Below are positions 1 to 36,575 of a stretch of DNA of 36,575 nt, one piece after another. The translations under genes were made by a program, and so were the position numbers. Position 1 is the first letter of the stretch; every line of letters starts with the position of its first letter. The notes beneath the pieces are model-generated. The model searched no databases. It was not told the origin of the DNA and saw nothing but the letters and a program-made list of their open reading frames with translations. Location of the stretch: positions 1 through 36,575 of the forward strand of contig CAIYNF010000034.1 of assembly GCA_903927505.1 (NCBI GenBank), written 5' to 3'. Origin of the DNA: an uncultured Bacteroidota bacterium (GTDB lineage Bacteria; Bacteroidota; Bacteroidia; UKL13-3).

Positions 1-66
1 GAAGCAGAAATTTTACCCAATACAGATAAGGTAAAAGCCAAGTTGGTGGAGTTGTTGAATGGGTAA
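1..66 (+). CDS. 3' end of an unidentified gene (partial)
   Basis: An open frame enters from the left edge and stops at TAA 64-66, giving 21 residues that end in KLVELLNG. The piece is too short to assign to a family. The next gene starts 51 bases downstream, so the two could be separately transcribed. Seen: the open frame and stop. Inferred: that it is a real gene end, because it is followed by a normal intergenic gap and a promoter-like element. Confidence 0.45.
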   Translation, partial: EAEILPNTDKVKAKLVELLNG

Positions 67-105
67 AAGAAAAACAAACTTGAAATAAAGATGTTATTAG
101 TGCAT

Positions 106-113
106 TAGTTCTG
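106..113 (+). promoter_or_regulatory. Possible -7 element of the DUF3050 gene
   Basis: TAGTTCTG matches the Bacteroidota -7 consensus TAnnTTTG with one mismatch. It ends only 4 bases before the ATG at 118, so transcription would start at or next to the start codon. No clear -33 TTTG is visible at the expected distance. Confidence 0.3.
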
Positions 114-117
114 TAGT

Positions 118-900
118 ATGCTTGATCAAGTAGAAAAAATTAAAAATGCAATTGCGCCGTTAAGGCAAGAAATTGTGAATCACAAGGTATATGGTGTAAT
201 AAAAGATCTTGATGATTTAAAAATATTCATGGAGTACCATATTTATGCCGTATGGGATTTTATGTCTTTACTAAAAACCCTGCAAAACAATTTAACCTGT
301 ACCCAAGTTCCTTGGTTTCCCGTAGGATCAGCCGATACAAGGCATTTGATCAACGAAATTGTTGTTGGTGAAGAATCGGACGTCGATTTAAATGGCAACA
401 GAACCAGCCATTTTGAATTATACCTCGATGGTATGAAACAATGCGGAGCCGACATCACTCAAATAGATCGATTTCTAACACAATTAAAAAATACTGGCAA
501 TAGGGAATTGGCATTTAATTTTGCAGGTACACCAATTGAAGCAAGAAATTTTGTTGATTTTACATTTGAAATCATTGAAAGTAAAAAGGCGTATTTACAA
601 GCTGCAATTTTCACCTTTGGTAGGGAAGATTTAATCCCAGGCATGTTTGTTTCTTTAGTGAATGATATCTACAAAAATTTTCCAGAGAATATTTCCATTT
701 TCAAATATTATTTGGAACGTCATATTGAAGTAGATGGCGACCACCACAGTCATTTGGCCTTGCAAATGACATCCATGCTTTGTGGCGCCGATACGCAATT
801 TTGGGAAGAGGCAGAAAAGGCAAGTTTATTGTCCTTGAAAAAACGAATTGAGCTTTGGGATGGCGCCTACAGACAAATTACTTCTCGTAACACAATTTAG
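118..900 (+). CDS. DUF3050 family protein (heme oxygenase-like fold)
   Basis: This 260-residue soluble protein has no signal peptide or membrane segment. Its sequence fits the DUF3050 family: an early YHIYAVWDFMSLLK segment (about residues 41-54), the PWFP..S stretch near 65-72, an EE.D pair near 85-89, and a late HIEVDGDHHSH segment near 204-214. DUF3050 belongs to the heme oxygenase-like di-iron/TenA structural superfamily. The reaction is unknown, and the conserved His/Glu residues suggest metal binding (inference). The length is normal for the family. The ATG at 118 is chosen because a -7-like element ends just before it and the family's N-terminus starts here. The following gene is convergent, so this appears to be a single-gene unit. 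Confidence 0.85.
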   Translation: MLDQVEKIKNAIAPLRQEIVNHKVYGVIKDLDDLKIFMEYHIYAVWDFMSLLKTLQNNLTCTQVPWFPVGSADTRHLINEIVVGEESDVDLNGNRTSHFELYLDGMKQCGADITQIDRFLTQLKNTGNRELAFNFAGTPIEARNFVDFTFEIIESKKAYLQAAIFTFGREDLIPGMFVSLVNDIYKNFPENISIFKYYLERHIEVDGDHHSHLALQMTSMLCGADTQFWEEAEKASLLSLKKRIELWDGAYRQITSRNTI

Positions 901-964
901 CAGTACACAGGTAATTTGTTAAATTTGGATAGCAGACAATTGCATGCGTAATGCGTTTAAGGGC

Positions 965-1636
965 TTATTTCAGACTTTTAAATACCAAGTCGTTTAAAAA
1001 AGCAATGATTTCATCTTCCTCTTTGGTTTTCCCAAAATCTGTGAGAGCCGGTAAATTAATCATAAAGAAATTTTGAAAATGAGCCATTTCAACAATGGTT
1101 GATGCCAATGATTTTGGGTATTTATACTTGGGATTGCATGCTGTGATAATCTCTCCAATAACTGCACATAAGTCTTTATAAGGCTTAAAAAAATGCTGCT
1201 TGTTGTCTTCTCCAACTTGCTTTGTTAAATAGGCTTTTGAACCCTCTGAAATAATTATTTGATGAAGCAAAGCTTCATTGATATAACTGGTTTTTTCATC
1301 GTCCTCCACAGTAGTTGCTAATAATTTAATAATTCTTTTGAGCTTTGTTTTTGGGTCTTTGATATTGTTGGTTTGAAAACTTATTTGAAATTCAAGCCAT
1401 GCCCAATACCAAGCCGAGAGATAAACCAAAAGTTTGTGTTTGTTTTCAAAATACCGGTAGATTCCAGCTTCTGTGGTGCCAATATTTTCTGCAAGTTTCT
1501 TAAAAGTGAAAGCCTCAAACCCATATTTGTGAATAATTTGAACACTGTGCGCTAGTATTTTCTTGCCCAAATCAGACGCCTCAGGATTGCGCACATACAA
1601 GGCCTCGTTCATTTTTATTTGTAATTGCAACTTCAT
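965..1636 (-). CDS. TetR/AcrR family transcriptional regulator
   Basis: This 223-residue protein has a TetR-type N-terminal helix-turn-helix. Residues 24-70 contain KKILAHSVQIIHKYGFEAFT, then LAENIGTTEAGIYRYFENKHKLL, which is the classic recognition-helix sequence ending in YRYF..K..L. The remaining 150 residues form a helical ligand-binding domain with no family-specific signature I can name. It is transcribed away from the bestrophin/carbonic anhydrase pair with a 120-base gap to the bestrophin ATG, the usual arrangement for a TetR protein that controls its divergent neighbours. The start at 1636 gives a short N-terminal tail; a second ATG eight codons later is also possible. A -7-like element lies upstream on this strand at 1666-1673. 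Confidence 0.93.
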   Translation of the reverse strand: MKLQLQIKMNEALYVRNPEASDLGKKILAHSVQIIHKYGFEAFTFKKLAENIGTTEAGIYRYFENKHKLLVYLSAWYWAWLEFQISFQTNNIKDPKTKLKRIIKLLATTVEDDEKTSYINEALLHQIIISEGSKAYLTKQVGEDNKQHFFKPYKDLCAVIGEIITACNPKYKYPKSLASTIVEMAHFQNFFMINLPALTDFGKTKEEDEIIAFLNDLVFKSLK

Positions 1637-1665
1637 GTTAAATACTGTTTTTTATGAATACAGCA

Positions 1666-1673
1666 CAAATGTA
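1666..1673 (-). promoter_or_regulatory. -7 promoter element of the TetR gene
   Basis: Read on the minus strand this is TACATTTG, a perfect match to TAnnTTTG, ending 29 bases before the TetR start codon. No convincing -33 element is seen. Confidence 0.4.
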
Positions 1674-1701
1674 ATAATAATTTTACAATCATTTGCGATA
1701 G

Positions 1702-1735
1702 TAATACTATCTTTTTAAAAAATAATACTATCTTT
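1702..1735. repeat. Two 13-bp direct repeats in the TetR/bestrophin divergent promoter
   Basis: TAATACTATCTTT occurs at 1702-1714 and again at 1723-1735, exactly 21 bases apart, which is two helical turns. The second copy overlaps the predicted -7 element of the bestrophin gene. The spacing and position suggest an operator, most simply for the divergently encoded TetR protein. TetR operators are usually palindromic and these copies are not, so the binder is uncertain. Confidence 0.5.
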
Positions 1736-1736
1736 G
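1729..1736 (+). promoter_or_regulatory. -7 promoter element of the bestrophin-carbonic anhydrase operon
   Basis: TATCTTTG fits the Bacteroidota TAnnTTTG consensus exactly. Transcription would begin near 1741-1744, which excludes the upstream GTG at 1736 and supports ATG 1757 as the translation start. Confidence 0.5.
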
Positions 1737-1756
1737 TGCGAGCAATACCAATTACT

Positions 1757-2650
1757 ATGTTACTAAAGAAAAAAATACCCCTAGCTTATATTTTTAATAA
1801 GGTAAAGTACGACTTATTAAATGTACTCATTTTATCCTTATTGGTTATTGTAATTACCGAGCATTACAAAGATTTGTTCCCAATAATGCCCTTAACCATT
1901 CCTGCTTTTATTGGTACAGCCATTTCCATTTTGCTTTCCTTTAAATTAAACCAATCTTACGACAGGTGGTGGGAGGCAAGAAAAATTTGGGGGGCAATTG
2001 TAAACGACTCGCGCAGTTTGTTTATTCAAATTAAAAATTTGTTGCCAGCAGGAAATGATGCTGCCATAAAAAAAATAGCCTATAGGCAAATTGCATGGTG
2101 TTATTCTTTGGGCCAGTCGTTGCGGGGATTAAATGCCCTCGATAATTTGAAAGCTTATATTTCTGCAGAGGAGATGGAAGCATTAAAAAACCACCAAAAC
2201 AAACCATTGGCCCTGTTATCCTTTCATGCAAGGGATATCAAATTTTTAAAGGAGATTGGGCAATTGGAAAGTTTTTCTCAATTGCATATCGACAATACCC
2301 TAACGCGTTTGTGTGATGCACAGGGAAAAGCTGAACGTATTAAATCAACCGTTTTTCCGGTAACCTATAGGCTATTCCTGCATGGCATCATCTACCTGTT
2401 TGTAGTAACGCTTTCCATTTCATTAGAAGATGTGGCAGGTTATTTTGAGCTTCCATTATTGCTGGTAATTTCTGCAGCCTTCTTTCTATTGGAGAAGTCG
2501 GCAAGCTATTTACAAGATCCTTTTGAAAACAGGCCTTCTGATACTGCTATGACAGCAATTGCAAGAACCATAGAAACCAATATCAAACAATTATTGGGAG
2601 AAACTGACGTGCCAGCAGCACCAAGCAACAACAGCTTTTATTTATTATAA
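1757..2650 (+). CDS. Bestrophin family anion channel (YneE/UPF0187 type)
   Basis: This 297-residue membrane protein is a bacterial bestrophin. Known members form pentameric ion channels in the inner membrane; prokaryotic and plant/algal relatives conduct chloride, bicarbonate or, for some, cations. The hallmark SYDRWWEARKIWGAIVNDSR segment follows two N-terminal hydrophobic helices, and two more helices lie near residues 200-245 (LFLHGIIYLFVVTLSIS and the LPLLLVISAAFF region). The late ENRPSDTAMTAIARTIE stretch is also typical, with DPFENRP just before it. I chose ATG 1757 over an in-frame GTG at 1736 because the GTG lies inside the -7 element. The carbonic anhydrase gene follows after 19 bases, so the two are probably cotranscribed and may handle bicarbonate together. 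Confidence 0.93.
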   Translation: MLLKKKIPLAYIFNKVKYDLLNVLILSLLVIVITEHYKDLFPIMPLTIPAFIGTAISILLSFKLNQSYDRWWEARKIWGAIVNDSRSLFIQIKNLLPAGNDAAIKKIAYRQIAWCYSLGQSLRGLNALDNLKAYISAEEMEALKNHQNKPLALLSFHARDIKFLKEIGQLESFSQLHIDNTLTRLCDAQGKAERIKSTVFPVTYRLFLHGIIYLFVVTLSISLEDVAGYFELPLLLVISAAFFLLEKSASYLQDPFENRPSDTAMTAIARTIETNIKQLLGETDVPAAPSNNSFYLL

Positions 2651-2669
2651 TCCCTAAAAAACAAAAACT

Positions 2670-3305
2670 ATGAAAACACTCACAAAAGAAATGCAAGCTG
2701 CCATTAACCCGTCTATGGCATTGGAATTATTAAAAGAGGGCAACAGCAGGTTTGTAAGCAACTTAAAGGTAAACAGAAACCTTTTGCAACAAGCCAATGA
2801 AACCTCCGATGGGCAGCACCCCTTTGCTGTAATTTTAAGTTGCATTGATAGCAGAACTTCGGCAGAATTAATTTTCGACCAAGGACTTGGTGATGTTTTT
2901 AGTGTAAGAATTGCCGGCAATATCTTAAATGAAGATATCCTAGGAAGCATGGAATTTGGTTGCAAAGTGGCAGGTGCCAAAATTATTGTGGTCCTCGGTC
3001 ATACCAAATGTGGTGCCATCAAAGGTGCTTGCGACCATGTGGAAATGGGAAATTTAACGGCCTTGTTAACTAAAATTCGTCCTGCCGTGGATGATGAAAC
3101 CACTACCAAAGAAAACAGGAATTCTAGCAATGCAGATTTTGTTGAAAATGTGGCAAAAATAAATGTTCAACGCACCGTAAAGGCTATTCAGGAGCGAAGC
3201 CCTATTTTAAAAGAAATGATTGCAAAAGGTGAAATTGGAATCATTGGTGGAACCCATGATATTAGTAATGGGGAGGTGACGTTTTATTCTGAAACATTGC
3301 AATAG
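2670..3305 (+). CDS. Beta-class carbonic anhydrase
   Basis: This 211-residue cytosolic enzyme would interconvert CO2 and bicarbonate. The zinc ligands of the beta class are visible: Cys58 in C-x-D-S-R (Asp60 and Arg62 form the catalytic dyad) and the His111-x-x-Cys114 pair in GHTKCGAIKGA. RIAGN (80-84) is also conserved in the family. No signal peptide is present and the length is normal. It follows the bestrophin gene by 19 bases in the same direction, which suggests one transcript. Coupling a bicarbonate-permeable channel to carbonic anhydrase would make sense for CO2/pH handling; that link is an inference from gene order. Confidence 0.96.
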   Translation: MKTLTKEMQAAINPSMALELLKEGNSRFVSNLKVNRNLLQQANETSDGQHPFAVILSCIDSRTSAELIFDQGLGDVFSVRIAGNILNEDILGSMEFGCKVAGAKIIVVLGHTKCGAIKGACDHVEMGNLTALLTKIRPAVDDETTTKENRNSSNADFVENVAKINVQRTVKAIQERSPILKEMIAKGEIGIIGGTHDISNGEVTFYSETLQ

Positions 3306-3395
3306 TAAAAATTGGTTTTGCATTAGAGAGGGATTCATTTGTCAATAGAAATTTATAATAGTAATTCAAAATTTGGCAGATGAATTCTTCTCAAG

Positions 3396-3403
3396 TATAC
3401 TTG
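3396..3403 (+). promoter_or_regulatory. Possible -7 element of the DUF1801/CDGSH gene
   Basis: TATACTTG is one mismatch from TAnnTTTG and ends 5 bases before ATG 3409. It supports that ATG over the in-frame TTG at 3373. Confidence 0.3.
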
Positions 3404-3408
3404 TAAAT

Positions 3409-4047
3409 ATGAATCCAAAAGTTGATGCGTATTTAACAAGAGCCACCAATTGGCACGATGAATTGCGCCACCTGCGCGCATTGCTCTTAGATTGTGGTTT
3501 GCTAGAAGACTTAAAATGGGGTGCCCCCTGCTATATGTTTCAAGGCAGTAACCTTATTTTGTTTCATGGCTTTAAATCGTATTGCGCGCTTTCTTTTTTT
3601 AATGGAGCGCTCTTGCACGATCCCAATAAAATTTTAATTAGACCAGGCGAAAATACCCAAGCGGGCAGGCAAATGAGGTTCAAAAGTTTAAAGGAAATTC
3701 TTGACCTTGAACCTGTAATTAAGGCCTATATTTTTGAATCCATGGAAGTGGAAAAAGCAGGATTAAAAGTGGCGCCCATTAAGTACGAAGAAATTGTAAT
3801 TTGTGAGGAGCTGAAAAACACCTTGGCAAATCTTCCTGCATTTAAAACAGCCTTTGAAGCATTAACCCCCGGCAGGCAAAGGGCGTATAACATGTTTTTT
3901 TCCGATCCAAAACAAGGCAAAACCAGGGAGGCACGTATTGAAAAATTTACACCGCGTATCCTCAAGGGAAAAGGTATGAATGATTGCGTTTGCGGCCTCT
4001 CTAAGAAAATGCCCGGCTGCGATGGTTCTCACAAGTTTGCCAAGTAA
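3409..4047 (+). CDS. DUF1801/YdeI-like protein with C-terminal CDGSH iron-sulfur motif
   Basis: The 212-residue protein starts MNPKVDAYL and contains a DUF1801 (YdhG/CyaY-like) domain over about residues 15-120, including LEDLKWGAPCYMFQGSNLILF. A YdeI/OmpD-associated segment follows, centred on LTPGRQRAYNMFFSDPKQ.KTR.ARIEK. The last 20 or so residues hold Cys-x-Cys-x2-Ser-x3-Pro-x-Cys-Asp-Gly-Ser-His, an exact fit to the CDGSH motif that binds a redox-active 2Fe-2S cluster in mitoNEET-type proteins. YdeI homologues have been linked to peptide/bacteriocin resistance in other bacteria, but the function here is unknown. No signal peptide is present. ATG 3409 is preferred because residues upstream of it do not look like the family. 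It is probably a single-gene unit. Confidence 0.88.
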   Translation: MNPKVDAYLTRATNWHDELRHLRALLLDCGLLEDLKWGAPCYMFQGSNLILFHGFKSYCALSFFNGALLHDPNKILIRPGENTQAGRQMRFKSLKEILDLEPVIKAYIFESMEVEKAGLKVAPIKYEEIVICEELKNTLANLPAFKTAFEALTPGRQRAYNMFFSDPKQGKTREARIEKFTPRILKGKGMNDCVCGLSKKMPGCDGSHKFAK

Positions 4048-4102
4048 TATAGAAGAATAAAATTTTGCCTCCTTTAGCCCATATTTTTATTTTCATTTTG
4101 CC

Positions 4103-4110
4103 TATATTTG
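4103..4110 (+). promoter_or_regulatory. -7 promoter element of the toxin-antitoxin operon
   Basis: TATATTTG fits TAnnTTTG exactly and ends 6 bases before the antitoxin ATG at 4117, predicting a leaderless or nearly leaderless message. Confidence 0.5.
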
Positions 4111-4116
4111 CCTATC

Positions 4117-4338
4117 ATGACTTTTCAAGTTGACATATTAAACCCCAAAGCTACCCAACTGCTAAGAGATTTGGCTGATTTAAATTTAATTTCAATTACC
4201 GAACAAGCAGACGATAATTTTTTGAAAACTGTAAAAAAGTTGAGAAAAAAAGCAACTTTAACACCACCCAGCTATGAGGAAATAACTCAAGAAATGGAAA
4301 TTGTTAGAGCCAAAAGGTATGCCTCGAAGAAAAATTAG
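4117..4338 (+). CDS. Putative antitoxin of a PIN-domain toxin-antitoxin pair
   Basis: This 73-residue, charged, mostly helical protein reads NPKATQLLRDLADLNLISI at its start and carries a PPSYEEITQEMEIVR segment near its C-terminus. It resembles the small partners found beside COG1569-type PIN toxins in Bacteroidota, though the family name is uncertain and I see no canonical AbrB or Phd motif. Its role as antitoxin is inferred mainly from position: its last 20 bases overlap the start of the PIN gene in another frame, so the two are translationally coupled. ATG 4117 is chosen over the TTG at 4108 because the TTG is inside the -7 element. Confidence 0.75.
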   Translation: MTFQVDILNPKATQLLRDLADLNLISITEQADDNFLKTVKKLRKKATLTPPSYEEITQEMEIVRAKRYASKKN

Positions 4339-4741
4339 AGTCATTATTGATACCAATCTTTGGATAAGTTTTTTATTGACCAAAGACTTTAGCCGTTTGG
4401 ATAGGTTGTTTTCTGATGGATCAATTTTGTTGCTCTTTAGCCAAGAATTATTAGATGAGTTTATTGAGGTTGCACAAAGGCCTAAATTGAAAAAGTATTT
4501 TTCAAATGAAGAGTTAGATTTTTTAATCCTACAAATTCGTTTGAGGGCCGAATTTGTTGCCGTTGTTTCCAAAATTGAAGCATCTCGTGATAAAAAGGAT
4601 AATTTTCTTTTATCGCTAGCAATAGATGGGAAAGCCCATTATTTGCTGACTGGCGACAAGGATCTTTTGGTTTTAAACAAATTAAATAAAACTAAAATCA
4701 TGAGCATCGCCCATTTCATTGGGCTCTACCCCAAAAAATAA
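4319..4741 (+). CDS. PIN-domain ribonuclease toxin (COG1569 type)
   Basis: This 140-residue protein is a PIN-domain nuclease of the putative-toxin PIN family. The acidic metal-binding residues are visible: Asp11 in [13 protein letters not shown], the acidic pair in ELLDEF (Glu43/Glu47), Asp94 in RDKKDNFLL, and Asp113 in LLTGDKDLL. Such toxins cleave RNA when freed from their antitoxin. The length is normal and no catalytic residue is obviously missing, so it should be active. ATG 4319 is chosen because it starts the family's typical [14 protein letters not shown]-terminus; a TTG six codons upstream is unlikely. It overlaps the antitoxin gene by 20 bases. It sits between core genes, suggesting a small acquired module. 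Confidence 0.9.
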
Positions 4742-4786
4742 GATTCCATTTATTTCTCCCCATTTTTTGGCTTTCCCCTCACAAAT

Positions 4787-4800
4787 GCGCAAATTTGCGC
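4787..4800. promoter_or_regulatory. 14-bp perfect palindrome just upstream of purL
   Basis: GCGCAAATTTGCGC is a perfect palindrome ending 15 bases before the purL ATG, between the PIN toxin gene and purL. It could be an operator for a dimeric regulator, or a structure in the 5' leader of the message. No known consensus is claimed. Confidence 0.4.
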
Positions 4801-4815
4801 TTTCGAAAATCAACC

Positions 4816-7059
4816 ATGAGCGAGACACAACCAATAGGCACCTTAGCCGCTGTAGAACAAGCAAAGCAATTAGGATTGCGTGAAGAAGAATTTGAAAAAA
4901 TCATAGAAATCCTTGGTCGTATACCCAATTTTACTGAACTGAGTATTTACAGTGTAATGTGGAGCGAACATTGTTCTTATAAAAACTCCATCGTTTGGCT
5001 TAAAACCCTTCCAAAAGAAGGCGAAAAAATGTTGGCCAAAGCAGGGGAAGAAAATGCCGGTTTAATAGACATTGGCGATGGTTTAGCTTGTTGCTTTAAA
5101 ATAGAAAGTCATAACCACCCAAGTGCCATTGAGCCCTACCAAGGTGCTGCTACAGGTGTGGGCGGAATTAACCGCGATATTTTCTCTATGGGCGCACGCC
5201 CTATTGCGCAGTTAAACTCTTTGCGTTTTGGTAACATTGAAAACGAACGTACCAAATGGTTGGTGCGCGGCGTAGTAAAAGGAATTGGAAATTACGGTAA
5301 CGCCTTCGGTATCCCTACTGTGGGTGGTGAAGTATACTTTGATGATTGCTATCAAATAAACCCATTGGTAAACGCCATGAGTGTGGGTATTGCCAAGGTG
5401 GGAAAAACAGTTTCTGCCATCTCTGAAGGTTTGGGAAATCCAGTCTATATTTTTGGTTCGGCCACAGGTAAAGATGGTATCCATGGTGCTGCTTTTGCCT
5501 CTAAAGATATTACCGAAGATTCTGCCAAAGATTTGCCATCTGTGCAAGTAGGCGACCCCTTCTGGGAAAAATTAATCTTGGAAGCAAGTCTTGAATTATT
5601 AGAAGAAACCGATGCAGTGGTGGGCATGCAAGACATGGGTGCAGCAGGAATTACCTGCTCTACCAGTGAAATGAGTGCCAAGAGCGGAACAGGGATGAAA
5701 GTTTGGCTCGATAAAGTTCCAATGCGTCAAGCAGGTATGAAAGATTGGGAAATTCTGCTTTCAGAATCTCAAGAACGCATGCTTGTAATTGTGAAAAAAG
5801 GACATGAAGCAGAAGTTGAAAAAATCTTTGCCAAATGGGATTTAACCTATGCCATTATTGGCGAAGTTACAGATACTGCCCGTGTGCAATATTATATGAA
5901 TGGTGAGCTTAGAGCCGATATCCCTGGCGAGAGCTTGGTATTGGGTGGTGGTGCGCCAGTTTACCACCGCGAATACACCGAGCCTAAATATTTTAAAGAA
6001 ATTGAAAAGTTTGACATGAACCAAGTGGCAGATATCAGCGTTGAAGAAGCACCTGCTATTGCCAAATATTTAATTGGTCATCCAAACATTGCCAGCAAAC
6101 GTTGGGTGTATAACCAATATGATAGCATGGTAGGAACCATTAACCAAACCACCAATGCCCCAAGTGATGCGGCGGTGGTAAAAGTTAAAGGCACCGATAA
6201 ATCGATTGCCATGACGGTTGATTGCAACAGTCGTTTTGTTTATGCCAACCCATTTGTGGGTGGTATGATTGCTGTTTCTGAAGCTGCTAGAAACTTGGTA
6301 TGTTCTGGTGCAGAACCTGCTGCCATTACCAATTGCTTAAACTTTGGAAACCCATACAATCCTGAAGTGTATTACCAATTTGTATATGCCATTAAAGGTT
6401 TGGGTGAAGCTTGTATAAAATTTGATACCCCCGTAACTGGTGGTAACGTTAGTTTTTATAACCAAAGCAGTGATGAAAATGCCGTGTTCCCAACGCCAAC
6501 TATTGGGATGGTAGGTTTATTGGGTTCGGGCAAAAAACACATGACCCTCAATTTTAAAAATGAAGGTGACAGCATCTATTTGTTAGGTGAAAATAAAAAT
6601 GATATTGCCTGTTCGCATTATTTGGCCCATTACAAAAAGGTAAACCTATCTCCTGCACCCTATTTTAATTTGGATGAAGAACACAACTTGCACAAAGCCG
6701 TTTTAGCTTCAATTAATAGCGGTTTGATCCAAAGCGCACATGATATTAGTGAAGGTGGCTTGCTAACTTGTTTATTAGAAAGTGCCTTCCCGAACCAATT
6801 AGGTTTTAGCATTGATTCTGAAAAAGGAAAAGCGATGAGAAGAGATGCTTTCTTATTTGGAGAAGCGCAAGGAAGGGTAGTAGTAAGCGTTGCCAAAGGT
6901 GCCGAAGCCGCGTTTGAAGAAGCGATGCAATCACTTGCTCCTTTTGAAAAAATTGGAACCGTAGAAAAAAACAATGTTACTGTAAACGGAATAGCTTTTG
7001 GTGCAATTAATTCTTACTTGCACACATTCGAAAATTCGTTGGAAGAACAATTAAGTTAA
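4816..7059 (+). CDS. purL: Phosphoribosylformylglycinamidine synthase subunit PurL
   Basis: This is the 747-residue short-form FGAM synthase that converts FGAR to FGAM in purine synthesis, using ammonia from a separate PurQ with PurS (neither is in this window). Family motifs are clear: [14 protein letters not shown] near residue 50, [20 protein letters not shown] near residue 100, [20 protein letters not shown], and in the second half [31 protein letters not shown] and AHDISEGGL. The length suits the Bacillus-type enzyme rather than the fused 1200-1300-residue form of many gammaproteobacteria. ATG 4816 is chosen; the upstream TTG at 4795 lies in the palindrome. tatC follows after 12 bases and is probably cotranscribed. 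Confidence 0.98.
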
Positions 7060-7071
7060 TACAACAAAATT

Positions 7072-7914
7072 ATGGCTTTAGACCAGCTAGATAATGAGGC
7101 ACCCAAATTAGAAAAAGAAATGGGCTTTTTCGATCATATTGATGAGTTGAGAAAGCATATCATTCGTTCTGCGGTGGCTATTTTGGGTATGGCTGTAGTG
7201 GTGTTTTTTAACAAGAGTTTGTTATTTGATACCATCTTGTTTGGCCCAGTTCATTTAGATTTTTGGACTTATCGCCAAATGTGCGATTTCTCTTATTGGC
7301 TTACCGGAACAGATGAATATTGTGTAAAGGAAATGGGTTTTGTGCTCTCTAATATTGATATCACAGGACAGTTTACACAGCATTTATTTATCTCTTTTAT
7401 GGCGGGATTTATATTGGCATTTCCTTATGTACTTTGGCAGTTTTGGGCTTTTATTAAACCTGCTTTGAGCAAAAAAGAAATTACCTATGCGCGTGGTTTT
7501 GTATTTTTTAGTTCCATGTTGTTTTTCATGGGTATCTTATTTGGCTATTTCTTGCTATCCCCTTTATCCATCAACTTCTTGGGTTCGTACAAAGTGAGCG
7601 AATTGGTAAGCAATGAAATTAATTTAGAGTCTTATATCTCCTTTTTAACTACCCTAACTTTTGCCTGTGGTTTAATTTTTGAAATGCCCATGTTGGTGTA
7701 TTTCTTGGCCAAACTTGGAATATTAGGTAGCACCTTAATGGCCAAATACCGCCGTTATGCTTTGGTAGTTATTTTAATTGTGGCCGGTATCCTTACGCCT
7801 TCGCCAGATATGGCCAGTCAGATTATGATGGCACTGCCATTATATGGGCTTTATGAAATAAGTATTTTGGTAGCCAGAGGCGTAGAAAAAAATAAAAAGA
7901 AAGCAAATTCATAA
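7072..7914 (+). CDS. tatC: Sec-independent (Tat) translocase subunit TatC
   Basis: This 280-residue inner-membrane protein is the twin-arginine signal receptor of the Tat pathway. The typical N-terminus is seen as EMGFFDHIDELRKHIIRSAV (residues 16-35), and hydrophobic helices follow near residues 35-50, 110-130, 145-165, 195-215 and in the C-terminal part. Between the first two helices is a longer periplasmic loop with Cys residues, as in many Bacteroidota TatC proteins. FEMPMLVYFLAKLG and AGILTPSPDMASQ are conserved TatC stretches. No tatA gene lies nearby. It follows purL by 12 bases and ends in an intrinsic terminator, which suggests a purL-tatC transcript. Confidence 0.97.
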   Translation: MALDQLDNEAPKLEKEMGFFDHIDELRKHIIRSAVAILGMAVVVFFNKSLLFDTILFGPVHLDFWTYRQMCDFSYWLTGTDEYCVKEMGFVLSNIDITGQFTQHLFISFMAGFILAFPYVLWQFWAFIKPALSKKEITYARGFVFFSSMLFFMGILFGYFLLSPLSINFLGSYKVSELVSNEINLESYISFLTTLTFACGLIFEMPMLVYFLAKLGILGSTLMAKYRRYALVVILIVAGILTPSPDMASQIMMALPLYGLYEISILVARGVEKNKKKANS

Positions 7915-7935
7915 TAGGAAGTGTGTTTGCTTTTT
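7900..7935 (+). terminator. Intrinsic terminator after tatC
   Basis: AAAGCAAA (7900-7907) pairs with TTTGCTTT (7926-7933) across an 18-base loop and runs straight into a T-rich stretch. The left arm overlaps the last codons and stop of tatC. Confidence 0.55.
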
Positions 7936-7978
7936 ATATAATTTTTTATACATTCGTTAAACTAATTTTAATACAATT

Positions 7979-8440
7979 ATGAAAGCAATAAAATATCTAG
8001 CAATGGGCTTAGCCCTTTCAACTATCCTTTTTGTAGGATGCAAAAAAACTGAAACAACCGCCACCAAAGTAAGTGGTAGTTCTTTGTTAACTGGAAAAGA
8101 TTGGAGAGTTATAGGTATTGTTCAAACTATTCCGGGTACACCAGCTTTAGATATTTTTGCCGCAATGCCTGCATGCGAAAAAGACGATTTGGAAGAATTT
8201 ATGGCCAATGGCGTTGTTACAGATAAAGCAGGTGCCAGCAAATGTGACCCTGCTGATCCAGATACTGCGCCAGGTGGTTTTTGGGCTTTGTTAAACAATG
8301 ATTCGCAATTGCGCATTATCAATGGTGATACCACTATTGCCAATGTAAAAGAACTTACCGCTACTTCTCTAAGATTAGAAATGATTATTGAAGATCAAGG
8401 TATTGTTTATACTACCAATATTACCATGGTTAAAAACTAG
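7979..8440 (+). CDS. Small lipoprotein of unknown function
   Basis: This 153-residue protein begins with a lipoprotein signal peptide: a basic start, a hydrophobic stretch, and a lipobox ending FVGC with the lipidated Cys21. The mature part is small and beta-rich. It includes LTGKDWRVIGI near residue 40, a cysteine-containing acidic segment (PACEKDDLEEFMANG), a second Cys in ASKCDP, then WALLNNDSQLRI and a beta-strand end. This layout resembles the lipocalin-like lipoproteins common in Bacteroidota (L.G.W.... start, D..E F..NG middle), so a lipocalin-like fold is a reasonable guess. It would sit in the outer or inner membrane facing the periplasm. It lies between two terminators and seems to be its own unit. 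Confidence 0.85.
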   Translation: MKAIKYLAMGLALSTILFVGCKKTETTATKVSGSSLLTGKDWRVIGIVQTIPGTPALDIFAAMPACEKDDLEEFMANGVVTDKAGASKCDPADPDTAPGGFWALLNNDSQLRIINGDTTIANVKELTATSLRLEMIIEDQGIVYTTNITMVKN

Positions 8441-8460
8441 TTTTTAATCCAATTATTTTT

Positions 8461-8495
8461 AAAAGCCTCATCCATCTCGGTTGAGGCTTTTTTTA
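8461..8495 (+). terminator. Strong intrinsic terminator after the lipoprotein gene
   Basis: AAAAGCCTCA (8461-8470) is a perfect 10-bp complement to TGAGGCTTTT (8482-8491), with an 11-base loop and a T-run that continues to 8494. Confidence 0.85.
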
Positions 8496-8510
8496 TTAGC
8501 TCCTAGCACT

Positions 8511-8518
8511 TAATTTTG
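8511..8518 (+). promoter_or_regulatory. -7 promoter element of rpiB
   Basis: TAATTTTG matches TAnnTTTG exactly and ends 4 bases before the rpiB ATG at 8523. It lies just after the preceding terminator, so it probably starts the rpiB-meaB-reductase transcript, with almost no 5' leader. Confidence 0.5.
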
Positions 8519-8522
8519 ACAA

Positions 8523-8951
8523 ATGAAAATAGCAATAGCTTGCGATCACGCAGGATTTGAATACAAAGAAGCCATTAAGGCTAAATTGACCCAAGAGGGT
8601 TATACCCTTGAAGATTTTGGTACACACAGCACCGCATCTATGGATTACCCGGATACCTCACATCCATTGGCCACTTCAGTTGAAAACAAAAGCAATGAAT
8701 TGGGTATTTTAATTTGTGGCAGCGCAAATGGTGTGGCCATGACAGCCAATAAGCACCAAGGGGTAAGAGCTGCTATCTGCTGGGAAAATGAAATCAGTGC
8801 TTTGGCCCGAACCCACAACGATGCCAATGTAGTTTGTTTGCCTGCAAGATTTATTTCACTAGAATTGGCACAAGAAATTGTACATACATTTTTAAATACT
8901 CCCTTCGAAGGTGGCAGACATGCCAATAGGGTGAATAAGATTTCTTGTTAA
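8523..8951 (+). CDS. rpiB: Ribose-5-phosphate isomerase B
   Basis: This 142-residue cytosolic enzyme interconverts ribose 5-phosphate and ribulose 5-phosphate in the pentose phosphate pathway. RpiB motifs are present: ACDHAGFEYK at the start (Asp8, His9), the MDYPD segment (40-44), the active-site Cys65 in GILICGSANGVAMTANK, and ARTHNDANVVCLPARFIS (His98 and Asn99). The loop after Cys65 reads GSAN where many homologues have GSGN/GTGI, a mild change. The length is normal. The meaB gene starts 7 bases after its stop. The ATG follows the -7 element by only 4 bases, so the mRNA may be leaderless. Confidence 0.96.
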   Translation: MKIAIACDHAGFEYKEAIKAKLTQEGYTLEDFGTHSTASMDYPDTSHPLATSVENKSNELGILICGSANGVAMTANKHQGVRAAICWENEISALARTHNDANVVCLPARFISLELAQEIVHTFLNTPFEGGRHANRVNKISC

Positions 8952-8958
8952 TTTTTTT

Positions 8959-9855
8959 ATGCAAGAAATTACTTCCTTGGTTCAAACCGGAAACCGCAAA
9001 GCCCTTGCCCGATTTATTTCTTGGGTAGAGAACGATGTGCCCGGTTACGAAAACCAATTGGAAGAATTGCATATTATTCCTACGCCAATAATTGGTGTTA
9101 CAGGTCCTCCCGGTGCTGGAAAAAGCACCCTCATTAACGCACTTGCCGGACATTGGTTGGAGCAAGGGAAAAAGGTGGCCATTTTGGCCATTGATCCAAG
9201 CTCTCCTTTTAACCAAGGCTCTTTAATGGGCGATCGCTTGCGCATGAGCGAACATTTTTTAAACGCCAATTTGTTTATCAGAAGCATGGCAAGCCGCGGT
9301 AGTCTTGGTGGTTTGGCGCCTAAGGTTTTTGAAGTTTGTGATGTATTGCGTGCGGCACAATTTGATATTGTAATTATTGAAACAGTGGGAGTAGGGCAAA
9401 GTGAAGTTGAAATTGCGGCCTTGGCAGACACCACCGTTTTGGTTTTAGTGCCAGAGGCTGGCGACGAAATTCAAACCATCAAAAGTGGCGTAATGGAAAT
9501 TGCAGATGTGTTTGTATTAAACAAATCTGATAGGGCAGGTGCCGATATTTTTCAAAAAAACTTGGTGCAATTGTCGCATGAAAATGCACAAGGAAATTGG
9601 GAAGTACCCGTTTATAAAACAGTGGCCTCCCAAAAGGAAGGCATAGTGGCTTTGGCAGATGGAATCTTACAACATGCTGCCTTGCCTGTTAAAGGCGCAA
9701 AGAAGATTCATTTACTTGCACAAAAAGCATTGCTGTTAATCAAGGCTATGCGAACCCGCGATATTAAATTGCCACAATTAGAAAGCGAATTGGAAACATT
9801 ATCGCAAGAAGCGGGTTTTAACCTGTACCGTTATATCAAAAAATACAATCCATAA
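8959..9855 (+). CDS. meaB: Methylmalonyl-CoA mutase-associated GTPase MeaB (ArgK family)
   Basis: This 298-residue G3E-type GTPase acts as chaperone for B12-dependent methylmalonyl-CoA mutase, protecting it and gating cofactor loading. Walker A is GVTGPPGAGKST at residues 46-57, the metal/base-off signature region reads AIDPSSPFNQGSLMGDR (77-93), ETVGVGQSE is at 141-149, and the guanine-specificity motif NKSD is at 188-191. The C-terminal helical dimerisation arm is shorter than in some homologues. It lies 7 bases after rpiB and 15 bases before a flavin reductase gene. The mutase itself is not in this window. Confidence 0.96.
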   Translation: MQEITSLVQTGNRKALARFISWVENDVPGYENQLEELHIIPTPIIGVTGPPGAGKSTLINALAGHWLEQGKKVAILAIDPSSPFNQGSLMGDRLRMSEHFLNANLFIRSMASRGSLGGLAPKVFEVCDVLRAAQFDIVIIETVGVGQSEVEIAALADTTVLVLVPEAGDEIQTIKSGVMEIADVFVLNKSDRAGADIFQKNLVQLSHENAQGNWEVPVYKTVASQKEGIVALADGILQHAALPVKGAKKIHLLAQKALLLIKAMRTRDIKLPQLESELETLSQEAGFNLYRYIKKYNP

Positions 9856-9870
9856 TAGAATTTATCCTTC

Positions 9871-10443
9871 ATGAATATTTGCATTTTATCAGGTTCGGCT
9901 CGTCCAAATAACAATACTGTACGCGCAGGAAAAGCACTTAAGAAATTAATAGAACCGAGCCACCAAGTGAAGCTCATAGATTTTGTTACGTATGATTTAC
10001 CTATGCTTGGTCAGGCCGGCATGAACCCAAATGATTTGAGCATTTTTCAAAAAGAATTGTTCCAATCCATGGAGGAGGCACATATTGTTTTTATACTTTC
10101 GCCTGAGTACAATTGGAGTACCACACCAGAATTGTTGAACTTGCTCAATTACTTGCCCAATAAGCCTTTTCAGCATTTGTTAAACAATAAAGTTTTTGCA
10201 TTTGTAGGTGTTTCAAGTGGCAAAGGAGGTAAAGCACCTGCCTTGCATTTGATGCAAATTGTCAATAAAATTATTAGTTTTAGCAATTCAGAATCTATGG
10301 TTTCACCTAAAATATTTGAAACACATTTTATCAAAGAAGTGATAGATGAAGAAGGCAACTTATTGCAAAACGAAATGTTTAATGCAGGCATGACAGATTT
10401 CTGTAACTATACCCTCCGTATTGCAGACCGTTGGTTTAAATAA
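9871..10443 (+). CDS. NADPH-dependent FMN reductase family protein
   Basis: This 190-residue flavodoxin-like protein begins with ICILSGSARPNNNT (phosphate-binding loop of the FMN site, residues 3-16) and contains FILSPEYNWSTTPELLN (74-90), the second FMN-contacting motif of this family. Such enzymes reduce FMN, quinones, azo compounds or chromate with NAD(P)H; the actual substrate cannot be told from the sequence. It is soluble with no signal peptide. It is the last gene of the rpiB-meaB cluster and is convergent with gldH, with only 7 bases between the stops. Confidence 0.93.
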   Translation: MNICILSGSARPNNNTVRAGKALKKLIEPSHQVKLIDFVTYDLPMLGQAGMNPNDLSIFQKELFQSMEEAHIVFILSPEYNWSTTPELLNLLNYLPNKPFQHLLNNKVFAFVGVSSGKGGKAPALHLMQIVNKIISFSNSESMVSPKIFETHFIKEVIDEEGNLLQNEMFNAGMTDFCNYTLRIADRWFK

Positions 10444-10450
10444 GCTAAAA

Positions 10451-10942
10451 TTACTTTCCTGCTATAGCAAAATCTTCAATGCGCATACCTGCCGCATATA
10501 CATAAGGCAAAGTATCTACGCGCATGTTTTGCTCCAATTCAAAATGATAAATCCCTTTTTCTTTAAAGCGCATTTGCGGATAAACAGGTACTTGGTAGTC
10601 AAATAAATCGCCTAAACCATTGCCAAGCCAATTGCCTCTATCATCTATCAGCGTAAGCTCTTTGCGTTCTTTGCTGATGATTTTAGAAGGCGACAATTGA
10701 TGAACCATTACAAAGAAATTGCAAAAGGGATAATCTTTGGCAACCCTTAAATTCACAAAAACATTATAGGTTTTATTGGTATCATCAATGTTTACATCAA
10801 AGGCCAATTTGTTTTTATAATACCATGCTTGCCCTGGAATATCTTTATTCTCATCCAGGAGCTTTGCTTTGTCACAAGAAACTAATAAAAATAGCAGACT
10901 TGTTAAAGCTAATAAATGGGTATTTAAACGCCTTAATTTCAT
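10451..10942 (-). CDS. gldH: Gliding motility lipoprotein GldH
   Basis: This 163-residue protein has a lipoprotein signal with lipobox LVSC and lipidated Cys23. The mature part contains AWYYKNKLAFDVNIDD, NVFVNLR, YPFCNFFVM and the GDLFDYQVPVYPQMRFKEKGIYHFELEQNMR region, all matching GldH of gliding Bacteroidota. In Flavobacterium, GldH is needed for gliding and linked to T9SS-dependent surface adhesin transport; its exact role is not known, and many non-gliding Bacteroidota also carry it. The ATG overlaps the stop of ricT by four bases (ATGA), so it is translationally coupled to ricT. It is the promoter-distal gene of the holB-ricT-gldH run. Confidence 0.95.
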   Translation of the reverse strand: MKLRRLNTHLLALTSLLFLLVSCDKAKLLDENKDIPGQAWYYKNKLAFDVNIDDTNKTYNVFVNLRVAKDYPFCNFFVMVHQLSPSKIISKERKELTLIDDRGNWLGNGLGDLFDYQVPVYPQMRFKEKGIYHFELEQNMRVDTLPYVYAAGMRIEDFAIAGK

Positions 10943-12312
10943 GAAGGATTTTGATTTCTATTTGGGTTATTTCTGTTGTTGTTAAAGTTAGGCCTACGTT
11001 TTTGGTTATTGCCATTTCCTTCTGGCCTTGGTCCGCTTTGTGGTGGACGCGCCTCTTGTGTTCCCTGTGGATTTGGATTGCTTGGGTTATTACGTGGGGC
11101 ATTGTTTCCTGCTCCTTGGTTCGGATTCGTATTAGGCCTTGGTCCTTGTCTTTGTTGGTTCGAACCAAAATTTGCATTGCTTTTGCTGCGGTTTTTATTG
11201 TTTCTATTGCCGCCTCTGTTACCTCTATCGCGTTCGTCTAAACGGGTAAGGCTACCAATGCCCATATCGTTTTTAAATTCTAATTCTGCAGTTTCTGTTT
11301 TGGTTTGTTTTTTCTCTTGAATAACCATGGCAGGTTTTTCGCCACGCTTGTTCATTTCTAAATATTCGCCTACTTTTTTAACAGGTAAACTTAACCATTC
11401 GCCACCCATCTCTGTTTGTGGGGCAAACCACATTAAACGTTTTAAAATATCTGTTTTAACAGAACGGAAACTTACGTTTTCAAAATGAATGGTTACTGTG
11501 TTTTCAGAAGGGAACTCTTTCAAGGCCTCCATGTATGAATCCAATTCAAAGTTCAAGCAGCATTTTAATTTACCACATTGGCCACTTAATTTAAGTGGGT
11601 TCAAAGATAAATTTTGGTAGCGTGCAGCCTGTGTATTCACCAATTTAAAATCGGTAAGCCAGGTGCTGCAACACAATTCTCTACCACAAGAGCCAATGGC
11701 ACCTAAGCGCGCAGCTTCTTGGCGGTAGCCTATTTGGCGCATTTCAATTCTCACCTTAAAACTTTCGGCCAAGCGCTTAATGAGTTCACGAAAATCTACA
11801 CGTTCTTCTGCCGTATAAAAGAAAGTTGCCTTGCGTCTATCGCCTTGGTATTCTACATCACTCAATTTCATGCTCAGGCCCAATTCCATGGCAATGCTTC
11901 TTGCCTTGTACATGGTTGGTACTTCTAACTCTTGGTTTTCTTTGTATTTGGCAATATCTGCCTCTGTAGCTTTCCTGGTAACTTTTCTGTAATCGGTATC
12001 GTGTTCGCTGCGGTTGTATTTTTTTAATTGCAGTTTTACGAGCTCACCTTTGAGGCTCACTTTGCCAATATCATAGCCGTTTTCGGCTTCTACAACCACA
12101 TATTCGTTTAAGTAAAAATCAACTTGAGCGCTCTTATAAAATTCTTTGCGCGTACCTTTAAAACGTACTTCTACAATGTCAAAAGGCTTCATATGCGGCG
12201 GCAAATCCATTTCTGCCAACCAATCAAATGCATTTAATTTGTTGCATCCACCCGAACTACATCCACCCGAACTGCAGCCACCGCTGCTACATCCACCTGA
12301 TCCACAACCCAT
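10939..12312 (-). CDS. ricT: RicT/PSP1 family protein with Cys-Gly repeat head and disordered tail
   Basis: This 457-residue protein has a PSP1 (YaaT/RicT) domain. Six conserved cysteines are seen in CGRELCC (209, 214, 215) and QCGKLKCC (246, 251, 252). In Bacillus, RicT forms a complex with RicA and RicF that holds 4Fe-4S clusters and affects RNase Y processing; that role is not proven in Bacteroidota. The first 23 residues are a SSGGC repeat with Cys at 3, 8, 13, 18 and 23, which could bind metal. From about residue 360 the chain is an Asn/Pro/Gly/Arg-rich disordered tail, perhaps RNA-binding. Neighbours holB (upstream) and gldH (4-bp overlap downstream) are usual for the phylum. Confidence 0.93.
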   Translation of the reverse strand: MGCGSGGCSSGGCSSGGCSSGGCNKLNAFDWLAEMDLPPHMKPFDIVEVRFKGTRKEFYKSAQVDFYLNEYVVVEAENGYDIGKVSLKGELVKLQLKKYNRSEHDTDYRKVTRKATEADIAKYKENQELEVPTMYKARSIAMELGLSMKLSDVEYQGDRRKATFFYTAEERVDFRELIKRLAESFKVRIEMRQIGYRQEAARLGAIGSCGRELCCSTWLTDFKLVNTQAARYQNLSLNPLKLSGQCGKLKCCLNFELDSYMEALKEFPSENTVTIHFENVSFRSVKTDILKRLMWFAPQTEMGGEWLSLPVKKVGEYLEMNKRGEKPAMVIQEKKQTKTETAELEFKNDMGIGSLTRLDERDRGNRGGNRNNKNRSKSNANFGSNQQRQGPRPNTNPNQGAGNNAPRNNPSNPNPQGTQEARPPQSGPRPEGNGNNQKRRPNFNNNRNNPNRNQNPS

Positions 12313-12375
12313 ATATATTATTTATAATAATAGTTAAACCAAAATATCAACTTAAAAATTAAGTCAATTATCTAC

Positions 12376-13497
12376 TTAAGCGGCCTTCTGACCGCCTTTC
12401 AATTGTCTGCCAATATACAAAGAAAGATTTAAAAACAGGATTTTCAGATTGGCATTCCGTTCTGTTGCCACCACTGCTTCATCCAAACTTTCTACAATGG
12501 CACTTAAATTGTGTTCAAACAAAAAGCTCGAAAACTTCACTAGAAACTGGCGTTCCTGCTCATTTACACGCAATAATTTTGGATCGCCATATTTGTAAAT
12601 AAAGGCAGCCCGCATCATTTGAGAAGTATAACCCAAGAAATTTTTTACATACTCTCTGCCAGAACCACTGATATTTTCTACCCATTTTTGCAATTCATCT
12701 ACTTTACCACCAAAGCAAAAACGCATCCATTGGCTATAAGTCTCAAAATAGCCATCGTGTTCAACGGCTAAAAGGGATAAGGCTAAGTTGTAATCGCCAT
12801 CTGCCAATCGGGCAATATCACTCGCCTTTTGCGGCATACAAGCATGGTGGGCAAGCAAAGCATCTTCAATTTCTTGGTCCTGAAGTTTTGGAATTTTTAC
12901 CGTTTGTGCCCGAGATAAAATAGTAGGCAAAACTTTTTCAGTATTGTTGGCCACTAATATAATAAGGGTACCTTGGGGTGGTTCTTCCAATAATTTTAAT
13001 AGAATATTTCCTTCTGTTTTTAAGTATTCTGCCTGCCAAATAATTTGTACTTTGTATTTGGCCTCGTAGCTGGTTAAGCCCAATCGGCCAACAATATCTC
13101 GGCACTCATCTGAGGTAATATTGCCTTGTTTATTGGCATTGGTATCTATGGTTTGCAACCAATCAAAATCGTTGATATACGGATTTTTTTGAAAGGCTTC
13201 GCGCCAATCTTCTGCCAATTCTTTGCTTTGTTTGTAGGGTGAAATGGTGGGCACGGTAAAATGTAAATCGGGGTGAACCAATTTTTCAAATTTAACGCAA
13301 CTGCTGCAAGTGCCGCAGCTATCCGTATCCGTAGCATGAAGGCAATTTACATATTGTGCATAGGCAAGCGCCAAAGCTAAATTCCCACTTCCTTCTGGTC
13401 CCACAAATAATTGGGTATGACTAATTCTTCCGGCTTGCGCCATGGCAATAAGCTTTTGTTTGATAAAAGCCTGACCTATAATCTGTTTAAATAACAC
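12376..13497 (-). CDS. holB: DNA polymerase III delta prime subunit
   Basis: This 373-residue clamp-loader subunit belongs to the AAA+ family. The N-terminus reads FKQIIGQAFIKQKL, and the P-loop position is GPEGSGN (about 33-39), where the catalytic Lys is replaced by Asn, as expected for delta prime, which does not hydrolyse ATP. A zinc-binding cluster follows: Cys52, Cys61, Cys64, Cys67. The SRC-like segment reads LPTILSRAQTVKIP. The start codon appears to be GTG (13495-13497), since no ATG lies close by in frame and this position matches family starts. It is the first gene of holB-ricT-gldH; ricT starts 63 bases after its stop. Confidence 0.93.
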   Translation of the reverse strand: MLFKQIIGQAFIKQKLIAMAQAGRISHTQLFVGPEGSGNLALALAYAQYVNCLHATDTDSCGTCSSCVKFEKLVHPDLHFTVPTISPYKQSKELAEDWREAFQKNPYINDFDWLQTIDTNANKQGNITSDECRDIVGRLGLTSYEAKYKVQIIWQAEYLKTEGNILLKLLEEPPQGTLIILVANNTEKVLPTILSRAQTVKIPKLQDQEIEDALLAHHACMPQKASDIARLADGDYNLALSLLAVEHDGYFETYSQWMRFCFGGKVDELQKWVENISGSGREYVKNFLGYTSQMMRAAFIYKYGDPKLLRVNEQERQFLVKFSSFLFEHNLSAIVESLDEAVVATERNANLKILFLNLSLYIGRQLKGGQKAA

Positions 13498-13586
13498 GTG
13501 TTTGTATTTTGGGCAATTGCAAATTAATAGAAATCGTTGAAGAAACTAAATTAAATCATGAATATGGCAATTCTCGGCAAGAATAT

Positions 13587-13594
13587 TAAATTTG
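13587..13594 (+). promoter_or_regulatory. Possible -7 element of the small zinc-ribbon gene
   Basis: TAAATTTG fits TAnnTTTG exactly and lies 24 bases before ATG 13619. It also covers the TTG at 13592, arguing against that codon as the translation start. Confidence 0.4.
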
Positions 13595-13618
13595 TATTAC
13601 AGAATTCTCCGCCCTAGA

Positions 13619-13804
13619 ATGAGTAAACAAATATTTAAAATAGCATTATATAGCCATTGCCCGGATTGTGGATCCTGGGACCTAGAAAGAGTGAGTCGGC
13701 CCTTTTGGGCACGCTTTTTCTTTTTCTTTCTAAATCTTAAAACTTATTGGTGCAGGCGCTGCTTCAATTTTATTACCTGTTTACACAAAAAAGAAAAAGA
13801 GTAA
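13619..13804 (+). CDS. Small zinc-ribbon protein
   Basis: This 61-residue protein carries two CxxC knuckles, Cys14-Pro-Asp-Cys17 and Cys45-Arg-Arg-Cys48, 27 residues apart, which is the layout of a zinc ribbon. Between them lies a strongly aromatic FFFFFLNLKTYW stretch, and the C-terminus is basic. Small proteins of this type (CPxCGS ... Y.C..C) are common in Bacteroidota and have no known function; nucleic-acid binding or a structural role is possible. A good -7 element upstream supports expression. The gene is convergent with the T9SS-tailed protein and the stops are only 2 bases apart. Confidence 0.65.
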   Translation: MSKQIFKIALYSHCPDCGSWDLERVSRPFWARFFFFFLNLKTYWCRRCFNFITCLHKKEKE

Positions 13805-13806
13805 TC

Positions 13807-16458
13807 CTATTCTTTGATAATTTTAGTTTGGTACACTTCCTTTTCTGCAATAAGCTGAACCAAATAAATGCCAGGCACCCAATTTTCGCCACTTATCACA
13901 CTTTTACCGTCTATAAGCATTCCGGCAAAAACTTGCGCACCCATTAAATTATAAACTTCCAATTTGGCATTTTTCAAGGAAGTACTTTCAATACTAAAGG
14001 TTTGGGTAAATGGATTAGGAAAAATAAGAGGTGAAATACTTTCTGCCGCTATTTCATTTTCGCCAACAGCATAAGTAGTGGCAATTAGGGTATGGATGAT
14101 TCCCTTACATGTAGGATTACTTATTAAAAACTTTGCCTCCATATTGCCTGTAAATCCGGCATTTCGGGTAATGGTAATGTTAGAACCATTGGTGCTAATT
14201 GTTTCTCCGGCAACTGGTATTTGGTATAATTCAATTTTATAATAGCTCGGGTAGGCCAAAGTAAAATCAACACTTGTAGCGCCGTTAAATCTTTTCAATT
14301 CAAAAGGTCCAGTTATAATATTACTTGGTATCAAGTCTACCAAAATAGAATCTGTTCGCTTGCTGGTATTTTTAAAAGTTAGCGTATTAAAATAACTTGT
14401 TTTCTGACTGGGTTTTACCAAAATACTATTGGTAGTTGTGCTTTGTAAAAAAGGATCTATTGGTTTACTTCCCCAAGTATAAGAGACATCTACCAGTGTG
14501 TCTTTGTTAATTGAAAGGAGAAGCGTTTGTTCTTTGCATATTTTGCATGGAATGGAATTGATATAAATCCAATCAGTATCTGCTGTATTATCTGGTGCTT
14601 TTATGGCAAGTTTTATGGAATCTAAACCTATCCAAAACCTATTGTTTTTTGGCATCAAGTTGAGATACCTGTTGGCAGTTAAACTTGCCGAAATATTTTG
14701 CCCATTTGTAAGAATATAATATTGCATTTGTGTTTGCGCATACCCGCTACAGGCGCCGTCTTGCGCCAGGTCAATTTGTGTAAACGCTTGGTTGGCAACC
14801 CTGCTAATTTTTGTTCCTTTTAAGAAAGGCTTCTTGGCAGATTTAAATTTTATGCCGCTTACATAAACTTTAGCATTGCTGCTGCTTACATAATTGAGAA
14901 TAAAAGAAACATAGTTAATGCCATCGGGTATTTCTATGTCTACACTTCTTTCTGTATAGCTTATTGAGTTGCAGGGAATAGCATAATACTTACTTGCATT
15001 TATTTCTGGCAAATTAACTACCAAGGTGAGGTAATCATTTGCATTTGCACCACCCTTGGTGCTCACATAAAAGGTATTTTTCCCCCGGTTCAAACCAAAC
15101 AAACGATCGCAAGAAACAAGGGTTGCGGAGCTATTTGCTTGTAGGCAATAATTTTTATTATAGAGAACACCACTTAGCGTATCTTTAATAACAGTTGATC
15201 CAAATGTTAAGCCATCTGCTATACCATTTTTATCTAAATCTGTTTGCAATGCAGGAAAAATATCTTCGCTTTGATCCCAAAATCCACCCCATAAATAGTT
15301 GCTCCAATCTTGGTAGGTTTTAACAGGAATAGTATTTGCTTTACACCAAATAAGCACCTGTTCCAAATTGCTCAGCATTTGCGAAAAGGGGCTTGCGCCA
15401 TAGGCCGAAGAAAAATGGTTGATGCTAATAAGGATTTGGTTTTTTGCTACTGCTTCCGCAATGCTTGTTTTGATCACCGCTGCGCTTTGCGTTTCTGGTG
15501 AAATATCAGAACCTTGAATGCAATATTGTAAATTGTTATGTGGGTTGTAATAACTTATTCCTGTGTTTTGTTCGGGGTAGGAGGCGGCACATTTAATGCC
15601 AAAAGGCTCCAATGCTTCCTTTAATACTTGCTTGTCTACGTAAGGATGAGCGCCACCTGGATGTATAAAAGTTTTTGGCAATTTGAGTTTGTATTTTTCA
15701 AATTGCTCCATGCTAAATTCAGCCATCAATTGCAATCCTTCTTTATCAATGCTTAATTGGTAGGGCGAAATTTTTCGGTAGGCAATATTACTATACGTGC
15801 CCAATGCAATGGGTTCGTTCCAAATAGTATTTACAAAAATGGTGTCGGGGTTATTGGCATTGGCATTTAGGATATTTCCTATTTGAACCAATTTGCCCAA
15901 GCTTGGAAAATACAGATGCGTAGTTACTTTGCCATTGTTTAATTTAGTCCAAGCAAATTCACCATTGTTTTTACTTATTATTCTGTTGCCACTGATATCA
16001 ATATTTCCTTCATCGCCAGCGCCTGCATTATTTAGGATTGAATATTTTAAACAAACCCTGTTTGGGCTGCCCGTTGTAATATGGTCGACCCCAGCTCTGC
16101 CATTATAGCTTAAGGCAATGACTGCGGTGTTTGGTTCAAAATAGTGAATGGCATCAGACGGACTTTGGTCTGCCAATTCATGGCCAGCATTTTCCAATTC
16201 TTTAGCGGCATTCCAAAAAGCGGTATCATTTAGTAAATCTGGAATGCCTGTATTTAAGGCATAGGTAAATTTAAAACCATATTTGTTAAAGAGGGCATTT
16301 ACCGCACGCAATTTATCGGCAGTTTGGTAATCGTCGAACCTAAAACAAATGCCACCTGATTTGCTTTGAAAGGTTTGTGCTTGCGAACAATTTTCAAAAG
16401 AAAATTGCATACACAAGAAGTAGAATAAGTAAAAGAATGGGTACTTAATTGCTTTCAT
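13807..16458 (-). CDS. Secreted deacetylase-like protein with T9SS C-terminal sorting domain
   Basis: This 883-residue protein starts with a signal peptide (MKAIKYPFFYLFYF...). The N-terminal third resembles a NodB-type polysaccharide deacetylase: GGICFRFDDY at 35-44 (Asp42/43), GHELADQSPSDAIHYF near 92-107, and HPGGAHPY near 266-273. The usual HxxxH metal site after GHE is not evident, since the first His is Gln98, so catalysis is doubtful. The middle is beta-rich, with SPRY- or Ig-like stretches I cannot name. The last 75 residues (PLIFPNPFTQTFSIES...KLEVYNLMGAQVF...GIYLVQLIA...KIIKE) are a type A T9SS sorting domain, so the protein should reach the cell surface or medium. A start six codons upstream is possible, but ATG 16458 gives the cleaner signal. 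Confidence 0.85.
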   Translation of the reverse strand: MKAIKYPFFYLFYFLCMQFSFENCSQAQTFQSKSGGICFRFDDYQTADKLRAVNALFNKYGFKFTYALNTGIPDLLNDTAFWNAAKELENAGHELADQSPSDAIHYFEPNTAVIALSYNGRAGVDHITTGSPNRVCLKYSILNNAGAGDEGNIDISGNRIISKNNGEFAWTKLNNGKVTTHLYFPSLGKLVQIGNILNANANNPDTIFVNTIWNEPIALGTYSNIAYRKISPYQLSIDKEGLQLMAEFSMEQFEKYKLKLPKTFIHPGGAHPYVDKQVLKEALEPFGIKCAASYPEQNTGISYYNPHNNLQYCIQGSDISPETQSAAVIKTSIAEAVAKNQILISINHFSSAYGASPFSQMLSNLEQVLIWCKANTIPVKTYQDWSNYLWGGFWDQSEDIFPALQTDLDKNGIADGLTFGSTVIKDTLSGVLYNKNYCLQANSSATLVSCDRLFGLNRGKNTFYVSTKGGANANDYLTLVVNLPEINASKYYAIPCNSISYTERSVDIEIPDGINYVSFILNYVSSSNAKVYVSGIKFKSAKKPFLKGTKISRVANQAFTQIDLAQDGACSGYAQTQMQYYILTNGQNISASLTANRYLNLMPKNNRFWIGLDSIKLAIKAPDNTADTDWIYINSIPCKICKEQTLLLSINKDTLVDVSYTWGSKPIDPFLQSTTTNSILVKPSQKTSYFNTLTFKNTSKRTDSILVDLIPSNIITGPFELKRFNGATSVDFTLAYPSYYKIELYQIPVAGETISTNGSNITITRNAGFTGNMEAKFLISNPTCKGIIHTLIATTYAVGENEIAAESISPLIFPNPFTQTFSIESTSLKNAKLEVYNLMGAQVFAGMLIDGKSVISGENWVPGIYLVQLIAEKEVYQTKIIKE

Positions 16459-16571
16459 TTGGCATTTGCAAGTCATTTGGGCTTAAGGGCACACCCAAGT
16501 TTATACAGTTGATTGTTTTAAGTAGGGGTTCTTAATCAACTATCACAAAGTTAAATAAATTTCTCGGCATC

Positions 16572-17363
16572 TCAAGGTCTGAGCTTTGCAATAATGTCCT
16601 TAATGTTATTATTGTTTTTTGTATTGTATGTAGCAATAATTTTATTGTTGCCATCAAGTATAAATATTGTTGGGAAATAGGTGATGCCAAACTGGTTAAA
16701 TACAGTTCTATCGATTAACCCATAATTTGTTGGAAAGCCATTTTTTGAGGTTTGATTTTTTAAATTTTCAACTTTCTTATCAATGGGGTTTAGTATAAAA
16801 AAATCGGCATTTATTTTGGATTTGTTTTTAAGTAAAACATCAAATGAAACTTTACACGGATAGCAACCATTAAAGCTAAAAAATAATATTTTTTTGGAAT
16901 TGTTGTTGATTTGAAATGAATCAGCTGTAAAAATGCTATAAGCATTGATATTGGGGAAAAAATCACCAACATCTATTACCTTTTTTATTTTTGTTTGTTT
17001 TGGATTTGTTTTTGGATTTATATACCTATATGGAAGGCTGTTTTTAATAGAATCTAATACGAGTTGAAATGAAAATTTAGTTAAGTGGTTTGTTTTATAA
17101 GCATGTATGCTAATTTCATCCATTTGCCAAATAGTACTCAAATTTTCCCTTGTATTTTCGCCCTCCTCTAAATAGGAATATATATAAGTAAAAATGCTGT
17201 CCTTTAAATTTAAGGTGAATCTGTATTTTTCATTTTTTATTCCATCGTGTATATTTAATTTATATGGGTCATTTATTTGAAATGTTAAAAAATTTGAATC
17301 TGTAGTATAAATTTTTTTTGAAGTAATTGGCTGCTCCAAATAGTATTTAGCTCCAATTTTCAC
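16572..17363 (-). CDS. Thioredoxin-like (TlpA-type) protein, probably 5'-truncated
   Basis: This is a 263-residue frame counted from a GTG at 17361-17363. A thioredoxin fold is seen in the C-terminal half: ILFFSFNGCYPCKVSF with the CYPC active site at 167-170 and cis-Pro231 in GITYFPTIFILDG. The N-terminal 130 residues look like the beta-rich part of an exported redoxin, yet no signal peptide is present. The same frame stays open upstream to a stop at 17457 without any ATG, GTG or TTG, so the true start and signal peptide may be lost by deletion or frameshift. The gene is very A+T-rich compared with the core genes to its left. It may be a recent pseudogene or a gene started at the GTG. Confidence 0.6.
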   Translation of the reverse strand: MKIGAKYYLEQPITSKKIYTTDSNFLTFQINDPYKLNIHDGIKNEKYRFTLNLKDSIFTYIYSYLEEGENTRENLSTIWQMDEISIHAYKTNHLTKFSFQLVLDSIKNSLPYRYINPKTNPKQTKIKKVIDVGDFFPNINAYSIFTADSFQINNNSKKILFFSFNGCYPCKVSFDVLLKNKSKINADFFILNPIDKKVENLKNQTSKNGFPTNYGLIDRTVFNQFGITYFPTIFILDGNNKIIATYNTKNNNNIKDIIAKLRP

Positions 17364-17892
17364 TAAATAATTTTCTGAATAAATAAATCTAGTAATATCA
17401 CTTTGATAATAATTTTTTATAAGGTTATTAATTGTTTTTGGATTTTTACTTTCAATTTATTTATTGAATATAATAGCAAATTCCGCTCAAACTCTCAAAA
17501 ATATTTTGCTCGTATATTTACCAATCTCATTATTAATTTTATTTCTTGAATACCAAATTTACAATTGATTTCAATAAAAATAATTTGATAAATACATGAT
17601 AGTTATTAATTTTCGAAAGTTGGTTTTATTTCTTCAAAATTTTCGAAAACAATTTTAGCAAATTTTGAAATTATTAATTTAGACTCATGGCCAATTTTCT
17701 TTGAGTATTTACTGATTTCATTTTGGGGTAATTCGTGCCAAAAACGTCCGTCTTTCCAATGGATGAAACCTATTAATCATTTCCCCTTGCTCGGCAACAG
17801 AAGTCTAATGAAAATGGGTGCTTGAGGAAATAAATTTGTGACCTGCCATTAGCTGCAACTGCTCCAGTAGAAATTTCTTTTCATTCAAGCAG
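17364..17892. other. Decayed non-coding stretch left of the island repeat
   Basis: No intact gene is visible. The stretch holds a possible continuation of the truncated thioredoxin-like frame (to 17457), an A+T-rich gap, and the orphan gene fragment at 17606-17776. Protein-like pieces in shifted frames continue rightward on the minus strand (for example EQGEMIN at about 17781-17801 leading into FIHWKDGRFW after a frame change), which suggests a degraded gene. Confidence 0.5.
17606..17776 (-). pseudogene. 3' remnant of an unknown gene
   Basis: A 56-codon open frame on the minus strand, ending in TAA at 17606-17608, reads like genuine protein (GFIHWKDGRFWHELPQNE, then a Lys/Ile-rich helical end FENFEEIKPTFEN) but has no start codon and is preceded directly by an in-frame TGA. 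Upstream, a different frame contains another protein-like piece. It looks like the tail of a decayed gene. The family was not recognised. Confidence 0.45.
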
Positions 17893-18003
17893 TTATTGTT
17901 AGCATTTACAACTCCCTTTTCTTAAGAAACACCGCTCCAAGTTTCCCTATCTAAACTCCTATACTTTATGGCCTCTGCCAAGTGTTCAATTTTTATTTCT
18001 TCG
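17893..18003. repeat. Left copy of the 111-bp direct repeat (yifB 3' end)
   Basis: Matches 31353-31463 at 109 of 111 positions (differences at 17966 and 17973). It spans 29 bases downstream of the yifB stop plus 82 bases of stop and coding sequence. Similarity ends abruptly at 18003. Confidence 0.95.
17922..18003 (-). pseudogene. Orphan 3' fragment of yifB
   Basis: This encodes the last 26 residues of YifB with one amino-acid change (Gln to Lys in AEAIKYRS) and one silent change, ending in the same TAA. Beyond 18003 the frame continues in unrelated sequence and reaches an ATG at 18024-18026, so a 34-residue chimeric frame starting MNINGQQAEEIK exists by chance. The preserved reading frame suggests the duplication is recent, or that the fragment came from another allele of yifB. 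The rest of the gene is absent here. Confidence 0.9.
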
Positions 18004-18311
18004 GCCTGCTGCCCGTTTATATTCATATAATTATATGGGTATTTTAATATGAAATTATTAAGTAAACACGAGCTAATATATTATATGAAATGTTTAATAT
18101 AAAATAACTAATGTATAAATATATGCATTTGTAAATCTGTTTTCTAAATTATCAGGTCTAAAAAACTGCATTTTAAGAAAGGAATTATGTGGTAATTTGT
18201 AAAAAAAAATACTTGAAGGCATCAGATGAAAAAAACCACTCCATGTTTAAAGGATGGCAGACATAGTAAAACTTGAATTCTTATAAATTAATGCATAAAC
18301 CAAAACAAAAT
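18004..18311. other. A+T-rich left island edge, possible regulatory region
   Basis: No gene is seen. At 18021-18040 there is an 8-4-8 motif, ATTCATAT-AATT-ATATGGGT, resembling the perfect inverted repeat at 23497-23516. Further ATATGAAAT copies occur at 18047-18055 and 18083-18091. This is the upstream region of the two small exported-protein genes. In such A+T-rich DNA these matches could be chance. Confidence 0.35.
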
Positions 18312-18746
18312 ATGAAGAAAATTATCTCAATGTTGTTGATAGTCATACTATTACTATGTAATCAAGAAGCAAAAGCAGTTAAGGTCATAATTAATCAAGA
18401 CAATTATGTCCGAAAAACTTTTGGAGTAGTTGAAGAGGAATCTACATACATTTTGGGGAATGATGGAGTTATGAGACTCGTAGAGCGAAAAGTACATTGT
18501 TCTCAGCCAGGATTTTCAGAATGCAGACCTAGTGCAGGTGGATATGTTTTAGAACCTGAAATGGAATTAATCAACCAATTGATTGATTATGCAAACCTTA
18601 AATTTGCCGAAGGGGTAAATTCAGGTACTCATAACACTAGTGTAACCATTGGGTTCCCTGATGGAACAATAATTGTGAAAAACTATCAGGTTAGTTGGGT
18701 TAAAATATCTGACACAGAATATAAAATAGTAATTAATGAAATTTAA
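18312..18746 (+). CDS. Small exported protein, paralogue of the next gene
   Basis: This 144-residue protein has a clear Sec signal peptide (MKKIISMLLIVILLLCNQEAKA, cleavage after AKA). The mature part has two cysteines in C-x2-PG-x2-EC (Cys63 and Cys71), a helix-like INQLIDYANLKF, and a beta-rich end finishing INEI. The same features in the same order occur in the next gene, so the two are paralogues. I do not recognise the family. It would act in the periplasm or outside; there is no T9SS tail. ATG 18312 is chosen because it starts the signal peptide; an upstream TTG (18273) would add 13 unlikely residues. The gap to the paralogue is 10 bases, so the two form one operon. Confidence 0.75.
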   Translation: MKKIISMLLIVILLLCNQEAKAVKVIINQDNYVRKTFGVVEEESTYILGNDGVMRLVERKVHCSQPGFSECRPSAGGYVLEPEMELINQLIDYANLKFAEGVNSGTHNTSVTIGFPDGTIIVKNYQVSWVKISDTEYKIVINEI

Positions 18747-18756
18747 TTAATACAAA

Positions 18757-19242
18757 ATGAAAAAAATAATTTTTACAATTGCTTTATTTTTGGGAATTAT
18801 CGAAGTAAATTATGCAGAAATAATTATCCAAGTTAAAAGAACTGAAATCAATATAGGACCAAATGGTTGTAAGGTGGTATCCGGTTTTGATAAGGTAACT
18901 TACAATGGAGATGGAACCATTCAAAGGATTGATAGGTCAATAGGTTGTGCAGATCCTGGGTCAGAAGAATGCCCTCCAGATAACCTGCACCTAGCGCCTG
19001 TATTAGACCAGAATGGGATAGAGGCACTTCCCATAGCTGTGGTTAATAATATTAATCAATTGATAGCGGCGGCATATGCAAATTCTGGAAGTAATACTAG
19101 TGGTTCAAGTTCTTCTCAGGTATGGATTTACGGCACTAATGGAAACATAGTGGGGCAATACGCTATTACGTTGACATGGAATAAAGTATTAACTGGCAGT
19201 GGATATGAGCTTACCTATAATATCCTTGTAAATCAAATTTGA
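18757..19242 (+). CDS. Small exported protein, paralogue of the previous gene
   Basis: This 161-residue protein has a Sec signal peptide (MKKIIFTIALFLGIIEVNYA, cleavage near residue 20). Like its neighbour it has C-x2-PG-x2-EC (Cys64 and Cys72), an INQLIAAAYA helix, a Ser/Gly-rich linker (GSNTSGSSSS), a beta-rich TWNKV...YELTYNILVNQI end, and an extra Cys38. The paired cysteines probably form a disulfide in the periplasm. No family or function is recognised. The two copies differ along most of their length, so the duplication is old or the genes have diverged fast. It is in an operon with the upstream copy; the next gene starts 89 bases later. Confidence 0.75.
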   Translation: MKKIIFTIALFLGIIEVNYAEIIIQVKRTEINIGPNGCKVVSGFDKVTYNGDGTIQRIDRSIGCADPGSEECPPDNLHLAPVLDQNGIEALPIAVVNNINQLIAAAYANSGSNTSGSSSSQVWIYGTNGNIVGQYAITLTWNKVLTGSGYELTYNILVNQI

Positions 19243-19330
19243 CAATTATTAGTAATTACTAAAAGAAAATGGATTATATTAGGGAAATATAAAGTATGCA
19301 TCAAATTTTCAGCCTTTTTTATTAGTAAGA

Positions 19331-20521
19331 ATGAAGAAAATAGTAGCTTTTTTATTTTTCTATACAATTTGTAATTTTAGCCTTAGTGCTCAAAGCAAGT
19401 TAAGTGATGTGTTTTTTCTTGACACTATTGTCCCAGTTGTTGGTATATCAAGCGATTTATTATATCAGAATAAATTAAAAATTTCAATTGTAGACGATGA
19501 CATTTTCTTATCATACCAAAAAGATAAATCACGTTTGCATTTATCATTAATTAATAAGGGTAAAGTTAAAAAACAAAAAGTAATCAATATTCCAAGGAAA
19601 TACATTTGTAAAGATGCTTATACATTAATTTGTACTACCATTAGTAAAGATTATATATTGTTCGGTTATACAGACTTTTTCTATATTTTTAAAAGGAAGG
19701 GTCACGGAATTAAATTTTATGCAAAAATAATAAATAACCATGCATATGATTCCTATGAAATATATGGCAACCAGGTTTTTTGCTGTTATTCATATAATGA
19801 AGCTGGTGGCAATAAAAGAGTTAAAATCTCAAAATTTGATATCATTATGAAGAAGATAATTAAAGAAGTTGAGTTGGAATTTAAATATATGGAGTATTCT
19901 CATTTTACACCAAGACATTGGTTTGCTATTGGTGATGAGAAATTATTTTTGACTAATACGGCGATTTATGAATTTTCGGTATTTGATAACAATATAGATT
20001 CTGTAGGAAATGTAAAAAGAAAATTGGATAATTGGGTGGAGGCAAGTGACTCAGTGATAAAAAGAATTCGGGATGAAAACTATGGTGCAAGAAAAACCTT
20101 AAACGTGCTTTCAAAAGCAAATAATAATGAAATAAGTCGTGTAGAAGGTATTTGGTGTTTAAATGATTCAGTAATTTTGGTTAGATATTTTATGAAAAAT
20201 ATATCTGGGGAATTTAAAAACAGGTTTTTTGATATATATAAAACAAAAAACGATTCCATCCAATTAATATATTCTTCCTTGTCTGATGTTAGTTTTCCAT
20301 TAAATATGCAGGAAAAGGTTACCAAAAACAATTCTCAGTTATGGACATGGAATTTTTATAATGAAATTGGATCAAGCAAGATTGTTTTAGTAAAGCCAAT
20401 GGCTCCAATAGAATACTTAGGTAAAACTTTATTAGAATCAAAAAAAGATGAGGAAGAATTTTATAAAGTACATGAACCTATTGTTGGAATATGGGTTTAT
20501 AAACTTAAAATGGGTTACTAA
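19331..20521 (+). CDS. Exported propeller-like protein of unknown function
   Basis: This 396-residue protein has a signal peptide ending SLSAQ (MKKIVAFLFFYTICNFSLSA). The mature part consists of repeated beta-strand pairs (DDDIFLSYQKDKSRLHLSLI, KDYILFGYTDFFYIFKR, DEKLFLTNTAIYEFSVFD, NDSVILVRYFMK) typical of six- or seven-bladed propellers such as the 6-bladed beta-propeller proteins of Bacteroidota. This is a fold guess; no catalytic motif is seen. No lipobox or T9SS tail is present, so it is likely periplasmic. Its 3' end overlaps the start of the thioredoxin-like gene by up to 74 bases, implying coupled translation. Confidence 0.7.
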   Translation: MKKIVAFLFFYTICNFSLSAQSKLSDVFFLDTIVPVVGISSDLLYQNKLKISIVDDDIFLSYQKDKSRLHLSLINKGKVKKQKVINIPRKYICKDAYTLICTTISKDYILFGYTDFFYIFKRKGHGIKFYAKIINNHAYDSYEIYGNQVFCCYSYNEAGGNKRVKISKFDIIMKKIIKEVELEFKYMEYSHFTPRHWFAIGDEKLFLTNTAIYEFSVFDNNIDSVGNVKRKLDNWVEASDSVIKRIRDENYGARKTLNVLSKANNNEISRVEGIWCLNDSVILVRYFMKNISGEFKNRFFDIYKTKNDSIQLIYSSLSDVSFPLNMQEKVTKNNSQLWTWNFYNEIGSSKIVLVKPMAPIEYLGKTLLESKKDEEEFYKVHEPIVGIWVYKLKMGY

Positions 20522-21044
20522 ATATACCCTGTTTATTGCATGTTTCTCATTAAATATTAATTTATTGAATGCTCAAAAAATTTGTGACAGCACATATTTG
20601 TACTCGTTTAATGGAGATTCAATAAGTTTTCAAAGTTCCTTTTTAAATAAAAGGGTACTATTTATTTTTCTTGATGGAGCTAGTTGCACAGGTTGTAATA
20701 TGAGCCTTTACAATTTTTTGAAAAAAAATGTGCCAAAAAGTGTGAATATTATCTTAATTCAGAAATATACTCCTAGTGTAGAATATTGTAGGATGAAAAT
20801 AGCACAAAGCAAATTGCAATTTGGAGCCAATTACACTACATACTTTGTAAAAGTCAATGAAAATCTCAAAAGTGAATTTAAAGAGTCTGTAGCAGCAAAT
20901 TTCCTAAACAATTTTGAATATTATCCAGATGTTATATTTTATGATTCTAATTCTAAAAAAATGAGAACATTTGAATATAAATTCATCTTTGATAATGTTT
21001 ACATAAGCGATAAATTTAAAATTGAATTGATGAAATTATTTTAA
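20448..21044 (+). CDS. Exported thioredoxin-like protein with CTGC motif
   Basis: This is a 198-residue frame. A hydrophobic signal segment (TKYTLFIACFSLNINLLNAQ, cleavage near Ala42) precedes a thioredoxin-like core: RVLFIFLDGASCTGCNMSLYNF with CTGC at 80-83, and a probable cis-Pro in EYYPDVIFYD. It would be a periplasmic thiol-disulfide protein. The start is unclear: ATG 20448 or ATG 20472 gives a long n-region, and both lie inside the upstream gene, so translation is probably coupled to it. It ends 10 bases from the convergent response-regulator gene. The truncated thioredoxin-like gene at 16572-17363 is of the same general class. Confidence 0.7.
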   Translation: MRKNFIKYMNLLLEYGFINLKWVTKYTLFIACFSLNINLLNAQKICDSTYLYSFNGDSISFQSSFLNKRVLFIFLDGASCTGCNMSLYNFLKKNVPKSVNIILIQKYTPSVEYCRMKIAQSKLQFGANYTTYFVKVNENLKSEFKESVAANFLNNFEYYPDVIFYDSNSKKMRTFEYKFIFDNVYISDKFKIELMKLF

Positions 21045-21046
21045 GG

Positions 21047-21064
21047 CGTTTGAATTAAACGTTT
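21047..21064. terminator. Possible bidirectional terminator
   Basis: CGTTT (21047-21051) and AAACG (21057-21061) form a short hairpin with a 5-base loop followed by TTTT on the plus strand, in the gap between two convergent genes. The stem is weak. Confidence 0.25.
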
Positions 21065-21714
21065 TCAGTTGGAGTGTAGAACTTCTGAGTAATCATATAA
21101 TTCATAAGTTCGGCACTTTTGTGTATACCTAATTTTTTCCAAATTCTGTGTCGGTGAGAGTTTATCGTAGCTGGCGCCAAGCATAATCTCTTGGCTATTT
21201 CCTTGGTTGATAATCCGTCACAAATGTTTGTAGCAACTTTGAACTCTATAGGAGACAAGTTTATTTTAGAATTCTTTGCTCCATCACTTATTTTTTTATG
21301 ATGATTTAAGATTACATTTAATCCTTCAAAATCGAAGAAGCTCTTTTTGTCAATTATGATTGTATCTATAGCTTTACGAATATCTGTTAATTCTAAGTCC
21401 TTAAATAGATAGCCATTTGCTTCATTATTATATGCATTTATAATAAGGGCTTCATCATGGAATGAGGAAATAATTAATACTTTACTTGTATAATTTGAGT
21501 TTTTTAACTTCTTGCAAATTTCAAGTCCATTTTCTTCTTTAAGTCTGATGTCTAAAATAATCAAATCAAATTTTGTAGACTTCATGCCTTCATACAGCTC
21601 CTTACTTGTGGAATATGTAGCAACATGGCCTACGTATGGAATGCGATTTAAAATAGCTCTAAAGCCTTCCCTGATGCCAACATGGTCATCAACTATAGCG
21701 ATTTGAGTCTTCAT
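21055..21714 (-). CDS. LuxR/NarL-type response regulator
   Basis: This 219-residue cytosolic regulator has an N-terminal receiver domain with Asp9/Asp10, the phospho-acceptor Asp55 in LIILDIRL, Ser83/84 and Lys105 in GYLFKD. It has a C-terminal LuxR-type helix-turn-helix at about 152-209 (LSPIEFKVATNICDGLSTKEIA, then PATINSHRHRIWKKLGI). All key residues are present. The gene starts 2 bases after the histidine-kinase stop, so the two form a cognate pair and are the last genes of a four-gene operon. Targets are unknown; the divergent region at 23374-23744, with its repeated inverted motif, is the best candidate. Confidence 0.95.
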   Translation of the reverse strand: MKTQIAIVDDHVGIREGFRAILNRIPYVGHVATYSTSKELYEGMKSTKFDLIILDIRLKEENGLEICKKLKNSNYTSKVLIISSFHDEALIINAYNNEANGYLFKDLELTDIRKAIDTIIIDKKSFFDFEGLNVILNHHKKISDGAKNSKINLSPIEFKVATNICDGLSTKEIAKRLCLAPATINSHRHRIWKKLGIHKSAELMNYMITQKFYTPTENV

Positions 21715-21716
21715 GA

Positions 21717-22457
21717 TTAATTTATTGGGATAAAAATGGTAAAAGTGCTGCCTGAATCCTTGATATATTGAATGGTACCATTTAAAAAAGCCACCCTGTT
21801 AACTATATTGTTAACACCTAGGCCAGAGGATGTTTTTACCATAGATGTAAAATCAAAACCTACTCCATCATCTACAAAGGAGATGTAAAGGATACTACCT
21901 TCTTTTTGAATATATAGATCAATTTTGTTAGCACTAGCATGTTTAATAGTATTGCTTATTAGTTCACTAATTATTCTATAAATATTTATTTCAATTATTT
22001 GAGAAAAGCGGTCTTCAATATCACAAATCAAATTAATGGTTATTGAATTTTTATATCTTTTAACAAGATCATTAATTGCATTAGCTAATCCATATATTTT
22101 AATAGTTTGGGGCATCAAAGTTTGTGATGTCAACCTGGTTGTTTGAATAGCATCAGAAAGGTATGACAAAGAACTGGAAATGCAATTTTTTAGTGCTTGA
22201 ATATCATTGCTGTGTATCAAGTTCTCTAAGTTTAGTTTTATTCCTATTAAATTTGACCCTAAATCGTCGTGTAAATCCATTGCAATTTTACTCCGCTCTT
22301 CCTCCTGTGTAAGGTATATTGATTCAAATATTGCCTTGGTATGCGTTTCCTTGATTTTTTGGTTGCGAAAAATAATAATTATAATTAAACCCGATAAAAT
22401 TAAAAATAATAGGGTGAAAAATATTATAACAGATAAAATATTGTCTATTTCTTGCAT
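21717..22457 (-). CDS. NarX/DesK-type sensor histidine kinase
   Basis: This 246-residue kinase has one N-terminal membrane helix (about residues 8-30) and almost no periplasmic part. The HisKA_3 dimerisation helix holds His63 in EEERSKIAMDLHDDLGSNLIG. The ATP domain has the N-box Asn169 (ELISNTIKHA), DDGVGFD at 196-202 and SGLGVNNIVNR at 211-221. With no sensory domain of its own, it probably takes its signal from the 7-TM protein encoded just upstream, whose gene overlaps its start by 13 bases. The response regulator gene follows after 2 bases. Confidence 0.95.
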   Translation of the reverse strand: MQEIDNILSVIIFFTLLFLILSGLIIIIIFRNQKIKETHTKAIFESIYLTQEEERSKIAMDLHDDLGSNLIGIKLNLENLIHSNDIQALKNCISSSLSYLSDAIQTTRLTSQTLMPQTIKIYGLANAINDLVKRYKNSITINLICDIEDRFSQIIEINIYRIISELISNTIKHASANKIDLYIQKEGSILYISFVDDGVGFDFTSMVKTSSGLGVNNIVNRVAFLNGTIQYIKDSGSTFTIFIPIN

Positions 22458-23059
22458 GTGAACGCTTTTGAAAATAAAATATTTTGCAATGTGCTAATAA
22501 TAAAAGTAAAAAATGTATAGTATTTAACAAGGATATTGGTGCCATTAACGATTTTGATTTTATCAAAGAAAACATACATTGTAATACTTGGAAAAGTTGC
22601 AACTAAAATGCCAGATAAAAACCAAAATCTAAATTTTTTATGTGAATTTTCGTTCTCTTTTTTTGTGTAATTAAATAGTTGTATGGCACTTGTAATGCCT
22701 ATAAACGAGTAGATTGCTAAATAGTTATTTTGTTTGAAAATAAATGCATTAAAAGAAAAGGTTAAATATACTGTAAAAAATAGAATTGCTAAGGAAATAA
22801 ATCCTAGTATATTTTGTCCATTTTTTAAAAAGATAAATGCAAAAAAAACTATAGTTATTAAATCAATACAGTTATAAAAAAAATGGTTATTGATTGAATG
22901 AAAGGAAAGATTCAAACTTAAAGATTCCAAAAATAAAACAAACATTAGGTAAAAAATAAAAGGTTTAGCAATTACATCGCTATGCCGATTAAAAAATATT
23001 ATACCAAAAATTATTGGTATAATACTACCTAGTGATGAAAAAACCTGATAAAACTTCAC
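22445..23059 (-). CDS. Seven-helix membrane protein, likely sensor partner of the kinase
   Basis: This 204-residue protein is mostly hydrophobic, with about seven membrane helices (near residues 5-23, 32-50, 60-78, 84-101, 114-130, 144-166 and 180-198). A charged loop (YTKKENENSHKKFRF) lies between helices 5 and 6. No family is recognised. The start is GTG (23057-23059), which overlaps the stop of the upstream gene by one base (TAGTG), and its 3' end overlaps the kinase gene by 13 bases, so the operon is tightly coupled. The kinase lacks an input domain, so this protein may sense the signal or anchor the complex. Confidence 0.75.
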   Translation of the reverse strand: MKFYQVFSSLGSIIPIIFGIIFFNRHSDVIAKPFIFYLMFVLFLESLSLNLSFHSINNHFFYNCIDLITIVFFAFIFLKNGQNILGFISLAILFFTVYLTFSFNAFIFKQNNYLAIYSFIGITSAIQLFNYTKKENENSHKKFRFWFLSGILVATFPSITMYVFFDKIKIVNGTNILVKYYTFFTFIISTLQNILFSKAFTCKK

Positions 23060-23373
23060 TAACTATTTAGGTTGTTCTGTGCACTGCAAACTGGCGGGCA
23101 TAAACTTCCATGTTCCATGATTAGTCCGTTAACCATGTCGTCCTCATTGGCATTTACGCCTACAATTACTAACCTTTGAACATCGTTATTGTCGATTCCA
23201 TAATAAATTCGGATTCCAACACAATCTGTTTGATCGAGTAGGGCCTGAATGGAGGATTTGCTAAAATACTCGCCCTTAATGTAGTCTGTACCACCCTGAG
23301 CTTCTCTATAGTTTGCTGTTAGCATCGCAGCATCATTGTAGCTAATTTCGTTGTTTTCGTTTCCTGTATACAT
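23059..23373 (-). CDS. 104-residue soluble protein, first gene of the signalling operon
   Basis: This protein has no signal peptide or membrane helix. It reads NEISYNDAAMLTANYREA, then GEYFSKSSIQALLDQ, then the strongly patterned CVGIRIYYGIDNNDVQRLVIVGVNANEDDM, and ends CPPVC (Cys92-Cys96) plus an Asn-rich tail. Small proteins with an IRIYYG..D core and a CPP.C end occur widely in Bacteroidota as hypotheticals; I know no function. The layout suggests a small alpha/beta domain with a possible metal or disulfide site. Its stop overlaps the GTG of the 7-TM gene by one base. It is divergent from the beta-helix gene, 371 bases away. Confidence 0.75.
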   Translation of the reverse strand: MYTGNENNEISYNDAAMLTANYREAQGGTDYIKGEYFSKSSIQALLDQTDCVGIRIYYGIDNNDVQRLVIVGVNANEDDMVNGLIMEHGSLCPPVCSAQNNLNS

Positions 23374-23744
23374 ACTATTTATTTATAACTACAAGTTGCG
23401 AAAAATAATATTAAAAAGCAATGCCCAAAACTAAATAGTTATAGAAATTAAACTAGTTTCAAATACAATTTGAATTTCAATCATTTGTGATGTTTGATTC
23501 ATATAAAAATATGAATGATTTAATATAAAAATATGAATAGTTAAATTGTTGTAATTTTAGTTTTTTAAATAATTTAATTTTGACTTAAGTATTATTTCCA
23601 ATTATTAATCAAAACGTATGCTTTCATTAGCATTTTAATAGTAATAATATAAATTAATAGGCTGGAATTAAACTGCATTCTTTTTGAAAATATATATTAT
23701 CAAATTAATGCTTTAAAAAGATTTTCTTTTGTAAATAAAAACAT
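23374..23744. promoter_or_regulatory. 371-bp divergent regulatory region
   Basis: This gap lies between the signalling operon (minus) and the beta-helix gene (plus). It is very A+T-rich and shows no gene. It holds the paired motif at 23497-23538. No clear TAnnTTTG -7 element is seen in front of either gene, so a dedicated activator may be needed; that is an inference. Confidence 0.5.
23497..23538. repeat. Paired inverted-repeat motif, candidate operator
   Basis: ATTCATAT-AAAA-ATATGAAT (23497-23516) is a perfect 8-4-8 inverted repeat. A second copy, TTTAATAT-AAAA-ATATGAAT (23519-23538), keeps 14 of the 16 arm positions. The shared 16-base direct repeat is at 23501-23516 and 23523-23538, 22 bases apart (two helical turns). 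Two dimer sites on one DNA face would suit a LuxR-type regulator. Confidence 0.5.
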
Positions 23745-25832
23745 ATGAATCCTCAATTAACAACAATTTTTGATTTAAGAAATTTAGTAGTTCCAGTTAT
23801 AAATGAAATTTATTATACAACAGATATAGGAATGGAAGGCAATTGGTACTATGATAATACAGATTTAATTTCTTTAGATAATACAGGAACAATTCTTGTT
23901 GGAGTTGGGGGATATAGGTATAAAAGAATTTATGATGGTTATGTTAATGTTAAATGGTTTGGCGCAATTGGTAATGGCGTTGTTGATGATTTTTTTGCAA
24001 TACAAAATGCATTAAATTTCGTTAGTTATGCTTTAGATCCCAATCCATTAGTTTCAGGGGTTTATGGCGGGAATACGCTTTTTTTTCCAAAGGGTGTTTA
24101 TTTGATAAGTGCTACATTATTGGTTGGACAAAATTGTAGGTTGATTGGTGTAAATAATAGATACCATTTTGTATATTCTCAAACCACATCGAGCGGAGGT
24201 ACTGTTATAAAAGCAAACTTTGAGAATCCTGATTTCTGGTTAATAGAATCTGCAACCTTTGAAAATGGCTTGCCAGTTTTGCCGCCATATAATAATGCCT
24301 TAATTAAGGATGGCGGAGAACCAAACAGTTTTTATAATTACATATATCGTATGGGTATAAGTATTGAAAATATTACTATTGATGGTGGTGAAAATATTGC
24401 CTTCGGAGGTGTTCGATTAAGTAATGCTGGAAACTCGATGGTACGTAATGTTGGCTTTTTTAACATAAAATGTGGTTTAATGTTTAATACCTGTTGGGGT
24501 GGGTCAATTGAAAATTGTTTTGTCAACTCTAAACACTATGGCGCATTAGTTTTAGACTGCAATTCAATAATGTTATCTGATTCTTATTTTAGTACTTTTT
24601 CACAAGAAAATCGTGTTGATGAATTACCAAGTTTCATTTATCAGCAAGAAGATTATGCTTTTTGGGATTTAAATGAAAATGTTAAATTTGGAACTACAGG
24701 GGTTTATATTTTAAGAAGTTACGCAGTAGGCATGATTTCAAATGTTGTGGAACAATTTGCAAATGGAATAGGTTGTTTTCAATCCACGGTTTCTTGTAAT
24801 GCAAGTTATTGCGAGGGACACGCTTATTATGGAATTATTGTCGGAATTGAGGATTCTCAATTAATGATGAATGAAGTTCAAATTATTAATGTACAATATG
24901 GTTTTATTTTTGGTAAAAATGCCCAATCAACCATAAACGGAGTTAGTCAAATAAAAAGCCCAGAAAACACTTATTTAAATTGCTTATTTGAAAATAATAT
25001 TTCAAGTAATCGAAGTATTTGTTTTTCAAACACCAATTTTATTTTACGTAAATATAATTCAGAAATTGTATTTTTAGATAATTGTAAATATGGTAAAAAT
25101 ACGGGAAGTCTTTATATAAATCCAAAAGATGGTAGTGATGATAATTATGGATTTACATCCATGGATGCAATTAAAACATTTGATACTGCATTGAAAAGAA
25201 TTCAAAATCAGTCTACTTTAAACCCAATTAAAACAATTTTAATAAAAGGTGCTCCCATTGCTAATTTGCCAAATGATAATATTATAGGTGCAGCGAGAAA
25301 ATCTATAAATCCAATTAAAATTGAAAATTGTGAAATTTTAATATCAACGTACGATGCTGATAGTAATAATCCAAGGGGTAGAATATTTTTTGATGGATTA
25401 ACTAGTGGCTTTGTTGGAATTGGGCAAATTATAATTGGTTCAAATGTAAATCTTTACTTTAAGGATGTGGAATTAACAACAAATACAAATGACATTTTGC
25501 CCACTGTAGTTGGAAATTTAACAGTGTTTGAACTACAAAATTCTTATTGTCAATTAACTTTTGAATATTCTGATTTAACTAATATTGTTTTAAGTACGAT
25601 AAATTTATATAAATATTACAATTTGATTCAAGCTAAAGTTGATCCATTAAATCCATTATTATCTTCAATTGTTGACATAAAATTTCTTAATTGCATAATT
25701 TACAATCATTTTGGGGGGCTTAGTCCAATTCAAAATGGCAACCAAAATTTAAGTGTTATTTGCACCCAGACAAAAAGTTCTAGAGGATTTATTGGTTGGC
25801 AGGATTTTGCTTCCATTTTAAATAATTTTTAA
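23745..25832 (+). CDS. Tail-spike-like right-handed beta-helix protein (pectate lyase 3 superfamily)
   Basis: This 695-residue protein has no signal peptide and no T9SS tail. Residues 30-66 resemble the head of tail-spike proteins (GNWYYDNTD, then GYRYKRIYDG). VNVKWFGAIGNGVVDDFFAIQNAL (67-90) is the hallmark start of the pectate_lyase_3 beta-helix, followed by GGNTLFFPKGVYLIS. Helical repeats run to about residue 450. A second module then starts at about 455 (LYINPKDGSDDNYGF...A.KTFDTAL), another motif seen at the start of beta-helix domains. Catalytic residues cannot be assigned. Such proteins can be phage or injection-system spikes, or polysaccharide-binding proteins; how this one leaves the cell, if it does, is unclear. 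A 28-base gap separates it from the giant T9SS protein gene. Confidence 0.8.
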   Translation: MNPQLTTIFDLRNLVVPVINEIYYTTDIGMEGNWYYDNTDLISLDNTGTILVGVGGYRYKRIYDGYVNVKWFGAIGNGVVDDFFAIQNALNFVSYALDPNPLVSGVYGGNTLFFPKGVYLISATLLVGQNCRLIGVNNRYHFVYSQTTSSGGTVIKANFENPDFWLIESATFENGLPVLPPYNNALIKDGGEPNSFYNYIYRMGISIENITIDGGENIAFGGVRLSNAGNSMVRNVGFFNIKCGLMFNTCWGGSIENCFVNSKHYGALVLDCNSIMLSDSYFSTFSQENRVDELPSFIYQQEDYAFWDLNENVKFGTTGVYILRSYAVGMISNVVEQFANGIGCFQSTVSCNASYCEGHAYYGIIVGIEDSQLMMNEVQIINVQYGFIFGKNAQSTINGVSQIKSPENTYLNCLFENNISSNRSICFSNTNFILRKYNSEIVFLDNCKYGKNTGSLYINPKDGSDDNYGFTSMDAIKTFDTALKRIQNQSTLNPIKTILIKGAPIANLPNDNIIGAARKSINPIKIENCEILISTYDADSNNPRGRIFFDGLTSGFVGIGQIIIGSNVNLYFKDVELTTNTNDILPTVVGNLTVFELQNSYCQLTFEYSDLTNIVLSTINLYKYYNLIQAKVDPLNPLLSSIVDIKFLNCIIYNHFGGLSPIQNGNQNLSVICTQTKSSRGFIGWQDFASILNNF

Positions 25833-25860
25833 AATATTTTTTTTAAGTTAATTTAGTGTC

Positions 25861-28800
25861 ATGAAATTCAAAATCTTACTCGTGTTTTTTTTGCTTTTTA
25901 TTGTTAAAAGCACTAAAGCTCAATATGGGGTAGATTCTTTTTTTGGTATAGCTGGAATTAAAAAACATGTAATGCCAATTACTTACCAAGGGGGTAGTTT
26001 TTATCCTATAGGTTTGATAAAAGATAACCAAAATCGTATATATACTTTTGAAAAGGGAATAGTAAATGGAAACCCTAAAATTGCTATTTCAAGGTGGTTA
26101 AGCTCCAATAAATTGGATACCACTTTTGGCACCTTGGGTTGGGTTAGCATTTCATTCAATAATTCAATTTCAAATAATTTTCAAATTCCCTTATTAACTG
26201 CTGATTATAAATATGTATTTGCTGGTTTTTCTATCAACACGGGTAGTGGCAGAGACTTATGTTTAAGTAGTTTTTTACCTGATGGTTCAATTGATAGTAC
26301 TTTTGGTTTTGGCGGAGTTGCTCAACTTCCTTCCACTATTGGAGATGATAATCCTACAGATATTAAATTACAAAATGATGGAAAAATTATCTTAACAAGT
26401 ACTGAGACCGTTAATTATGATTTTGTTACTATGAGGTTATTGCAAAATGGCAATCCAGATTCTAGTTTTAATGGTATCGGTGTTTCGCGCATAAATTTGT
26501 ATGGAGCAGATTTTGCCCATAAAATAGCTATCCAAAATGATGGAAAAATTTTGGTTGCTGGAGAAGCAACCACAGGAGGTGTTAAGCCAGCCTTGATTCG
26601 ATATTTACCCAATGGCAATTTAGATAGCAGCTTTGGTACCTTTGGTAAATGGGCCCAACCAATTTCGCCAACATTTAATACGCTCGTAGATTTGGCCGTA
26701 TTGAAGGATGGAAATATTATTGGCTTACTTGTTGGCTCAACAATAACAAATAACAGCGTATTAATAAAATGGAATAATGCTGGAAGCCTCTTTTTGGGTT
26801 TTGGCGCTATCGGAACAAAAATTTTAGACCACGGATTAAGTACTTCTATGTTAGTTGATACTATTGGAAACAGTTATATCCTTGCAGGTAATATTATCAG
26901 AAAATACAAATTGGATGGCACCCGTGATTCTTTATTTGGTAGCTATCTAAACCAATATGATTTTAATATACATACCCAAGGCAATGCAAGTTTTTTAATT
27001 GAGCGGCAATCAGGTAATTTTATAATATTAGGAAAAAAAACTAATGGCGCTAATATAGATCTAGTTTTGAGTGGCATAGATACCTTAGGTCAAATAGTTC
27101 CAGGATTTGGATTAGGTGGAATAATTTCAACTCCAATTAGTTTTAATACACTCAATAGTGTTTTTACAGTAAATGCGAGCCTTTGTTTATCCGATGGCTC
27201 ATTACTTTTAGCTGGAAATGCTTTGGTTAATTCTGTTAATTATGGAGTTGTTAGCAAATATTTAGCAAATGGGTATTTAGATTCTAGTTTTGCGAATCAA
27301 GGTAAATTTATCTACCCTGCGAGTGGCGCTGTATTTTGTGACCTTGTTCAATGTGCTGATCAATCTATAATATTGGGATTAAAAATTGATTACCAAACGA
27401 CGAAATATTTTTATCAAGTTATCAAATTAAGTCAAACAGGTATTAGAATATTTGGGTTTGGAAACAACGGCGTAGTAGCAGATTCTGGACTTTTTATTGA
27501 ACCAGCAGCTAATCATTTGTTTAAAATTTCACTTTATAATTCTAATTATTTTTTAGTTGGGTTGCGTGGCATTAAACGTTTCAATTTAAATGGTGTTTTG
27601 GATACTAATTTTGTTTCAACACCTATGATAATTAGAACACTGTTGGTTGAGAGAAATGGAAAAATTGTTGTGGCAAATGATAGCTGTTTGGTACGCTTTA
27701 TAGCTACTGGCGTTTTTGACCCTACTTTCGCAATTGGTGGATATTATACTAGGTATGTTTTAACTGGGTGTTCACCAGGTTATAAAGCCTATTTTAAAAC
27801 AAATAAAATACAATATGAAAATGGGGGTTTTAGATTACTCTTATCTGGTGGTTATATAGATCAAATTTGTTTTGGAGCAGTTGTAGCTAGAGATAAATGG
27901 ATTAGAATTAATGAAGAAGGAATTGAAGATTTATTGCCCTTGCCAGCTTTTGGAATTGTTTCTGGTTATGGCATGGATCAAATCTCTCTTCCAATGCCTG
28001 ATCAATCTTTTCTCGCTGCAAGTAAGCGTCATGTTTCAAATTCAACCTTGGGTACTCATTTTTCTTTTGTAAGTAAGGTAAAAAGTAATGGGCTAATTGA
28101 TTCAACATTTGGACAAAATGGAACAATTTATGGGGAAAAAGGAGTTTTTAATTTCAGTTCTGTATCACAAACAATGGGACATTCTCTTGCTAGTTCTCCC
28201 AATAATGGTATTTGGTATATCAGAACTTTTTTGGATTCAATTTATCTTTCAAAATTAAAAGTTGCTTTAGAGTACAACCTCGATTTTACTTCTAATAAGC
28301 AATTTGTAGGTTTTGGAGACTCCATTCATTTGACAAGTTCACCCAATATTATTCCATTGCGCTACCAGTGGATTATGTCAACAAATAATTTTAGGTATCT
28401 AAATGGTACAGATTCAAGTTCAGCAAATCCAATAATTCAATTTTTTAGAAGCGGCGTATACTCAATTACCTTAAAGGCTTTTTATCAAGATACAATAATT
28501 CAAGTTAGCAAAATCAATTTAATAAGCTTATCGGCAGAAGTATCCATTTCTGCAAATAAAAATCAATTGTTAGCACCAGATTCAGTTATTCTAAATCCAA
28601 TTTACAATGGCAATCCAACCGCTTTTCAATGGCAAATAGGTCCCAAAGATTTTGTCTATTTAAATCAAACAGATTCTATAAGTCATAATCCTAAGGTTTA
28701 TTTCCCATTATTTGGAAATCATTCCATACAATTAAAATTGACTTATGCAGATACCGTTATTGTAATTGACAGGCCTAACTATATTACAGGAAATTGGTTT

Positions 28801-31161
28801 TGGTCACTCAATTTTTATTCAAATCTGAACAATATTGGTTTTGGTGATACCGTTAGGTTATATCCGCAAACCAATGGCGTTATAAGTACCTATAGGTGGT
28901 TATTCCCTTCAGGCAGCGTTAAATATTTGTGCAATACAGATTCTAACTCTGCGCAGCCAATAGTTCAATTGAAGCGCGTATTGAATTATGATATTACCCT
29001 ATTCGCAAAATTTGGTGATTCCTCCATTAGTGTTACCAAAATAGGACTGATAACATTGATGCCACAAATAATTTTTAATTGTGATAAAAATCCAATTTTT
29101 AAACCAGATACTGTTCAATTTAATTCACAGGTAAATGGCACTCCAAATAGTTTTAAATGGCGCATTTTGCCTAACATAAATACCTTTACTAATGGAACAG
29201 ATTCTTCCAGTAAAAATCCCCGTATTTATTTTCCAATTTATGGAAATTTTACAGTTGAGCTAAGTGTTAATTATCCTGATACGGTTTTGGTTCGGCGACA
29301 AGAAAATTATATAAGCTCAAATTGGTTTTGGACTTTCTCTACTTCTTCAGATAAAAATACGGTAGGCTTTGGAGATACTGTTCATCTATACGCAGCAGCT
29401 ACAGGGCCAGTTAGTTCATATCAGTGGCACTTCCCTGCAGGGTCTGTGGTCTTTGTGGCGGGTACAAATTTGAACTCACAAAACCCTGTTATTCGCATCA
29501 AAAAAGTTGGGTCTATTATTCCTCAGGTTCAAGTTAATTATCCAGATACTTTTAAATTACTAACATTGTCATCAATTCAATTGATTTCACAAATAGACTT
29601 TTCTGCAAACAAAACAATACTCACAGGTCCTGATACCATTGTATTGAATCCTATTTTAACAGGAAAATTTAATTCTATTAAATGGCAAATCGGTCCAAAA
29701 CAAACTCAATTTATAAATGGTACCGATTCTCTTTCTCTAAATCCTGTAGTTTATATTCCAGTTTTTGGAAAGTATCATATTCAGTTAACAATTATTTATC
29801 CTGATACCGAGTTAATCATATCAAAAAGTAATTATATTCAATCAAATTGGATTTGGAACTTAGATATTGTTACCAATAAAACCATCATTATGCAAGGTGA
29901 TACGCTCATTTTGCATGCTAGCTCAAACGGGAATATTTTGAATTACCAATGGCATTTGCCTTTAGATAAAATTTCCTACTTAAATGGAACAGATTCCACT
30001 TCGGCCTTTCCAATATTTAAAATACTTAGTACAGGGTATTTTAACGTTGGTTTAACAGCAGAATACAGTGATACTTCGTTGTTTGTGTCTAGGAGTAATT
30101 TAATTCATGTTTATCCTGAATTGAATTTTACGGCTAGTAAGACGGCAATTGGCTTTGGCGACACTGTTTATTTTCAACCTATTACTAATGGAATTAATCC
30201 AAATTATACCTGGAATTTTCCGGCAGGTATGGTACGTTATGTTAATGGAACTAACCAAAATTCTTCAAGTCCAGCTCTTCAATTTATTCATTCTGGAAAT
30301 TTCAGGGTAGGCTTAACGGCAAATTTTTTAGATACAGCCTTATATGTTGAAAAATTAAATTTTATCAATCTTTCCATTAATGTTGATTTTACTGCCAATA
30401 AAACTATAATTGGATTTGGAGATACGGTTTATTTTCAACCTAATTCGAATGGAGGTAATTCAAATTATAATTGGAGTTTTCCTAATGGTTCGGTTCGTTA
30501 TTTAAATGGCACCAACAAAAATTCCTCTATTCCAATAGTGCAATTTATTCATTCAGGAGTTTTTAGTATTGGATTAACAATTAATTATTCTGATACATCA
30601 TTTTTTGTTGAAAAATTAAATTACATTAATCTTTCGGTTATTGCTGATTTTTTCGCCAGTAAAACTAGCCTTACCCATTCGGATACCGTAACCTTAACAC
30701 CAGTTTCCAATGGTCATCCCCTAAATTATCATTGGTCTATTGGCACTGGTCCTTATACCTATGTTGCTCCTTTCGATTCCAATTCAATTATAACACAAAT
30801 CTATATTCAACAATCTGGCATTTATTCTGTAGCACTTAGAATAAATTACTTAGATACCTCCATTTTACTGGTCAAAAATGATTTGATTCATTCTACTATT
30901 ACTGGTTTAAAAATAAATTCAAATCCTTTATATAATGTATTTCCAAATCCTAGTAATGATAAAGTCTATATTGAAACAATTCAATTTAAGGCTGCTGTTT
31001 TTTGGAATTTATATGATGCTCAAGGTAAATGGGTGAAAGGAAGTTCTATAGATAGTAAAACGAGATATGAAATTCAACTTCCTGAAGCATCAGGAATTTA
31101 TTTACTTCATATTGTTGATGAAAATAATACGAGACTTATTTATAAAATAATTAAAGAATAG
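25861..31161 (+). CDS. Giant T9SS-sorted surface protein with delta-60 and Ig/PKD-like repeats
   Basis: This 1766-residue protein has a signal peptide (MKFKILLVFFLLFIVKSTKA). Residues 21 to about 800 carry delta-60-type repeats (patterns such as PDGSIDSTFGFGG, LQNDGKIIL, PNGNLDSSFG), which probably form a propeller. Residues 804-1680 are ten Ig/PKD-like repeats of 85-90 residues, each with a GDTV-type strand, a Trp strand, an NGTDS/NGTN turn and a final DT strand. The last 80 residues (VFPNPSNDKVYIE...GIYLLHIVD...IYKIIKE) form a type A T9SS sorting domain. It is likely a surface adhesin or very long secreted protein. No enzyme domain was recognised. It starts 28 bases after the beta-helix gene. 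Confidence 0.92.
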   Translation: MKFKILLVFFLLFIVKSTKAQYGVDSFFGIAGIKKHVMPITYQGGSFYPIGLIKDNQNRIYTFEKGIVNGNPKIAISRWLSSNKLDTTFGTLGWVSISFNNSISNNFQIPLLTADYKYVFAGFSINTGSGRDLCLSSFLPDGSIDSTFGFGGVAQLPSTIGDDNPTDIKLQNDGKIILTSTETVNYDFVTMRLLQNGNPDSSFNGIGVSRINLYGADFAHKIAIQNDGKILVAGEATTGGVKPALIRYLPNGNLDSSFGTFGKWAQPISPTFNTLVDLAVLKDGNIIGLLVGSTITNNSVLIKWNNAGSLFLGFGAIGTKILDHGLSTSMLVDTIGNSYILAGNIIRKYKLDGTRDSLFGSYLNQYDFNIHTQGNASFLIERQSGNFIILGKKTNGANIDLVLSGIDTLGQIVPGFGLGGIISTPISFNTLNSVFTVNASLCLSDGSLLLAGNALVNSVNYGVVSKYLANGYLDSSFANQGKFIYPASGAVFCDLVQCADQSIILGLKIDYQTTKYFYQVIKLSQTGIRIFGFGNNGVVADSGLFIEPAANHLFKISLYNSNYFLVGLRGIKRFNLNGVLDTNFVSTPMIIRTLLVERNGKIVVANDSCLVRFIATGVFDPTFAIGGYYTRYVLTGCSPGYKAYFKTNKIQYENGGFRLLLSGGYIDQICFGAVVARDKWIRINEEGIEDLLPLPAFGIVSGYGMDQISLPMPDQSFLAASKRHVSNSTLGTHFSFVSKVKSNGLIDSTFGQNGTIYGEKGVFNFSSVSQTMGHSLASSPNNGIWYIRTFLDSIYLSKLKVALEYNLDFTSNKQFVGFGDSIHLTSSPNIIPLRYQWIMSTNNFRYLNGTDSSSANPIIQFFRSGVYSITLKAFYQDTIIQVSKINLISLSAEVSISANKNQLLAPDSVILNPIYNGNPTAFQWQIGPKDFVYLNQTDSISHNPKVYFPLFGNHSIQLKLTYADTVIVIDRPNYITGNWFWSLNFYSNLNNIGFGDTVRLYPQTNGVISTYRWLFPSGSVKYLCNTDSNSAQPIVQLKRVLNYDITLFAKFGDSSISVTKIGLITLMPQIIFNCDKNPIFKPDTVQFNSQVNGTPNSFKWRILPNINTFTNGTDSSSKNPRIYFPIYGNFTVELSVNYPDTVLVRRQENYISSNWFWTFSTSSDKNTVGFGDTVHLYAAATGPVSSYQWHFPAGSVVFVAGTNLNSQNPVIRIKKVGSIIPQVQVNYPDTFKLLTLSSIQLISQIDFSANKTILTGPDTIVLNPILTGKFNSIKWQIGPKQTQFINGTDSLSLNPVVYIPVFGKYHIQLTIIYPDTELIISKSNYIQSNWIWNLDIVTNKTIIMQGDTLILHASSNGNILNYQWHLPLDKISYLNGTDSTSAFPIFKILSTGYFNVGLTAEYSDTSLFVSRSNLIHVYPELNFTASKTAIGFGDTVYFQPITNGINPNYTWNFPAGMVRYVNGTNQNSSSPALQFIHSGNFRVGLTANFLDTALYVEKLNFINLSINVDFTANKTIIGFGDTVYFQPNSNGGNSNYNWSFPNGSVRYLNGTNKNSSIPIVQFIHSGVFSIGLTINYSDTSFFVEKLNYINLSVIADFFASKTSLTHSDTVTLTPVSNGHPLNYHWSIGTGPYTYVAPFDSNSIITQIYIQQSGIYSVALRINYLDTSILLVKNDLIHSTITGLKINSNPLYNVFPNPSNDKVYIETIQFKAAVFWNLYDAQGKWVKGSSIDSKTRYEIQLPEASGIYLLHIVDENNTRLIYKIIKE
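28270..30900 (+). repeat. Ten tandem Ig/PKD-like repeats inside the giant T9SS protein
   Basis: Unit starts are visible at 28270, 28537, 29065, 29593, 30118, 30379 and 30640, with intermediate units between 28537 and 30118. Units 2-7 form three double units of 528, 528 and 525 bases, each with the NYI..NW(F/I)W junction in the middle. Units 8 and 9 are both 261 bases and very alike. Confidence 0.85.
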
Positions 31162-31167
31162 CAAAGT

Positions 31168-31199
31168 GGTTCAGACTTTTTTTGTTTATTTGTTGAACC
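31168..31199 (+). terminator. Possible terminator after the giant protein gene
   Basis: GGTTCA (31168-31173) pairs with TGAACC (31194-31199) over a 20-base T-rich loop, 6 bases after the stop codon. No good T-run follows, so it is weak. Confidence 0.25.
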
Positions 31200-31352
31200 C
31201 AACATTGTTTTAGTTACAAAAGGTATTAAAAAGCAATTTTATGTATTTGTATCAAAAATAAGTAAAGGAGAATTAATTCATTTGAAAAACAATATTGTTA
31301 AAAAACAAATAGGTCCTGGTCCCCGTTGCTTGAAGACAATTACCAACACCAA

Positions 31353-31463
31353 TTATTGTTAGCATTTACAACTCCCTTTTCTTAAGAAACACCGCTCCAA
31401 GTTTCCCTATCTAAACTCCTATACTGTATGGCTTCTGCCAAGTGTTCAATTTTTATTTCTTCG
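31353..31463. repeat. Right copy of the 111-bp direct repeat (yifB 3' end)
   Basis: This copy is part of the intact yifB gene and its downstream flank. See the left copy at 17893-18003; 109 of 111 bases are identical. Confidence 0.95.
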
Positions 31464-32935
31464 CTTCCTGCTAAATCACTTATGGTGCGGGCAACTTTTA
31501 AAATTCTATCGTAAGCCCGTGCAGATAATTGCAATTTATTCATAGCGGTTTTTAATAAATTTTGGCCAATGGGTGTGAGTTGGCAATACTCCCTGGCCAT
31601 GGTTGAACTCATTTGTGCATTGCAAAAAATTTCTTCCAAATGCGCGTAGCGTTGGTATTGTATTTCTCTTGCGGCAACTACCCTGTCTCTAATACTTGCG
31701 CTGCTCTCCGCTTTTCGGTGGTCTGTTAATTGGTCAAAATTTACAGGCGTTACCTCAATATGAATATCAATTCTGTCTAACAGCGGTCCAGATATTTTAC
31801 TCAAATATTTTTGTACCACCGTTTGCCCACATACACATTCTTTTTCTGGGTGGTTAAAGTAGCCACAAGGGCATGGGTTCATGCTTGCCACCAACATAAA
31901 ACTGCTTGGGTATTCAATAGAAAATTTGGCACGCGAAATGCTTACTTTTCTTTCTTCTAAGGGTTGGCGCATTACCTCCAAAACGGTACGTTTAAATTCT
32001 GGCAATTCGTCTAAAAACAATACGCCATTATGTGCCAATGAAATTTCTCCAGGGTTGGGAATATTTCCTCCACCAACTAGGGCAACATCGCTAATGGTAT
32101 GGTGCGGTGCCCTAAAAGGCCGCAGGTACATTAAGGCGCTGTTCTTGTTTAATTTTCCTGCTACCGAGTGAATTTTAGTGGTTTCTAAAGCCTCCTGTAA
32201 ACTCAAAGGCGGAAGTATGCTGGGCAGGCGCTTGGCAAGCATGGTTTTTCCTGCACCTGGAGGACCAATTAATATGGCGTTATGACCGCCCGCTGCCGCA
32301 ATTTCTAATGCACGTTTGATGTTTTCTTGGCCACGTACATCTGCAAAATCATCAATGAGTTTTAGCTGGCTTTCTTCAAACTCTTTGCGCGTATCCATTT
32401 CAAATTTTTGTAAGCTGTTTTCAATGCCATTAAAAAAATTAATTACCTCAGAAATATTGTCTGCACCATATACTTTTAAATTATTGACAATGGCCGCTTC
32501 ACGTGCATTTTCTTTGGGTAAAATAAAACCCTCAAAACCTTCTTTGCGGGCTTCAATTGCAATGGGCAAGGCTCCTTTAATGGGTTTTAAGGTGCCGTCT
32601 AATGCCAACTCGCCCATGATAATGTATTTGTGAATTTCCTCGCTTTTTAACTGCTCTGTTGCGGCCATATAACCAATGGCCAGCGGCAAATCATAGGCAC
32701 TTCCTTCTTTCCTAATATCTGCCGGCGCCATGTTTACCACAATCTTTTGCCTTGGCAAGGTATAATTGTTAAATTTTAAGGCGCTTTCTATGCGTTGTAA
32801 GCTCTCTTTTACTGCATTGTCTGGCAGGCCCACCAAAAAATACCCAATGCCATTTCCCTGTCCGGCATTTACCTCAATGGTTATGGTAACCGCATTTACG
32901 CCATATACAGCACTTCCAAATGTTCTAATTAGCAT
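31382..32935 (-). CDS. yifB: YifB/ComM family Mg-chelatase-like AAA+ ATPase
   Basis: This 517-residue cytosolic protein has the YifB N-terminal domain ([20 protein letters not shown] near 21-39, then [20 protein letters not shown] near 66-85), Walker [21 protein letters not shown] (224-243), Walker [12 protein letters not shown], and a Cys-rich [19 protein letters not shown] insert. Its C-terminal domain is the Mg-chelatase type. The ComM homologue in other bacteria is a branch-migration helicase that helps integrate transformed DNA. The length is complete. The last 26 codons and 29 downstream bases are duplicated at 17893-18003, so the present 3' end may have been brought by the island. comM is a known insertion site for resistance islands in Acinetobacter. 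Confidence 0.96.
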
Positions 32936-33040
32936 TTTCTATTTTATTTTTTTTGCCCAATAATTACCTCCGCAAATAAACCTTTGTATTTGGAAAATAA
33001 TAATTTTACATGACCCAAAAAGGGCGTTAAATCAGGTAAA

Positions 33041-33068
33041 CCGGATTTTTTTACTCCGGCCATTTTTT
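33041..33068 (+). promoter_or_regulatory. Hairpin with T-run upstream of feoA
   Basis: CCGGA (33041-33045) pairs with TCCGG (33055-33059) and is followed by a T-run (33063-33068). It lies between divergent genes with nothing to terminate on the plus strand except a long upstream leader, so it may be an attenuator-like element, or chance. Confidence 0.3.
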
Positions 33069-33115
33069 ACTTTCACATTATTTTTACAGTGCTTTTTTTG
33101 TGCAATTATTTTGGG

Positions 33116-33129
33116 TTGGTTCGAACCAA
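33116..33129. promoter_or_regulatory. 14-bp palindrome in the feoAB promoter region
   Basis: TTGGTTCGAACCAA is a perfect palindrome 66 bases before feoA ATG 33196. It is a good candidate operator for a metal-responsive dimeric regulator (Fur- or DtxR-type), which usually control feoAB; the sequence does not match a consensus that I can assert. Confidence 0.45.
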
Positions 33130-33131
33130 AG

Positions 33132-33148
33132 CCCTTATTTTTAAAGGG
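33132..33148 (+). promoter_or_regulatory. Second hairpin just upstream of feoA
   Basis: CCCTT (33132-33136) pairs with AAGGG (33144-33148) over a 7-base ATTTTTA loop, three bases after the palindrome at 33116-33129. It may be part of the same regulatory region or the 5' leader of the mRNA. Confidence 0.3.
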
Positions 33149-33195
33149 TGACAACAATCATTTTGATGCAGTTTAGAAAAAGTCTAAATTGCGCC

Positions 33196-33417
33196 ATGAA
33201 CCTATCTGAAATTAAACTGGGACAACATGCCATTGTGCGCAAAGTAAATGGCGATATCCTTGCCTTGAAATTGTTTGAGATGGGCATGTTACCTGGTGAA
33301 ACAGTTGAATTGGAAAACATAGCGCCCTTTGGCGATCCCATTGCCATTAGGGTAGGAGAATCAAAATTATGCCTGCGTTTGGAAGATGCCGCTCACGTTG
33401 AAATAGAATTGCATTAA
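33196..33417 (+). CDS. feoA: Ferrous iron transport protein A
   Basis: This 73-residue SH3-like protein (LSEIKLGQHAIVRKVNG, then LKLFEMGMLPGETVELEN and GDPIAIRVGESKLCLRLEDA) is FeoA, a small cytosolic partner of the FeoB ferrous iron transporter. ATG 33196 gives the normal family length and N-terminus; in-frame ATG 33166 would add ten residues. Its TAA shares one base with the feoB ATG (TAATG), so translation is coupled. Divergent from yifB. Confidence 0.95.
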   Translation: MNLSEIKLGQHAIVRKVNGDILALKLFEMGMLPGETVELENIAPFGDPIAIRVGESKLCLRLEDAAHVEIELH

Positions 33418-35537
33418 TGGAAAGAATTATATCAGTAGCCTTAGTAGGAAACCCCAATTGTGGCAAAACATCTTTGTTTAATGCCCTTACCGGATTGAAC
33501 CAAAAGGTGAGTAATTTTCCTGGCACCACCGTTGAGAAAAAAATGGGGGAGACCATGCTTTCCGATACGGTGAAATTGCAAATAATAGATTTGCCGGGTA
33601 CTTATAGCCTTTACCCAAAATCTGCCGACGAATTAGTGACCTATGAAATTCTGCGCAATAAATCGGAAACCAATTTCCCAGATTTAGTTGTCTTTATTGC
33701 AGATGCTTCTAACTTAAAAAGAAATTTATTGTTGTTTACCCAAGTTTGTGATTTAGGGGTACCTGCAATTTTAGCCTTAAACATGTTGGATGTTGCCGAA
33801 CGCCGCGGTATATCCTATAATTTGGAAGCACTTTCCGAGGCCTTGCAAGTGCCCGTTATCCCTATCAATGCGCGCAAAAGAATTGGGGTCGAACCAATTA
33901 AGCAAACCATTTTAGAGCGCTTGCCCAAAGCACATGCTGCCTTTTATAGCATAGACCATTTGAGCCAAGAAATGTTGGCTGAATTGGGAAAGGTAAGCGA
34001 CAAACGCAATGCTTATGCTGCCTTGCAATATGCCATTAATGCCAAAGAATTAATCAGTGAAAAATCTTTGCGCATCAAAGAAATTTTTACGCAGTATCAA
34101 TTTGATGCCAGGCAATTTCAGGAGGAGGAAGTGTTTGCGCGCTACCACTTAATTGATGCAGCGGTAAAAAAATCGCGTATACAAGCACAAGACAATTTAA
34201 AGAAATCTATTACCAAAAGAGTAGATGCGGTATTAACACATCGCTTTTATGGCATTGGTATATTTTTGGTGTTGATGTTCTTAATTTTTCAGGCCGTTTT
34301 TAGTTGGAGTACCTATCCCATGGAACTGGTTGAAAATGCCTTTGCCTTCTTAAGTGAATATGTTAAAAATGCGCTGCCACAAGGGGTTCTCAACGATTTA
34401 TTGGTGCAAGGTGTATTGGCGGGTTTAAGTGGGGTAATTGTTTTTCTGCCACAAATTATTGTGCTCTTTTTCTTTATTGCCATTTTAGAAGACATTGGCT
34501 ATATGGCACGTGTGGGTTTTATTATGGACAGGGTTATGCGTCCTTTTGGAATGAATGGAAAATCTATTGTTCCGCTCATTAGTGGTATGGCTTGCGCGGT
34601 GCCAAGTATTATGGCCAGTAGGAGCATAGAAAACAAACGCGAGCGCTTAATTACCATATTGGTAATTCCTTTAATGAGTTGTTCTGCTCGCTTGCCTGTT
34701 TATGCGTTGCTTATTTCTATTTTTATTCCAGATACTGCCGTTTGGGGTCCATTTAATATCCATGGTTTGGTTTTAATGCTCATGTATTTAATTGGCTTTG
34801 TGGCAGCATTGCTCAGTGCCTGGATTTTTAAGCATTTTATTAAATCTGCCCAGCAGAATTATTTTCTGATGGAATTGCCGGGTTATAAATTACCGCTGCC
34901 TGGTAATTTGCTCATTACACTTTATGAAAAAGCAAGTGCTTTTGTGGTAGGTGCCGGAAAAATTATTATTGCCGTTTCTGTTATTTTATGGGTATTGGCT
35001 TCTACTGGTCCAAGAGACAAAATGAATGCCGTTGCACAAAAATACGAGCAGCACATGGCGCAATTAAACGAGACCGAGAAAAATGAGGCATTGCTTGGCG
35101 GACTCAATTTACAGCGCGATGCCGATTTCTTAGAAGCCAGTTATGCCGGACAATTTGGCAAATTTATAGAACCTGCTATTCGTCCGCTTGGCTTTGATTG
35201 GAAAATAGGCATTGCCCTGCTAACCTCTATGGCTGCCAGAGAGGTTTTTGTGGGCACCATGAGTACCATTTACAGCGTGAGTGGTGCAGATGATAATTTA
35301 CATTCCATAAGAGCAGCCATGCTAAGTGAAACCAATACGCAAACAGGAAAACCCAGTTATAGTTTGGCAACGGTATTTTCTTTGCTTTTGTTTTATGCCT
35401 TTGCACTCCAATGCATAAGTACAGTTGCCATTGTAAGAAAAGAAACGGGTGGCAGCAAATGGGCCATTATTCAATTTGTATATTTAACGGTATTGGCTTA
35501 TGGTAGCAGTTTTTTGGTTTACCAACTATTTGGTTAA
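33417..35537 (+). CDS. feoB: Ferrous iron transporter FeoB
   Basis: This 706-residue inner-membrane Fe2+ transporter has a GTPase head: G1 GNPNCGKTS (11-19), G2 NFPGTT (33-38), G3 DLPG (58-61), G4 NMLD (122-125). A helical spacer follows, then the FeoB channel with two Gate-type repeats (MARVGFIMDRVMRPFGMNGKSIVPLISGMACAVP..MASR in the first half; SMAAREVFVGTMSTIYSV in the second). Conserved Cys residues occur in the membrane part (GMACAVP, MSCSAR). Length and motifs are complete. FeoC is absent, as is usual outside proteobacteria. It is probably regulated by iron through the palindromic leader upstream of feoA. Confidence 0.97.
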   Translation: MERIISVALVGNPNCGKTSLFNALTGLNQKVSNFPGTTVEKKMGETMLSDTVKLQIIDLPGTYSLYPKSADELVTYEILRNKSETNFPDLVVFIADASNLKRNLLLFTQVCDLGVPAILALNMLDVAERRGISYNLEALSEALQVPVIPINARKRIGVEPIKQTILERLPKAHAAFYSIDHLSQEMLAELGKVSDKRNAYAALQYAINAKELISEKSLRIKEIFTQYQFDARQFQEEEVFARYHLIDAAVKKSRIQAQDNLKKSITKRVDAVLTHRFYGIGIFLVLMFLIFQAVFSWSTYPMELVENAFAFLSEYVKNALPQGVLNDLLVQGVLAGLSGVIVFLPQIIVLFFFIAILEDIGYMARVGFIMDRVMRPFGMNGKSIVPLISGMACAVPSIMASRSIENKRERLITILVIPLMSCSARLPVYALLISIFIPDTAVWGPFNIHGLVLMLMYLIGFVAALLSAWIFKHFIKSAQQNYFLMELPGYKLPLPGNLLITLYEKASAFVVGAGKIIIAVSVILWVLASTGPRDKMNAVAQKYEQHMAQLNETEKNEALLGGLNLQRDADFLEASYAGQFGKFIEPAIRPLGFDWKIGIALLTSMAAREVFVGTMSTIYSVSGADDNLHSIRAAMLSETNTQTGKPSYSLATVFSLLLFYAFALQCISTVAIVRKETGGSKWAIIQFVYLTVLAYGSSFLVYQLFG

Positions 35538-35647
35538 GAAGCTGGTAAACGGCAGAAATTGACCATTTTTGGCATAATTTGGCATTTAGGCAAAAACAAC
35601 AAAATTGTAACTAAACACCTGTATGTAAAACATTTACGAAAATATTG

Positions 35648-35677
35648 TTGATTTTTTAACAGATAAACATATCTTTT
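35648..35677 (+). promoter_or_regulatory. Possible rpoD promoter
   Basis: A TTG (35648-35650) and TATCTTTT (35670-35677, one mismatch from TAnnTTTG) are 19 bases apart, which fits the Bacteroidota -33/-7 spacing. Transcription would start about 44 bases before the rpoD ATG. Confidence 0.35.
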
Positions 35678-35707
35678 CACGAAATTTGCAGATTCTAACT
35701 AAATACA

Positions 35708-35716
35708 AGAGGGGAG
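35708..35716 (+). promoter_or_regulatory. Shine-Dalgarno-like site of rpoD
   Basis: AGAGGGGAG lies 11 bases before ATG 35728. Purine-rich ribosome sites are rare in this window, so this one stands out; it may support strong translation of the main sigma factor. Confidence 0.35.
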
Positions 35717-35727
35717 TTTAATATATT

Positions 35728-36575
35728 ATGAGGCAGCTTAAAATAAGCAAACAGTTTACCAACCGCGAGAGCAAATCGTTGGATAAATACTTGAATGAGA
35801 TCAGTAAAGTTCCAATGATTGATGCGCAAGAGGAAGTGGAGTTGGCAAGAAGAATCAGGGAAGGTGATCAAGTGGCTTTGGAGCGTCTTGTAAATGCAAA
35901 TCTTCGTTTTGTGGTTTCTGTTTCTAAGCAGTACCAAAACCAAGGATTAACCCTTGGCGATTTAATCAATGAAGGAAATTTAGGTTTAATTAAAGCAGCT
36001 AAACGTTTTGATGAAACCCGTGGTTTTAAATTTATCTCTTATGCAGTTTGGTGGATTCGTCAGTCTATTTTGCAAGCTTTGGCCGATCAAAGTAGGATTG
36101 TACGTTTGCCATTAAATAAAGTGGGTTCAATTGGTAGAATTGGTAACACCTCTGCCCGTTTAGAGCAAGAATTAGAGCGCGAACCAACCGTAGAAGAAAT
36201 TGCAGAAGCCATGGATATTCCAATTCAAGAAGTTGAAAATGCTTTGCGTTCTACTGGTCGTCACTTAAGTATTGACGCGCCGCTTACAGATGGTGAAGAC
36301 AATACCTTATTGGGTATTTTAGATACCAATGACGAACCTCGTCCGGATGTTCAATTGATCAACGAATCTTTGCAAAAAGAAATCAACCGCGTAATTTCTA
36401 CCTTGAGTGAAAAAGAACGTGATGTATTGAAATACTATTACGGCCTAGATGGTGGTCCTGCACATACCTTAGAAGACATTTCAGAGAAAATTGGCTTAAC
36501 GCGTGAGCGTGTTCGTCAGATCAAAGAAAAAGCCCTTCGCAGGTTACGTAAATCTAGCAAGAGTAAAATCTTAAA
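35728..36575 (+). CDS. rpoD: Primary sigma factor RpoD/SigA, Bacteroidota type (3' end cut by window)
   Basis: The 282 residues in the window are the short Bacteroidota primary sigma factor, which directs RNA polymerase to housekeeping promoters of the TAnnTTTG type seen elsewhere here. Region 1.2 ([15 protein letters not shown]), region 2 ([50 protein letters not shown]), region 3 and region 4 ([20 protein letters not shown], then [10 protein letters not shown]) are all present. Homologues end a few residues after KSKIL, so only a handful of codons and the stop are missing. Region 1.1 is absent, as normal for this phylum. No frame problem is seen. Confidence 0.97.

Follow-up and report, generated by a model that had tools for sequence, protein, structure and literature searches.

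A conserved four-gene operon of Bacteroidota and related phyla in which a small soluble protein paired with a 7-TM protein is the putative input of a sensor-less histidine kinase

Many histidine kinases of Bacteroidota seem to be "blind" in that they carry no sensor domain, which raises the question of how they receive a signal. An operon in a 36,575-nucleotide stretch of DNA from an uncultured Bacteroidota bacterium (contig CAIYNF010000034.1; hereafter the window) poses this question in compact form and suggests an answer, namely, that the sensor consists of two unnamed proteins encoded just upstream of the kinase. The four genes of the operon are as follows.

23059-23373, minus strand: SP, a soluble protein of 104 aa with a CPPxC tail and without a signal peptide; predicted to form a compact alpha/beta domain that includes the tail
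22445-23059, minus strand: 7TM, a 7-TM protein of 204 aa with a GTG start; predicted N-out/C-in bundle of GPCR/rhodopsin shape
21717-22457, minus strand: histidine kinase of 246 aa with a single N-terminal membrane helix, HisKA_3 (PF07730) and HATPase_c (PF02518)
21055-21714, minus strand: response regulator of 219 aa with a receiver domain (PF00072, Asp55) and a LuxR-type DNA-binding domain (GerE, PF00196)

The four frames, their overlaps and the gap between them were confirmed to the base as the first-pass annotation had described them: the SP stop and the 7TM start share one base (TAGTG), the 7TM and kinase genes overlap by 13 bases, and the kinase and regulator genes are separated by 2 bases. 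The SP protein has no hidden N-terminal extension or signal peptide, because an in-frame TAA lies four codons upstream of its ATG. By domain content, the last two genes encode a two-component system, with Pfam matches above the cut-offs for HisKA_3 and HATPase_c in the kinase and for the receiver and GerE domains in the regulator. The DLHDDLG motif with His63, the N-box and the G-box of the kinase are all intact, as is the phospho-acceptor Asp55 of the regulator. The Pfam search of the kinase yielded no sensor domain and no HAMP match, which together with the helix count bore out the earlier description of a one-helix kinase lacking a sensor domain.

Gene order across genomes

SP loci were gathered by SP searches alone, so that gene order formed no part of the search. 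SP was found in 22 of 98 relatives, in 46 of 395 phylum genomes by profile, and at 67 loci in named genomes, for which the query was a closer subset of the SP alignment. A 7TM homologue lay directly 3' of SP on the same strand for 124 of 128 distinct SP genes (deduplicated, with at least 800 bases downstream), and the order continued on the same strand through 7TM, kinase and regulator at 105 of 118 distinct loci (deduplicated, with at least 2.8 kb downstream). This recurrence of the four-gene order far exceeds chance. The hosts belong to Bacteroidota, Ignavibacteria, Marinimicrobia, KSB1 and Gemmatimonadales and include the named genera Pontibacter, Hymenobacter, Chitinophaga, Larkinella, Dyadobacter and Mucilaginibacter. 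The four SP genes without an adjacent 7TM comprised two tandem secreted genes (L051), an SP–SP tandem (L181) and a case with an early-starting 7TM frame (L183). The adjacent exported proteins at L051 (G067) measure 225 and 280 aa and have SP-like domains with no adjoining 7TM; they are the only clear partnerless SP genes.

The 7TM family is wider than SP and was detected by profile in 87 of the 395 phylum genomes. Forty 7TM loci were picked for the absence of a detected SP; a kinase was present at 35 of them, and 10 of their upstream genes matched SP when an improved profile was used. Upstream genes that the SP model did not match (length at least 70 aa) ended in a CP motif in 14 of 25 cases, compared with 67 of 794 other ORFs (Fisher p = 5e-9). 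One of these 14, at L231, is a chance member, because its upstream gene is nqrF-like and unrelated. When profiles of the upstream genes were compared with SP, six groups gave E values of 4e-5 to 1e-7 at probabilities of 69–94%, and other groups were intermediate (10–43%), against E values of 0.2–0.5 for two controls. Since many of the seemingly SP-less upstream genes are thus remote SP relatives, SP appears to be the partner of 7TM at least usually and perhaps nearly always.

The earlier proposal was that the 104-aa and 7-TM proteins are the likely sensing parts of the sensor-less kinase, and two observations had been named beforehand as speaking against it: homologues of the two proteins found mostly apart from kinases, and a 104-aa frame that is not conserved. 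The counts above agree with the proposal, and the frame was kept across more than 100 species, so that neither observation was made. The proposal is thus supported, and we infer that SP itself may take part in sensing.

Several loci depart from the common arrangement. At L231, L244 and L256, 7TM homologues occur with no visible SP, and L231 lies beside nqrE/nqrF-like genes. Two SP–7TM copies at L047 and L048 (G034) are followed by a one-helix protein of 237–242 aa in which no kinase domain could be recognised and which may be a degenerate output or one other than a kinase; the upstream gene at L048 is weakly HTH_3-like. The SP–7TM pairs of Fibrella have no adjoining kinase.

The SP and 7TM families

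SP and 7TM define two new protein families. Searches of Pfam, NCBIfam and PHROGs assigned the window SP to no family, and alignments of its relatives (78 in the Pfam search) turned up only scattered weak matches in Pfam, NCBIfam and PDB sequences. A match to the PADLOC family PDC-S14 (E value, 0.0015) covered the N-terminal half of SP and was rejected as too weak and probably due to chance; PDC-S14 is a candidate family of 280 aa that might hide an SP relative. The top conserved residues of SP are C92 and C96 of the CPPxC tail, Y57, C51, P93, R55 and D79, of which R55, Y57, C92 and P93 are almost invariant. Losses of C92 and C96 are mostly joint (7 of 11) and C51 varies independently; therefore, C92 and C96 may work as one site, i.e., a metal site, a disulfide or a dithiol. 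A metal or thiol signal acting through this pair and C51 is one option, as yet unproven. The pair cannot explain everything, because some functional-looking members of the family are without it.

The AlphaFold2 model of SP had a mean pLDDT of 95.9. Among solved structures in the PDB, the top Foldseek E value was 0.38 and the top Z was 2.3, and nothing was matched in a viral fold library; a new fold is thus possible, a missing match not being proof of novelty. Two-domain SP-like forms of about 250 aa occur among the genes 5' of 7TM, and tandem-domain and lipid-anchored forms exist among the relatives.

A simple check of N-terminal hydrophobicity and lipobox motifs gave no export signal for 117 of 134 SP homologues, and the other 17 have a signal peptide, an anchor or a lipobox. 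The predicted orientation of 7TM showed no obvious change alongside these varying signals. Either SP acts from either side of the membrane, or some SPs leave the cell by an unrecognised route, or the check misreads some N-termini. The proposed mechanism is weakest on this point, as the side on which SP acts is not well supported.

These data bear on the idea that SP is a secreted or released agr-like signal, read as a ligand by the 7TM of the same or neighbouring cells, so that the system would sense population or lysis. Such a role would suit a small protein encoded first in the operon, whose sequences are very divergent yet keep the Cys-Pro tail, whose partner is GPCR-like and whose relatives include the 17 exported, anchored or lipidated forms. 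However, the other 117 lack an export signal, neither the operon nor the conserved unit includes a protease or exporter gene, and the tail is ordered within the predicted fold (pLDDT 94) rather than a loose peptide. The tandem-domain and lipid-anchored forms are also unlike diffusible signals. We therefore regard a signalling role of this kind as decidedly improbable.

For the 7TM protein of the window, Pfam, NCBIfam and PHROGs likewise offered no family and the PDB no similar sequence, and its relatives (74 in the Pfam search) gave nothing more than scattered weak matches in Pfam, NCBIfam and PDB sequences. Its AlphaFold2 model (pLDDT 92.0) has seven membrane helices, in line with the original 7-TM call for the 204-aa protein, and its charge distribution (positive-inside) fits an N-out, C-in orientation. 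Comparison of the model with GPCRs and rhodopsins gave Z values of 10–11.8 over 183–204 residues, which helical bundles may reach by arrangement alone, and the best Foldseek E value of 0.21 was not significant. An assignment as a microbial rhodopsin was rejected, because helix 7 is without the conserved retinal-binding lysine (the best column has lysine in 12 of 74 sequences, at the cytosolic end). Membership in 7TMR-DISM (PF07695) was also rejected: the profile–profile probability was 2.2%, the window 7TM was unmatched, and only 1 of 74 relatives matched the Pfam model, at 4.5e-4.

The same protein could instead be a transporter or membrane enzyme with SP as its soluble partner, the kinase reporting flux. 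There is precedent in the sensor-less Bce-type kinases, which rely on a transporter (PMC8534201). The 7TM protein, however, matched no transporter family or fold, its best fold matches being receptor and rhodopsin bundles; the operon supplies neither an ATPase nor an energised partner, and conserved polar residues are few within its helices. A transporter-based mechanism is accordingly very unlikely here.

Proposed signal input and output

The arrangement of SP and 7TM relative to the kinases suggests what they do. The two genes are duplicated as a pair, giving SP–7TM–SP–7TM–kinase–regulator in Larkinella and others, and two or three 7TM genes per kinase are present at some loci. Kinases behind 7TM are of four types (HisKA_3, PAS-HisKA, LytS type and HisKA_2), with GerE or LytTR regulators, the usual pairing being HisKA_3 with GerE. 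For example, L088, L103 and L093 have HisKA kinases with PAS domains, one with a fused receiver; L246 has a LytS-type His_kinase, a LytTR regulator and a remote SP relative; and L231, where SP is not visible, has a HisKA_2 kinase and a LytTR regulator. Across loci, the module kinases have a single membrane helix and are mostly without a sensor domain. Co-duplication, exchange of the kinase class and the mostly sensor-less one-helix kinases together suggest that SP–7TM delivers the signal to whichever kinase comes next, and the exchange of kinase types fits a transferable input unit. In a mirror-tree comparison of SP, 7TM, kinase and regulator, the correlation between the SP and 7TM distance matrices was weak (Spearman 0.165; distances saturated). 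The status of SP–7TM as an input unit is well supported by genome organization, unlike the ligand and the direction of control, which are not.

We consider that the operon is probably a split-receptor two-component system, in which SP and 7TM provide the input that controls a one-helix kinase and, through it, a LuxR-type regulator. SP and 7TM would form one input unit, and 7TM, lying N-out and C-in, would hold the one transmembrane helix of the kinase, which is itself without a sensor. When SP, a pocket of 7TM or both together perceive a signal, the packing of 7TM and the kinase helix would shift, and the kinase would toggle between its kinase and phosphatase states. Phosphate would pass from His63 to Asp55 of the regulator, which would then bind palindromic sites, probably in its own upstream region and possibly at divergent surface-protein genes. 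The contact among SP, 7TM and kinase, the direction of control, the signal and the target genes are what we infer in this scheme.

A variant that differs mainly in the sign of control holds that SP and/or 7TM are constitutive repressors keeping the kinase in phosphatase mode, the stimulus being envelope stress at the membrane part. Its model is LiaS, a kinase that senses within the membrane, has no extracellular domain and is paired with a NarL-type regulator and the inhibitory protein LiaF (PMC7191749), and accessory proteins often repress their cognate kinase (PMC8534201). Against it, neither SP nor 7TM matched LiaF-type families, and the extra SP–7TM pairs per kinase and the exchange of kinase types suit input units at least equally well. 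Constitutive repression thus seems rather unlikely.

The output of the proposed split-receptor system was sought in the neighbourhood of the operon, where two features of the window lie divergently upstream.

23497-23516, no strand: candidate operator, the inverted repeat ATTCATAT-N4-ATATGAAT in the divergent intergenic region 5' of SP; its 8-base arms alone are not significant
23745-25832, plus strand: pectate-lyase-like beta-helix protein (PF12708), the divergent neighbour and a possible target gene

A protein 56% identical to the pectate-lyase-like one is also encoded divergently upstream of the module at L040. Palindromes with arms of at least 9 bases were present 5' of SP at 18 of 126 loci, compared with about 2.6 expected from resampled sequence. 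This excess is consistent with binding of a dimeric regulator, and some of the palindromes may be terminators. A single shared operator motif was rejected, as TACTAT-N-ATAGTA occurred 5' of just 3 of the 126 SP genes and is not general. No target gene was common to all module neighbourhoods (T9SS-sorted proteins in 6 of 96, tail-collar proteins in 4 of 96, dnaB in 2 of 96, the rest mixed); since the neighbours are mixed, the output appears to differ between species. The first-pass annotation had placed the module inside an island with surface proteins. A surface-protein gene does neighbour it in the window, but the module is not island-specific, as Flavobacterium-like genomes have it beside dnaB or ordinary chromosomal genes.

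Proteins with a phage tail-collar domain (PF07484), often in tandem, were encoded beside the SP module at L109, L111, L113, L114, L117, L042, L046 and L254; the genomes are Flavobacterium-like or of other kinds, and a 2OG-Fe(II) oxygenase gene accompanies them at two of these loci and a sulfotransferase gene at one. On the other side of the operon in the window, a secreted protein of 198 aa that has a CTGCN motif but no Pfam family (20448-21044, plus strand) flanks the region; its gene overlaps the end of a 396-aa gene (19331-20521) and is convergent with the regulator gene. Two tandem small secreted proteins of 157 and 161 aa (18273-19242, plus strand) are paralogue-like, belong to no Pfam family and have a common Cys-rich stretch (CSQPGFSECRP and CADPGSEECPP). 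A thioredoxin-like protein (PF13098; 16572-17363, minus strand) also flanks the region. Beyond it, an 889-aa protein beginning MTCKCQMKAIKYPFFYLF (13807-16476, minus strand) has a near-copy in the same-genus genome L032 (13133-15802, plus strand), which adjoins the SP module there in a different arrangement.

Comparison with known systems

No account of an SP–7TM–kinase–regulator module was found in a search of the open literature; the Lipocone paper was checked as well and does not concern the module. The module would provide annotation rules for a signalling system in about one-fifth of the sampled Bacteroidota-type genomes, to judge from the 87 of 395 with 7TM. Its natural input–output swaps also make it suitable for studying the control of a kinase by a 7-TM protein via a single transmembrane helix.

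The operon resembles LiaFSR in that a sensor-less membrane kinase, a LuxR/NarL-type regulator and an extra membrane protein are encoded together, and the window kinase matches the NCBIfam LiaS model, although at 91 bits against a cut-off of 450. LiaS, however, combines two membrane regions with a HAMP domain (PMC7191749), whereas the window kinase has a single helix and gave no match to HAMP. No LiaF-type Pfam match was obtained for SP or 7TM, alone or across their 78 and 74 relatives. The module moreover needs a soluble second accessory protein, and it belongs to the Bacteroidota group rather than to Firmicutes, as LiaFSR does. Bce-type modules are similar in that their kinase lacks a sensor and relies on a second membrane protein, but this partner is an ABC transporter, and no ATPase is encoded in the present operon or its homologues.

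Among seven-helix proteins, 7TMR-DISM are bacterial 7-TM signalling proteins that are frequent in these genomes too, but their frames are mostly 650–730 aa, whereas 7TM is a stand-alone protein of about 205 aa. Sensory rhodopsin–transducer pairs likewise have a stand-alone N-out seven-helix receptor; 7TM is presumed to adjoin the transmembrane helix of another signalling protein in the same way, and its modelled bundle aligns with sensory rhodopsin II at Z 10.4. Unlike these receptors, 7TM has no retinal lysine and no PDB sequence match, and it requires SP. The module also differs from agr-like peptide signalling, in that its conserved unit has no protease or exporter gene and most SPs are unexported.

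We put forward tentatively, as a broader possibility, that the module represents an undescribed receptor class of Bacteroidota, Ignavibacteria, Marinimicrobia and Gemmatimonadota, in which a GPCR-shaped 7TM and a small soluble or lipid-anchored ligand-binding half of new fold are coupled to four unrelated kinase classes. Among known systems, LiaFSR and Bce come closest, in which an intramembrane kinase without a sensor works with an accessory membrane protein. The module departs from them in its obligatory soluble partner, in the GPCR-like shape predicted for 7TM and in the exchange of kinase classes.
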